Assembly: GCA_030017955.1 (NCBI GenBank) | Contig: JASEGR010000012.1 | Location: 1-47,451, forward strand | Reading direction: 5' to 3' | Length of the DNA stretch: 47,451 bases | Source of the DNA: Candidatus Eisenbacteria bacterium | GTDB taxonomy: Bacteria > Eisenbacteria > RBG-16-71-46 > JASEGR01 | Shown here: in pieces, positions 1 through 47,451 of the stretch | How the letters are laid out: each line of letters starts with the position of its first letter | Numbering within the stretch: the first letter of the stretch is position 1 | Translations under genes and position numbers: made by a program | The notes under the pieces: model-generated | Told to the model about the DNA's origin: nothing | Database searches by the model: none | What the model saw: the letters and a program-made list of their open reading frames with translations, nothing else

Positions 1-20
1 ACCCCCTCATACCCCCTGGC

Positions 21-76
21 AGTGTGCCTTATGAAACGCCCCGCATTTCGTAAAGCTATTTCTGGGACGGCACACT
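21..76. repeat. Inverted repeat overlapping a gene end
   Basis: AGTGTGCC at 21-28 is the exact reverse complement of GGCACACT at 69-76, enclosing about 40 bp. The right arm overlaps the TAG stop codon (75-77) of the minus-strand gene that ends here. A similar element, also beginning AGTGT and ending ACACT and about 54 bp long, lies at 47379-47432. It could be a REP-like element or a weak terminator; no T-run is present. Confidence 0.5.
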
Positions 77-395
77 AGCCGGCAGGCGCCTGGGGTTTCT
101 TAGCCTTTCTGATCTCCTCAATCTCAGCTTCCTTGGACAAGATATCCTGCTCCAACTTTCTTATTTTCTCAACAAAGGCAAGGACTTCTTTGTTTGCCGT
201 TATGGATTCGGGGCTATTGTCTGCAATCAACTCCTTGACCTTTTTCCCCAGAGCCCTTTCCTCATCTGCAATGCTCCGCCTTACGCCCACGATATCGAGC
301 TTTTTCATGCCGATTTTGGCTGTCTCAGAGCTCTTGCCAGCCAGACCCACATAGAAATTGACTACACCCTTCTTCATATCTTCGAACGTTCCCAT
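75..395 (-). CDS. Small coiled-coil protein, unknown function
   Basis: A 106-residue soluble protein I cannot assign to a named family. After about 45 residues the sequence becomes strongly charged and helical, with Glu/Lys heptad-like spacing (residues 45-100) that suggests a coiled coil. The tail is Pro/Ala-rich. There is no signal peptide or membrane segment. The ATG is well supported: GGGAGG lies 5 nt upstream, and a TTGACA-18-TAATCT promoter lies at 433-462. It is transcribed divergently from lpxH. The stop codon lies in an inverted repeat. Such short helical proteins are often cell-envelope or nucleoid accessory proteins, but nothing here shows which. Confidence 0.7.
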   Translation of the reverse strand: MGTFEDMKKGVVNFYVGLAGKSSETAKIGMKKLDIVGVRRSIADEERALGKKVKELIADNSPESITANKEVLAFVEKIRKLEQDILSKEAEIEEIRKAKKPQAPAG

Positions 396-432
396 TTTAA
401 CCTCCCGGGGATAGAAGACTTGAATAACTCCT

Positions 433-462
433 AGATTACGGTCGATGCATACGATGTGTCAA
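433..462 (-). promoter_or_regulatory. Sigma-70 promoter for the coiled-coil gene
   Basis: Read on the minus strand: TTGACA (462-457), an 18-nt spacer, then TAATCT (438-433). The start codon is at 395, giving a leader of about 30 nt with a strong ribosome-binding site. Its -35 box lies 20 nt from the -35 box of the divergent lpxH promoter. Confidence 0.5.
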
Positions 463-481
463 GCAAACCACTGCTGCCGCT

Positions 482-511
482 TTGACACTCTTATGCGGCG
501 ATTGTTATACT
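482..511 (+). promoter_or_regulatory. Sigma-70 promoter for lpxH
   Basis: TTGACA (482-487), an 18-nt spacer and TATACT (506-511), about 70 nt before the lpxH ATG. The two boxes match the consensus at 6/6 and 5/6 positions. Confidence 0.6.
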
Positions 512-582
512 GAGGCCGTGCAAATGTCGCGTCACTCCTGTCGTTCCGGTGAAACGTTCCTCGCCCGAGAAGGCAGCACATC

Positions 583-1353
583 ATGAAGACCACTGCACTT
601 TTTGTCTCTGATGCCCACATAGGGTTCACTCCGAAAGAAGACAGGGTGAGGACCGCCCGGCTCCTTTCGTTTCTTGACTATGCCAAGAGAGTTGCTGGAG
701 AGCTTCTTATTCTTGGCGATTTGTTCGATTTCTGGTTTGAGTACAGATTTGCCATCCCGAAGACCGGCTTTCCGATTCTGGCAAAGCTCATGGAGCTTTC
801 ATCCTCAGGCATGCGGCTCACCTACGTGGGGGGAAACCACGATTTCTGGATAGGCGAATTCTTGAAGAGGGAACTCGGCATTGAGGTGGCCTCGGGCAGC
901 AAGGAAGTCTCGCTTCAGGGAAGAAGAGTCCTTGTCGCACATGGAGACGGGTTCACGCGAACCGATGTTGGGTACCGTTTTCTGAAGACTATTCTGAGAA
1001 ATCCGGTGTCCATCTTCGCCTACAAACTCATTCATCCTGATATCGGCTTCCAGATAGCCAAACTCTCATCGACTCTGAGCCGAAAATACACGGAAGGGAG
1101 GAGGCCGACTGACGCGGAATTGATTCACGAAATTTGTGAACCAAGATTCAATCAGGGAATTGACTCAATTGTCCTCGGCCACATTCACCATCCAATTCAT
1201 TTCACCTGGCAAGGAAAGGAAGCGATAGTCCTCGGAGACTGGATCAAGAATTTTTCTTTTGCGCGGCTTGAAGGTGGCCTATTTACGCTTGAGAAGTGGG
1301 AAGAAGGCAAGTGCGTAAGACTTGAAAAAGTGGAATATTCCGGAAAGACTTAG
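583..1353 (+). CDS. lpxH: UDP-2,3-diacylglucosamine diphosphatase LpxH
   Basis: Calcineurin-like metallophosphoesterase of 256 residues. LpxH hydrolyses UDP-2,3-diacylglucosamine to lipid X and UMP in lipid A synthesis, at the inner face of the cytoplasmic membrane. All metal-site blocks are visible: SDAHIG (residues 9-14), GDLFDFW (45-51), GNHDFW (84-89), HGD (120-122) and GHIHHP near residue 199. The length matches the family (about 240-260). The ATG has AGAAGG about 10 nt upstream. It converges on the PorV-like gene with only 6 bp between the stops. LpxH rather than a generic phosphoesterase is favoured by the FDFW and GHIHHP blocks; the LpxG/LpxI alternatives do not share them. Its presence implies an LPS-type outer membrane. 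Confidence 0.88.
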   Translation: MKTTALFVSDAHIGFTPKEDRVRTARLLSFLDYAKRVAGELLILGDLFDFWFEYRFAIPKTGFPILAKLMELSSSGMRLTYVGGNHDFWIGEFLKRELGIEVASGSKEVSLQGRRVLVAHGDGFTRTDVGYRFLKTILRNPVSIFAYKLIHPDIGFQIAKLSSTLSRKYTEGRRPTDAELIHEICEPRFNQGIDSIVLGHIHHPIHFTWQGKEAIVLGDWIKNFSFARLEGGLFTLEKWEEGKCVRLEKVEYSGKT

Positions 1354-1359
1354 CCGAAC

Positions 1360-2289
1360 CTAGAAACTTCTGTAAAGAGAAATTCTCTGCACGTTTCCCA
1401 GGTCTGAGTAGAAGGGCGTAAACGAATAATTTATCTTTAGCGGTCCGGCAGCATATCCCATTCCGAAACTGATATTCTCATTTTCATAGCCAATCTTGTA
1501 CCCGGCAGCAAGAGATAGACCTCTGTGTAATGTGAACTCACCCCCGGCGTGAATCTTGTAGTCTTCTCCTCTCGGCGCCCTCAAGTCACTCGCGAGGACA
1601 AGAGTCCCGCCGGGAAGGTTTCTCTCAAGCCCTATTCCACCCACTACCGTTCTGGGAAGTTCAAAATCCTCTCTTTTGAAATGCATATTTCTGCCAATGT
1701 TTTGCACGCCTCCAGCCAGCACGACCCCGCGCAAGGGAGTCGGAATTCTCAAGCCGGCGTCGAGGGCCTCGCCGTTTGCATGATTATCATCAATCATCTC
1801 AGTGATACGTTTGTACGTCAGGCCCAGGGAAAGCCCGCCTTCGAATTTTCGTGCAAGGGATAGGGAGTATGTGAGGTCGTAATAGCCGAAATCGCCATTT
1901 GGATTTCCATTTTCGTCTCGCCCGTCTATCTTGTCTACCGAGTAGAGCCATTGAAATCCGAGCGCGACCGCGCTCTTGCCCACATCGAATGCGAGCCCCG
2001 CGAACTCGTATCTTATACCCTGAAACCACTCGCTGTGGGAAACGGCGATTTCTCTTGTTTTGACCTCTGCCAACCCTGCCGGATTCCAATAGAGGGCTGT
2101 CGCATCAGTGGCAACCGCCACGTGCGCATTGGCCATCGCCGCTGCCCTTGCGCCGACTCCGAGCGTGAGGAAAGAAACCCCTGTCTGGCCTGGGGCAGCG
2201 AGGAGCGAGCAACCGGGCCTCAGGCAGAGGAGGGTCACCAGTAAGATCAAGAAGAATTCTGCTGAACGGGCTCTAATCAAGTTCTTCAT
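1360..2289 (-). CDS. PorV/PorQ-family outer-membrane protein
   Basis: A 309-residue exported beta-barrel protein. Residues 1-32 form a signal peptide ending near LLAAPG. The mature N-terminus has the hallmark of this FadL-like/UPF0164 family: a GVSFLTLGVGARAAAMANA-like segment followed by ATALYWNPAGLA. The rest alternates in beta-strand fashion and ends in Phe, as expected for an outer-membrane barrel. In Bacteroidetes PorV shuttles type IX secretion cargo and PorQ is related; in other FCB phyla the family is widespread and its substrate is unknown. The several secreted proteins in this window with FlgD/type IX-like C-terminal domains make a secretion role plausible, but no other type IX component is seen here. 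Confidence 0.8.
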   Translation of the reverse strand: MKNLIRARSAEFFLILLVTLLCLRPGCSLLAAPGQTGVSFLTLGVGARAAAMANAHVAVATDATALYWNPAGLAEVKTREIAVSHSEWFQGIRYEFAGLAFDVGKSAVALGFQWLYSVDKIDGRDENGNPNGDFGYYDLTYSLSLARKFEGGLSLGLTYKRITEMIDDNHANGEALDAGLRIPTPLRGVVLAGGVQNIGRNMHFKREDFELPRTVVGGIGLERNLPGGTLVLASDLRAPRGEDYKIHAGGEFTLHRGLSLAAGYKIGYENENISFGMGYAAGPLKINYSFTPFYSDLGNVQRISLYRSF

Positions 2290-2582
2290 TTTCTCGCCGC
2301 CTTATCTCTTGATTCCCACTTTCCGCAAAAGAGGATCAACACTCCTGCGTATGACTGTATCACAACAGCACTGAAGGACAAAGCGATAATTCACCAACGG
2401 ACAACAAAGAATCGAGAACCTGATGCAGGAAATCCTAGAGGAATCTGAGTGTGCGGTCAATCTCAATGACTCGAGGGCAGTTTTCACGTGCGCGGATGCT
2501 GCGTATCCGGTTCCCTCAAGGAAGTTTGATAGTCTGCGAGCCCAGCTTTTGGTCTGCGTGAAGCATGTGAGGTTCCAGACAC

Positions 2583-2656
2583 AAAAAAGGAAGCACCGGA
2601 TCTAAATGCGGCGCTAGCCTGGACATCCCCCGTTTTCGGTCTAAGCCGCCCGGTGC
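2583..2656 (-). terminator. Bulged hairpin followed by a U-run (minus strand)
   Basis: GCACCGG (2593-2599) pairs with CCGGTGC (2650-2656), and GCGGC (2608-2612) pairs with GCCGC (2645-2649). This gives a 7+5 bp stem with an 8-nt bulge and an inner CCG-TTTT-CGG hairpin. Read on the minus strand it is followed by TTCC and six Ts (2588-2583), like an intrinsic terminator or the 3' end of a structured RNA. The upstream minus-strand gene ends at 3241, so this lies about 600 nt beyond it. Confidence 0.45.
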
Positions 2657-2741
2657 CTCTATCTGAAGGCCCTCCGCTATGGCTAGCAACTACGCTCGGG
2701 ATTTAAGAGAATCATTGCGAAGGGCCAATTCTTTCTTGTCC

Positions 2742-2849
2742 GAGCCAGCGGAGATGGACTATTAATTTGCATCGGCCTGTGGGGTGGTGAGCATTTTGGA
2801 CAGCCCATATAGCCTCCGCTGGCTCTGACTTTTCGGAGGTCCCCCCTCC
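2742..2849. repeat. 12-bp perfect inverted repeat plus adjacent 7-bp hairpin
   Basis: GAGCCAGCGGAG (2742-2753) is the exact reverse complement of CTCCGCTGGCTC (2814-2825), enclosing 60 bp. It is followed directly by a hairpin with stem TCGGAGG / CCTCCGA and loop TCCCC. Together with the terminator-like hairpin at 2583-2656 this could be one folded RNA, probably read on the minus strand. Confidence 0.5.
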
Positions 2850-2930
2850 GACCGTATTCTAGTCGCAAGTCCTGTGCCAGAGGTTCATCTTTTTCTCCAA
2901 CAGAAAGTTAACTATCTGACTGCCATTGGG

Positions 2931-3045
2931 TTATCACCCTGTTTTGAGCCTCTCGGGCACGGTCTTCTTTCCACCGGACTTAAGGCTGTTTTTGTAAACT
3001 TTTCCTGTCTGTTTTCCGGGACAGGTTAGTTCAAAACAGGATAAG
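2931..3045. repeat. Inverted repeat of about 110 bp with nested hairpin
   Basis: CCTGTTTTGA (2938-2947) and TCAAAACAGG (3031-3040) are perfect 10-bp inverted arms. The match continues as TTATC outside the left arm and GATAA outside the right arm after a small gap. Inside the right half, CCTGTC and GACAGG form a smaller stem. No coding content was recognised. It may be a small non-autonomous element or part of an RNA. Confidence 0.5.
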
Positions 3046-3240
3046 GAGTTAGCCTGTAAAGAGATTTTACAATCCCGTTCTTTCATCGTTCCAGCCCTCT
3101 CAAGTCGTCCGTGACTCGTTGATTTTACGTGTACTTACACGGCAGGAGGCGACCACTACGAGGCATCAACCAATGACAAAGAAGGGATACTATTCAAGAG
3201 TCAAGAGACTGGAACACTGGGCTGACAGAAAGAGGAAAGA

Positions 3241-6200
3241 CTACCGCCTCTGCTTTTTTCTGCGGTCTATCCCAAGGACTTTTATCTTTGAGAGGAGGGT
3301 TGGATAGCTGATTTCGAGAGTCCTGGCTGCCTTGGACTTATTCCAGTTGCTCTTTCGCAGCGCGTCGAGTATCACACGGCGCTCGGTTTTCTCAACCTCG
3401 GTTTTCAGTTCACTCCCATTCCCATTCGGCGTGGGCTCCTCGTGCTTTTCGCCAACGTCGTGAGGAAGAAGCCTACTCGTAAGCTCTTCTCCCTCCTCAG
3501 CCAGGACGATCATTCTCTTGACCGTCTTCTCAAGCTCTCTCACATTTCCACGCCACTCATGATCAACCATCCTCGCCATCAGCTCACGCGAGATTCCGCC
3601 AACTTTCTTTCCAAGTTGAACCGCGTGGAGCTTCAGGAAATGGTTCGCAAGTAGGGGGATGTCCTCTTTGCGTTCCCTCAAAGGAGGTACTCTGACCGAT
3701 ATGTCATTCAGCCGGTAGAAGAGATCTTCCAGAAACCCGCCGGCCCTGATTTTGTCTGGGAGATCGGTGTTGGTTGCGCAAATCACTCTCACGTCAACCT
3801 TCTTCCATTTCACGCCGCCGACCGGCCTCATCTCCTGCTTATCGAGGAAATGAAGAAGTTTGCTCTGTACCGCAGGAGTTATCTTCTCGATTTCATCAAG
3901 GAATACGGTCCCTTGATCTGCTTCTTCCAAAAGGCCGACCTTGGTTCTCGTGGCCCCGGTGAATGCTCCATGGACATGTCCGAAGAGCTCGCTTTCAAGA
4001 AGAGGCTCGGGCAAGGCAGCGCAGTTTATCTGAACGAATTTTTTCTCTCTCCTGGGGCTTGCCTCATGCACAACCTGGGCTATTAGGCCTTTTCCGGTTC
4101 CGGTTTCACCCTCAAGCAGGATCGTCGCAGAGCTCGCACTGACTTTTTCCATCATGTTCAGGACTTTGAGCATCTCTGCATCCTGGGTCACAACTCTGTC
4201 GAAGTGCGCGCTGGGGTAAAGTTTCTCTTTAAGAGCCTGGTTCTCCCTGAGAAGGCTCGCCTTTTCCTGTTCGACGAGGGCAACAACTGCAATCGTTGAT
4301 ATGCACGTAAGAATATCTATCTCGCTTTTCCCGAATATTCCCCTGCCGGAGTTCCTTGACCTGTCAACATAGATGATACCGTTCGGACCGGAGAGAAGAC
4401 CTATTGGAAAAGCGATGAAACTCAGAGTACTGGAGAGCTTGTGGTCACCATTCAAGAACCGGTTGTCTTCGAAAGCTCTGGTCGAAATGCGCGGTTTAGG
4501 TTTTCCATCGCCCTCAGAAGGGATGCTTATGAGCGAGAGCACCCTCTCCGACTCAGCCACGCTCATGCCCTTTGTCGCCAGGACTACCCAACCCTTTCCA
4601 TCGGAGCGGCCTGCAAGGAATCCTCTATCCGCCGCCGTCTTTCCAACGGCTGTGGCGAGAATTCCGGAAACAAGAGATTCCGGCGATCCTCCGCCTCCGA
4701 ACAGTCTGTTCATTTCCTCGACGAGGCGAAGCTCGTCTTTTTCCGTGTCGATATGTTTGACGTAGTTCGACTCAATGGCTTTCCTGACGAGGCCGACTTC
4801 TTTCTTCAGTTCATCCTCACCGGAAGTGAGAAGTCTTTCTGCGTGCTCGAGCTCGGTAAGCGCCTCGTCGTTAAGGCCCCTGATGAGGTCTAGTCTCGCA
4901 AGCGAAACAAGGGTCTCCCCAATCCACCCTCGAAGGCCAAGTCCCTTGAGCATTGACAGTGCTTTCTCAAGGTATGTCCTCGCCCTCTCGCCATTCCCTG
5001 CGTCGGCGTTGTCTCCAGTCAGCGAGTCAAGATACAGCCTTCCGGAAAGAAGAAAGGTTTTCGCTAATTCGAACCTGTCGCCGTGTCCCTCGAGGAGTAC
5101 GGCCGCCTTACCCAGGAGCTCTTCACAACCATCCCACGCTCCCTTTCTGCCCAGTGCCAGACCCATGACTCTCAGACAAGTTCCCTCTTCACCATAATTT
5201 GCGGACTCTCTCGTAGCTGAGAGCGAATAGTCGGCACAAGAGAATGCTTCGTCGAGCTCGCCCTTGGCAAGCTTGACCTCAGCCAATCTCCTGCCCACTT
5301 CTCCCACGAGATCTCCCTTGGGGGCAATCTCGTTGGCCAGTTCGAGCGCGCACTCCAGCTTGGCCTCAGCTTCGGCAAGATTCTTTCTCTCAAGCTCAAC
5401 CTCTCCGGCAAACTCCAGGGAAAGAACCTCTTCTCTCCTGTATCCATTCTCGATAGATTTCGCAAGAGTCTCACCAAGAACTGAAAGAGCTCTGTCAAAC
5501 TGTCTTTCTCTGATGAGGATCAGGGAAGCTGCAACCTGTGCCTTTACAACGCCGGCCTTGCCTCCGATATCGGTGAAGATCCTCACGCTTCTATCAAGGT
5601 ACTCTCTCGCGAGGTCCCAGGAGCCGAGTTTCAAATGAACGATTCCCAGGTTGAGCGAGTGCGAGGCAACTTTTGAGTAGTCTCCGGTCCGCTCGCTCAG
5701 ACGCATGGCTTTCTCGAGGAAACCTACTGCCTGTCTGAGTTCACCCAGGTTCTTGTGAACGACGCCGAGATTATTGAGAGCCCTTGCTATTCCCTCGTTG
5801 TCATCAATCCTGCGGAAGGTAGAGAGTGCATTTTCGTAGTATTCTCTTGCCTTCGGGAGCTGACCCATTCTTGTGTGAATGTTGCCAAGATAGAGCTCGA
5901 CGTTTCCAATCTCTTCGTTTTCGCTAGTACCTTTGAGCAGGGCATAAGCTAGGTTCAACGCCCTCAAGCTTCTTGAATACTGCCCCATCTCGGAATAGAC
6001 CGAACCCTGAAGTGCGAAGAGCTTGCCAAGGTCCGGCCCCCTGTCGGAGCGCAAGAGAGACCTGCCCCGTCTCAAATAGGAGAGGGCTCTCGAATAGTCA
6101 CCCTTTTTTCTGTAACAGAAGGCAAGCCTGTGCAGGATGTTTGAAGCTCTCTGAGGATATAAGTGGAGCGAATCCAGCGAGCCGAGTGCTTTTTCGAAAT

Positions 6201-6354
6201 ACTCTATGGCAAGAGCTGTGTTGTCCGCCGCCAGGTGGACTTCTGCAACTCCCTCAAAGGCGTCACCTGGTGTCTCACGGACCGCTTCATTCGCCGCGGG
6301 ATCAACATGAGGCAAACTTCTCTTTTTCCAGTTCTCTTCCATCGGGGGACTCAC
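3241..6354 (-). CDS. TPR-GAF-sigma54 activator (AAA+, Fis-type HTH)
   Basis: A 1037-residue transcription activator. Residues 25-520 are a run of about twelve tetratricopeptide-like repeats. Residues 530-700 look like a GAF sensor. A sigma-54 interaction AAA+ domain follows, with Walker A GETGTGKG near 748 and the sigma-54-contacting GAFTGA loop near 797. A Fis-type helix-turn-helix lies at about 985-1030. It should remodel sigma-54 holoenzyme using ATP at promoters I cannot name. There is no receiver or kinase domain, so signal input is probably protein binding to the TPRs or a ligand in GAF. The first codon is GTG; an ATG four codons on (6342) has GGAG nearby and is an alternative. It lies 42 bp behind the small secreted-protein gene and is probably co-transcribed from the promoter at 6890-6918. 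Confidence 0.85.
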   Translation of the reverse strand: MSPPMEENWKKRSLPHVDPAANEAVRETPGDAFEGVAEVHLAADNTALAIEYFEKALGSLDSLHLYPQRASNILHRLAFCYRKKGDYSRALSYLRRGRSLLRSDRGPDLGKLFALQGSVYSEMGQYSRSLRALNLAYALLKGTSENEEIGNVELYLGNIHTRMGQLPKAREYYENALSTFRRIDDNEGIARALNNLGVVHKNLGELRQAVGFLEKAMRLSERTGDYSKVASHSLNLGIVHLKLGSWDLAREYLDRSVRIFTDIGGKAGVVKAQVAASLILIRERQFDRALSVLGETLAKSIENGYRREEVLSLEFAGEVELERKNLAEAEAKLECALELANEIAPKGDLVGEVGRRLAEVKLAKGELDEAFSCADYSLSATRESANYGEEGTCLRVMGLALGRKGAWDGCEELLGKAAVLLEGHGDRFELAKTFLLSGRLYLDSLTGDNADAGNGERARTYLEKALSMLKGLGLRGWIGETLVSLARLDLIRGLNDEALTELEHAERLLTSGEDELKKEVGLVRKAIESNYVKHIDTEKDELRLVEEMNRLFGGGGSPESLVSGILATAVGKTAADRGFLAGRSDGKGWVVLATKGMSVAESERVLSLISIPSEGDGKPKPRISTRAFEDNRFLNGDHKLSSTLSFIAFPIGLLSGPNGIIYVDRSRNSGRGIFGKSEIDILTCISTIAVVALVEQEKASLLRENQALKEKLYPSAHFDRVVTQDAEMLKVLNMMEKVSASSATILLEGETGTGKGLIAQVVHEASPRREKKFVQINCAALPEPLLESELFGHVHGAFTGATRTKVGLLEEADQGTVFLDEIEKITPAVQSKLLHFLDKQEMRPVGGVKWKKVDVRVICATNTDLPDKIRAGGFLEDLFYRLNDISVRVPPLRERKEDIPLLANHFLKLHAVQLGKKVGGISRELMARMVDHEWRGNVRELEKTVKRMIVLAEEGEELTSRLLPHDVGEKHEEPTPNGNGSELKTEVEKTERRVILDALRKSNWNKSKAARTLEISYPTLLSKIKVLGIDRRKKQRR

Positions 6355-6396
6355 TCCGAAATCTTACGTTTTACTGCCTACTGGAAAAGAAAAAGG

Positions 6397-6777
6397 TCAC
6401 TTGATAATTAGCCAGAGCCAATCAGGATTCCGTCCAGTCAAGAGCAAGAATATTTCTGCTGCCCTCTTCAGCAATGCTTGCAGGGACAGGCTGCTTACAG
6501 AGTTGCTTGCCTGTATTCCCGTCGTACCGGTCGTACGAGCTGCGGGATCAGTAGCATTGCGCCCCTGCAAACTGTCGACCTTACCCCACCAGCTAAGCAG
6601 GTCATCCGGATCACCAGTGCACGCGTTTGGAGTCGTCTGTGCTTCACAGACTCGAACGAAGCTCAGGTGCCGGATATTCCCGGGCTCAGTGGAGTCGAAC
6701 TTTCCCGCAAAAAGCGCAAGAAAACCCGTGAGGGCAATAACCAGACAGAAGGAACAAAAGTACCTGCGTCCGGACAT
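6397..6777 (-). CDS. Small membrane-anchored or secreted protein, unknown
   Basis: A 126-residue protein with no family recognised. Residues 6-26 are a hydrophobic signal or anchor segment. The middle is polar and Thr/Ser/Asn-rich with two Cys residues, and the C-terminus (about 95-126) is again hydrophobic. The frame stays open 18 codons further upstream, but the ATG at 6777 is chosen because AAGGAG lies 7 nt before it. A perfect consensus promoter lies about 110 nt upstream. The sigma-54 activator gene follows after 42 bp, so the two may be functionally linked, for example as an envelope signal and its regulator; that link is inference. Confidence 0.55.
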   Translation of the reverse strand: MSGRRYFCSFCLVIALTGFLALFAGKFDSTEPGNIRHLSFVRVCEAQTTPNACTGDPDDLLSWWGKVDSLQGRNATDPAARTTGTTGIQASNSVSSLSLQALLKRAAEIFLLLTGRNPDWLWLIIK

Positions 6778-6889
6778 GCACCAACTCCTTCCGAAGCGAC
6801 ACAAGGTCGCCGGTGGCCTTCCGCCTACCACGACGTGGCCTGTTGCAAGTAGAAAACGGTTGAGAGCGACTGTTACCGCTCACATCATA

Positions 6890-6918
6890 ATTATATAGCT
6901 TCGGGGTACACCTGTCAA
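6890..6918 (-). promoter_or_regulatory. Perfect consensus sigma-70 promoter
   Basis: On the minus strand: TTGACA (6918-6913), exactly 17 nt, TATAAT (6895-6890). Both hexamers match the consensus 6/6. The predicted start near 6883 leaves a leader of about 105 nt before the ATG at 6777, unusually long for this window and GC-rich; I recognise no riboswitch in it. Confidence 0.75.
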
Positions 6919-7021
6919 TTCCAAAATCCTGCGGCAAAACCAGGAATCTCTGCCGCCCTTCCTTCCCGAAGCTCCCCAACTGCTGAGGCTCCACAACCCA
7001 GCCTGCACCCCGGCGTGCCGT

Positions 7022-8008
7022 CTACTTCCCGGCGGTCCCCAGGAGCCCGTATCTCAAGCCCCTTGTTGAAACAATGAACTCCTTGAATTTCAAATGGTTA
7101 AGTGTTTCAGAGAGAATAACGCCGCCTGCGATAATTATGTCAGCCCTGCCCGGAGAGAGCCCCGGAATCTTCATCCTCTCCTCCAGGCGCAGCGCCGAGA
7201 GCTCTCTCTCAATGCTTTCGACACTTTCCCTGCTCATCTTAACTCCTTCTATCTTGTGGGGCTCGTGCTTCGTTAGCTTCTTGTCGATACTTGCGAACGT
7301 GGTGACTGTCCCGCCCACACAGTGAAGGTGACCTCCCGGTTCAGGTACCTCGACCGCGCGCAGCGCCCTCGCGACTTCATCCCGCGCTTTGCCAAGTTCC
7401 TCATGCAGCGGGGGATCATGAGATATCGTTCTTTCGGTAAGTCGAACGCATCCGATCTCAACGCTGTTCCAATCATCTATTTTGCCGGAAGAGCCGCTGA
7501 TGATCTCGGTACTTCCGCCGCCTATGTCCAGAACGATGCATCGCGACGCCTGTTTCCAAGGCGGACAGCTCACCGCATCGAAGACCAGCTTTGCTTCCTC
7601 CTCACCGGAGAGAATTCGTACGGGCAGGTTTGCGAGCCTCGAGAAATGTTCAGCGATGTTTGCTCCGTTGGGGGCACTTCGCAGGGCGCCAGTCCCCGCA
7701 ACAACAATGTCGGAAGCGCCCCACTTCCTTGCCTCCTCCACGAAGCTCGCGACAACGGCGCCGGTCCGGTCGCGTGCAGCAATGGAGATTTCGCCGTTCC
7801 TTTCGAGCCCTTCTCCAAGCCGCGTTACTTCTCCTCTTCTCATTGACACGACTATTCTCCCGCTCCTATCTATGTCAGCAACAAGAAGTCTCACGGAGTT
7901 GGTTCCGATGTCGAGCGTGGCAATACGCTTTGCATTCCTGCGTCCTGAGTTTCCGGGCTGTCTATCTTCCACCGGATCTCCCGACTCCCGATCGGTCCCT
8001 GACCTCAA
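7022..8008 (-). CDS. Ppx/GppA-family phosphatase
   Basis: Exopolyphosphatase / guanosine pentaphosphate phosphohydrolase family protein of 328 residues, about the size of the two-domain short members. The ASKHA-fold motifs are clear: ATLDIGTNSVRLLVADI near residues 30-46, GEEEAKLVFDAV near 135-147 and VLDIGGGSTEII near 160-171. It is likely to hydrolyse polyphosphate or pppGpp in the cytosol; sequence alone does not decide which. The longest start is TTG at 8008, overlapping the ArsR-type gene's TGA by 4 nt (TTGA), which implies translational coupling. A GTG at 7972 with GGGAG 5 nt upstream is an equally good start. It is the downstream gene of a two-gene unit. Confidence 0.85.
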   Translation of the reverse strand: MRSGTDRESGDPVEDRQPGNSGRRNAKRIATLDIGTNSVRLLVADIDRSGRIVVSMRRGEVTRLGEGLERNGEISIAARDRTGAVVASFVEEARKWGASDIVVAGTGALRSAPNGANIAEHFSRLANLPVRILSGEEEAKLVFDAVSCPPWKQASRCIVLDIGGGSTEIISGSSGKIDDWNSVEIGCVRLTERTISHDPPLHEELGKARDEVARALRAVEVPEPGGHLHCVGGTVTTFASIDKKLTKHEPHKIEGVKMSRESVESIERELSALRLEERMKIPGLSPGRADIIIAGGVILSETLNHLKFKEFIVSTRGLRYGLLGTAGK

Positions 8009-8466
8009 AGCAGAAAGTCCTCAATCTCCTTCTTCTCTCCCGGGATTCTGCGGCCATTGTCTTCTCTCGAGCGACGCGGCGAAACCTTTCTCTCGCCCTC
8101 CCGTTCCCTGATTACGACGCCTACTCCAGCGTCCTTTTCTCCCGCTCTCCGCGCTGCCACGGTTTTCTTATCGTGTGCCAGGTCAACACTTCTGCCCTCA
8201 ACCTGACTCAACGCTTCAAGACCCATGCGGAGAAGCCTAACTCCGCCGCCTCCGACCTGATACGAAACCCACTTCCCGCTTCTTCTCGGCCGGACTAGGC
8301 CGGCTTCCTTGAGAATTCTAAGGTGTCTTGAAACTCTTGGCTGAGATAGTCCGATCGCACGAATTATCTCGGTGACATTCTTCTCCCCCTCAAGAAGCAC
8401 TTCAAAGATCCGTGCCCGGCTGGGATCCGACAAGGCCTTAAAGGCGCTGATAGCTTTCTTTATCAT
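8005..8466 (-). CDS. ArsR-family winged-helix regulator
   Basis: A 153-residue DNA-binding protein. Residues 1-75 are a typical ArsR winged helix: ALSDPSRARIFEVLL, then the recognition helix region GLSQPRVSRHLRILKEAGLV and the wing RRSGKWVSYQV. The Cys motif of metal sensors (ELCVCDL type) is absent, so it is probably not an arsenic or cadmium sensor of the classical kind. The last 60-70 residues are very basic, lack a recognisable domain and may be disordered. Overlapping palindromes at its own start codon suggest autoregulation. It is coupled to Ppx/GppA, so it may control polyphosphate or alarmone metabolism; that role is inferred from position only. Confidence 0.8.
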   Translation of the reverse strand: MIKKAISAFKALSDPSRARIFEVLLEGEKNVTEIIRAIGLSQPRVSRHLRILKEAGLVRPRRSGKWVSYQVGGGGVRLLRMGLEALSQVEGRSVDLAHDKKTVAARRAGEKDAGVGVVIREREGERKVSPRRSREDNGRRIPGEKKEIEDFLL

Positions 8467-8483
8467 ATGCTCATATCCATATG
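8465..8483. promoter_or_regulatory. Overlapping palindromes, putative ArsR operator
   Basis: ATATG-CT-CATAT (8465-8476) and CATAT-CC-ATATG (8472-8483) overlap and cover the start codon of the ArsR-type gene. AT-rich imperfect dyads of this kind are typical operators for the family. A further palindrome CGACATTGTCG lies at 8502-8512. Confidence 0.45.
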
Positions 8484-8681
8484 TATTGATTTATGATGAC
8501 CCGACATTGTCGAAAACCCACTTTGTTCCACTAATATGCCAATAATTACATGTGTCTGAGCGTCTCGCGTTGCTTCTGGAGCTCTTCGTTCCGTCTAAAA
8601 GCGGGATATATTGTCGAACTCCCATCACGAACCTGCACCGTCCAAGCTTCACTTTCCAGGAGAATTCGCGGCCTCGACGCG

Positions 8682-8711
8682 TTGACACTCTTTCTGTTCG
8701 CATGCTAGCAT
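8682..8711 (+). promoter_or_regulatory. Sigma-70 promoter for the rlmN operon
   Basis: TTGACA (8682-8687), an 18-nt spacer, TAGCAT (8706-8711), with an upstream TGC that would give an extended -10. The tRNA-fMet promoter at 23537 has the same TTGACA-18 spacing and the same ATGCTAGC sequence at its -10. Confidence 0.5.
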
Positions 8712-8765
8712 AAAGGTCGGGTTATGTAAATCAAAAAGCTCTGGCCGGGGCTGGCACGGATCGGG

Positions 8766-9875
8766 GTGCGTCCCCGGAAACAGCAGGGGAACCTTTCGCA
8801 ATCAAGCATGAAACCGGATCGGACAGCGCAGGCGAATACGGACATCCTTGACCTCACTGTCAAGGAGCTCGAGAATCTCCTTGAGTCCCGCGGCTTCGAG
8901 CGGTACCGCGCCAGACAGATTTTCCACTGGATCTATAGAAGGGGCATCACCTCGCCAGACAGGTTTCTGAACTTGCCGCCGACCTTAAGAGATTTCATTA
9001 GGGACGGATTTTCAATCGCAGCAACGGGGCTCGCTGCAACTCTCACGTCGAGTCTTGACGGAACCTGCAAGTTCGTCTTTCGTCTGAGAGACGGCTCTGT
9101 GGTTGAGTCGGTTGCCATTCCCTCCGGCGAAGGCTCCACCTACTGCCTTTCCACTCAGACAGGATGTTCATTCGGCTGCACATTCTGCGCTACTTCAAAG
9201 CTTGGCCGGGGACGGAACTTGACTCCGGGAGAAATCGTCGGCCAACTCCTTGGGATGAGAAAAGAAACCGCTGAGGGGCCCGAAAGGTTTAATGTTGTGT
9301 TCATGGGAATGGGGGAACCGCTCCAGAACTACGATTCAACTATTCGTGCCATAAGGATCATGATGGCGGAAGAGGGTTTCTGTATCTCGCCGAGGAGGGT
9401 CACTGTCTCGACCTGCGGGATCGTCCCTGGAATCCTGAAGCTGGCACGTGAGAAACTCAGGGTCGGGCTTTCGGTTTCACTAAACGCGGCAACCGACTCC
9501 TTGCGGGAAAGACTCATGCGTGTCAACAGGAAGTACCCTCTGGAGCAGCTTGTCTCTGCCCTCAAGGTTTACACCGGGGAGACAAAGAGGAAGGTTACAC
9601 TTGAGTACGTTCTGATCCGGGACGTGAACGATTCAATCGAAGATGCAATGAGACTTAGAAGTCTTGCTGACAGCCTTCAATGCAAGATAAATGTAATTCT
9701 CTATAATACAAACAGCTTCACGACGTTTGAGCCGCCGGGTGAACTGGAGGTTGACAGATTCTTGAAGGTCCTGCTTACCTCCAGGCGCGCAGTGACCCTC
9801 AGAAGAAGCAAAGGCGCAGACATCGGCGCGGCCTGTGGCCAACTGGGCAGCTCGTATCAAAAGGGAAGGCCCTAG
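8766..9875 (+). CDS. rlmN: 23S rRNA/tRNA adenine-C2 methyltransferase RlmN
   Basis: Radical SAM methylase of 369 residues. It methylates C2 of A2503 in 23S rRNA and of A37 in some tRNAs by the ping-pong mechanism. The radical SAM cluster motif CSFGCTFC has its cysteines at 134, 138 and 141. The downstream blocks GMGEPLQNY, SLNAA and the C-terminal RRSKGADIGAACGQL, which carries the methyl-accepting Cys, are all present. The longest start is GTG at 8766; an ATG at 8808 gives a protein beginning MKPDRT and is equally possible, since neither has a strong ribosome-binding site. The histidine kinase gene begins at the base after its stop, so the two are translationally linked. Confidence 0.93.
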   Translation: MRPRKQQGNLSQSSMKPDRTAQANTDILDLTVKELENLLESRGFERYRARQIFHWIYRRGITSPDRFLNLPPTLRDFIRDGFSIAATGLAATLTSSLDGTCKFVFRLRDGSVVESVAIPSGEGSTYCLSTQTGCSFGCTFCATSKLGRGRNLTPGEIVGQLLGMRKETAEGPERFNVVFMGMGEPLQNYDSTIRAIRIMMAEEGFCISPRRVTVSTCGIVPGILKLAREKLRVGLSVSLNAATDSLRERLMRVNRKYPLEQLVSALKVYTGETKRKVTLEYVLIRDVNDSIEDAMRLRSLADSLQCKINVILYNTNSFTTFEPPGELEVDRFLKVLLTSRRAVTLRRSKGADIGAACGQLGSSYQKGRP

Positions 9876-11540
9876 ATGCTGTCGCTTTCTCCTGTCAATC
9901 TTATCTTCTTGAGTCTCGGAGTTGCCGTTCTGCTTATCTTCGCCGGATGGATCGTCTCCGCCCTCAGAATGCCTTTCCGGATAAAGCTCACGCTCGTCGT
10001 CGCCATAGTTGCGCTCTTCCCGTACCTCTCTCTTGCCTTTCTGCTGTCGCGGGAGCTCACAAGAAGTGTCAACATGTGGGAGACTCCCGGCGTGGGACAA
10101 GGATTGAGGAGCTCCCTGGACATCGCGAGGCAGAGCATTGAGGATAAACAGGCTGCGCTTGAGCTTGAATTTCGGAAGTGGTGGTCAGGATCTGACGCGG
10201 AGAAGGCGCTGCGGTCAGCCCGGGGGGGGAGAATTGTTGAGAGCTTGCGGGCCTCTGGAAAGTTTGACTTCGCCGGGGTGTACGGCAGAAACAACCGTGG
10301 GAGCTGGGAGCCCCTTGGGCTGTGGCAGAAAGGAACAGGAAAGCAGCCGCAGATCGCCGGAGTCGAGATTGATTCGCTTCTCTCAGGGAAAATCCCGGCA
10401 ATAGCAAGCGACTCAACGGTCATGGCCGCGAGACTCGAGCCCGGCCCGGGGAGGGATCGAGGTAGGGCCGTCATTGCAGGGAGATTCCTCGATGATGCCG
10501 ACATATTGAGGGCAAAGAACCTTGTAGCCGCCATCCGTGTCTATGACCAGCTGAATATATATAAAGAGCTTTCCAAGAGAGTAGTCTGGATATTCTTTGC
10601 GTTATCCGCGGTCCTTGCTTTGCTGCTGGCAGCTCTTATCGGAAGCCATGTCTCGGGAAGATTGACCGGGCCGCTGAGACTACTCTCTGCCGAGATGAGG
10701 AGGGTCGGAAGTGGAAGCTTCACCGGGGAGATGGCAATAACCAGCCGCGATGAGGTCGGGGAGCTCGTTCAAAGCTTCAACAAAATGGCGAAAGATCTCA
10801 GGCAATACGAACGCGACCTGAAACGAACGGAGAGAATCGCAGCCTGGAAAGACGTGGCAAGAAGGATTGCGCACGAAATAAAGAATCCGCTCACGCCGAT
10901 CAGATTTTCTCTTCAGCGCATAGCGTCGAGGGCTGACCTGCCGGACAAGAAGGAAAGCTCAGAAATCGGAAAGGAAGTCCAGGCAATTCTCGGTCAGCTT
11001 GTGACTCTTGAATCCATGGCATCAAGCTTTTCGAGTTTTGCGAAGCTTCCCGAACCTAAACTTGAGCCATTCCAGATTGAGTCCTTGCTTGTGGACATTC
11101 TCAAGGCGGCGGAGAAGCAGGATGTCCGTGTCGAGTACGAGGGCCCGGCGGCCCTGCCGGCCATCAATGTTGACCCGACTCTCATGAGGGTCGTCTTCAA
11201 CAACATAGTGAAGAATGCCCACGAAGCCATGCCGGAAGGAGGCAAGCTCAACGTCGCAACCGAAGTCGTCGGGGGAAAGGGCGGCCAGGATGGAGAAGGA
11301 TACCTGGCAATCAGGTTTACTGACACGGGAAAGGGAATCCCTGACGAAATTCTCGAGAAGATCTGGAATCCATACTTCACGACCAAGACAGACGGGACTG
11401 GACTTGGACTTTCCATTTGCCTCAAGATAGTCGGGGAGCACCGCGGTCGAATGGAGATTACGAGCAAGGTGGGAGAAGGGACTGCCGTTCTGGTCCTGCT
11501 GCCCCTTGCGGAGACAGGCAGGATGGAAAATGGAGTTTGA
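9876..11540 (+). CDS. NtrY-like sensor histidine kinase
   Basis: A 554-residue membrane kinase. Two hydrophobic segments at the N-terminus (about 8-30 and 37-58) and a third near 228-252 enclose a periplasmic sensor region of about 165 residues with no domain I recognise. A HAMP domain follows at about 250-305. The DHp helix carries the phosphoacceptor in RRIAHEIKNPLTPIRFSLQRI (His333), which is characteristic of NtrY. The catalytic domain has N (VKNAHEAM), G1 (DTGKGIP) and G2 (GTGLGLS) boxes. The ATG directly follows the rlmN stop, with AGGGAAGG upstream. The response-regulator gene overlaps its 3' end by 11 nt, so the pair almost certainly forms a two-component system. Confidence 0.9.
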   Translation: MLSLSPVNLIFLSLGVAVLLIFAGWIVSALRMPFRIKLTLVVAIVALFPYLSLAFLLSRELTRSVNMWETPGVGQGLRSSLDIARQSIEDKQAALELEFRKWWSGSDAEKALRSARGGRIVESLRASGKFDFAGVYGRNNRGSWEPLGLWQKGTGKQPQIAGVEIDSLLSGKIPAIASDSTVMAARLEPGPGRDRGRAVIAGRFLDDADILRAKNLVAAIRVYDQLNIYKELSKRVVWIFFALSAVLALLLAALIGSHVSGRLTGPLRLLSAEMRRVGSGSFTGEMAITSRDEVGELVQSFNKMAKDLRQYERDLKRTERIAAWKDVARRIAHEIKNPLTPIRFSLQRIASRADLPDKKESSEIGKEVQAILGQLVTLESMASSFSSFAKLPEPKLEPFQIESLLVDILKAAEKQDVRVEYEGPAALPAINVDPTLMRVVFNNIVKNAHEAMPEGGKLNVATEVVGGKGGQDGEGYLAIRFTDTGKGIPDEILEKIWNPYFTTKTDGTGLGLSICLKIVGEHRGRMEITSKVGEGTAVLVLLPLAETGRMENGV

Positions 11541-12864
11541 GCTCGATTCCAGGAAGATTCTGATCATCGATGATGAAAGGGAAGTGGGCGAAGCAATATC
11601 ACGTTTCCTCGGGGACAGAGGATGTCTCTCGGTCGTCTCAAAGACGGGCAAAGACGGCCTGAGAGCCCTCGAAGAGTGGTCCCCTGACTGTATACTCCTG
11701 GACGTGAAACTCCCCGACGCAGACGGAATTGATCTTCTCACGATGATAAAGAGGCAGAGGGAAATCCCCGTGGTCATGATTTCCGGTCACGGCACAATCG
11801 ATCTTGCGGTGAGCGCGATAAAGTTGGGCGCATATGATTTTCTGGAGAAACCCATTCACCCGGAACGGCTCCTTGTGGCGATTTCAAACGCCCTGGAGCT
11901 TTTTTATTTCAGGAAAGAGAAACGGCCAGAGCTCATCGGGAAATCAAACCCCATGCTTGAATTGCTTGAGTTCGTGAAGAAGGTAGGGCCGACCGAAAGC
12001 AAGGTTCTCATTACAGGCGAAAATGGCACCGGAAAGGAAGTTATCGCAAGGACCATCCACGAGCATAGCAGACGGAGAGATGGCCCTTTTGTGAAACTCA
12101 ACTGTGCCGCCATTCCGGAGCACCTTGTCGAGAGCGAGCTTTTTGGGCACGAGAGGGGCGCCTTCACCGGCGCCGTTGCGCAGAAAAAAGGAAAGCTCGA
12201 GGTGGCAACTTCGGGCACACTCCTGCTCGATGAAGTAGGGGATATGAGCTTGCAGGCACAGGCAAAACTCCTGAGAGTCATCGAATCCGGAGAACTGGAA
12301 AGAGTCGGGGGGACGAAGACTGTTGAATTCGATGTCAGACTCCTTTCTGCCTCGAACAAGAATCTGACGAAGGAAATAGAAAAGGGAAACTTCAGGGAAG
12401 ATCTTTATTTCAGGTTGAATGTCGTTCCGATCCACGTTCCTCCGTTGAGGGACAGAAAGGACGATATCCCACTTTTTGTGGAGCACTTCCTTGAGGAGTT
12501 CGCAAGGACAAACGAGAAGAAAAGGAAGTCCATCGAGCCGGGGGCTTTGGACCTTCTGTGCTCATGCCTCTGGCCGGGGAATGTCAGGGAGTTGAAGAAC
12601 TTCATTGAGAGACTAATGATAATGACCGATTCGGACACAATCACCACCGGGGACGTCGAAAGGCTCCTTCCCGGGAAAGAGGCAGACCGGAGAACTCCGC
12701 CATTGAATTCGGAGCTTGCGTCAAGAGAGAAAGAGGTGATTCTCAACTACCTCAAAAGCGCAGACTGGAATGTCTCGCTTGCCGCCTCAAAGTTGGGCAT
12801 AGACAGAACAAGCCTCCACAGGAAAATGAGGAAGTACGGCGTAACCAAGAAGCACGACAAGTGA
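11530..12864 (+). CDS. NtrC-family sigma-54 response regulator
   Basis: A 444-residue response regulator with three domains. The receiver has acidic IDDE near residue 13, the phosphoacceptor Asp58 in LLDVKLPDADG, and Lys in EKP. The AAA+ domain has Walker A GENGTGKE (163-170) and the sigma-54-binding GAFTGA (210-215). A Fis-type helix-turn-helix occupies about 400-438. A TTG eight codons upstream keeps the frame open, but the ATG at 11530 is chosen because AGGATGG lies just before it and the receiver begins directly after. Its start overlaps the kinase gene. A well-formed sigma-54 promoter lies 133 bp past its stop codon, making the following barrel-protein gene the obvious target. Confidence 0.92.
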   Translation: MEFELDSRKILIIDDEREVGEAISRFLGDRGCLSVVSKTGKDGLRALEEWSPDCILLDVKLPDADGIDLLTMIKRQREIPVVMISGHGTIDLAVSAIKLGAYDFLEKPIHPERLLVAISNALELFYFRKEKRPELIGKSNPMLELLEFVKKVGPTESKVLITGENGTGKEVIARTIHEHSRRRDGPFVKLNCAAIPEHLVESELFGHERGAFTGAVAQKKGKLEVATSGTLLLDEVGDMSLQAQAKLLRVIESGELERVGGTKTVEFDVRLLSASNKNLTKEIEKGNFREDLYFRLNVVPIHVPPLRDRKDDIPLFVEHFLEEFARTNEKKRKSIEPGALDLLCSCLWPGNVRELKNFIERLMIMTDSDTITTGDVERLLPGKEADRRTPPLNSELASREKEVILNYLKSADWNVSLAASKLGIDRTSLHRKMRKYGVTKKHDK

Positions 12865-12885
12865 GGCAGGAGCTCCACACAGTGT

Positions 12886-12895
12886 CGCAATTGCG
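12886..12895. promoter_or_regulatory. Perfect 10-bp palindrome, candidate activator site
   Basis: CGCAATTGCG sits about 100 bp upstream of the sigma-54 promoter at 12997, a suitable enhancer distance for an NtrC-family activator. The extended context TGTCGCAATTGCGCAT is partly dyad-symmetric. Binding by the regulator encoded just upstream is inferred. Confidence 0.4.
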
Positions 12896-12996
12896 CATCG
12901 GAAAACAAGTCTCCAACCGGCACATACATTTCATGAGTTCTGACCAATACGTTGCACCTGAACAAGTTTCAGACCTTGCCTCAAGGTGATCCCGAC

Positions 12997-13012
12997 TGGC
13001 ACGCCCCATGCA
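12997..13012 (+). promoter_or_regulatory. Sigma-54 (-24/-12) promoter
   Basis: TGGCACGCCCCATGCA matches the RpoN consensus TGGCACG-N4-TTGCA at all but one position. It has the essential GG (12998-12999), 10 nt, GC (13010-13011) spacing. Transcription should start near 13023, leaving a leader of about 78 nt before the ATG at 13101. It lies between an NtrC-family activator and the barrel-protein gene it would drive. Confidence 0.7.
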
Positions 13013-13100
13013 AAACTGGCTATCGCAGAACTTTTTTCGAGTTCAGATCGGGGTTTTCGGGAATGAAATCGGGATCGTTGAGAAAAGAATGCGAGGCACC

Positions 13101-14543
13101 ATGAAACAGAAAACGTTTGATCTCCGGGCAACATTATTCCTTGGTTCTCTTATCTTGATGACGGTTGCCTTGACGGCCGGAGCTTCACTTGGAGCTGTCA
13201 GATATGACCTCTTTTCTCTGGCAGTGGAGGAGGAAGCTCCAGCGCCGGACACTACTCGCTCAATGGAAACTGAAAGCCCCGTCGAGAGCCGGGCGTCGGA
13301 CACAAGCTATACCGTGGAGACTGAGAAAGTCGTGGAAATCAACATAGATGATAACGGTGTTGTCGTCAGCGAGTATGTGCCCCAAAAAGAAGAATCTGCC
13401 GAATACGAGAATGCTCCTGACGCCTCAGAACCACGCAGACACGTACGTGTCGCGCGTGAAAAGCACGTAGTGAGGAAAGCCAAGTTCGACAGCGATTTGG
13501 ATCTGAGCTTTGAGAGGGTGAACGGGTGGCTTCTCTATATGAAGGGTGATTACAATCCGAAGGCCGAATTCTATCCTTTCGTTGACCTCCAGGCGGGATA
13601 CAGTTTTGGTAGGGACGCGTGGGAGTACAACGTCGGCCTCGAGCAGCCGCTGACACCCGGGCGGGTCATCTCTATGGGCGGAAAGATGTACAGAAAGACT
13701 GAGACCTTTGATGACATGATTCCGGATGACGAGAACATGTTCTATGCAATATGCGTAAAAAAGGATTTCAGGGATTACTTTCTCCTGGACGGGTATTCGA
13801 CGTTCGCCAAGATTTCTGCTTTTCACAATACAATCACCTGCGAGTACAGGAACGACTCTTATAATCCGCTTCTCAAAGTAACCGACTGGAGTCTCTTCCG
13901 CCGCAGAATCAATTTCAGACAAAACTGGGAGATCGGGGACACTACGTTTGCGATTGATGAGGGAACAATGAAAAGCCTGGTCGTCTCCTGGGAGTACGGA
14001 TGGCCGGAAATGCTGGACGAAGACAGAAAAGGTCCGGGCTACTTGTATAGAGACGAAGACAGAAGAGGCCCAGGCTACTGGTATAGAGTTGAGTGGGAGA
14101 GGGCGGGAGATCGCTTTGGAGGAGATTTTGGTTTTGAGAGATACCTGGCGGACCTGAGGACATATCTTCGCCTGAGCCCGAGCCAATCGTTTCTTCTCAG
14201 GGCGGAGATTGGAGGAAATCCAAGGGGCAACCTTCCCCTCCAGAAACAATTTTTTGTCGGCGGGATAGGGACACTCAGGGCGCATAGTCTCAAGGAATAC
14301 AGGGGAAACGAGATGCTCCTCTTCAACGCGGAGTATGCGATAGATGTGTCATCGTTCCTGGCCCTGTTCTTTGTCGACACGGGTAAATCGTGGACGGGCC
14401 GAAATGATTTCCGGAATCAGAAACTCGCCCTTGACGCCGGAATAGGCCTTCTCAAGGGGCACACCGGCGTCTATTTCGCAAAGAACCTGAGAGTTGAAAA
14501 TTCTCCGATTGTCGTGAGCTTCAGATTCAACCGTACTTTCTAG
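13101..14543 (+). CDS. Omp85/BamA-type outer-membrane barrel protein
   Basis: A 480-residue exported protein. The N-terminal signal peptide covers about residues 1-32 (MKQKTFDLRATLFLGSLILM onward). Next comes a Pro/Glu/Thr-rich acidic linker (about 40-135), then strands of a barrel ending in Phe. The segment FFVGGIGTLRAHSLKEYRGN followed by LLFNAEY resembles the loop-6 and late-barrel signature of the surface-antigen (Omp85) family. POTRA domains are absent, so it is not BamA itself and its cargo is unknown. The frame is open further upstream to 13008, but ATG 13101 has GAGG 5 nt away, opens the signal peptide, and lies downstream of the sigma-54 promoter. Residues 306-329 hold a tandem 12-residue duplication. 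Confidence 0.72.
   Translation: MKQKTFDLRATLFLGSLILMTVALTAGASLGAVRYDLFSLAVEEEAPAPDTTRSMETESPVESRASDTSYTVETEKVVEINIDDNGVVVSEYVPQKEESAEYENAPDASEPRRHVRVAREKHVVRKAKFDSDLDLSFERVNGWLLYMKGDYNPKAEFYPFVDLQAGYSFGRDAWEYNVGLEQPLTPGRVISMGGKMYRKTETFDDMIPDDENMFYAICVKKDFRDYFLLDGYSTFAKISAFHNTITCEYRNDSYNPLLKVTDWSLFRRRINFRQNWEIGDTTFAIDEGTMKSLVVSWEYGWPEMLDEDRKGPGYLYRDEDRRGPGYWYRVEWERAGDRFGGDFGFERYLADLRTYLRLSPSQSFLLRAEIGGNPRGNLPLQKQFFVGGIGTLRAHSLKEYRGNEMLLFNAEYAIDVSSFLALFFVDTGKSWTGRNDFRNQKLALDAGIGLLKGHTGVYFAKNLRVENSPIVVSFRFNRTF
14016..14087 (+). repeat. 36-bp in-frame tandem duplication
   Basis: Two consecutive 36-bp units (14016-14051 and 14052-14087) inside the Omp85-type gene encode DEDRKGPGYLYR and DEDRRGPGYWYR. 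Only a few bases differ, so the duplication is fairly recent or kept by selection. It probably lengthens a surface loop. Confidence 0.85.
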
Positions 14544-14562
14544 GTCAGACACAAGGAGAGAA

Positions 14563-15228
14563 ATGACGCACAGAGTTAAGGGCCTCTTCGTTGCGGCTCT
14601 GAGTCTCTCAATCCTGCTCATGTCATTCCTGCCCGGCGCGGCACTGGCTTCTTCAGTGATAGAGATACAAGGTGTGCGGGACGTTGACGGGACTCTTATT
14701 GCCGAGTTCTCTCTGAAAGGCATGCTTTCGGGAAGGACGCGGGAGATGCTCGGGAGAGGCATGCCTGCCACACTCACTTACAGAATTGAGCTCTGGAAAA
14801 CAAGGGCGGGATGGTTTGACAGGCTTGTTACTTCAAAGTCGTGCCAGTATAGAGTTAACTATGACGTGTGGCAGAATGCGTTTCTCGTTGAGACAGAAGG
14901 GGCTTCCCCAAAGAGGTTTCAGGACATCCCCCAAGTTGAAACGGAATGTTGTCTCGGTAAGAAGTTCTCCATCGTCCCTCTGGCGGAGCTTGAGAAAGGG
15001 AGCAGGTATTTTCTCATAATCAATGCTACCTTCAAGCCTTTGAGCTTGGAGGAGATCACTCAGATGCAGGGATGGCTGAGCGGAGAGCTTAGGCACAGAG
15101 GCGAGCAGACGGGCGGTGGAATTCCCAGATATCTTCTCGGCCTCGTGGTTAATATCGCGGGACTGGGAGACAAGTCTGTGCTGGCGAGGACAGGGGGGTT
15201 CAGTCTGTCAGACCTAAGACCGCAGTAG
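14563..15228 (+). CDS. DUF4390-family exported protein
   Basis: A 221-residue protein with a signal peptide (residues 1-29, ending ALAS). The following sequence, with VIEIQGVRDVDGTLIAEFSLKG, LTYRIELWKTRAGWFD and a YRVNYDVWQNAFLVE block, fits DUF4390. Its biochemical role is unknown. In several proteobacteria DUF4390 genes sit next to ntrY/ntrX-type regulators, and here too it is two genes from such a pair. It follows the barrel-protein gene by 19 bp with AAGGAG before its ATG, so it is probably part of the sigma-54-driven transcript. It converges on the next minus-strand gene. The function may concern the periplasm or outer membrane; that is inference. Confidence 0.7.
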   Translation: MTHRVKGLFVAALSLSILLMSFLPGAALASSVIEIQGVRDVDGTLIAEFSLKGMLSGRTREMLGRGMPATLTYRIELWKTRAGWFDRLVTSKSCQYRVNYDVWQNAFLVETEGASPKRFQDIPQVETECCLGKKFSIVPLAELEKGSRYFLIINATFKPLSLEEITQMQGWLSGELRHRGEQTGGGIPRYLLGLVVNIAGLGDKSVLARTGGFSLSDLRPQ

Positions 15229-15260
15229 GAGAAGGAAGCTAATCCCGATTGACTCCGCCT

Positions 15261-16262
15261 TCACCTGACTAGAAGCACTCGCTCTACTTTGTACGACTGA
15301 GGAGTGGAGAGTCTGGCAAAGTAGATACCTGCAGGAAGAGCCCGGCCGTTTGAGTCATTTCCATCCCAGAACACTCTCATCTGCCGGTTGGCCCTCTGGT
15401 TTTCGACAAGCGTTTTGACCAACCTTCCACTTACATCGAAAATCCTTACACTCACATCCCGAGATGACTTTGTTTCAAAAGTGAATGTGGTGCCGTCCTT
15501 CACGGGGTTTGGACTCAACTTCAGCGAAAGCTGCTCGTCATTATTGCTAACGAGAGAAAGGAAAAAGCTCTTGAGCCCGGCCACGTCTTCGGGCGGGGGG
15601 ACCGATCCGTTCAGCGCGAGTTCACCTTCGCTTGTCGCATCCGAGAAGAGCATCCTGAAATCCTCCGCAAACACTTCTCGCGGCCGGTTGTCGTGCGCAG
15701 AATTCTCGTTGTATTCGCTTTCATCCGATATTTGTCTCAAGGCCTTGTATTGGGCCCAAAGATCTTTTCTTGTCTCCGGCATGTACTGTCTTTGAACTAT
15801 GTGTCCCATTTCGTGCGAGGCAACATACTCAATCGTCTCCTGCGAGTATTCCCTTACCCCAGGGGAAAGGAAGATGGCATTGCCTGTGGCGGAGGAGCCT
15901 TGCGTTTCCGCTCTGGGGTAAGGGAGGATGAATATGTCAACTGAAACGCCTTCGAGTGGGAACCTGATTTTCCTAAGGGCATCAACAACCCGGGAAACGT
16001 TCATCGTATGGAATGCTCCATCACCTTTGTTGGGGATTCTCGCGTCCATAACATCAGTGATGAGCTCCCACTTTCTCAGATTTCTGGTGAGGTAAAGAAC
16101 TCCGTCCTCACTGGCGGTCATTCCATTGAGTATCTCGTCCGGGGTATGTATCGCAATTCTGTTGTAAGGGTCAACCGTCGAAGGGAAAACAGGAGTAGGG
16201 CGGAGGAAGATCGCAAGAAGTATTATGACAATGTACAAAGCTGTTTTTCTTGGGTTTCTCAT
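15261..16262 (-). CDS. Secreted HExxH metallopeptidase-like protein with sorting domain
   Basis: A 333-residue exported protein. The signal peptide is residues 1-28. A zinc-peptidase signature HEMGH lies near residue 150 (context VASHEMGHIVQRQY), and an acidic PREVFAEDF block about 50 residues later could give the third metal ligand. From about 250 the sequence is a FlgD-like/type IX-style C-terminal domain: LSPNPVKDGTTFTFE, then VRIFDVSGRLVKTL, FWDGNDSNGRALPAGIYFARL and a terminal VERVLLVR. Such domains direct export and anchoring in Bacteroidetes. The exact peptidase family is not clear to me. Its ATG overlaps a TGA in another frame of the preceding gene (ATGA at 16262-16259). Confidence 0.75.
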   Translation of the reverse strand: MRNPRKTALYIVIILLAIFLRPTPVFPSTVDPYNRIAIHTPDEILNGMTASEDGVLYLTRNLRKWELITDVMDARIPNKGDGAFHTMNVSRVVDALRKIRFPLEGVSVDIFILPYPRAETQGSSATGNAIFLSPGVREYSQETIEYVASHEMGHIVQRQYMPETRKDLWAQYKALRQISDESEYNENSAHDNRPREVFAEDFRMLFSDATSEGELALNGSVPPPEDVAGLKSFFLSLVSNNDEQLSLKLSPNPVKDGTTFTFETKSSRDVSVRIFDVSGRLVKTLVENQRANRQMRVFWDGNDSNGRALPAGIYFARLSTPQSYKVERVLLVR

Positions 16263-17562
16263 TGAAGTGCTCCTCCGGCAACAGACTGAAGCAGGTTATG
16301 TGCCAGAAATATTGGCGGGCCAGGAATTTCGAGGTCCGGCACAGCTTGGAGGCGGGAGTCCCGGGGCACTTGCTGTAACTCTTTGAAATCAAAAATGTTA
16401 GAGGTTGGGTTTGAGGCTTCGAGAAAAGCCGGCGGGAGATGCGCTTGGAACAAAGAGAGAGCTGCGCATCGGTAATTCGGAATCTTTCTGGGAAATATTC
16501 CGCAAAGAGCTGGGGGATTTCACACGGAGGGCGGAGACAGGTCCTGGGTCCTGACACAAGCTTTCCGGAATGCCGCCCGCTACCTTCGCAGAGATACATT
16601 CTCATTATTCTTCCATTCCCGAGGAAGACTATTTCGTCCCTGGCGGTCGTTCTTCTCCAGTTTGGAGTGTGATCCTGATCGTCGGTAGAGGTTATCCGAA
16701 CTCTCTTCGGGAACTGCTGTGTTATGTCTGTGATGCAGAGATCGAAAGAGGTGCCTTCACCGTCGTTCTTTGTTTCGTAGATTATTCTTCTTCCATCCGG
16801 AGCCCATGAAGGATAGTCGTCGTAGTAATCGTATATCCAGACTTTATCTTGGGGCGTTACTTGCTCTGCGGTCCCTTTTTTGAAGTCATAGACCCAGATT
16901 GATCTGCCGGCCAGTGACCGGCCCCACAGATCAGAATTCTCCATGGAGAAAGCAATCCTGGATGTATCAGGAGACCAGGATGGGTTGGACATAGTGAGAG
17001 GTGAACTGTGGAGCGTCACCGGAAGTGCAAGGTGCGAAGTATTCAGAATATGGAGCGCCGGATATCCGGTCACGGCATCAAAAGTAGTGAATGCGATCGT
17101 CCTGTTATCCGGTGACCAGGTTGGAGCGTAGCCATATGCGACGGGCCGCGCATCTCTTCCGGTCACCCCGTTTGCAACGTAGATCTTTGGTAATTCTCCT
17201 CTGGCGATTCCCCACCCGAGAGCATAGACAACCTGCATTCCGTCATATGACCATTCGATGTCGTGGACATTATCGCCGAGATCAATGAACTTCATGGCGG
17301 TTTCGGCTTCAATGTCCCCCGGCTTGTGGTAGTCAACTTTCCAGATGTTCGTATTTCCGTCATCCTTGTTGGATTCAAAACCTATGAGGCTGCCTCCTGG
17401 AACCCAAACCGGATTTCCCAAATAGCCTGAGGGGTCAAGCTTCTTGACCAGCCATGGTTGTTCAGTGCAAGACAAGGCCTCGCTATCGACTGAGGTGGGC
17501 GGCTTCTCACAAGAGACAGAGAGACAGACAAGAATCAGTAGAGGAATGGCTTTCCGCGTCAT
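16171..17562 (-). CDS. TolB-like (PD40/WD40-type) lipoprotein, 3' frame doubtful
   Basis: The first 320 residues are convincing. A lipoprotein signal ends at LSVSC (Cys18), and several beta-propeller blades follow with the TolB/PD40 signature: PTWSPDNRTIAFTT, PSWSPDTSRIAFSM, PSWAPDGRRIIYET. It is probably an envelope protein. After about residue 330 the translation becomes Cys/Ser/His-rich, loses propeller character, and runs 92 bp into the start of the next gene. A different frame, open from 16519 to 16259, ends in TGA overlapping the next gene's ATG and reads more like protein (a stretch ending QSVAGGALQ). I suspect a frameshift or sequencing error between about 16600 and 16450. No clear ribosome-binding site precedes the ATG. 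Confidence 0.7.
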   Translation of the reverse strand: MTRKAIPLLILVCLSVSCEKPPTSVDSEALSCTEQPWLVKKLDPSGYLGNPVWVPGGSLIGFESNKDDGNTNIWKVDYHKPGDIEAETAMKFIDLGDNVHDIEWSYDGMQVVYALGWGIARGELPKIYVANGVTGRDARPVAYGYAPTWSPDNRTIAFTTFDAVTGYPALHILNTSHLALPVTLHSSPLTMSNPSWSPDTSRIAFSMENSDLWGRSLAGRSIWVYDFKKGTAEQVTPQDKVWIYDYYDDYPSWAPDGRRIIYETKNDGEGTSFDLCITDITQQFPKRVRITSTDDQDHTPNWRRTTARDEIVFLGNGRIMRMYLCEGSGRHSGKLVSGPRTCLRPPCEIPQLFAEYFPERFRITDAQLSLCSKRISRRLFSKPQTQPLTFLISKSYSKCPGTPASKLCRTSKFLARQYFWHITCFSLLPEEHFNEKPKKNSFVHCHNTSCDLPPPYSCFPFDG

Positions 17563-17645
17563 GGTAGTCAGCGAATAGGGGGGACGTTTCCCGGGAAATG
17601 TAGCGTGACTCCAGAGCTATATTCTATCGGGAAACGCAGAGATTG

Positions 17646-18752
17646 TCAAACAGTTACTGCTTGTGCCGGGTCCTTTTCCTCGGTTCGCTTTTCGGCTTTC
17701 CCCAGCTTGCTCAGCGCAACGGCTCCAATTCCTGCAGTCGTGACAAAAGCTCCGACCACTATGCCAAGTATCCGGATGCTAAACCCCAGCCCCCACAGGA
17801 ATCCGCCGGGCAGCGAAATCAACGCGCCGACTATGCCGATGAGATGAATGAGGAAGATTCCGAGAAGGGCCGCTTGAACAGGCCCGAGTCCCGGGCGCAC
17901 TCTTCGCCCTATGACAAGAGCCCCGGCCACGTAACCTATGAAGAGGAGGACCATAACAATGAACGGATAGGCAATTGCGAGCGGAATCCCGATTATGCTG
18001 ATGCAGAGAAGAATAAACGTGATCAGGAATATCGGAAGCAGCAGGATCATAATTGTGAAGCCGACTGCAAAAGACTGAACGAACCTGGATGAGAATGTTG
18101 ATGCAATCCTTCCGATCCGGTCTCTGAAGAGAAGGACCATGACGGCACCAAACAGAAGAAAAACAAAAAGCTTGGCAAGTCGTGTACCTATAACCCATCC
18201 CGGCCCGATGAAACAAGCAGCATCACTAACGAAAGGGAGAAACCCGCAAATCCATTTAGCGCCTCCACCTTTCAACATTGCTGAAGGGAGGAATCCAAGA
18301 CTCACGTTCTCTCCCCTGATGTTGCCCCCGATCCCCTCCATTACGCTGCCGCCTATGGAAACCGCGTCTCCATTGACGATTCCCCCGGAATCTACGTTGA
18401 CAGTGCCGCCGATCGAGACCGCATCTCCCAGGACCTCTCCAAACACGGAGATCGAACCGCCGATCGAGACAACGCTGCCCCGTATCTTTTTCCCGCGCGG
18501 TACGATGATGCTGTGCCCTATCCTTACAACATCATGCCCCTCTCCAATCTCGATGGAAACCTCGCCTTCCTCTCCGTGAAGAGCATTCCCCTTCGTCTTG
18601 ATTTTTATTCCGCCTTCATCGATCGAAAACTCAGTTGCGACAGCGCCGCTGTCGGGAGCGGATTTTGTCTTCCCAAGAAGAAGATCAGGCACAGCCAGTG
18701 AAAGCGATACGATTGCAATCAGAATGAACGCGAACCCAGTTCTGGTTTTCAT
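17646..18752 (-). CDS. Polymer-forming (bactofilin-like) membrane protein
   Basis: A 368-residue protein. A signal peptide (1-27) is followed by a beta-helix-like region with repeating VSIGG units (GSVVSIGGSISVFGEVLGDA, DAVSIGGTVNVDSGG, DAVSIGGSVMEGIGG), similar to polymer-forming cytoskeletal proteins. Residues about 175-345 then hold five or six membrane helices. The frame is open 30 codons upstream, but ATG 18752 has AGGAGGAG just before it and starts the signal peptide. It is the last gene of the ECF sigma / DUF4097 / anti-sigma series, 64 bp after the anti-sigma gene. It is probably a target or sensor of that envelope response; the biochemical role is unknown. Confidence 0.72.
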   Translation of the reverse strand: MKTRTGFAFILIAIVSLSLAVPDLLLGKTKSAPDSGAVATEFSIDEGGIKIKTKGNALHGEEGEVSIEIGEGHDVVRIGHSIIVPRGKKIRGSVVSIGGSISVFGEVLGDAVSIGGTVNVDSGGIVNGDAVSIGGSVMEGIGGNIRGENVSLGFLPSAMLKGGGAKWICGFLPFVSDAACFIGPGWVIGTRLAKLFVFLLFGAVMVLLFRDRIGRIASTFSSRFVQSFAVGFTIMILLLPIFLITFILLCISIIGIPLAIAYPFIVMVLLFIGYVAGALVIGRRVRPGLGPVQAALLGIFLIHLIGIVGALISLPGGFLWGLGFSIRILGIVVGAFVTTAGIGAVALSKLGKAEKRTEEKDPAQAVTV

Positions 18753-18816
18753 CGAAGCTCCTCCTGTGATAGTTTTCTGATCATGAACTTTTGCCGCCAA
18801 AATCCTGCCCGAAACC

Positions 18817-19443
18817 CTACTTCCTTCTCTCATGAACAACAAGTATCTCTCTCAAAAATGCAATTAGGCCAATCGGAACCGGCACAAGAAAAAGAAGTAT
18901 CATGTAGCTAGGCACTAGTCCCGGCAGATTGCCCGTCAATTTCTCGAGCGCTTCAAGGGACCTCAGGACGCTGCCGACATATTCGAGCGTCCGCGACAGC
19001 TCTGAGGCTCTCGCAACCAGTCCATCCAGAAAATCCGAGCCAAGCGAGGCAATGCCTTTCCCGACAGTTCCTCTCGTCCGGAAGTATAGATAGAACGCCG
19101 AGGTAATTACCAAGCCGAATGCTATGACGTATGAGAATGCAAAGGCCCAGATCCGCTTTCCTTTTCTGGAAAGCCCTATGACGCGTCCCTTCTCCGCGGG
19201 AAGTCTTGAACCTTCTTGAGCAAAAACCAGGGACAGGACGCGATCGTCAAAACCCTTGGGCGGCTCAACCAAGGGCATTCTTTTCACACTAAGAATCGCC
19301 TCTTCCGTCAATCTGAATACTTGCTTGCACCCGGCGCACGTCTCAATATGGGCCAGCATTTCCTGGGCTTCCTTCTCTCCAAGCGAGCCGGAGAAGTATT
19401 CATCTATTTTCTTCTCAAACTTCGAGCATCCGAAGATTTTCAT
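18817..19443 (-). CDS. Zinc-finger anti-sigma factor
   Basis: A 208-residue membrane anti-sigma factor. The zf-HC2/ZAS motif His32-x3-Cys36-x2-Cys39 (HIETCAGC) sits in a 45-residue cytoplasmic domain that binds ECF sigma factors. One membrane helix lies at about 88-108 and a second at about 173-197, separated by an amphipathic helical region. AAGGA precedes the ATG. The cognate sigma factor gene is two genes upstream on the same strand, separated by a DUF4097 gene, which is a less common order than sigma and anti-sigma adjacent. Release of the sigma factor by an envelope signal is the likely mechanism. Confidence 0.85.
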   Translation of the reverse strand: MKIFGCSKFEKKIDEYFSGSLGEKEAQEMLAHIETCAGCKQVFRLTEEAILSVKRMPLVEPPKGFDDRVLSLVFAQEGSRLPAEKGRVIGLSRKGKRIWAFAFSYVIAFGLVITSAFYLYFRTRGTVGKGIASLGSDFLDGLVARASELSRTLEYVGSVLRSLEALEKLTGNLPGLVPSYMILLFLVPVPIGLIAFLREILVVHERRK

Positions 19444-19470
19444 ACAGGCATCCTTCTTAGAAAACTGAGC

Positions 19471-20556
19471 CTACTGCTGTCCTTCCAGGACAAGCCTTAC
19501 GTCACCGGAGGCAGTCTCTATCTCAACTTTGTCTCCGCCTTTTCCGATAGTCCCCTTCAATCTGTGTCTTGTGGCGGACTCAATATTTATCGGAATCCTT
19601 CCGTAGATGCCGCCGCTAGCTGTTGACACATCTATTATACACCCCGCGCCCTTCCTCAACATGAAAGTCACTTCTCCGCTTGACGCCCTCAAGAAGTGCG
19701 TTCCCCGAATCGTGTTCCCGCTCGTCAGCACAACATCACCGCTGCTTGTCTCAACATTCACGGCGCCATAACAATCAGTCACCGTGATGTCACCGCTTGA
19801 CGACCGCGCTGCAACGGACTTACGGCACCCCGTAACATCGATGTCCCCGCTCACGGACTCGATTCTGCACCGACCGCCGACTTGTTTCACACTCACGTCT
19901 CCACTTGTCACGTTGGCATCAACATCGCCCTTTGCGGTTCTGATGACCAAGTCGCCGCTTGTGCTATTGACTTCAACTGAACCGTCAACGTCGTCGATTA
20001 TAGCATCTCCACTTGTAGCGCTCAGGCGGACACTCCCGCCAATTCCGGAAAGCACGCAGTCCCCGCTCGTGACGTTTATGTCAGCTCCTGCCTTCATTCC
20101 CTTGACATCTATGTCGCCACTGGTTGAGTTCAAACCGACCGCCATTTCCGGCGGTGCGACGAGATAGAAATCTACCCTGAGGGTTCTGAAGCCCCTTATG
20201 ACCTCTATCTTTCCGAAGCCAAGGTTCACCTTGCCCCCTTTGTATTCGGAGTAAACTCTTATCTGGTCGCCATCCCTTTCCATCTTCACCTCAATGCCCT
20301 TCAGAACGTCTTCTGCTTCCGTTTTGTTCCTGCCCGAACATATCTTGATAGCTTTCAATCTGACTTCGTTTCCAACCCCCGGCCTGATCTCTATCTTCCC
20401 GCTTGTGCTTGAGACCGAAAGGGTTTTCTCACCTTTCAGGACAAGGGAAAATTCAACGGTCTCGGAGTACTTCTCCCTGGCCGTGGCAGACGCAGCCAAG
20501 AATGCCCCGAGCAGAACAAGGAGAACTGTTGGCATAGCAACATGTTTGGTCGTCAT
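19471..20556 (-). CDS. DUF4097-family exported beta-repeat protein
   Basis: A 361-residue protein with a signal peptide (ending ASATA) and then a right-handed beta-helix or solenoid. The signature SGD/SGE recurs about every 17-20 residues at least nine times (NSTSGDIDV, NVTSGDCVL, SATSGDAII, NSTSGDLVI, NVTSGDVSV, ESVSGDIDV and so on), the mark of the DUF4097 putative-adhesin family. Its role is unknown, but it is commonly found with ECF sigma/anti-sigma pairs and LiaF-like proteins. A GTG three codons upstream (20565) is possible, but ATG 20556 has GAGAGG 8 nt before it. Gene order suggests it belongs to the sigma factor's regulon or sensing circuit. Confidence 0.82.
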   Translation of the reverse strand: MTTKHVAMPTVLLVLLGAFLAASATAREKYSETVEFSLVLKGEKTLSVSSTSGKIEIRPGVGNEVRLKAIKICSGRNKTEAEDVLKGIEVKMERDGDQIRVYSEYKGGKVNLGFGKIEVIRGFRTLRVDFYLVAPPEMAVGLNSTSGDIDVKGMKAGADINVTSGDCVLSGIGGSVRLSATSGDAIIDDVDGSVEVNSTSGDLVIRTAKGDVDANVTSGDVSVKQVGGRCRIESVSGDIDVTGCRKSVAARSSSGDITVTDCYGAVNVETSSGDVVLTSGNTIRGTHFLRASSGEVTFMLRKGAGCIIDVSTASGGIYGRIPINIESATRHRLKGTIGKGGDKVEIETASGDVRLVLEGQQ

Positions 20557-20678
20557 GGTGTGCACCTCTCTTCAAGGAATATCGCCTTGCTTCCCATTGT
20601 CTTTCTCTCCGAGTTCACTAGTAGCGGCCCTATTTATCCGACCCGAACAATCTCTGCGCTAACCTTTCCTTTGGTCTT

Positions 20679-20712
20679 CCTCTCCCGTTTACGGGAGAGG
20701 ACTGAGGTGAGG
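20679..20712 (+). repeat. REP-like palindromic repeat, copy 1
   Basis: Stem CCTCTCCCG / CGGGAGAGG with loop TTTA, followed by ACTGAGGTGAGG. It belongs to a family with a CCTCTCCC-loop-GGGAGAGG stem and a conserved GGTGAGG tail. Copy 2 starts exactly 60 bp later. Confidence 0.8.
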
Positions 20713-20738
20713 TCAGCAAGAATCCCCTCCTTATTCTT

Positions 20739-20773
20739 CCTCTCCCACTTGTGGGAGAGGACTGAGGTGAGGG
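20739..20773 (+). repeat. REP-like palindromic repeat, copy 2
   Basis: Stem CCTCTCCCAC / GTGGGAGAGG followed by ACTGAGGTGAGGG. It forms a 60-bp-period tandem pair with copy 1 between the ECF sigma gene and the DUF4097 gene. Within a minus-strand operon it may stabilise or attenuate the transcript. Confidence 0.8.
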
Positions 20774-20781
20774 TACGACAG

Positions 20782-21381
20782 CTAGAAAACAACCCGCGCC
20801 CTGAGACCTGTGCCGGCTCTGGCCTTCTTGGTCTCCAGCTTCCGCCGGAGGATACGGTGCCCCCTGTGCAGTCTTGCCTTTATCGTTCCCATTGGAATTC
20901 CCATAACCTCGGCCATTTCCTGGTAAGAAAGCTCTTCCTTGTACCTGAGCACGAGAAGAGTCTTGTACTTGACCGGAAGAGACTCGATGAGAGACTCAAA
21001 CCTCTCTGCTCCGGCCTTGCTTTCATAGCTGACATCAGGTGTGGGAGACTGGTCTTCAATGTCGTGGTCCTTTGTGCCATCTTCCTTGTTTCCCGAAAGC
21101 GAGAAGAATGCGAACTTCCTTTTTCTCATCAAATCTATCGAAAGATTCACGGCTATCCTGAAAAGCCAGTTCTGAAAGGACCTTTCTTGGTCAAACTGCG
21201 AGAGCGATTTGAACACTCTGACAAAAGTCTCTTGTGCGATGTCTCTGGCGTCTTCATCATTCGAAACAATCCTCAGGGCGATCGAGAAAACCCGTGCCCG
21301 GTACTTCTGGAGAAGAGCTCTGAACGCCGCCTCCTCACCCTTAAGACAACCTTCGATGATTTCGCTATCCTCTCTGGGCAA
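20782..21381 (-). CDS. ECF-type RNA polymerase sigma factor
   Basis: A 199-residue sigma-70 family group 4 factor. Region 2 covers about residues 22-90, with DARDIAQETFVRVFKSLSQFD, the FQNWLFRIAVNLSIDLMRK block and the basic -10-binding segment. Region 4 covers about 130-180, with LPVKYKTLLVLRYKEELSYQEMAEVMGIPMGTIKARLHRG. The start codon is TTG (21381), supported by GGAGAGGAG 5 nt before it. A TTGAAA-17-TAGGAT promoter lies at 21444-21472. Downstream genes encode DUF4097, the anti-sigma factor and a polymer-forming-like membrane protein, so this is the regulator of an envelope-stress unit. Confidence 0.92.
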   Translation of the reverse strand: MPREDSEIIEGCLKGEEAAFRALLQKYRARVFSIALRIVSNDEDARDIAQETFVRVFKSLSQFDQERSFQNWLFRIAVNLSIDLMRKRKFAFFSLSGNKEDGTKDHDIEDQSPTPDVSYESKAGAERFESLIESLPVKYKTLLVLRYKEELSYQEMAEVMGIPMGTIKARLHRGHRILRRKLETKKARAGTGLRARVVF

Positions 21382-21443
21382 GTTCTCCTCTCCGTAACCT
21401 CATGTACGAATATCTGATAGAACTGGTTGCGCTTTCTTTCCGT

Positions 21444-21472
21444 ATCCTATTTCGCATGTTTCGCTATTTCAA
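21444..21472 (-). promoter_or_regulatory. Promoter of the ECF sigma operon
   Basis: On the minus strand: TTGAAA (21472-21467), 17 nt, TAGGAT (21449-21444). A housekeeping-type promoter; I saw no convincing GGAAC-type ECF promoter in this gap. Confidence 0.4.
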
Positions 21473-21503
21473 CATAAAAGGCACGGGCGAGGTCCTTTAT
21501 TAA

Positions 21504-21537
21504 CCTCTCCCCGTGGGGGAGAGGGTAGGGTGAGGGG
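21504..21537 (+). repeat. REP-like palindromic repeat, copy 3
   Basis: CCTCTCCCC-GT-GGGGGAGAGG stem followed by GTAGGGTGAGGGG, the best-formed copy of the family in this window. Confidence 0.85.
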
Positions 21538-21558
21538 TCAACAATATCTTCTCATCAT

Positions 21559-21585
21559 CCTCTCCCTTCTGGGGGCACAGGTGAG
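21559..21585 (+). repeat. REP-like palindromic repeat, copy 4 (degenerate)
   Basis: CCTCTCCCTTCTGGGGGCACAG, then GTGAG: the right half of the stem has decayed but position and tail match the family. Confidence 0.5.
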
Positions 21586-21597
21586 ACTCCCGATCAT

Positions 21598-21632
21598 CCT
21601 CTCCCCTCCGGGGAGAGGGTAGCGTGAGGGGG
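21598..21632 (+). repeat. REP-like palindromic repeat, copy 5
   Basis: CCTCTCCCC-TC-CGGGGAGAGG stem followed by GTAGCGTGAGGGGG. It lies about 20 bp before the enolase promoter. Confidence 0.85.
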
Positions 21633-21650
21633 TTCAAACCTATAATTGCC

Positions 21651-21680
21651 TTGACTTCCACCGCGGTCTTTTTCAATAAT
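21651..21680 (+). promoter_or_regulatory. Enolase promoter
   Basis: TTGACT (21651-21656), 18 nt, AATAAT (21675-21680); each hexamer differs from the consensus at one base. The leader would be about 104 nt. Confidence 0.5.
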
Positions 21681-21787
21681 CCAATTCGTCTGATCAGTGA
21701 GCATAGTAGCGTTACCCTGACTGACTCGGCAGAAATACTTCTTTCAGCGATCTTCCTTAATTCTTTGAACCAATTTCGCGGGGGTGA

Positions 21788-23083
<1,296 letters not shown>

Positions 23084-23097
23084 CTGCCCCTATTTCT

Positions 23098-23133
23098 CCT
23101 CTCCCCTGGGGGAGAGGGTAGATGGTGATGGGG
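23098..23133 (+). repeat. REP-like palindromic repeat, copy 6
   Basis: CCTCTCCCC-T-GGGGGAGAGG stem followed by GTAGATGGTGATGGGG. It sits between enolase and the FtsB/DivIC-like gene, ending 14 bp before the latter's ATG, so it may affect its translation. Confidence 0.8.
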
Positions 23134-23147
23134 CACAGAGAGTTCCA

Positions 23148-23492
23148 ATGAGCACCGCTGAGAGAATCGCCTCAAGAAAGCTCTATCGCTACAGGAAACC
23201 GACGTATCCTGGTCAGTCACGAGCGCGAAGGCTTATTATTATTTTTCTCGTACTCTGGGTCGGCTACATTTTTATCGGAGGCCGCCACGGAATCATAAAG
23301 ATCATCACCCTCCACAGAGAAAAAGCCCGGCTCGAAAAGAGAGAAGCGGAGTTGAGAGGGAAACTCAAGGAGCTTGAGCTCCAGTCAAAGCTCATGCAGA
23401 AGGACCCCTTTTACATCGAAAAAGTAGCAAGGGAAGACTTCGGACTCGCCAAAAAGGGCGAGATAATCTACAGAATGCAGAACAGCAAGTAG
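23148..23492 (+). CDS. FtsB/DivIC-like septum formation initiator
   Basis: A 114-residue bitopic division protein. Residues 1-28 are a basic cytoplasmic stretch, 29-47 the single membrane helix (IIIFLVLWVGYIFIGG), and about 50-85 a Glu/Lys/Arg-rich coiled coil. The C-terminal KDPFYIEKVAREDFGLAKKGEIIY is the conserved block of the family. FtsB/DivIC forms the FtsQ-FtsL-FtsB complex that activates septal peptidoglycan synthesis. Its place after eno matches the classical eno-ftsB arrangement. The upstream ribosome-binding site is modest (GAGAG). Confidence 0.88.
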   Translation: MSTAERIASRKLYRYRKPTYPGQSRARRLIIIFLVLWVGYIFIGGRHGIIKIITLHREKARLEKREAELRGKLKELELQSKLMQKDPFYIEKVAREDFGLAKKGEIIYRMQNSK

Positions 23493-23536
23493 GCACCCCT
23501 CTTTCTTGTCCAGCAAACTCCCGCTGTCTTTTCAGG

Positions 23537-23566
23537 TTGACACCGGTATCGCACAGATGCTAGCTT
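23537..23566 (+). promoter_or_regulatory. tRNA-fMet promoter
   Basis: TTGACA (23537-23542), 18 nt, TAGCTT (23561-23566) preceded by TGC (extended -10). The predicted start is a few nucleotides before the tRNA 5' end at 23576. Confidence 0.55.
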
Positions 23567-23575
23567 AACTATCGG

Positions 23576-23939
23576 TGCGGGGTGGAGCAGTCTGGTAGCT
23601 CGTTGGGCTCAATCCGCAGAGTCAGCTGTGAATTCGCTTTCCGCCAATCAGCGTGATACGTTGAATCTGACTCTGCATGGGCTGCGCGCGAAGAAACTCG
23701 TGCGCGACGACCTGTCAAAGTCGGGGAAGCCCCTGGCGGGGTAACCCCGAGCCAAGCTCTGAAAGTCGTAAGACCAACGGAGAAGGTGTAGAGACTTGAC
23801 GGCAGGCACCCTATCGGCGACGTCAACGGCCGAGGGTGAAGGGAAAGTCCAGACCACAAACTGGTTCGCCCAGACAGCGAAAGCTGTAGTGGCAAGCATA
23901 ACCCAAAGGTCGCTGGTTCAAATCCAGCCCCCGCTACCA
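23576..23939 (+). tRNA. Initiator tRNA-fMet (CAU), interrupted by a group I intron
   Basis: The two exons, 23576-23609 and 23897-23939, join into a 77-nt tRNA with encoded CCA. The acceptor TGCGGGG (23576-23582) pairs with CCCCGCT (23929-23935), leaving a U1-U72 mismatch. The anticodon stem is TTGGG (23603-23607) / CCCAA (23902-23906), with three consecutive G-C pairs. A non-pairing 1-72 position and three G-C pairs next to the loop are the two hallmarks of bacterial initiator tRNA. The joined loop CU-CAU-AA has anticodon CAU at 23897-23899. The T arm is GCTGG-TTCAAAT-CCAGC. The insertion lies after U33, so translation initiation would depend on splicing of this RNA unless another copy exists. 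Confidence 0.93.
23610..23896 (+). ncRNA. Group I self-splicing intron (Azoarcus-like, IC3-type)
   Basis: A 287-nt intron. The 5' exon ends in U and the last intron base is G, as group I splicing requires. GCAGAGTCAG (23615-23624) pairs perfectly with CTGACTCTGC as an extension of P1. GGGCT just after it can act as the internal guide. P3 is CCTGTC (23711-23716) with GGCAGG (23801-23806), followed by the J3/4 AAA. P5 is CCCC/GGGG. The Q-like GAGCCAAG, the R-like GGTGTAGAGACTT (23785-23797) and the S-like AAAGTCC (23844-23850) are present, with P7 GACT/AGTC. P8 is CACCC/GGGTG. P9 has an ACAGC-GAAA-GCTGT hairpin. There is no room for a homing endonuclease, so it is an immobile minimal ribozyme. 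Confidence 0.9.
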
Positions 23940-23949
23940 ACCTTCCAAG

Positions 23950-25500
23950 ATGCGCAATCTTGATTCCAATCTAACCGCGCCCTGCGAGGAAAAGTCTCCT
24001 CATTGGGGGTACATCGCAGCTGCTCTTCTTCTCGCTCTTCTCCTTAGACTCTATCGCATCTCAAGCCAAAGTATCTGGGTTGACGAGATGCTCACGCTTC
24101 ATGCAAGCGGAATCACATTTCCACTTCACCTCATCGACATCTTTGACAACGTGCATGGTGCGCTTCATTCAGTAGTCCTTTTCCTGTGGACAAGGATCGC
24201 CGGAACAAGCGAATTCGCTCTCCGGCTGCCGTCGGCAGTCTTCAGCGTCCTTTCCATATTCGCAATCTACAGACTTCTCCTGAAGCTCGTCGGCAGGGAA
24301 ACAGCTCTAGTCGCTCTCACGATACTTGTCATTTCCCCGTTTCACATCTGGTACGGGCAGGAAGTGCGCAATTACAGCATGCTCATTTTCTTCTCAACAC
24401 TGTCCGTTGACAGTTTTCTTTCTCTGCTCCAGGAACCCGGAAAAGGCACTTTCGCGAAGTATGTTCTATTCACTTTTGCGGCATTCCTCTCGAATATGAG
24501 CACGACGTTTCTTCTTATTGTGGAAAATATCCTGTTCTTTCTGCTGCCGAGAAAACTCTCTTTCCGGAATCTTGTTTTCGCCAACGTGTTCATAGCGCTT
24601 CTTCTCATTCCATGGATTTGGGGAATGATCGGGAGAGTGGAATTTCATAGACTGGTCAGAACCGCGCCCTATTTGGAAAGCGAGATGCTGCGGGGCGAGA
24701 CCACTTTTACACCGCTTGCAATTCCCTACACTTTCTACAATTTTTCGATTGGTTACACCCTCGGGCCTTCACTGAGGGAGCTGCACGAGTCTGTTGGCTT
24801 CTCAGCATTCAGGCACTACCTTCCTGTCTTGCTTGCAGCCGCACTGGGTTTTTCGGTTGCATCAGTGGCCGGGATCGTGTCTTTGAGAAAGCGAAGGCGG
24901 CTTCTGCTTGCCCTTCTCCTGTGGATTCTAGTGCCCGCTGTTTTTGTCTCATTCTTCGCAATAAAGAACTTCAAGCCATTCAATCCCAGGTATGTGATGG
25001 TGGCATTCCCTGCCTATCTCGCATTAGTTGCAGAAGGTGTTCGCAGGATAAAACCTCTTTTCATCCGCCCCATTCTGGCGGTCCTGATTGCCGCCACAAT
25101 GGGCCTTTCCCTTTGGAACTACTACCAGGTTCCCCGCCACGGCAAAGAAGATTTCAGATCCGCGGCCAACAAGCTCAAAGCTGATTTTCATCCGGACGAT
25201 ATCGTCTTTGCCGAAGGTACATTCGAGCCGCTTATCTACTATTGCGGATCCGGCTTCCCTTTGTCTCCGATTTACCCGGAAGTGATGAGTGATCAGAAGA
25301 GACTCATGGGTCTTATTGAGGAAAGAACCGCGGGCAAGAAACGGATTTGGCTGGTGACATCACGGCTTTGGACCTGCGACCCGGACAGGAGAATAGAGAC
25401 ACTGTTCAGAGAGCTTTTTGTTCTTAAGGAAGAATCTTTCTTCGAAGGCATTCAGCTCTTCCTGTTTGAGAAGAAACTTCTCGTAGCTGAAGCCACTTAG
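23950..25500 (+). CDS. GT39/ArnT-like membrane glycosyltransferase
   Basis: A 516-residue polytopic protein with about ten to twelve membrane helices. The first periplasmic loop has WVDEMLTLHASG, matching the Asp-Glu catalytic motif of the dolichyl-phosphate-mannose / PMT_2 (GT39, GT83) superfamily. The block TILVISPFHIWYGQEVRNYSM also fits this family. It would transfer a sugar from a polyprenyl-phosphate donor to a lipid, glycan or protein in the periplasm; the acceptor is unknown. The ATG is only 11 nt past the CCA end of tRNA-fMet and no ribosome-binding site is visible. Initiation may use a truncated transcript or be weak. It converges on the ABC permease gene. Confidence 0.82.
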   Translation: MRNLDSNLTAPCEEKSPHWGYIAAALLLALLLRLYRISSQSIWVDEMLTLHASGITFPLHLIDIFDNVHGALHSVVLFLWTRIAGTSEFALRLPSAVFSVLSIFAIYRLLLKLVGRETALVALTILVISPFHIWYGQEVRNYSMLIFFSTLSVDSFLSLLQEPGKGTFAKYVLFTFAAFLSNMSTTFLLIVENILFFLLPRKLSFRNLVFANVFIALLLIPWIWGMIGRVEFHRLVRTAPYLESEMLRGETTFTPLAIPYTFYNFSIGYTLGPSLRELHESVGFSAFRHYLPVLLAAALGFSVASVAGIVSLRKRRRLLLALLLWILVPAVFVSFFAIKNFKPFNPRYVMVAFPAYLALVAEGVRRIKPLFIRPILAVLIAATMGLSLWNYYQVPRHGKEDFRSAANKLKADFHPDDIVFAEGTFEPLIYYCGSGFPLSPIYPEVMSDQKRLMGLIEERTAGKKRIWLVTSRLWTCDPDRRIETLFRELFVLKEESFFEGIQLFLFEKKLLVAEAT

Positions 25501-25564
25501 GAGAGCAAGTCCCGTCCGCTCTTCTTTCCGCCCGCGACAGCAGTGTGCAGCCCCAGGTAGCCCC

Positions 25565-26695
25565 TTACCCCAACTTTTTCCTGAATCTCAGGACGCTCAT
25601 GGAAAAAATAATTGTCCCCAGGATGAGAAGAGCAACGGCTTCATCCCAGAGCTCCACGATGCCGACGCCTTTTAAGAAGAGCCCTCTTATGATCACAAAG
25701 AAATACCTGAGCGGAAGCAGGTATGTAATAAACTGAATAATCCTGGGCATGTTTTCGATGGGGAAGACGAATCCCGAAAGAAACATCATTGGCAGCATGA
25801 CGAAGAAAATTGCTGTCATCATTGCCTGCTGCTGGGTCCTAGAAACCGTTGACACGAGAAGGCCCAGACCAAGCGTCGTCATCAGGAAGATGGCGCATAG
25901 ACCGAAGAGTAAAGGTACGCTTCCTTTGATCGGGATATGGAACCAGAAGGTAGTCACGAGCACCACCAGAATAACGTCAATGAATCCAATGATCGTGAAC
26001 GGCGCAAGCTTTCCTATTATTAATTCCCGGGGTCTGATTGGCGTCACAATCAATTGCTCCATTGTCCCGGTTTCCTTTTCTTTGACAACGGCGAGAGAGG
26101 TCAGCATCATTGTCATTACCATGAGAATCAGGGCAAGAACTCCGGGAATCATAAAATTCCGGCTCCGCAATTCAGGGTTGTACCAGATGCGCAATTCGGG
26201 GCTTATTGCAGAAAGCTTCTGTCCGCGCCCCCTGAGCCATTCAAACTGTTGACTCACGATGTCCCGCGAATATCCCGCCACAATCATCGAAGCATAGCTC
26301 AAGCCAATTGTCCCGGTGGTGGTCTCTGAACCATCCGCGATGACCTGGACCTGTGCCGGCTTCCCGGCAATTACCTTATCGCCAAAGCCACGCGGAATGA
26401 CTATTGCTACCGATGCTTTCCCGTTGTCCAGATAGCGGTCGATATCCTCAATCCTGTTCACGTAGGCGGTCAGCCTGAAGTACCCGGAGTTACTGAACTC
26501 CGAAAGGAACCCCCTGCTTGTCTTAGTATTGTCGTTGTCACAGACGAGCGTCGGGATATCCCTGACATCAAGGTTCACTGCGTAGCCGAGTATGAAGAGC
26601 TGAAAGACGGGTGCGAAGAAGACAACAAAAAACATGCGCCGGTCACGCCGCAGTTGTATGAACTCCTTCCTGATTATGTGACGAATAGTCTTCAT
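25565..26695 (-). CDS. ABC-2 permease, YbhR/YbhS type (second)
   Basis: A 376-residue ABC-2 type permease. Residues 20-42 form the first membrane helix, followed by a large extracytoplasmic domain (about 45-175). Five more helices lie in the C-terminal half. Family blocks include FFAPVFQLFILGYAVNLDVRDIPTLVCD, VKEKETGTMEQLIVTPIRPRELIIGKL and MFLSGFVFPIENMP. The reading frame is open 43 codons upstream, but ATG 26695 matches the start of the sister permease and lies 44 bp after its stop. It pairs with that permease and the ATPase at 27931 to form an exporter, probably of drugs or lipophilic compounds, with the HlyD adaptor at 36163. Confidence 0.87.
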   Translation of the reverse strand: MKTIRHIIRKEFIQLRRDRRMFFVVFFAPVFQLFILGYAVNLDVRDIPTLVCDNDNTKTSRGFLSEFSNSGYFRLTAYVNRIEDIDRYLDNGKASVAIVIPRGFGDKVIAGKPAQVQVIADGSETTTGTIGLSYASMIVAGYSRDIVSQQFEWLRGRGQKLSAISPELRIWYNPELRSRNFMIPGVLALILMVMTMMLTSLAVVKEKETGTMEQLIVTPIRPRELIIGKLAPFTIIGFIDVILVVLVTTFWFHIPIKGSVPLLFGLCAIFLMTTLGLGLLVSTVSRTQQQAMMTAIFFVMLPMMFLSGFVFPIENMPRIIQFITYLLPLRYFFVIIRGLFLKGVGIVELWDEAVALLILGTIIFSMSVLRFRKKLG

Positions 26696-26739
26696 AAGCT
26701 TCGGCACCCAGGCATCCGGGCTCTCGTCCTGCCGCTCAC

Positions 26740-27870
26740 CTAAACTCTTACTCTCCTCATCCTGACCGAGCTTGCGCCAATCGCCAGCGCTGCAAATACC
26801 AACAGAAAGACAAGTTGGGACCACAACTCTGGTAGTCCAACGCCTTTCAATACGATACCTCTCAATGCAGCCAGGAAATATCTTGCAGGTACCAGATAGG
26901 TTATGGCTTGAATGGGAATTGGCATGTTTCTTATGGGGAAGACGAACCCCGACAGGATGAACGTTGGAAGCATGGTCATTATGACGGCAAGCATAAAAGC
27001 CAACTGCTGTGTTTCCGCGATTGTTGAAATAAGAAGTCCAAGTCCGAGGCCTGCCATCAGGAAGACTAGCGTCACGACAAAGAGCAGAATGTAGCTTCCC
27101 TTGACACTGACGCCGAAGAGGACTGAACCGGCGGCAAGGATTGCGACTGTTGCGAGCAGGGAAATCACTACGTACGGGATTGTTTTTCCAATAATGAACT
27201 CAGTCGGCTTTATTGGAGAGACGACGATCTGCTCCATGGTGCCTCTCTCTGTCTCCCGAACAACAGAGAGCGAGGTCGAAATGACGGCGATCACCATCAA
27301 AATGAATGCGATCAATCCCGGAACAAGGAATTTCTCGCTCTTGAGCTCGGGGTTATACCAGACTCTGGGCCGGTAATCTATCGGCATGGAGAACCCGGCA
27401 TGTCCAATGCGCAACAGCGAAGATGTCAAAATGTTAGTTGAGTAGCTCTGTACAACGGCACTGACGTACCCTACGGCAGTACTTGCCGTGTTCGAGTTGG
27501 CGCCATCAATTATGACCTGGACAACGGCATCCCTGCCTGCAAGCAGCTGCTTTGAGAAATCCCGCGGGATCACAAGGGCCACCTTGATCTTCTCGTCCCC
27601 CATGAGGTCATCAATTTCCCGCGTACTCTTCAGATGGTACTTGAGATCAAAGTACTCCGAGTGGACGAAGCTGCTCGCAAAGTCACGGCTGGTCTTGCTT
27701 CTGTCTTCGTCGTACACGGCCATCGGTATGTGTTTGACATCGAAATTCAGGGCATAACCAAACATCACAAGCATGAAGGCGGGAATGAACAATAGGACCC
27801 CAAGCGTCCGTTTGTCCCGAGCCACCTGCCTGAATTCCTTTACTACTATGGGCTTTATTCGCCTGAACAT
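26740..27870 (-). CDS. ABC-2 permease, YbhR/YbhS type (first)
   Basis: A 376-residue permease, the same length and architecture as the gene downstream and clearly its paralogue: GYALNFDVKHIPMAVYDEDRSKTS, RETERGTMEQIVVSPIKPTEFIIGK and FILSGFVFPIRNMP correspond position by position. One N-terminal helix, a long extracytoplasmic domain and five C-terminal helices are seen. The two form the heterodimeric membrane channel of a YbhFSR-like multidrug or sodium exporter. A repeat element (27877-27910) lies immediately before its start, between it and the ATPase gene. Confidence 0.88.
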   Translation of the reverse strand: MFRRIKPIVVKEFRQVARDKRTLGVLLFIPAFMLVMFGYALNFDVKHIPMAVYDEDRSKTSRDFASSFVHSEYFDLKYHLKSTREIDDLMGDEKIKVALVIPRDFSKQLLAGRDAVVQVIIDGANSNTASTAVGYVSAVVQSYSTNILTSSLLRIGHAGFSMPIDYRPRVWYNPELKSEKFLVPGLIAFILMVIAVISTSLSVVRETERGTMEQIVVSPIKPTEFIIGKTIPYVVISLLATVAILAAGSVLFGVSVKGSYILLFVVTLVFLMAGLGLGLLISTIAETQQLAFMLAVIMTMLPTFILSGFVFPIRNMPIPIQAITYLVPARYFLAALRGIVLKGVGLPELWSQLVFLLVFAALAIGASSVRMRRVRV

Positions 27871-27876
27871 GTTTGG

Positions 27877-27910
27877 CCCCTCACCTCAATCCTCTCCCCT
27901 GGGGGAGAGG
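27877..27910 (-). repeat. REP-like palindromic repeat, copy 7 (inverted)
   Basis: CCCCTCACCTCAAT followed by CCTCTCCCC-T-GGGGGAGAGG, the family in reverse orientation. It lies 7 bp upstream of the first permease start. Confidence 0.8.
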
Positions 27911-27920
27911 AGGAATACCG

Positions 27921-27955
27921 CCCCCTCACCCTACCCTCTCCCCAAAGAGGATAGG
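27921..27955 (-). repeat. REP-like palindromic repeat, copy 8 (inverted, in a gene end)
   Basis: CCCCCTCACCCTACCCTCTCC followed by the degenerate half-stem AAAGAGGATAGG. It overlaps the last codons and the TAG stop (27933-27931) of the ATPase gene, so the repeat now encodes the protein's C-terminal residues. Confidence 0.75.
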
Positions 27956-28884
27956 TCTCCTGCGCCCTCGATCAGATGTATGAACACGTCTTCAAGCGAG
28001 GGAACGATCCTATCAATTCGTTTCACAGCGATATTGTTTCCGGAAAGGAGTCGCTGCGTGTTGGCTCTTCCGCTTTCTTCGTCTTCCACGCTCACATGGA
28101 GATATGTTGAGAACACAGATGTCTCTAGCACCCACGTCTCTTTTTGAAGAATCTCCATTGCCTCGATTATTCTGTCGCATTCAACTTCCAGTATCGGGTT
28201 CCGGATATGCTTTATTTTGAGTTCCTGTGGAGTCCCGCCCGCAACAAGCCTCCCGGAGTGGATTAGCATAATCTTGTTGCAATACTCTGCTTCATCCAGG
28301 TAGTGCGTGGTGACGAAGACCGTTGCCCCGCCTTGGGAGAGTTCGTTGATCAGCTCCCAGAAGTTCCGGCGCGAGATGGGATCGACGCCGCCCGTGGGCT
28401 CATCAAGAAAAATGATCCTGGGCCTGTGCAGGATGGCGCAGCCCAATCCGAGGCGCTGTTTCCAGCCGACGGCGAGCTCTTTGCCGAGACTTTCTTCTCT
28501 TCCTCTCAATCCGGCCATTTCGAGCACCCATTCCGCCCGTTCTTTGATTTGATCTCCGGACAGACCATACACACCCCCAAAAAATGTGATGTTTTCCCTC
28601 ACCGTCAGATCTTCATAGAGGGAGAACCTCTGGGACATATAGCCGATGTTTCTCTTCACTTCCTCGGGATTAGTATTGATGTCATATCCGGCGACCCGGG
28701 CAGTCCCGGAAGTGGAATTGAGAAGGCCGCAAAGCATCCTGATAGTAGTTGACTTGCCCGCACCGTTTGCGCCAAGAAAGCCGAAGATCTGGCCCACCTC
28801 GACGTTGAAACTGATGTTGTCAACTGCGGTAAATCTGCCGAACTTCCTCGTCAGGTTCTCGGCTTCGATAGCGTTCTCGGCCAT
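27931..28884 (-). CDS. ABC exporter ATPase (second YbhF half-like)
   Basis: A 317-residue ATP-binding subunit. Walker A GANGAGKST is at residues 38-46, the Q-loop SQRFSLYEDLTV near 86-97, Walker B RIIFLDEPTGGVDP and the H-loop TTHYLDEAE follow. The signature is the degenerate AVGWKQRLGLG rather than LSGGQ, as in the second ATPase domain of E. coli YbhF. The open frame extends to TTG 28965 and ATG 28947, but ATG 28884 has GAGG 5 nt upstream and directly precedes the domain. Its C-terminal residues (LSSLGRG) come from an inserted repeat. It drives the two permeases downstream. Confidence 0.88.
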   Translation of the reverse strand: MAENAIEAENLTRKFGRFTAVDNISFNVEVGQIFGFLGANGAGKSTTIRMLCGLLNSTSGTARVAGYDINTNPEEVKRNIGYMSQRFSLYEDLTVRENITFFGGVYGLSGDQIKERAEWVLEMAGLRGREESLGKELAVGWKQRLGLGCAILHRPRIIFLDEPTGGVDPISRRNFWELINELSQGGATVFVTTHYLDEAEYCNKIMLIHSGRLVAGGTPQELKIKHIRNPILEVECDRIIEAMEILQKETWVLETSVFSTYLHVSVEDEESGRANTQRLLSGNNIAVKRIDRIVPSLEDVFIHLIEGAGDLSSLGRG

Positions 28885-29063
28885 GCGTTCCTCGGGCCTC
28901 CGGTGCTCCCCGGCGAGCTGCTCTTCGAGATGTCCGTTCAAGAACATCTCTGGATCCGCCTGCAACTCAGAATCGTCCCCGAAAGGGGTCTAGAGCAAAT
29001 TGAATTAGGTGATGTGTCCCCGAATTCTATTTGGTGTACCTAAGTTAGAGCTTTAGAAAATCC

Positions 29064-29092
29064 TTGACAAGATGTTTTTGTTGCAGTATTAT
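29064..29092 (+). promoter_or_regulatory. Near-consensus sigma-70 promoter of the TetR-RND operon
   Basis: TTGACA (29064-29069), exactly 17 nt, TATTAT (29087-29092). The start site would fall inside the palindromic operator that begins at the next base. Confidence 0.8.
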
Positions 29093-29110
29093 GGACGGAC
29101 TAGTCCGTCC
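29093..29110. promoter_or_regulatory. 18-bp perfect palindrome, TetR operator
   Basis: GGACGGACTAGTCCGTCC is a perfect 9+9 dyad directly abutting the -10 box and covering the predicted transcription start, 25 bp upstream of the TetR-family gene. Repressor binding there would block initiation. It is the textbook position for TetR autoregulation. The divergent ABC genes could also be affected. Confidence 0.8.
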
Positions 29111-29135
29111 AATCTCATAATTGAGGAGACGCTGA

Positions 29136-29786
29136 ATGTTCAAGAGGCAAGGCAAGGCCAGGCTCGCTGCCGAAAGAAAAAAGAAGATCCTCGCAGCGTC
29201 GATGAGGGTTTTCTCGAAATATGGCTATCAAGACACCGAGGTTGAGGATATTGCCAGGCTGGCCGGCCTCGGAAAAGGGACTGTTTATCGTCACTTCGGG
29301 AGCAAAGAAAACTTGTTCTTTTCCACGCTTGAATGGGGACTGACCAGTCTCGCAGATGAAATGAATGAGGCGGTATCCGCCGCTCACGGCTACGTGGACA
29401 AGGTCAAGACTGCTCTCGTGACCTATCTACTGTTCTTTGAAAAACACCGGGATTTCTACAGGATCATCGTCCAGGACAGGATGCGGACAGAGATCAAGTC
29501 CTCGCCTCACCGGTTGATGAAGAAACATATGTCCCTCATCAATCATTTGACTGATGTCCTGGAGAAAGGAATCAGGGATGGGTACTTCAAGAAGATCGAT
29601 GTGGAAAGTGCAGCTCATGCACTATTCGGCATCATAAACTCGCTTCTATACAAATGGCTTACGTCCAGAAAAAGATATCCTATCAGAAAAGAAGTTTCTG
29701 TAATAGAGGAAATCTTTCTTAGCGGGATCCTGTCGGTTCCGCAGGCCGCGCAAGCGACAAAGAAAAGATGTAAGGAGAGAAGATGA
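29136..29786 (+). CDS. TetR-family repressor of the efflux operon
   Basis: A 216-residue regulator. The N-terminal helix-turn-helix is typical: RKKKILAASMRVFSKYGYQDTEVEDIARLAGLGKGTVYRHFGSKE (split across residues 14-60). The C-terminal ligand-binding domain is all-helical. The ribosome-binding site is GAGGAG, about 10 nt before the ATG. Its stop overlaps the next gene's start by 4 nt (ATGA), so it is the first gene of a TetR-adaptor-RND-TolC operon. It is expected to repress that operon through the palindrome at 29093 and release it on binding a substrate of the pump. Confidence 0.92.
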   Translation: MFKRQGKARLAAERKKKILAASMRVFSKYGYQDTEVEDIARLAGLGKGTVYRHFGSKENLFFSTLEWGLTSLADEMNEAVSAAHGYVDKVKTALVTYLLFFEKHRDFYRIIVQDRMRTEIKSSPHRLMKKHMSLINHLTDVLEKGIRDGYFKKIDVESAAHALFGIINSLLYKWLTSRKRYPIRKEVSVIEEIFLSGILSVPQAAQATKKRCKERR

Positions 29787-30709
29787 AAAAATTAGTCGGA
29801 GTCCTGGTAGTCATCCTGGTCATCGCACTAGTCGTGTTCGTCATGATGATGGCTTTCAGACATAAGAAAGCTCCAGTCACCCAGGTGACCGAGAGAGTCA
29901 TTCCCGTGGAAGTGCAGCTTGTGCAGCGATCGCCCTACACCCCGGTCCTTAACTACACGGGCGAGATCAAGAGTATCGAGGAGGTGCTGATCTATCCAAG
30001 GGTATCGGGCAAGGTCGCAGAAATGAAGATACGGGAAGGGTCGATGGTAAGGAAGAATCAAGTGGTCGCCTTGATCGACCGGGACATACCCGGTCTGGAA
30101 TTCGAATTGGCCGAAACAATATCTCCCGTGGATGGAGTAGTCGGGAAGGTGCTTGTGGACAAGGGAGCAGAGGTCGGCTCCGCATCACAAGGCCCGGCGA
30201 TGGGCACTCCGTTGGCGCAGATTCTGAACATGGACTCGGTGAAGATTGTGATCCAAGTTCTGGAACAGGACCTTCCAAGGATCAGGTTGGGTCAGAAAGC
30301 CAGGATCCGGGTGGATGCCTATCCGGATAGGGAGTTCTATGGAGCTGTTACTCTCGTGAGTCCCACATTGAATAATCTAACACGGACTGCAAGCGCCGAG
30401 ATAACCATGCCGAACCGGAATCATCTTTTGAGACCAGGGATGTTTCCGGATATCGACCTCATTCTCGGCGAAACTCAGAATCTTGTGTTCATCCCCAGGT
30501 ACACCATCCTGACCGAAGGAAATAAGCAGAAGGTCTACGTAGTTGTGAATGGCAAAGCGCAGGAGAGGCAGCTCGAAACCGGTTTCACCGATAGGAATCT
30601 GACTTACATAAAGAGCGGGGTGAGTCCGAAGGACAGTCTGGTTACTTCAGGGCAGTCTCAACTCAAGCCGGGGGACAAAGTAAGAGTTGTCAAAGGAGAG
30701 GGAAGCTAA
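29783..30709 (+). CDS. RND periplasmic adaptor lacking the alpha-hairpin
   Basis: A 308-residue AcrA/MexA-type membrane fusion protein. A membrane anchor (4-26) is followed by the first lipoyl half (GEIKSIEEVLIYPRVSGKVAEMKIREGSMV, KNQVVALID). Only about twelve residues later comes the second half (ETISPVDGVVGKVLVDKGAEV). The coiled-coil hairpin that normally separates these halves and contacts TolC is missing. Beta-barrel and membrane-proximal domains follow. A hairpin-less adaptor is known for the Borrelia BesABC pump. It overlaps the TetR stop by 4 nt and the RND start by 1 nt, giving tight translational coupling. Confidence 0.88.
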   Translation: MKKLVGVLVVILVIALVVFVMMMAFRHKKAPVTQVTERVIPVEVQLVQRSPYTPVLNYTGEIKSIEEVLIYPRVSGKVAEMKIREGSMVRKNQVVALIDRDIPGLEFELAETISPVDGVVGKVLVDKGAEVGSASQGPAMGTPLAQILNMDSVKIVIQVLEQDLPRIRLGQKARIRVDAYPDREFYGAVTLVSPTLNNLTRTASAEITMPNRNHLLRPGMFPDIDLILGETQNLVFIPRYTILTEGNKQKVYVVVNGKAQERQLETGFTDRNLTYIKSGVSPKDSLVTSGQSQLKPGDKVRVVKGEGS

Positions 30710-33700
30710 TGTTCCTGCCTAATCTGGCTATTCGCAGACCTGTATTCATAGTGATGCAGGTTCTTGCAATTCTGGTCCTGGGATTGGTCTCCTACTCCCG
30801 AATCGGCATCGATTTGTTGCCAAACGTCGAGTTCCCTTACATAGCAATTACCGCCGTTTATCCCGGAGCAGGGGCTCAGGAAATTGAAAACCAGGTTACG
30901 AAACCGATTGAAGAGGCGATGAGCTCCCTCAACAGACTGAAGAACATGTACTCGACAAGTGCCGAGGGTTTCTCCCAGATTGTTCTTGAGTTTGAAATAG
31001 GAGTAAAGGTCAGGGATGCCGACTCTGATGTAAGGGAGAAAATAGCAGAGATGCGCTCGCAGCTTCCCCGCGACATGGAGGAACCGACAATAGCAAAGTT
31101 TGATGTCTCGGCTACTCCCGTCATGATTTTCTCGCTGGGAGGCGATCTTCCTCTCGACGAACTAAGAACTCTGGCCGAGGACAAGGTCAAGAACCGAATC
31201 CAGCAAACAGAAGAAGTAGCTCAAGTAAGCTTGGTTGGGGGGCTTGAAAGAGAAATTAGAGTAGAGGTAGATAGAAGGAAACTCAGTGCGTACCACCTTT
31301 CAGTTCAGCAAATAATCGGGGCTCTGGCCGGCGAAAACCTCAACCTCCCGGGCGGTCGAGTGGAGATTCAGCCCCAGGAGCTTGTCTTGAGGTTTACCGG
31401 CGAGTTCCAGAATGTGCCGGAGATCGGCGAAATTCCCCTGGCTAATGGCGGAGGAACTTCGCTTCACCTTAAAGATGTCGCCACTGTAAAGGATACGTTC
31501 AAAGAATTGAGAGAAATTACGAAGCTTGATGGAAAACCCTCAGTCTCGTTCATCGTGTACAAGCAGTCAGGCGGGAACACGGTCAAAGTGTGCTCCCGGC
31601 TCAAGAAAACGATAGAAAAACTGGGGAAAGAGCTGCCCGCCGGCATCACCATCCAAGTCGCCTCTGATCAGTCCAAGTACATCCGCAGGGCAGTGACCGA
31701 TACGATGTGGACGCTCTATCTCGGCGCTCTCTTCGCCACACTGGTCATATTCATCTTTCTTGGGAATATCAGAAGTACAATAATCGCCGCCCTGGCCATA
31801 CCCACCTCAATACTCGCCACATTCATCCTGATGCAGGCGTTTGGCTACACAATAAACATGATGACCCTCATGGGTCTGTCTTTGTGCGTGGGCATCTTAA
31901 TTGATGATGCGATTGTCGTCCGGGAGAATATCTTCAGGCATGTGGAGGAGGGGATGGACCCCGAGGAGGCTTCCAAATTCGGCACCGAGGAGGTGGGGCT
32001 GGCAGTTATGGCGTGCACCTTCACCATTATTGCGGTTTTCGTGCCGGTGGCCTACATGGGCGGAATCGTCGGGAAGTTCTTCAGAGCCTTTTCCTTCACC
32101 GTGGTTTTTGCAGTCCTGTATTCTCTGTGGGACTCCTTCACGATGGCTCCCATGCTTTCAGCAAAAGTTCTGGCAAAAAAGAAAACTGAGAAGAAGACAT
32201 TTCTCGATAAGTTGTTTGCCCCTCTGGGCCGGTTTTTTCAAAATCTCAACAAAGCTTACGGAAAGACTCTTGCGTGGTCCTTGCATCACAAGTTTCTGAT
32301 AATCTTCTCCGCCACAGTGCTCTTCGTGCTGAGCATCAGCTTGACCTCCTTCCTCGGGAAAGAGTTCATGCCAACCGGTGACAGAGGGGAGTTCAGGGTC
32401 GGCGTAGAGACTCCGATCGGCACCTCCATTCAGGCCACGGAAAAAGCCGTGAGTGAGGTCGAGAAGATTCTCCGCACGTATCCCGAAGTTCACTCTCTCT
32501 TTACGACAATCGGGACAGACGTGGGCGCATCCAACAAAGGAAGCATCAGAGTTGAACTGGTTCCGTTGGCCCTGAGAAAGAGAGAGACCGCAGAAGTCGA
32601 GAACGCAGTGCGTGAAAGACTGGCAGAACTACCGGGTCTGAAATCCAAGATTCAGTTGATCGGGATGTTCGAGGGCGAAGTCGGGTACGAGATTGAGCTT
32701 TACATAAAGGGTCCTGAGATTCGGGTCCTGGACAGACTCTCAGCAGAACTTTTGGACATCGTCGAAGGAATCCCGGGCATTGTCGATCCTGACCGCTCGG
32801 TTCGTGAAGGCAAGCCCGAGATGAGAGTGGTCGTGAATCGAGAGAAAGCGAGCCGTTTAGGCATCTCAACAATGCAGGTTGCTTCGACCCTACGCGCCCT
32901 GGTTGACGGAAACGTCGCCACAAAATTCAGGCAGGGTGAAAAGGAGATCGACGTAAGAGTGATCATGCCGCCTGAACAGAAGAATAACCCTTTGGACATA
33001 TCCTCAATTGACATTCCAAGTCAGCTGGGGGTGACCGTTCCTATTAAGAGCATAACTACCTTGAGTGAAGGAAGCGGGCCGACCCAGATCACAAGACAGA
33101 ATAGACAGAGAATGGCTACAGTGACTGCAAATATCGCCGGACGTCCCCTGAGCGAAATAACGCGGGACTTGAACAGGAAGCTGGCTGACCTTTCCCTTCC
33201 TACGGGTTACGAGATTGAACAAAGAGGTGAGGCTGAGATGATGGGGGACATGTTCACCAACATGATTCTGGTCATGATTCTGGGAGTCGTCTTCATATTC
33301 ATAGTGCTCGGCTCTCAGTTTAACTCCTTTCTGCACCCGTTCACGATCATGCTTGCCTTGCCTCTGGCAATTGTCGGTGCCCTGCTGGCAACATACCTGA
33401 CCGGCAAGTCAATAAACATGATGACAATGGTGGGAATGATTCTCTTGATGGGAATCGTGACGAAGAATTCAATTCTGCTCGTTGACTACGCCATTACACT
33501 GAGGAAGAGAGGACTTCCGAGGGAGGAAGCGATTCTCAAAGCAGGACCGGTCAGACTGCGTCCGATTCTTATGACTTCGGCGGCCATGATCATGGGAATG
33601 TTCCCCACAGCACTGGGAATGGGCGAGGGAGCAGAATGGAGACAGGGATTGGGAATTGCCGTCATAGGTGGACTTATCACTTCGACGCTTCTGACTCTGA

Positions 33701-33777
33701 TCGTGGTCCCGGTAACTTATGTGATAGTGGACGACTTTGGCGAATTCTTGAAGCGAAACATAAAAATCGGAGGATAG
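30709..33777 (+). CDS. RND efflux transporter (AcrB/HAE-1 family)
   Basis: A 1022-residue proton-driven inner-membrane pump with the duplicated RND architecture: one N-terminal helix, a porter domain, six helices, a second porter domain and five more helices. Proton-relay residues are present: Asp399 and Asp400 in GILIDDAIVVREN (TM4) and Lys919 in VTKNSILLVDYA (TM10). The RND signature GAxxQEIENQVTKPIEEAMSSL near residue 50 is also clear. Substrates are probably drugs, dyes, lipids or bile-like compounds rather than metals, because the heavy-metal family motif is absent. It starts at the last base of the adaptor stop codon (TAATG). Confidence 0.95.
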   Translation: MFLPNLAIRRPVFIVMQVLAILVLGLVSYSRIGIDLLPNVEFPYIAITAVYPGAGAQEIENQVTKPIEEAMSSLNRLKNMYSTSAEGFSQIVLEFEIGVKVRDADSDVREKIAEMRSQLPRDMEEPTIAKFDVSATPVMIFSLGGDLPLDELRTLAEDKVKNRIQQTEEVAQVSLVGGLEREIRVEVDRRKLSAYHLSVQQIIGALAGENLNLPGGRVEIQPQELVLRFTGEFQNVPEIGEIPLANGGGTSLHLKDVATVKDTFKELREITKLDGKPSVSFIVYKQSGGNTVKVCSRLKKTIEKLGKELPAGITIQVASDQSKYIRRAVTDTMWTLYLGALFATLVIFIFLGNIRSTIIAALAIPTSILATFILMQAFGYTINMMTLMGLSLCVGILIDDAIVVRENIFRHVEEGMDPEEASKFGTEEVGLAVMACTFTIIAVFVPVAYMGGIVGKFFRAFSFTVVFAVLYSLWDSFTMAPMLSAKVLAKKKTEKKTFLDKLFAPLGRFFQNLNKAYGKTLAWSLHHKFLIIFSATVLFVLSISLTSFLGKEFMPTGDRGEFRVGVETPIGTSIQATEKAVSEVEKILRTYPEVHSLFTTIGTDVGASNKGSIRVELVPLALRKRETAEVENAVRERLAELPGLKSKIQLIGMFEGEVGYEIELYIKGPEIRVLDRLSAELLDIVEGIPGIVDPDRSVREGKPEMRVVVNREKASRLGISTMQVASTLRALVDGNVATKFRQGEKEIDVRVIMPPEQKNNPLDISSIDIPSQLGVTVPIKSITTLSEGSGPTQITRQNRQRMATVTANIAGRPLSEITRDLNRKLADLSLPTGYEIEQRGEAEMMGDMFTNMILVMILGVVFIFIVLGSQFNSFLHPFTIMLALPLAIVGALLATYLTGKSINMMTMVGMILLMGIVTKNSILLVDYAITLRKRGLPREEAILKAGPVRLRPILMTSAAMIMGMFPTALGMGEGAEWRQGLGIAVIGGLITSTLLTLIVVPVTYVIVDDFGEFLKRNIKIGG

Positions 33778-33792
33778 AATCTCGGAGGAACT

Positions 33793-35106
33793 ATGTTTAG
33801 GAGCCGTTTAAGGCTTGTGCTTTTTTCTCTTCTTTTCGCCTTGATGGTTTCTCCTGCTTTCTCCCAGGAGAAACTCACTCTTAACCTCGAAAAGAGTCTC
33901 GACACTGCGTACAAGAACAACAGGGGCCGTTTGGCGCAGAAGGAGAAGATCTTGACTTCACAGTTCAAGATATCTGAGGCCAGGGCAGGTTTCTACCCGA
34001 GACTTTCGTTGCAGGGGAGTTACACTTATTTGGGCGTAGTGCCGAGTTTCGTCTTTTCCATGCCGGGTCTTGGGACGAGAACAATCCCAATGGGATTTCA
34101 AGACAACTATAATTTCAAGCTTGTTCTTCAGCAGCCCATCTTCACCTGGGGCCGCCTTCGCAATGCCTACTCCATTTCCAAGCGGAATCTTGAACTGGAG
34201 GAGGAGAGTTACAGGAAAGACAAGCAGAGGATAACCGTCGATGTGACGAGCTCCTTCTACTCGGTTCTCCTGGGAAGAGAACTTATCAGTGTCAGAGAAG
34301 AGTCTCTGAAGAATATCGAAGAGCATCTCAGGGCGGTGGAGTTGAGGTACAAGGCAGGAGAGGCCTCGGAGTTTGATCTGCTGAGGGCGAAGGTTCAACT
34401 GGCTAACGCAAAACCTACTGTTCTTGAGGCAAAACAGACATACGATATGGCTCTTCGCGCCTTCAAGCTAGTCCTGGGTCTGACGCAAGAGACCGAGGTT
34501 GAGCTCGAAGGCGAACTTTCATTCAAGCCCATGGAAACAGATGTGGAAACCGCAACCCAGGAAGTCCTTTCCAGGAGACCCGAACTTAGATCGCTGGCGA
34601 TTCAAGAGAACATAACCCGCTCAGGATTGTCAATCGCCAAGGCAGGGAACAAGCCCGCTCTGGTGGGCCTGATCAACTATGCTTACGAGAACCCGTTCTA
34701 CGGCGTGCAAAGATGGGATACAGACTGGAACTTCACTATCGCCCTGAACCTGCCTCTCTTTGACGGCTTCACCACGAAATCTCAGGTCAGCCAGGCACAA
34801 TCAGGTTTAAGACAGCTCGAGCTTGGCAGAAAGGACCTGACAGAGGCGATAAAGTTGGAGGTGAGGGACGCTGTGAACAGCCTAGATCTTGCCACGGAGA
34901 GAATTCTTTCGCAGGAAGAGAACATCAAGCAATCAAAAGAGGGTCTGCGGATAGCCAAGATCCAGTATTTGCAGGGAATGATCACGAGCCTCGAGGAGAT
35001 GGATGCGGAACTGGCCCTGACGTATGCCCGGATCAGCTACCTCCAGGCGCTGGCCGATCATCTCATCGCGCAGGCAAAGTACAAAAAAGCCCTCGGAGCA
35101 GAATAA
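33793..35106 (+). CDS. TolC-family outer-membrane channel
   Basis: A 437-residue exported protein. Signal peptide 1-24 (ending PAFSQ) precedes two homologous OEP halves of long helices and short barrel strands. Blocks include LDTAYKNNRGRLAQKEKI, YSVLLGRELISVREESLKNIEEHL, AGEASEFDLLRAKVQLANAKP and, in the second half, LFDGFTTKSQVSQAQSGLRQLE. It would form the trimeric exit duct shared by the RND pump and perhaps by the ABC/HlyD exporter flanking it. It lies 15 bp after the RND gene. Its stop codon falls at the left end of an inverted repeat (35105-35188). Confidence 0.92.
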   Translation: MFRSRLRLVLFSLLFALMVSPAFSQEKLTLNLEKSLDTAYKNNRGRLAQKEKILTSQFKISEARAGFYPRLSLQGSYTYLGVVPSFVFSMPGLGTRTIPMGFQDNYNFKLVLQQPIFTWGRLRNAYSISKRNLELEEESYRKDKQRITVDVTSSFYSVLLGRELISVREESLKNIEEHLRAVELRYKAGEASEFDLLRAKVQLANAKPTVLEAKQTYDMALRAFKLVLGLTQETEVELEGELSFKPMETDVETATQEVLSRRPELRSLAIQENITRSGLSIAKAGNKPALVGLINYAYENPFYGVQRWDTDWNFTIALNLPLFDGFTTKSQVSQAQSGLRQLELGRKDLTEAIKLEVRDAVNSLDLATERILSQEENIKQSKEGLRIAKIQYLQGMITSLEEMDAELALTYARISYLQALADHLIAQAKYKKALGAE

Positions 35107-35188
35107 AATAGTGACAGTCACCTATTTTCAAAAAAGGAAAAAATTGCACACGAAAATAGGTGCCAAAATAGGTGCCTGTCACTATTTT
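35105..35188. repeat. 84-bp inverted repeat between convergent genes
   Basis: AAAATAGTGACAG with CACCTATTTT (35105-35128) is matched in reverse orientation at 35165-35188, with one mismatch in 24 bp. A partial direct copy, AAAATAGGTGCC, lies at 35153-35164. The left arm overlaps the TolC gene's TAA and the right arm supplies the ATPase gene's TAG. It can fold into a long hairpin and may act as a two-way terminator. Elements of this sequence type recur in many bacteria as small non-coding mobile repeats. Confidence 0.85.
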
Positions 35189-36102
35189 CTATTTTTCAGC
35201 AGCGAGATGAAGATATTTTCCAGTGACGGTTGGATGACGCGCCAGTTAGTTATCTCGATGCCTTCGTTTCTCAGCTTGTCCAGCATCACAGGAAGGTCCC
35301 GGTCCTTGTCCTGAACGACAACATTCAGCCTGTCGCCAAAGACCTGAACTTCGCTTGCTCCCGGCAGTTGCTTGATTGCCGCAGACGCTCTCCTGATTTC
35401 GCTGCACACGACCTCGATAATTGTTCCTTTCATCAACTTCTTTATGTTGTGCGGCGTGTCAGCCATCATCAGACTTCCCTTGTTCATCAGTCCGACTCGC
35501 GTGCACCGCTCGGCCTCATCAAGATACGGTGTCGTCATCACAATCGTTATCCCGGTCTTCAGCAGGTTCGAGAGAATCTTCCAGAAGTCCCGGCGGGAAA
35601 CCGGATCAACGCCGGTCGTCGGTTCATCCAGGAAGATGATCTGGGGCGTGTGTATGAGCGTGCAAGCAAGCGCAAGTTTCTGTTTCATTCCGCCGGAGAG
35701 CTTGTCGCTGAGCCGCGTGCGAAACGGAGTAAGCCGGGTGAACTCAAGCAACTCCTCGCGGCGCCTCTTGTAGTCCCCGACTTCATGGATTTCAGCAAAG
35801 AACTCGATGTTCTCATCGATCGTCAGGTCACCGTAGAGACTGAATCTCTGCGAAAGATAGCCGATGTGTTTCTTGATTTCTTCCAAATCCTTGCGTAAGT
35901 CGTATCCGAGTATCTTCACGTTGCCGGAAGTCGGCCGGGCAATCCCGCAGAGCATCCGCATCGTCGTCGTCTTACCGGCACCGTCCGGACCTACAATTGA
36001 AAACATCTCCCCACGGTTCACGGTCAGGTTCAGATTATTGACCGCCTCAATCTCACCAAGCCGTTTTGTGAGGCCTTCGATTTCAATCACGACATCAGTC
36101 AT
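35182..36102 (-). CDS. ABC exporter ATPase (first YbhF half-like)
   Basis: A 306-residue ATPase. Walker A is GPDGAGKTT (38-46); the Pro-Asp variant is the one I associate with the first ATPase domain of E. coli YbhF. The signature LSGGMKQKLALA, Walker B IIFLDEPTTGVDP and the switch region TTPYLDEAERC follow. The canonical H-loop His is replaced (TTPY rather than TTHY), which may weaken hydrolysis at one site, complementing the degenerate signature of the partner ATPase. The frame is open to TTG 36147, but ATG 36102 starts at the domain boundary. It follows the HlyD gene by 60 bp. Its stop codon lies in the inverted repeat. Confidence 0.87.
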   Translation of the reverse strand: MTDVVIEIEGLTKRLGEIEAVNNLNLTVNRGEMFSIVGPDGAGKTTTMRMLCGIARPTSGNVKILGYDLRKDLEEIKKHIGYLSQRFSLYGDLTIDENIEFFAEIHEVGDYKRRREELLEFTRLTPFRTRLSDKLSGGMKQKLALACTLIHTPQIIFLDEPTTGVDPVSRRDFWKILSNLLKTGITIVMTTPYLDEAERCTRVGLMNKGSLMMADTPHNIKKLMKGTIIEVVCSEIRRASAAIKQLPGASEVQVFGDRLNVVVQDKDRDLPVMLDKLRNEGIEITNWRVIQPSLENIFISLLKNRK

Positions 36103-36162
36103 CTGGACTTTTCGTTTTGATGGGAAAAGCAGGGCGGAGAGAATCAAGACACATACTTTTCC

Positions 36163-37161
36163 TCAGTGCGAGGAGATCTTGACTACCTTGATGGCGGCAT
36201 CTGCGGGCATGCCGGGTTTGAGTGCGCCGTCCGGATTGTCTATTGCAATCTTCACGCCAAAAACAAGCTTCACTCTGTCTTCCTTCGTCTGCACGTTCTT
36301 CGGCGTGAACTCGGCAACCGGAGAAATGTAAACAACTTTCCCACGGAATATCCTTTTGGGGTCAGTGTCAGTCCGTACCTGCGCTTCACTGCCCAGTTTC
36401 ACCCTACCGAGTTCGGTTTCGTTCACATAAATCATCAAGTCCACGTTGCTGAGCTTCGAAATCGTCGCGACAGTCGCTCCTTGCCCCACGAGCTCGCCCA
36501 CCTCAACGGCTTTGTGGATGAGAATACCGGGGACCGGCGCAGTGATGTGACAGTCTGAAATAGTTTTCTTAAGAAGGTCAGCCGAGGCCCTTGCCTGAGC
36601 GAGCCGGGCTTCCGCTGCACGGATTTCCTCGGGCCGCGCCAACTGTTTCACCTTCCTCAAACCATGCCTTGAGGAATTGTATTGAGCAAGAGCAACTGTG
36701 TAGCGCGCTTCTGCATTGTCTTTTTCTCTCTGTGTGGCAACTTTCGTCTCGAACAGTTCGTGCACCCGGTCCAGATCATCTTTAGCAATCCCAAGATTTG
36801 CTTCTGCCTGCTTGAGATTCTCCTGGGCCTGCTCGATGTCTTCGGACCGCGACCCGCTGACAAGGAGCTTGAGCTGTGCATCGGCAACGTCGGCGTTCGC
36901 CTCAGCCTGCCTGAGTTGGAAATCAAGCGTTGAGTGGTCAATGACGGCAAGTGTATCGCCCTCTTTGACTGCACTTCCCTCTTCGAGGCGAAACTCGTTC
37001 ACCTGAGCGCCAACTTTGGAGGCCACATTCACCTCAGTGGCCTCAATTGTACCGGATGCTTTTATCGCTCCGCGATTTCCGGTCCGCCCGCAAGATGAGA
37101 TAAGGACCAGAATGAATGACAGAAAAATGAGTTGGCAAAATGATGAGATTGTGAACCTCAT
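36163..37161 (-). CDS. HlyD/YbhG-type periplasmic adaptor lipoprotein
   Basis: A 332-residue adaptor. A lipoprotein signal ends at LISSCG (Cys24). The first lipoyl half carries GTIEATEVNVASKVGAQVNEF, LEEGSAVKEGDTLAVID. A long Gln/Ala/Glu-rich coiled-coil hairpin of about 120 residues (85-205) follows, then the second lipoyl half (ITAPVPGILIHKAVEVGELV) and a beta-barrel domain. It should connect an ABC exporter to TolC. It is the first gene of the minus-strand unit whose ATPase follows at once, while the other ATPase and both permeases lie 7 kb away beyond the RND cassette. Unlike the RND adaptor here, it keeps its hairpin. Confidence 0.9.
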   Translation of the reverse strand: MRFTISSFCQLIFLSFILVLISSCGRTGNRGAIKASGTIEATEVNVASKVGAQVNEFRLEEGSAVKEGDTLAVIDHSTLDFQLRQAEANADVADAQLKLLVSGSRSEDIEQAQENLKQAEANLGIAKDDLDRVHELFETKVATQREKDNAEARYTVALAQYNSSRHGLRKVKQLARPEEIRAAEARLAQARASADLLKKTISDCHITAPVPGILIHKAVEVGELVGQGATVATISKLSNVDLMIYVNETELGRVKLGSEAQVRTDTDPKRIFRGKVVYISPVAEFTPKNVQTKEDRVKLVFGVKIAIDNPDGALKPGMPADAAIKVVKISSH

Positions 37162-37239
37162 GAGACCATTTTGTTCATTAGTTTTGTATGTTCGTCGAAC
37201 ACAGAGTGGTGTCTGATATCTTCATTCCCGTGTACGGCA

Positions 37240-37932
37240 TCAGCTCTTGATATCGATGCCGCCCATAATCACTGTCCCGGAAATTTTGAGAGTTTTCTGC
37301 CCGGAAGTCCCGGCTGAACCGCTTTTTCTTCTCTTGTCCGACACACTGCCAAGGAGGGGCGTTACCTTGACAATCAGATTCCAGTCTTCAGGGATGAAGA
37401 GTTCAACACCTCCACAACACGTCGTGACATCAAGATGCGCATCCTGGGCAAGCTGGGCCTTCGTGAGATCGAGTTTTGCTCCGCCAAACATTGCCGTAAT
37501 ATCGCCACCTTTAAACTCTGTGGAAGTGACACTGCCTTCCACTCCACCGAAAAATGCTGTAACACCAATTACATCCGAACTGAATGAGGAGCCCGTATTC
37601 CCGTGTCTTCCGCCCAGACGCCTGTACAGCATGGTGATGCCAAGCACTATAAGAATAATGGGCCAGAGATGATAGACTGAACTCAAATTCACGACTCCAA
37701 ATTGATCAAGCTGGAGAAAAAGCCCGAGAAGAATAAGGATGATGGCAAAACTCGAACCGCGAGACCGGTCGCCAAACAACTTGCTCAGGCCTATCAGGAT
37801 TAGAATGCTGGGCCACCAGGTGGAGACAACGTTCCCAAAATCAAGTGTCCCCAGATTGTCAAGAAGTAGAAGCAAACCCAACAATACCAAGAAAAGAGGA
37901 AAGAATATCCTCCGGCGACAATGAAATTCCAT
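37240..37932 (-). CDS. LiaF-like membrane protein
   Basis: A 230-residue protein. Residues 8-105 hold four hydrophobic segments in two similar pairs (FFPLFLVLLGLLLLLDNLG and AIILILLGLFLQLDQFG), the DUF5668 LiaF transmembrane domain. Residues 120-230 are the LiaF C-terminal beta domain with SDVIGVTAFFGGVEGSV, KGGDITAMFGGAKLDLTKAQL and VTTCCGGVELFIPEDWNL. In Firmicutes LiaF restrains the LiaRS cell-wall stress system; in other phyla it usually sits with envelope-stress genes. A perfect AGGAGGTG ribosome-binding site precedes the ATG. It is 35 bp downstream of the M6 protease gene. Confidence 0.85.
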   Translation of the reverse strand: MEFHCRRRIFFPLFLVLLGLLLLLDNLGTLDFGNVVSTWWPSILILIGLSKLFGDRSRGSSFAIILILLGLFLQLDQFGVVNLSSVYHLWPIILIVLGITMLYRRLGGRHGNTGSSFSSDVIGVTAFFGGVEGSVTSTEFKGGDITAMFGGAKLDLTKAQLAQDAHLDVTTCCGGVELFIPEDWNLIVKVTPLLGSVSDKRRKSGSAGTSGQKTLKISGTVIMGGIDIKS

Positions 37933-37967
37933 TACAACACCTCCTGGTTATGCGATGCGCCTTTACC

Positions 37968-40900
37968 TTACTTGATCTTGACCACCTTCACAACTTCTTT
38001 GGCGCCGCCTGCCTCAAACAGGACAAAATACACGCCGCTCTTAAGGCGGGAAGAAGGTATCTGGAAGGTATGAGTCCCCGCTCTCACGTCATTAAACACA
38101 AGGCTCCGGCCAATCTTCCGGCCTGCCGCATCATAGACGGCGATTTTGAGCACTGTTGTCTTGGGCACGGTGAGAAGGGCCCGAATACTGGATGAGGCAG
38201 GGTTTGATACCCTGGCGTGGAAGGGAAGTATTGGATGCTGAATAACAAGGTCCCGCCTTTTTTCAATCCCGGTCTCAGTTTCGCATACAGTCGTCGTCGT
38301 TGGCGTCGGAGACAGAACGGCTGGAGTCTGAACTGCCAGAGTCAGCGAACCGGTATTGACGCTCACTGGTGGAGAACTTGTCGTTGGTGTTGGAGACGTG
38401 ATGCTGGGAGATATCAGTGTGACGCCGCTGCAGCTTGTCCCCTGACCATCAAACTTTGGGAGAAGCACGTTGGAGCCGCCAGTCCCGTAGCTTCCAGTTC
38501 CTCCTGCCACGGCAAATCCGTCATCGGTCATCGCAGCCAGGGAAGAGCCGAAGTCCTCGCTCGTACCGCCGAGCGCCCTCGTCCAAACGTGATTGCCGTC
38601 CAAATCAAATTTCGTAAGCAGGAGATCACGGTAGCCGACGCCGTAGCTGTACGTCCCGCCTGCCATCACCAGCCCGCCGGAGGCCACAACCACAGAGGAA
38701 CCATAATCTTCATAAACACCGCCAACTGTTCTCGTCCAGGAATGACTACCGGTCGAATCGAAACTCGCCACAAGGAGATCATAATCACCGTCTCCGTAAC
38801 TATTGGTCCTTCCGGTTACAACGAACCCTTCATCAGACGCCTTGACGAGAGAAGAACCATATTCGTCGTAACTCCCGCCGAACACTTTTGTCCAGAGATG
38901 ATTACCTGCAGAATCGAACTTTGTGAGGAGGATGTCGCTGCCGCCGGCGCCGAAGCTGTTGGTCTTTCCGGTCACGACAAATCCCTTGTCGGATGTCTCA
39001 ACTACAGAGAAGCCATAATCCTCAGTATTTCCGCCAAGCACCCTCGTCCAAAGAATATTGCCCAAGGAATCAAGCTTCACAAGCAAGAGGTCATTGCTGC
39101 TTGCCCCGTAGCCGCCGGTCGTTCCTGTCACGACCAGGCAGCTGTCGGATGTCTCAATGATGCAGGACCCATAGTCCTCATACATATCGCCAAGGGTCTG
39201 GGTCCAGAGATGGGTACCGGCAGAATCGAACTTCGCAATGAGAACATCGTAGTCGCCGGATCCGAGGCTGTTGGTTCCTCCCGTGACCGCGAACCCGCCA
39301 TCGGATGTCTGAGTGACTGAAGAGCCATAATCCTCGCTGCTTCCGCCAAGGACACTCGTCCAGAGATGATTACCGGAAGAATCAAGCTTCATGAGCAGAA
39401 GGTCATTGCCGCCTGCTCCATAACTTTTGGTCTCGCCTGTCACAACGAGTCCCCCATTGGATGCCTGGATGATTGAGAACCCCAAGTCGTCGTCGCTGCC
39501 TCCCAGTGCCTTGACAAATGAACTTTGGTCCTGCGGGTTTATCCGGAATACCGAGTCACTTGCATCTTCCGTCGTGTTCAAACCGGCATCCAAGGCAATG
39601 ACTTTTATCCGGCACTGCTCAGACGGCAGGTCCGGGACCAGCCACGAGTAGATCCCGTCATTGGGCTGATTTGAAACAACGGTGTCGGGATAGGTCGCTC
39701 CCCCGTCGGTGGAAACCAGGATGTTTACCGAGCGGATGCTTATGTTGTCCGTAGCATTCCATGCAATGTCCTGATAGCTCCCTCTGATCCACGTCTCGCC
39801 GCCATTAGGGATTGTCACTGTAACCGATGGCGGAACGACATCGGCAGTGACATCGAGCGTTATCGTGTCGCCAGCTTCTGAGATGTTCCGTGCGGCAATG
39901 AGTTTGGTGCACCCATAGTAGGAACTCGTGTTTGGAGTTGATGAGGGATCAAAAACGGTTTTACCGGTCACCGAGGAGTAGAAGTCTCCCGCATTTCCCC
40001 TCGAGGTCTTGAGCTCAAGCTCGTACAGGCCGTCTGCCTGCTCGACTGAGATTCCATACCACTTTTCCCCGGTCGAAGGATTTGGCGGAAGAGTGGCACA
40101 GTTGCAGTTCATGTTCCCGTAATACTGGCCGCCCAATACGCATTCTGCCTCGTTCGGACGCCAGTAGAATCTGCCGAGAATGTTCTCGTCCACGTGGTAG
40201 ATGAGAAGCCCGTGAGCATCCTGAGTCATCATTGTGAATCCCTCATCGAATCCGATCTGCTGACGATTCTCGAAGAGCCAGTATTCCTTTCCTCCTGAAC
40301 CGTACTGTTCTACTTTCAGCATCGTACCGTTGGTTTCGATTGGCGGAAGTCGAAAACCGTTTTCTGCGCCGGTCACGGTTGTCGGTGTAACGAGTCCGAG
40401 CCTCGCAACTCCCCAGGCACTGGGGTGAGCCGGCGAATTTCCATTGCACTCCAGAAGATCTGGACTGCGATTCCAGCTTCCTCCTGCCATGAGACTGAAG
40501 CGGCCAGTGCCCCACGATTCAGATCCGTAGTCATACTCATCAGGGAGGCCGAGCACGTGGCCAAACTCGTGGGCGTACACACCCACGGTCGGAAGAAAGG
40601 GGCCGCTGACAGGACCACCATAGCCGGTCGTGTTACCACCACACTCAGGCTCCATAGAATAGCTGTCTATCCTGACTCCATCCAGGTACAGGCCGGTCCC
40701 GCCCCAATCACCAATATTCCACTGGTGGGACCAGATGACGGCAGGGTCACCACTCCATTCTGCACCAGTCCCTGCATGAACTATGAAGAGATTCTCCACA
40801 ACCCCGCCGACTGCATATTTTGAGAAATCCACGTACGAATCGGCAGCAGTGCACGCATCGGCTACAAGCCCTCGGACGCTTCTTGCTTCGGGTCCAAAAC

Positions 40901-41507
40901 CATGGTCGTGCGTACCGTCAGCCTCACAGTAGTAAGTGTACGGATTCGATACTGTGATCCATCCGACAGTGCTGGGAGCATTCAGCGTGACTATATCAAC
41001 CGTGCCGTAGGAGACCTCTTGGTAGAAGTTCTTCAGTGTGCGATTTATGGTGGTGTCAGCTCCTCCACGTATGTAGGTCGTGCCGAAGAGCATGCTGTCG
41101 AAGACCCCGGGTGAGTACCGGCTGGTCGGACCTCCGGGCGGGGCCGACAAAAACTCGACAAGGATGACGAGTGCTTTGAGTGTAGTAGAACCTGATTTGT
41201 TAAGCCGGGTCGGCCTCTCCATCCGGTTTACGCGGGAACCCGGAGCCAAGGTGAAAGAGGCCTCTGTCTGCGCGTAGGGGACCTTGAGACCGCGACTCGA
41301 ATAGTATTCGACGACATCAGGATTCAGAGGCATTAGTTTGTGTTTGTCCGGGGCTGATTCACATCGTCCCGGAGCGAAAACGGGGATACTCGCATTGAGG
41401 ATCAGAGTCAGGAAAACAAGAACAGCTAACGGTGTCGAGAAAAGCGTTCTGTGAGGCGGTACACGCAAACTGCTTCCAAAGGAGTCTGCCTCCTTAGCCG
41501 AGAGCAT
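37968..41507 (-). CDS. Secreted M6-family metalloprotease with seven-repeat propeller and sorting domain
   Basis: A 1179-residue exported protein. A hydrophobic signal lies at about 23-46. The catalytic domain (about 100-560) has the zinc signature HEFGHVLGLPD near residue 310, with the downstream SLMAGG Met-turn, typical of immune inhibitor A-like M6 peptidases. An Ig-like domain (TIPNGGETWIRGSYQDIAWN) follows. Then come seven repeats of about 51 residues (roughly 665-1025), each with GG--EDYGSS, GGFVVTG-TNSYG and LLLTKFDS-GNHLWT. Next is a Pro/Thr-rich linker and a C-terminal FlgD/type IX-style sorting domain ending VVKIK. AGGAGG precedes the ATG. It probably degrades external protein and stays attached to the cell surface. 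Confidence 0.88.
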   Translation of the reverse strand: MLSAKEADSFGSSLRVPPHRTLFSTPLAVLVFLTLILNASIPVFAPGRCESAPDKHKLMPLNPDVVEYYSSRGLKVPYAQTEASFTLAPGSRVNRMERPTRLNKSGSTTLKALVILVEFLSAPPGGPTSRYSPGVFDSMLFGTTYIRGGADTTINRTLKNFYQEVSYGTVDIVTLNAPSTVGWITVSNPYTYYCEADGTHDHGFGPEARSVRGLVADACTAADSYVDFSKYAVGGVVENLFIVHAGTGAEWSGDPAVIWSHQWNIGDWGGTGLYLDGVRIDSYSMEPECGGNTTGYGGPVSGPFLPTVGVYAHEFGHVLGLPDEYDYGSESWGTGRFSLMAGGSWNRSPDLLECNGNSPAHPSAWGVARLGLVTPTTVTGAENGFRLPPIETNGTMLKVEQYGSGGKEYWLFENRQQIGFDEGFTMMTQDAHGLLIYHVDENILGRFYWRPNEAECVLGGQYYGNMNCNCATLPPNPSTGEKWYGISVEQADGLYELELKTSRGNAGDFYSSVTGKTVFDPSSTPNTSSYYGCTKLIAARNISEAGDTITLDVTADVVPPSVTVTIPNGGETWIRGSYQDIAWNATDNISIRSVNILVSTDGGATYPDTVVSNQPNDGIYSWLVPDLPSEQCRIKVIALDAGLNTTEDASDSVFRINPQDQSSFVKALGGSDDDLGFSIIQASNGGLVVTGETKSYGAGGNDLLLMKLDSSGNHLWTSVLGGSSEDYGSSVTQTSDGGFAVTGGTNSLGSGDYDVLIAKFDSAGTHLWTQTLGDMYEDYGSCIIETSDSCLVVTGTTGGYGASSNDLLLVKLDSLGNILWTRVLGGNTEDYGFSVVETSDKGFVVTGKTNSFGAGGSDILLTKFDSAGNHLWTKVFGGSYDEYGSSLVKASDEGFVVTGRTNSYGDGDYDLLVASFDSTGSHSWTRTVGGVYEDYGSSVVVASGGLVMAGGTYSYGVGYRDLLLTKFDLDGNHVWTRALGGTSEDFGSSLAAMTDDGFAVAGGTGSYGTGGSNVLLPKFDGQGTSCSGVTLISPSITSPTPTTSSPPVSVNTGSLTLAVQTPAVLSPTPTTTTVCETETGIEKRRDLVIQHPILPFHARVSNPASSSIRALLTVPKTTVLKIAVYDAAGRKIGRSLVFNDVRAGTHTFQIPSSRLKSGVYFVLFEAGGAKEVVKVVKIK

Positions 41508-41520
41508 TACTTTCTCCTCC

Positions 41521-43560
41521 TTATTTTATGACAAGAAACTTCCCCATTTCGACCTCACCTGTCTCAAGATTTTTCACCGAGAATATGTAGAGTCCGGAAG
41601 CGACAGCTTGATCGTGCTTGGTGATGAGGTCCCAGGCACACATGGTTCCGGAAAGCTCGGGGGCGCCCGCCTCACCGGCCCGCGGAACTTCCCCACCCGG
41701 ATTTATTACTCCCCTTGCGTTACCGGCTGCGTAACTTCCGGAATCGAAATCAATCGTATCGATAAGGTCTCCCGCCAGGCTGTAGATGTTTATGAGCGCC
41801 CTCCTTGGGACATTCACAAACCAAATGTACTTATCCCTCGAAAGAGAGCCATCCCAGACCGCCCTGCCCCGGTATGGATTGGGGAAAACGGATACGCGTG
41901 ACAGTCTTTCCGGCGGGCCGGGAATAACCATTGTCCTGTTGAATGCAAGCCCGCTCTCTTTGCTTTCGACCATTTGTTTGCCCGAGCTGTCAACCTCGCC
42001 GGTGTCAAAAGCGGTTGTGCCCACCCAGTACTTGAACCCATCCTTGAGATTCGTTAGAACAAGCCGGTATTTGTAGGGCACACCGTCGATCACGACGGGG
42101 TCACCTTCGGCCTCAAGCAATCCAGAGTTGTACCCGATCGTGTCGGCTGCGATATCCAGTTCCTTTACGAGATTGAAATTCAGATTATCCTCGCTTATGT
42201 AAATCCTGTAACCCTCAAAATCAGTCCTGTGGGATTTCGGATCGACGTAACTCTCAGGCGAATCGTCCCATCTGACCGTTACCTGTCCTTTCTGAGGAAT
42301 AACTTTCATGCGTGGAGAAGGCGGCGGCGTATAAGTGACGAACCCGGATCTTGCCACCTCAAGCGCCCATTTTGCGTTTTTGATAAGATCATCATTGTTG
42401 TCGCCCGCGACGAATGCGAAGCTCAGAACAATCATTGAATCAGGCGCTATCTCCTGAAACGGACCAACTGTCAGGACCCCGCATGGGGAATACTGGTTTC
42501 CGTCAGGTCCGAGCATTTGAGCCTCAACGCCGGTCGTTCCGTCGATTTCACCATTGGATATGAGGCTGTATCTTTGCCTGTCGGGCATGATCACTGCCCC
42601 GTTGGGATCCCATTGCCACCAGTTGAATGAAACCTGCTGCGTCGTGTCTGAAGTGGGACTCGACGTCCGCGTCAGAAGCTGCAGCCCCGCCCAGCTTGTG
42701 GCGGCATCTCCTCTTTCAGAAAGGTAATGATGTTCCATAAACAGATTTCTCTCGGCGAGGTAGTCGATGTCTGTCTTCCTGAACCAACCCGACGGCGGCC
42801 AGGTCGGAAAGGCTCCTTTCCACCCTGAAGCGAATTGAGAATAAAGCCCAACATAGACGTTCTTCAGATAGCATCCCGGGCCACAGACATTCTTTATGAA
42901 GAATCTCACCATGATAAAGGCATCCGACGGTTCAAAACTCCAGGCATAGGTTTCCTGGGTAACCTCAATACCAAGAGACCGGTGGGCTTCGCCGACGCTT
43001 TTCACGAAACTGGGAGAATCGCTGTACCTTGCCACAAAATCCTGCTCAGAAATCGCGTGGACGGGATCGTAATACTTGCTGCCCGGAAGAGTGGATCTTT
43101 CGAGGAGCGTCGTGTGCGGGACAGGGGTGAACTCTGTGGTTGAATTCAGAGGTCCGAGCCAGTAGCCATCGAATGTCCCGGCAGTAACGAGAGTCTCTCC
43201 GATATCGGTGTTGAAACCGCCGACCCAGAGGCCGGCTCTTACAAGATGTTCTATTCCCGAACCGAGAGGATATTCCATTGAAGGGGCTCTCGTCGCCAAG
43301 TTGTTGCCGAATATACCGAAGTTGGTCACCCGGAGTCCAACACTTGAAAGAGAGGTGGTTCTATCCTCCTGGAATATCGAATCCGCCAGAAGACCGCTTA
43401 GCCGGGCGAGGATTGAACTATCTTCCCCTTGAATGAACAGTCCACCGGAGCGGTGAGGTTCCTGAGGGAACGCCCGGGGAGATGATACGAGGATGGAAAA
43501 GGGGATGGAGAATATAATAAGCGAGAAGTACCGGAAGAGACTTGATCTTCGTTCAATCAT
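41521..43560 (-). CDS. Large secreted protein with Fn3-like and sorting domains
   Basis: A 679-residue exported protein; signal peptide 1-32. The N-terminal 400 residues (with RVTNFGIFGNN and RAGLWVGGFN near 75-120) resemble a family frequent in uncultured FCB bacteria, but I cannot name it. Residues about 415-520 look like a fibronectin type III domain (VIPQKGQVTVRWDDSPES, YRIYISEDNLNF). The C-terminus (VSVFPNPYRGRAVWDG, INIYSLAGDLIDTIDF, GLYIFSVKNLETGEVEMGKF) is a FlgD/type IX-style sorting domain. It lies 13 bp before the M6 protease and is probably co-transcribed with it. AAGGAAGG lies 12 nt upstream of the ATG. Confidence 0.78.
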   Translation of the reverse strand: MIERRSSLFRYFSLIIFSIPFSILVSSPRAFPQEPHRSGGLFIQGEDSSILARLSGLLADSIFQEDRTTSLSSVGLRVTNFGIFGNNLATRAPSMEYPLGSGIEHLVRAGLWVGGFNTDIGETLVTAGTFDGYWLGPLNSTTEFTPVPHTTLLERSTLPGSKYYDPVHAISEQDFVARYSDSPSFVKSVGEAHRSLGIEVTQETYAWSFEPSDAFIMVRFFIKNVCGPGCYLKNVYVGLYSQFASGWKGAFPTWPPSGWFRKTDIDYLAERNLFMEHHYLSERGDAATSWAGLQLLTRTSSPTSDTTQQVSFNWWQWDPNGAVIMPDRQRYSLISNGEIDGTTGVEAQMLGPDGNQYSPCGVLTVGPFQEIAPDSMIVLSFAFVAGDNNDDLIKNAKWALEVARSGFVTYTPPPSPRMKVIPQKGQVTVRWDDSPESYVDPKSHRTDFEGYRIYISEDNLNFNLVKELDIAADTIGYNSGLLEAEGDPVVIDGVPYKYRLVLTNLKDGFKYWVGTTAFDTGEVDSSGKQMVESKESGLAFNRTMVIPGPPERLSRVSVFPNPYRGRAVWDGSLSRDKYIWFVNVPRRALINIYSLAGDLIDTIDFDSGSYAAGNARGVINPGGEVPRAGEAGAPELSGTMCAWDLITKHDQAVASGLYIFSVKNLETGEVEMGKFLVIK

Positions 43561-43596
43561 TTCTCAGCTAAGCCTTCCTTGGCAGACCCGCCTGCC

Positions 43597-43611
43597 GGCA
43601 TTGTATATGCC
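43597..43611. promoter_or_regulatory. Palindromic GGCAT/ATGCC site, possible sigma-54 promoter
   Basis: Minus strand TTGGCATATACAATGCC shows GG-N10-GC spacing of a -24/-12 promoter, 25-50 nt before the 43560 start codon. Because the site is a palindrome (GGCAT-TGTAT-ATGCC) the spacing also reads on the plus strand. It may be a sigma-54 promoter or simply a protein-binding dyad. Confidence 0.35.
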
Positions 43612-43814
43612 AATTAGATCCGTCCTGCCGCAAAAGTAGTTGCACAATCTTATGAACAACGTCACGGAAAAGCAAGCTGTGAATGGGCGGCCTGTGGATC
43701 CGCCCGGCATGAATCCACCTCCCTGTAAGAGCGAGGACAGATGTCTTGTACATCGTAAGGCCTTCTTCGGAATTGCAGTAGAGCCCTGGGTGTGAGACAA
43801 TTATGCTAATCTTT

Positions 43815-43854
43815 CAGGCAGCACTGCCTGATTGCGGGAACGTGAAGCTCCCGC
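43815..43854 (+). promoter_or_regulatory. Two consecutive hairpins in a 5' leader
   Basis: CAGGCA-GCAC-TGCCTG (43815-43830) is followed four bases later by GCGGGA-ACGTGAAGC-TCCCGC (43834-43854), ending 66 nt before the ATG of the LVIVD protein gene. They may protect or regulate the leader; no known riboswitch was recognised. Confidence 0.4.
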
Positions 43855-43920
43855 TGGACCAATGTGTGGGAAGTGATTTGGCGTTTCTTCCTGAAATTCA
43901 TATGATGGAGGACTCTTGAA

Positions 43921-46440
43921 ATGAAAAAGAAATGTGCAGCCATTCTGGCATTCATCATTCTTCCCTCTCTTTCCTTTTCCCAGACATCGTACCGTCACTT
44001 GCCGCCCACCATTAGCGGGCTTTCTATGAGCTCCAGCTTCCTTGTATCTGGCGACTGCGTCGATGTTCAGGGTGACTCACTTGCAGGAAAAATCTATGTT
44101 GCGAATGGGTGGGGAGTTCTCATCTTTTCAGTTCCCCTTTCCGGGGACCCCGTTTTTCTCGGCGGGTTTCCTACGCGAGGCACCGCATCGTCAGTTTGCA
44201 TCTTCGGCAATTTGGCCTACGTTGCGGATGGGGATAGTCTACTCAAGATAGAAGATGTAAGTGATCCGCAGAATCCCTTGGAGCTGACGGCCTATGCGGC
44301 GGCGGGAAGAATCTTTTCAGTAGCCGTCCTCGACAGCGTACTTTTTCTTTCGCTCGGCGAGAAAGGATTTGAGATCGCCAAGATCATGCCGTCCGGCCCG
44401 CCTATCTTCAGGGGAATCTATAATCCGAGGGCAAACGATGGAGTGAGCTTCGTGAGCTCTGTGAGGCCGGCGCCGGGGAAAGTTTTTCTCGCCTGTGGAA
44501 CCGGCGGGCTCTGGGTAATGAATGTGTCAAATCCGGCGGACCCGGCTTTTCTCGGGAAATACGTCCCGTCCACCCCATCCTACTTCACATGGTGCGTTGA
44601 CATAGTTGACGGCTACGCTTTTCTTGCAAATGGATATGCCGGCGTAGAGGTTGTCAACGTGAGTAACCCCCAACTGATTCTGTCCCAGGACACTCTTGGA
44701 TCTCTCGGAAATGTTGTTAATCTTAGGCTCATGGGGAGAAAGGCCTTTGCCGCATGCGGACAAGGGGGCGGGCTCAAGGTCATATCCGGGGAGAATCCCT
44801 CGTCGCTCTCTAAGTTGGGTGAGGCCTCAACTGCCGGCCGGGCTTATTCGGTTGCTCTGTTTCCCCAGAAAGTCATACTGGCGGACGGAGAAGACGGCTT
44901 GTATGTCTTCGATGTCTCGGACCCCTCGCTTCCGGCTCAAACCGGGAGGTACGCGGTGACCGGGAAAGTTCACTCGGCCGACTGGTCCGGAGATATGCTG
45001 TGTGCAGCTTATGGGCAAGGCGGCTTGAAGCTTTGCGGAGTCGGTTCGCCCGCCCAGCCGCAAGTCATCGGCTCGCTGAGCCTTCCCGGAACAACTTTTC
45101 ACACAAGAATTCTTGGTGGTTTCGGTCTTTCGGCCTCCGGGATTGCCACTAACTTCGCCCTTGCGGCCTGCGGGGACAGCGGTGTCTATTCGGTGGATAT
45201 TACTACTCCTTCATCCCCCACTCCTTCGGCAAGAATTCTTGCGGGAAGACCTGCTCAGCAGATAGCGCTGCTCCGCAAGCTTGCCTTCATCGCGCTTGGC
45301 GACAGCGGGGTGGCAGTTGTGAGCGTTGAAGATCCATCCTCCCCCAGCGTTCTGAAGAGGGTGAACATCCCCGGATCCGTTTACAGCATGAGTATCTCAG
45401 GGCACTTCGCCTACCTTGCCTGTGGAGACAGCACCTTGACTGTTCTCGATATCGCCGATTCACTCAATCCAACGATTGTCGGCAGATTCAGAAAGGATTG
45501 GGAGACAACGCAGGGAGTAGCGGTGGTTGACAGCTTTGCATATCTTGCAAACGGTGCAGGGGGCGTTCTAATCATCAATGTTGCGAACCCCGCGTCTCCA
45601 AGTTTAGCCGGAACTCTGCTTGACGTGCAAGAAGCTCTGGATGTCCTGGTCAAAGATTCTTTTCTATATGTTGCCGGAGGCACCGACGGAGTGTGCGAGT
45701 ACAGTCTGTCTCTGCCTCGGTCGCCTTCCCTGACTGCAAGGTTTGATACACCGGGATGGGCCGCGTACCTTTCCAGCGGACCAGGAAGAAACGTGTTCGT
45801 CGGAGATCATGATGACGCGACCTTGCTTCTCAGCGACACATCACCGGTGAATCTTGTACATTTCGTCGCTGAGCGCGATGAGAAAGGGACGCTGCTCAAA
45901 TGGAGGGTGAATTCGCTCGACAACCTTGTTTGTTTCAATCTTTACAGAAAGGGGGCGGGCGACATTGCGTTCAGGCAGGTGGCACGCGTCGGAAAAAACT
46001 CAAAGGAATATGAATATCTTGACGAGATTGAGGGAGAGGGCGGGCTTCTGGAATACCGACTCGCCCTGGTCGATGCGGCGGGCAACGAGTCAATGTCGGC
46101 GGCTCTCGTTATCGATCTGAAAGGGAATCTCGGTTACAGCCGGGGACTGTCCCTCAGACTTTGGCCCTCAGTGTCCGGCGGCGAGATTCACCTTGAGATC
46201 CGGGCACCTGCTCGTCTGAACGGAGCCCCCCTTCAAGGCAAAAAGTTCACTGTCCGTCTTTTTGACTCGATGGGAAGGAGCCTCGGAAAGCTTGAAGAAG
46301 GCACCTTAGTTGCTGGTGTCGCCATCTACAAGCTCGACACGAGGTTTGTCGAAGGGCGAAGGCTTCCCAGCGGTGTATATTTTGCAGAATTGGAGACGGA
46401 TTTCGGCCACAAGACCGAAAAGTTCGTACTTGTAAGGTAA
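43921..46440 (+). CDS. Secreted LVIVD-repeat propeller protein with sorting domain
   Basis: An 839-residue exported protein. Signal peptide 1-20 (ending LSFSQ). Residues about 45-640 consist of a dozen or so repeats of about 45 residues in the LVIVD style: a YVANG-GVLIFSV or AFLANGYAGVEVVNVSNP core followed by P-LG. This predicts one or two beta-propellers. A Fn3-like segment (650-735, LLKWRVNSLDNLVCFNLYRK) precedes a C-terminal FlgD/type IX-style domain (FTVRLFDSMGRSLGKL, LPSGVYFAELETDFGHKTEKFVLVR). TGGAGG precedes the ATG. It is probably a surface-attached binding or adhesion protein; no catalytic motif was seen. Confidence 0.82.
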   Translation: MKKKCAAILAFIILPSLSFSQTSYRHLPPTISGLSMSSSFLVSGDCVDVQGDSLAGKIYVANGWGVLIFSVPLSGDPVFLGGFPTRGTASSVCIFGNLAYVADGDSLLKIEDVSDPQNPLELTAYAAAGRIFSVAVLDSVLFLSLGEKGFEIAKIMPSGPPIFRGIYNPRANDGVSFVSSVRPAPGKVFLACGTGGLWVMNVSNPADPAFLGKYVPSTPSYFTWCVDIVDGYAFLANGYAGVEVVNVSNPQLILSQDTLGSLGNVVNLRLMGRKAFAACGQGGGLKVISGENPSSLSKLGEASTAGRAYSVALFPQKVILADGEDGLYVFDVSDPSLPAQTGRYAVTGKVHSADWSGDMLCAAYGQGGLKLCGVGSPAQPQVIGSLSLPGTTFHTRILGGFGLSASGIATNFALAACGDSGVYSVDITTPSSPTPSARILAGRPAQQIALLRKLAFIALGDSGVAVVSVEDPSSPSVLKRVNIPGSVYSMSISGHFAYLACGDSTLTVLDIADSLNPTIVGRFRKDWETTQGVAVVDSFAYLANGAGGVLIINVANPASPSLAGTLLDVQEALDVLVKDSFLYVAGGTDGVCEYSLSLPRSPSLTARFDTPGWAAYLSSGPGRNVFVGDHDDATLLLSDTSPVNLVHFVAERDEKGTLLKWRVNSLDNLVCFNLYRKGAGDIAFRQVARVGKNSKEYEYLDEIEGEGGLLEYRLALVDAAGNESMSAALVIDLKGNLGYSRGLSLRLWPSVSGGEIHLEIRAPARLNGAPLQGKKFTVRLFDSMGRSLGKLEEGTLVAGVAIYKLDTRFVEGRRLPSGVYFAELETDFGHKTEKFVLVR

Positions 46441-46524
46441 TGTCTATCAAAGAGTTGCTGGTAACCGAAAGGGGGCGCCTAGCCTAGACTCCTACTCGAC
46501 AATTCTCGACCAGCTAGCTTTTCC

Positions 46525-46553
46525 TTGACTTTGAAGGGGAAGTGCGCTATTAT
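46525..46553 (+). promoter_or_regulatory. Sigma-70 promoter of the golvesin-like gene
   Basis: TTGACT (46525-46530), exactly 17 nt, TATTAT (46548-46553). Transcription would begin near 46560, which rules out the upstream in-frame start at 46542 and supports ATG 46596. Confidence 0.7.
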
Positions 46554-46595
46554 TTTCCGCGTACGCATAGGGCCTTTGGGGGGAAAGGAGAGAAT

Positions 46596-47204
46596 ATGTT
46601 TCTCTTCAAGAAGGCTCTTTTTTTATTGCTGTTCGTGCTTTTTTCAGTTTCTGGCGTGGAGGCGGCCACTGACATCATCATCAATGCCGGCTGCGACCCC
46701 ACAGTCTACCAGGAATCCGGACTCTGGCAGCAAAGTGTCTCCAAGACAGTTCTCACCACCTGTGCCAGCGGTTCAAGAGTTACCGATGACCCCAGTGCCT
46801 ACGCCACTTTCAGACCTAATATTCCATCTGAAGGCATCTACGACGTGTATGCGGCTTGGGGTGATTGGAAGGATGGCCCAAACGGGTTGGGCGCCAACGC
46901 ACTAAACGTTACTTTCAAGGTACACGGGATGAGCGATGTCACGTTTGTTTCGGATCAGAAGACATCCAAGTGTACACCCAAGAACTGTAACCAGTGGGTT
47001 TTCCTTTGCCGGATGGAGTTCTATGCAGGCACTTCAGGCTACATCAAGGTTTCAAACACTTCGAACGGCAAGTGTTACACGCGTTCCCGTTGCACGGTGT
47101 GTCCAGCCCAGTTTGTGGTTGCAGATGCGGTAAAGCTAACGTACGTAGGTCCCGTCTCTGCTGAAGCTCCGACATGGGGAGTGGTGAAAGCTCTATACAG
47201 ATGA
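46596..47204 (+). CDS. Secreted golvesin-like domain protein
   Basis: A 202-residue exported protein; signal peptide 1-23 (ending GVEA). The remainder resembles the golvesin C-terminal / xanthan-lyase-type carbohydrate-binding jelly-roll domain: GIYDVYAAWGDW, a VTFKVHG strand, QWVFLCRMEFYAGTSGYIKVSN and VVADAVKLTYVG. Six or more Cys in the second half suggest disulfides. It ends APTWGVVKALYR, a short Trp-Gly...Leu-Tyr-Arg tail that I believe recurs at the ends of secreted proteins in related uncultured bacteria (from memory, unverified). GGAG lies 7 nt before the ATG. It is monocistronic with its own promoter. It probably binds a polysaccharide at the cell surface. Confidence 0.72.
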   Translation: MFLFKKALFLLLFVLFSVSGVEAATDIIINAGCDPTVYQESGLWQQSVSKTVLTTCASGSRVTDDPSAYATFRPNIPSEGIYDVYAAWGDWKDGPNGLGANALNVTFKVHGMSDVTFVSDQKTSKCTPKNCNQWVFLCRMEFYAGTSGYIKVSNTSNGKCYTRSRCTVCPAQFVVADAVKLTYVGPVSAEAPTWGVVKALYR

Positions 47205-47271
47205 TTGAGCAGTTCTGATTTTTGGATTCGTGAGGACGTAGAACAAAAATAGATGTTGAGCAGTTCCGCCC

Positions 47272-47297
47272 GGCCGTTTCAATTGATGGAAACGGCC
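47272..47297 (+). terminator. 9-bp hairpin downstream of the golvesin-like gene
   Basis: GGCCGTTTC (47272-47280) pairs with GAAACGGCC (47289-47297) around an 8-nt loop, 68 bp past the stop. No U-run follows at once, so it may be a weak or factor-assisted terminator. The sequence TTGAGCAGTTC occurs twice between the gene and the hairpin (47205 and 47256). Confidence 0.45.
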
Positions 47298-47378
47298 TAA
47301 GGGGGAATTCTTTGCTCTTTTGCCGGAGGGGCGGGGTCCGTCTTTTCGAAGGCACAAGGGAAAAGCTTAGAAGAGTCT

Positions 47379-47432
47379 AGTGTCGTGTCCCGGAAGTTCC
47401 TTGTCTATGTCTTTGTCCCCGGACACGACACT
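47379..47432. repeat. Inverted repeat with 12-bp perfect arms
   Basis: AGTGTCGTGTCC (47379-47390) and GGACACGACACT (47421-47432) are perfect inverted arms, preceded by CT so that the element begins TAGTGT. It resembles the element at 21-76 in size and ends. It is a REP-like palindrome of the kind spread by TnpA-REP transposases, though no such gene is in the window. Confidence 0.7.
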
Positions 47433-47451
47433 TTCATAGGGGCTTCTCGCC

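Follow-up and report, generated by a model that had tools for sequence, protein, structure and literature searches.

Does the gap between a two-component regulator gene and an outer-membrane barrel gene in Candidatus Eisenbacteria, an uncultured phylum, hold the control element of a self-contained circuit, in which the regulator switches on its own neighbour through sigma-54? We discuss this question for a contig of 47,451 nucleotides, hereafter the window, for which an initial annotation had proposed a -24/-12 promoter with an enhancer-like palindrome upstream, an NtrY/NtrC-like gene pair directly before it and an Omp85-type barrel gene and a DUF4390 gene after it. On the whole, our analysis makes it a good bet that an NtrX-like activator on a tandem enhancer fires sigma-54 transcription of an operon made of the barrel and DUF4390 genes.

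The cluster, all of it on the forward strand, begins with rlmN (8766-9875, start codon uncertain), a 23S rRNA/tRNA methyltransferase gene whose product scores 341.7 bits against TIGR00048 (cut-off 290) and carries the Pfam domains RlmN_N and Radical_SAM. The sensor kinase gene at 9876-11540 comes next, encoding membrane segments, a periplasmic region of about 170 aa, HAMP (260-310), HisKA (326-391) and HATPase (433-545). Among the features of NtrY (periplasmic sensor, HAMP, PAS, HisKA and HATPase) only PAS is missing, and since the interval between the HAMP end at 310 and the HisKA start at 326 leaves no room for it, the kinase is named NtrY-like. Its AlphaFold2 model has a mean pLDDT of 80.9 and shows a long helix followed by a four-strand sheet in residues 73-204; in the fold search for a PDC-type sensor domain, as in PlrS, between the transmembrane helices, the matches are filled by kinase domains. 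The regulator gene (11530-12864) encodes a receiver, an AAA+ domain and a Fis-type HTH (Pfam Response_reg, Sigma54_activat and HTH_8), that is, the architecture of NtrC-type enhancer-binding proteins, and GAFTGA, the loop contacting sigma-54, is read in its translation. Its top NCBIfam model is NtrX (NF051870) with 407.7 bits, and because the equivalog cut-off of 600 is not reached, we call it NtrX-like. The Pfam domains agree with the pair that had been described before the promoter, now refined to NtrY-like/NtrX-like.

The two genes on the other side of the promoter also bear the names first given to them. The gene at 13101-14543 (alternative start 13089) encodes a barrel protein of the Omp85 superfamily with a signal peptide (Pfam Omp85, E 2.6e-7). 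In its AlphaFold2 model, built with 23 homologues, a confident barrel of about 16 predicted strands begins at residue ~128, and among solved structures the model matches TamA, Sam50 and BamA with Z of about 20-23.1, best over residues 124-480. The protein is alike to these in its Omp85-type barrel, but it carries no POTRA domain: its N-terminal ~100 residues are predicted to be disordered, with residues 29-124 mostly at pLDDT below 50 and without POTRA-like secondary structure. In this it differs from the BamA/TamA insertases, which have at least one POTRA before the barrel. The PlrP-like DUF4390 gene (14563-15228; PF14334, E 1.8e-13, 50.7 bits against a cut-off of 27) follows after an intergenic gap of 19 bp, and its product appears to be exported, since reading its translation by eye shows an N-terminal signal peptide. 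This gene is presumably co-transcribed with that of the barrel.

The candidate promoter, TGGCACGCCCCATGCA at 12997-13012 on the forward strand, lies between ntrX and omp85. It had been called near-ideal, and we find it to differ from the consensus TGGCACGNNNNTTGCW at a single specified position (position 12, A for T), with GG at -24 and GC at -12 separated by 10 bp. It is the sole instance of the exact pattern TGGCACN6TGCA in the window and the top sigma-54-like match in the ntrX-omp85 gap (1/301 with dinucleotide shuffles, which is the floor of the test). Genome-wide, the hexamer pattern shows no enrichment, with 12 matches against 9 for the reversed control, so that the case for the promoter is built on conservation and not on the sequence match alone. 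The initial annotation had made its reading depend on an rpoN gene, and one is found in the own genome on contig C25 (PF04552, E 2.2e-63); altogether rpoN is found in 38 of the 39 genomes searched. From sigma-54 geometry, transcription is predicted to start near 13023, 12 nt downstream of the C in the -12 GC. An ORF apparently starting at 13008 begins within the -12 box; the barrel gene in fact starts at 13101 (or 13089), which leaves about 66-78 nt between the predicted transcription start and the start codon.

The palindrome CGCAATTGCG (12886-12895) is located where it had been reported, with about 106 bp between its centre and the -24 element downstream; as an enhancer in its own right it does not stand, the lone 10-mer being at chance level. 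It forms the middle part of one half of a longer element composed of two 18-bp dyads with starts 21 bp apart: dyad A, TGAGGCAGGAGCTCCACA (12862-12879), which overlaps the ntrX stop codon, and dyad B, TGTCGCAATTGCGCATCG (12883-12900), which contains the palindrome and agrees with the consensus at 11 of 14 positions. Both are recognised by a matrix trained on eight sites of the related family f8, with the window sequence excluded. Over the whole window the matrix ranks position 12862 first and position 12883 sixth, and the tandem pair scores ~18.1-18.3 against 8.8 for the runner-up pair; none of 5000 region shuffles is as high (best shuffle 13.1), and the other stretches examined in the own genome never exceed a tandem score of 9.2. 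The dyads in the window are weaker than those of f8 (10.2 and 7.9 bits against 18.6-23.0). The comparison supports a tandem pair of 18-bp dyads, rather than the 10-bp palindrome, as the putative enhancer.

It is of interest whether such an arrangement is common in the phylum. A protein search of 39 genomes, the own genome among them and the other 38 from its class, gives relatives of the barrel in 32, and DUF4390 is present in 35 of 47 genomes of the phylum. The order rlmN-ntrY-ntrX-omp85-DUF4390 is seen in nearly all complete neighbourhoods fetched (families f1, f3, f4, f6, f7, f8 and f11), while in f5 it can be followed up to the contig end; an opposite-strand gene for a secreted protease is often the next after the cluster. 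A -24/-12 site between ntrX and omp85 is present in f1, f5 (TGGAACAGAGCTTGCA) and f8, and weakly in f4 (CGGCATGAAGCATGCT). The f8 sites are of the type TGGTAYGN4YTTGC, for example TGGTATGGGGCTTGCC and TGGTACGGCCATTGCG, and 16 of 18 f8 loci have a clear one, a count that takes in two loci judged by eye, L126 (CGGAATGCGGCTTGCC) and that of genome G038 (L216), in which the junction is split between contigs and AGGCACGCGCATTGCA comes after the dyads. The remaining two are L236, doubtful (GTGCACGGAGTTTGCA), and L235, without a site; both belong to the six f8 genomes fetched later, the other four of which are clear. Shuffle p-values of the positive loci are about 0.003-0.04, each for one locus, and the related genomes are not independent. 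No -24/-12 site is found in the gaps of f3, f6, f7 and f11, where omp85 mostly starts at or soon after the ntrX stop; f6 is the family with the nearest barrel homologues, yet it has neither promoter nor dyads. Upstream of rlmN or ntrY there is no consistent sigma-54 site.

The dyads are retained together with the promoter. In the f8 gaps, the dyad YGTSGCG-N4-CGCSACR is found mostly 80-132 bp upstream of the -24 element, and its centre is often 26-30 bp past the ntrX stop; several f8 loci have the same tandem pair at a spacing of 20-22 bp, as in the window (21 bp). In the held-out f8 loci L237-L240 a dyad lies 89-120 bp upstream of the -24/-12 site. The f8 dyads were chosen for being dyads, which biases the f8 p-values; the fair tests are the window, f5 (L130), L126, L138 and the later-fetched loci, most of which pass, L235 and L236 being absent or unclear. 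The recognition helix of NtrX is shared by f1 and f8, DRTSLHRKMRKYG in the window being nearly identical to DRTNLHRKMRKYG in f8, and is different in f3 and f6, the families without the sites. L138 is a natural test on the level of sequence: here ntrX and omp85 are 2.3 kb apart, the promoter (TGGTACGGCGCTTGCG) directly precedes omp85, a dyad-like sequence is found about 83 bp upstream of this promoter, and the promoter has thus been retained at the barrel gene after the two genes were separated. The initial annotation had suggested looking for the arrangement in relatives, and promoter and enhancer are indeed conserved across families. Preservation in so many distant relatives makes it very likely that the control element is real. 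One f8 locus, L139 (G036), has GAFTHA instead of GAFTGA in ntrX while promoter and dyads look intact; the change may be one that is tolerated, or else an error of sequencing or assembly.

A search for further sites of the same kind gives little. The own genome has no exact match to the f8 dyad pattern, and genome-wide counts of dyads or tandem pairs are about those of reversed controls in the GC-rich relatives, so counts alone identify no regulon. The other exact matches to the connector in the own genome (contigs C25, C29, C39 and C92) lie in long ORFs without a strong promoter downstream; that in C92, when read, falls in a coding region, and we reject them all as further sites. In the f8 genome that holds L138 (G027), a tandem match (L205) has a weak -24/-12 match ahead of an HD-type ORF. 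For most f8 genomes, as for the window genome, no combination of enhancer and promoter was found that is better than the one between ntrX and omp85. This, together with an activator that keeps GAFTGA and a conserved promoter and enhancer, supports the self-contained circuit first suggested for the locus.

The window contains several other features. A second -24/-12 site, TGGCACATAACCTGCT (16290-16305, reverse strand), lies 28 bp before the start of the gene at 15261-16262 (reverse strand), which encodes a secreted HExxH protease with a FlgD/Por_Secre_tail end. About ten f8 relatives have the protease gene with a site of the type TGGCAY...T[CG]GC, mostly at -38 to -59. Since these sites are generally without strong NtrX dyads, another activator probably drives the protease promoter. 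A sigma-54-like site, TGGCACAGGACTTGCG (2864-2879, reverse strand), is located about 360 bp behind the end of the gene for a TPR-rich sigma-54 activator (3241-6354, reverse strand) and has the G+C-rich inverted repeat CGGAGGGGGGACCTCCG after it; the next gene starts about 575 bp further on. The site may possibly drive a sigma-54-dependent small RNA or a long leader. In addition, the region of about 23575-23940 on the forward strand contains a group I intron (Rfam RF00028 at 23663-23870, 51.6 bits against a gathering threshold of 50) by which the anticodon loop of a tRNA gene seems to be split, with the flanks ...TTGGGCTCA and TAACCCAAAGGTCGCTGGTTCAAATCCAGC...; the tRNA resembles the initiator tRNA-Met CAT, and ARAGORN misses it in its split form.

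The sequence comparisons above show the identities of the genes, the promoter and the tandem sites, and also that these sites are conserved and linked to the barrel gene. In the mechanism that we propose, the kinase would sense the periplasmic or envelope state and phosphorylate the regulator; that an envelope signal is the input of the circuit is our inference. The phosphorylated regulator would oligomerise on the tandem dyads, which are two helical turns apart, and its AAA+ domain would reach from ~100 bp upstream, by a DNA loop, to the sigma-54 RNA polymerase at 12997-13012, where its GAFTGA loop would act and the promoter would melt. A single transcript from about 13023 would then make the barrel and the small periplasmic DUF4390 protein, the latter of which may act back on the kinase.

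That the activator bound at the dyads is the NtrX-like protein itself is likewise something we infer. A real sigma-54 promoter might be driven by another activator, the dyads binding that protein or serving the NtrX-like protein as a repressor, and this we hold to be improbable. Other sigma-54 activators do exist in the genome, such as the TPR-rich AAA+-HTH protein at 3241-6354, the published NtrX motifs (CAAN2-5TTG, GCAN9TGC) are unlike this dyad, and NtrX can repress (PMC9223101); however, the dyads lie 20-30 bp past the ntrX stop in the window and in several f8 loci, in L138 they remain next to the barrel gene, and from family to family they go with the recognition helix of NtrX, whereas the protease gene nearby has a conserved sigma-54 promoter without them. 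It would be more surprising still if the -24/-12 match were a chance one in a window of 47 kb and the barrel gene owed its transcription to read-through from rlmN-ntrY-ntrX or to a sigma-70 promoter not seen by us, a reading to which we give very little weight. It is opposed by the position, spacing and order, which are equal in several families, and by the retention of the promoter after gene separation; in its favour are the near-equal frequency of the hexamer pattern and its reversed control, the non-significant 10-bp palindrome, and the families f3, f6, f7 and f11, which seem to manage without the site.

The part of our explanation that concerns feedback is less firm. The promoter and enhancer may work as proposed while DUF4390 and the barrel are mere effectors, for example in outer-membrane maintenance, with no action on the kinase; the chance of this is only a little below even, and it competes solely with the feedback. 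In Bordetella, PlrP, a DUF4390 protein, is genetically a periplasmic third component that restrains the phosphatase of an NtrY-type kinase (PMC13001219). The kinase in those data has a PDC domain, and feedback in this phylum is drawn by analogy, both of which favour pure effectors. On the other hand, DUF4390 lies beside NtrYX-type genes in beta- and gamma-proteobacteria (PMC13001219), as expected of a signalling partner, and the same co-location runs through this phylum and is found in three contigs of Deltaproteobacteria/Desulfobacterales (L047, L053 and L055), where DUF4390 is on the 5' side of the NtrX-like gene, which extends the link beyond the beta- and gamma-proteobacteria. DUF4390 is probably itself part of the signalling system, so the sensor may receive feedback from the circuit; that DUF4390 would favour NtrX~P and so give positive feedback is speculative. 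We regard as doubtful, but worth stating, a further version in which the operon makes its own sensor arm: DUF4390 and the POTRA-less barrel would link the outer membrane to the NtrY-like kinase, and sigma-54 transcription driven by NtrX would close a phylum-wide positive feedback loop, with the barrel as part of the input too.

For NtrYX-type systems, the native signal and the targets are for the most part unsettled, and DUF4390 has been tied to them only lately, in beta- and gamma-proteobacteria. From the present locus one can predict, for a different phylum, just one target operon, which is next to the regulator gene and whose promoter and enhancer are located; the DUF4390 partner would be among the genes that the regulator controls, which gives a compact and testable model of one promoter, two operator sites and four proteins. 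As far as the open literature shows, an operator motif is here predicted for the first time for an NtrX-like protein from beyond the proteobacteria. Classical NtrC/sigma-54 units such as glnA have tandem dyads ~100 bp upstream of a -24/-12 promoter and a GAFTGA activator; the window has the same layout with another dyad sequence and another target, an outer-membrane barrel. The PlrP-PlrS-PlrR system, in the order rsmB-plrP-plrS-plrR(-trkAH), is alike in that the gene for an exported DUF4390 protein neighbours those of an NtrY-like kinase and an NtrX-like regulator and that an RNA methyltransferase gene is on the 5' side of the cluster, but no Omp85 gene and no sigma-54 promoter is described for plrP (PMC13001219); in the window order, rlmN-ntrY-ntrX-omp85-DUF4390, the DUF4390 gene stands behind the regulator's own sigma-54 promoter. 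In Rhodobacter sphaeroides, NtrYX likewise controls envelope genes through a regulator of NtrX type, with several dispersed targets, the dcw cluster and ntrYX itself (PMC7240162), and a suggested motif GCAN9TGC, as cited in PMC9223101, whereas in the window one adjacent target operon is found, with the dyad YGTSGCG-N4-CGCSACR. An NtrYX-like system with an adjacent sigma-54 operon, a POTRA-less Omp85 and a controlled PlrP-type partner was not met with in the open-licence literature searched, and as far as that literature shows, parts that are each of a known kind are joined here in a new combination.

Follow-up and report, generated by a model that had tools for sequence, protein, structure and literature searches.

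The window, i.e. the whole stretch of DNA analysed here, comprises positions 1 to 47,451 of contig JASEGR010000012.1 from Candidatus Eisenbacteria bacterium (GCA_030017955.1); the genome is referred to as G000. Positions 23576-23939 on the forward strand hold an initiator tRNA gene, tRNA-fMet(CAU), which is split by a group I intron between U33 and C34, as seen by direct reading and in the output of ARAGORN. The 5' exon (23576-23609, +) ends in GGGCU at U33, as given by ARAGORN with introns and by the spliced cloverleaf. The 287-nt intron (23610-23896, +), supported by RF00028, the ARAGORN boundaries and homologues at the same site, has the omega-G as its last base. The 3' exon (23897-23939, +) begins at anticodon base C34 and encodes the CCA end. 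Directly upstream of the tRNA gene lies a gene for an FtsB/DivIC-like septum formation initiator (23148-23492, +; PF04977, 1.4e-19), and the enolase gene (21791-23083, +; PF00113, 5.7e-123) is also syntenic with tRNA-fMet in phylum-mates. A promoter and terminator scan gave nothing beyond chance level.

Results

An initiator tRNA gene split by a group I intron

When introns were disallowed, ARAGORN found no tRNA anywhere in the window. With introns allowed it reported a tRNA-Met(cat) gene spanning 23576-23939, interrupted by 287 nt at the junction 'gggct-Intron-cataa'. It recognised the spliced sequence of 77 nt as a complete tRNA-Met(cat) with a full cloverleaf, which agrees with the preliminary description of two initiator tRNA halves 287 nt apart; its coordinates are exact. 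Direct reading of the spliced tRNA shows the marks of an initiator: U1 and U72 leave position 1:72 without a Watson-Crick pair, A11 pairs with U24, G29-31 pair with C39-41, the anticodon is CAU, and CCA is encoded. The group I core motifs and the terminal G that had been claimed for the insert were all found there. A search with cmscan against 4227 Rfam families, a check that had been set beforehand, gave RF00028 as the sole match in the 47-kb window; it spans 23663-23870 (+), covers the whole model and scores 51.6 bits (E = 2.4e-10), barely above the cut-off of 50. The covariance-model score and the last intron base, a G at 23896, are as expected of a group I intron, and the split initiator tRNA gene is confirmed.

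Covariation supports the ribozyme fold

A model of helices P1 to P9b was written from the window sequence and then scored on an alignment of 37 introns from the same tRNA-fMet site, all of which are without an intact endonuclease gene. Read from the sequence, a P1 extension (23616-23676, +) has arms at 23616-23625 and 23667-23676, which form 10 pairs and enclose the loop of the former endonuclease gene; this extension aligned poorly and was given little weight. The internal guide sequence GGCU (23680-23683, +) pairs with GGCU of the exon and places a U.G pair at the splice site; directly before it, AUG (23677-23679, +) is able to form P10 with CAU of the 3' exon. The splice-site U.G pair of P1 is kept in all 37 introns, together with a C-G and a G-C pair. 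P2 (23684-23705, +) shows two-sided changes among relatives in seven of its eight pairs. P3 (23711-23716 with 23801-23806, +) encloses P4, P5, P6, P6a, P6b and the 5' strand of P7; it is 100% paired, with two-sided changes in 4 of 6 pairs. P7, the helix of the guanosine site (23793-23797 with 23845-23849, +), is also 100% paired, with such changes in 3 of 5 pairs, and P8 (23807-23838, +) lies with it in the interval 23793-23849. P9.0, P9 and P9b with its GAAA loop (23854-23892, +) are 89-98% paired and again show two-sided changes.

Over the 37 introns, standard pairs fill 90.8% of the cells of the model, compared with 79.5% in column shuffles and 35-45% when the partners are slid, a percentage that is biased towards the model because the latter comes from a member of the alignment itself. 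Two-sided changes are less affected by this bias; 354 were observed versus 114 after shuffling, and the covariation score was 0.359 versus 0.163. Both helices of the P3/P7 pseudoknot core are paired in all 37 introns, with compensatory changes. The P1-P9 fold therefore has strong covariation support from the 37 related introns.

The same insertion site is occupied in many phyla

In an interrupted gene the base before CATAACCC is the last G of the intron, while an intact gene has a T there. GTDB genomes were searched for GCATAACCCNNAGGNCNNNGGTTCRA, which gave at least 115 stretches, from which 80 loci were kept; the pattern partly fixes the insertion site, and not the homology of the inserts. 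In 69 of the 80 loci a 5' half ending in GGGCT was present 193-695 bases upstream, which gives at least 69 introns at the identical U33|C34 site. These fall, among the matches listed, into about 17 phylum-level groups (NCBI names), and many are from MAGs. Fifteen of the at least 69 are cyanobacterial; the Synechocystis copy itself is absent from the set. Homology of the window intron is evident from blastn (E about 1e-66 to L081, L073, L054 and L066). The 11 loci without a confirmed split gene comprise three at contig ends, two from Bifidobacterium, two from Chloroflexota and four from Acidobacteriota. The Acidobacteriota loci L058, L061, L083, L085 and L097 have what seems to be another type of intron before CATAACCC; its 3' end reads GTGAGTCAGATCG in place of GTAGTGGYAAG, and it may have invaded this site independently.

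That group I introns in tRNA-fMet are mainly known in cyanobacteria, as stated in the preliminary description, is true of the publications that we found; it does not hold for genomes, in view of the same-site homologues in about 17 phyla among the matches listed. Group I introns in tRNA-fMet are already known, and the window intron joins this known family. We found no published account of the family across this many phyla in a search conducted largely outside subscription journals.

A frameshifted remnant of a homing endonuclease gene

At least 15 of the 69 introns carry, in the P1 loop, an open reading frame of about 140-180 aa for a homing endonuclease of the I-Ssp6803I type; these introns measure 624-695 nt. 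A representative endonuclease matches PDB 2OST at 2.4e-63, and that of another relative matches PF11645 (PDDEXK_5) at 2.1e-50. The 2OST entry's own label is putative endonuclease; we take it to be I-Ssp6803I. The tRNA-fMet intron of Synechocystis PCC 6803 has 655 nt and encodes the 150-aa PD-(D/E)XK endonuclease I-Ssp6803I (PMC1995217). The reading frame in the relatives traverses the guide sequence ('..LQWAARGET' over CAATGGGCTGCG), so that the ribozyme and the end of the protein share bases. In L054, L077, L080 and L104 (introns of 645-657 nt) the frame continues past the guide through P2-P6, where the same DNA thus encodes both the protein and the core of the ribozyme.

The window intron holds no intact PD-(D/E)XK endonuclease gene, which many members of the family lack and which is not required for membership, and has only a frameshifted remnant of its 3' end in the P1 loop (23638-23667, +; TTTCCGCCAATCAGCGTGATACGTTGAATC), recognised by a matrix score and by blastn. 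The likeness of TTTCCGCCAATCAGCGTGATACGTTGAATC to the end of the endonuclease gene occurs at a constant spacing from the guide, with a shift of one base. For scoring, a matrix was built from ten intact genes and anchored to the guide; it was compared with 20,000 shuffles in which the guide-side arm was kept and the best of 7 shifts was taken. The remnant scored 14.7 at shift +1, and all other shifts gave less than -22; the shuffles had a mean of -15.8 (sd 5.9) and a maximum of 13.5, which makes this anchored test decisive. An earlier DNA test with free local alignments had given p = 0.017. The blastn alignments to L081 and L073, which carry longer remnants, extend through 23638-23667. In a protein HMM search of the window intron the remnant, which is short, was not significant. 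Together, these comparisons indicate that the window intron has lost its endonuclease and retains a frameshifted remnant of the gene. The preliminary account had been silent on the tie to the mobile I-Ssp6803I family, on the decayed endonuclease gene and on the signs of transfer described below.

No second initiator tRNA gene detected in the draft assembly

The draft of G000 has 3.1 Mb in 248 contigs and is 97.29% complete, with 2.59% contamination. Its tRNA inventory contains 44 uninterrupted genes; two of them have a CAU anticodon, and neither is an initiator by sequence. In BLAST searches of the assembly with the spliced tRNA, the two halves of the window gene were the only strong matches of full identity, and a pattern search of G000 found no intact 'CTCATAACCC...' gene. 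The earlier suggestion that this may be the sole initiator tRNA is thus borne out for the assembly by three approaches, with the reservation that a second copy could sit in a gap of the draft genome. Since no other initiator gene was found, initiation of translation is expected to depend on splicing of the intron. Genes for tRNA-Trp, tRNA-Gly(GCC), tRNA-Gly(UCC) and tRNA-Thr(GGU) were likewise not found in the 97.29% complete assembly. Interrupted genes were considered as the source of these isoacceptors, and none was present at orphan T-arm sites, which proved to belong to a SeC tRNA and to one doubtful prediction; assembly gaps or other types of intron are possible explanations.

The same situation recurs among the relatives. 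With the exact pattern, no intact initiator gene was found in 49 of the 50 carrier genomes tested, a search that could have missed some intact copies because the sensitivity of the pattern is about 79% (allowing either base, it was present in 303 of 385 genomes at large). In those genomes at large nearly all genes are intact among the matches listed. The exception among the 50 carriers is a Gloeobacterales MAG (G107, the genome of L120), which has an interrupted as well as an intact tRNA-fMet gene; the latter may be a genuine second copy or a sign that the bin is contaminated.

Further group I introns in the genome

Three further group I introns of G000 score above the Rfam cut-off. On contig C50 (L001; 1453-1773, minus strand) a 246-nt intron (match 1501-1750, RF00028, 81 bits) splits a tRNA-Asn(GUU) gene between U35 and U36. 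The spliced product is tRNA-Asn(GUU), and G000 yielded no further tRNA for Asn; the call of a 'tRNA-Thr with intron' by ARAGORN was rejected. The literature that we found names bacterial introns in tRNAs for Leu, fMet, Arg, Ile, Gly and Lys, and does not name Asn. A pattern search for tRNA-Asn introns in other carriers gave eight matches in seven genomes; the pattern is unspecific, because all eight are intact tRNA-Thr genes. Contig C117 (L022) has two group I introns in the 23S rRNA gene, at 3050-3344 and 4443-4743 (67.5 and 74.1 bits), after GTAACTATA and CTGGGGCGGTC; no long ORF occurs in the matched stretches. In blastn the C50 intron and both C117 introns are unlike the fMet intron and unlike each other, and they therefore look like separate acquisitions. 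Group I-like matches of 32-47 bits, below the cut-off, occur in the 23S rRNA region of three other genomes (L012/G012:C22, L004/G020:C73 and L002/G055:C25; loci L003, L004 and L002); two of these genomes belong to the same class as the window genome.

The intron sits in an inherited gene

A tree of intron cores places the window intron in a clade (support 98/96) with eight Nitrospirota, two Methylomirabilota and one Chloroflexota among the matches listed. Its best match among those listed, 88% identical over 207 columns, is a 650-nt intron with an endonuclease gene from an Anaerolineales MAG. The phylum sample consisted of 47 genomes of one class, and in the 38 phylum-mates with a detectable site this site is intact throughout; because the sample contains no genus- or family-mate of the window genome, the timing of the intron gain is coarse. 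In four phylum-mates (G003, G007, G012 and G020) an intact tRNA-fMet gene is located near the enolase gene, as in the window, and the tRNA is identical to the spliced window tRNA in 66-74 of 77 positions (74 in G012). Intact genes close to enolase with a similar tRNA indicate that the intron sits in an inherited gene. Since all sampled phylum-mates with a detectable site are intact, a gain by endonuclease-driven transfer is the most likely origin of the intron.

Discussion

The data are best explained, with a high degree of confidence, by a mobile intron of the tRNA-fMet/I-Ssp6803I family that most likely homed from another phylum, has since lost its endonuclease, and would splice to give an initiator tRNA; splicing, the route of homing and the dependence of initiation on splicing are inferred. 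Group I introns are removed by two transesterifications, the first of which is begun by guanosine. In the window the transcribed intron would fold into P1-P9, and a guanosine would attack 3' of U33, where P1 has its U.G pair. The 5' exon thus released would then attack after the omega-G (23896), with P10 aligning the exons; this would join the tRNA halves to a normal initiator tRNA and release the 287-nt intron. The intron most likely came from a bacterium in a different phylum and, driven by its endonuclease, homed into the intact, inherited eno-ftsB-tRNA-fMet locus. The endonuclease would have been lost afterwards, with a short frameshifted remnant staying in the P1 loop.

Other explanations were weighed against this one. 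The interrupted gene could be a dead pseudogene, with an intact initiator gene in the missing part of the assembly; a draft of 248 contigs with 97.29% completeness, in which the Trp, Gly and Thr tRNAs mentioned above are also not found, leaves room for this. However, the exons form a perfect initiator tRNA, identical to that of G012 in 74 of 77 positions, the pairs of the ribozyme core are preserved, and 49 of 50 carriers tested show no intact copy either, which makes a pseudogene highly unlikely. The contig might also be foreign DNA in the bin, for instance of Nitrospirota, where the nearest relatives of the intron occur. The bin has 2.59% contamination, and the enolase is equally close to two Nitrospirota (64%) and to phylum-mates (62-65%). 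Composition and gene neighbourhood speak against contamination: the tetranucleotide correlation is 0.81 with other G000 contigs compared with at most 0.51 with the contigs of the 80 loci, GC is 52.1% in the contig and 53.3% in the genome, and the one enolase gene and the one initiator gene of G000 are both on this contig. We consider a foreign contig extremely improbable.

If the intron were instead ancestral in the phylum and lost from every other sampled member, no recent transfer would be needed. Loss in all phylum-mates would yield the same pattern, the core is intact and covarying, and the sample without a genus- or family-mate dates the gain only coarsely. But many losses would be required to leave 38 of 38 detectable sites intact; furthermore, the nearest introns among the matches listed are in three other phyla, one of them with an endonuclease, and the endonuclease remnant is still readable. 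This history is accordingly quite improbable. An equally small chance is given to the idea that the intron is retained since guanosine-dependent splicing regulates the supply of initiator tRNA. It would fit with the fact that the only initiator gene found is interrupted in nearly all carriers, and that copies without an endonuclease but with a kept core are common; yet the homing life cycle accounts for this pattern without regulation, and selection for splicing is expected anyway after a hit in a sole essential gene. On a broader scale one may speculate, at odds that are slim, that a pan-bacterial selfish intron has repeatedly captured the sole initiator gene, and that its guanosine-dependent ribozyme step, through which initiation would have to pass, has become a point of control that couples initiation to the supply of nucleotides.

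With homing and later loss of the endonuclease as the preferred reading, the locus is an example of a selfish RNA in the apparent only copy of a highly indispensable gene; a failure of splicing in this copy should halt protein synthesis. The results suggest that an interrupted sole initiator gene is a recurrent state, at one junction in about 17 phyla among the matches listed and nearly always with no intact copy found. This makes the tRNA-fMet intron family well suited to testing the way in which essential genes present in one copy are invaded by homing elements. It also lends itself to tests of how the endonucleases of such elements are gained, decay and are lost, because their genes are found intact, truncated and as remnants at a single site. 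A practical consequence is that a standard tRNA finder misses the interrupted gene, and genomes of this kind are then annotated as having no initiator tRNA; the same blind spot was reported with tRNAscan-SE 2.0 for 36 genomes with fMet or Ile2 introns (PMC8450103).

Comparison with known systems

Among known tRNA introns, the window intron differs in gene and position from those in tRNA-Leu(UAA) of cyanobacteria and plastids, which are small group I introns in the anticodon loop; here they are set apart by description. The group IC3 intron in tRNA-Ile(CAU) of Azoarcus presumably resembles the window intron in its core motifs and GNRA loops. It resides in a different tRNA and is inserted after the anticodon, whereas the window intron precedes the anticodon. 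The tRNA-fMet family was first described in cyanobacteria. The intron of Synechocystis PCC 6803, compared here by description, occupies the same host gene, and relatives of 645-657 nt found here carry a gene of about 150 aa that matches 2OST; the window intron differs from it in having a remnant instead of an intact endonuclease gene and in belonging to a non-cyanobacterial phylum. The tRNA-fMet introns of cyanobacteria such as Nostoc, Oscillatoria and Gloeobacterales (L046, L048, L053, L120 and others) share the U33|C34 site, the core helices and the 3' end GUAGUGGYAAG|CAU with the window intron. Its core, however, is separate from the cyanobacterial cores and groups with those from Nitrospirota, Methylomirabilota and Chloroflexota.
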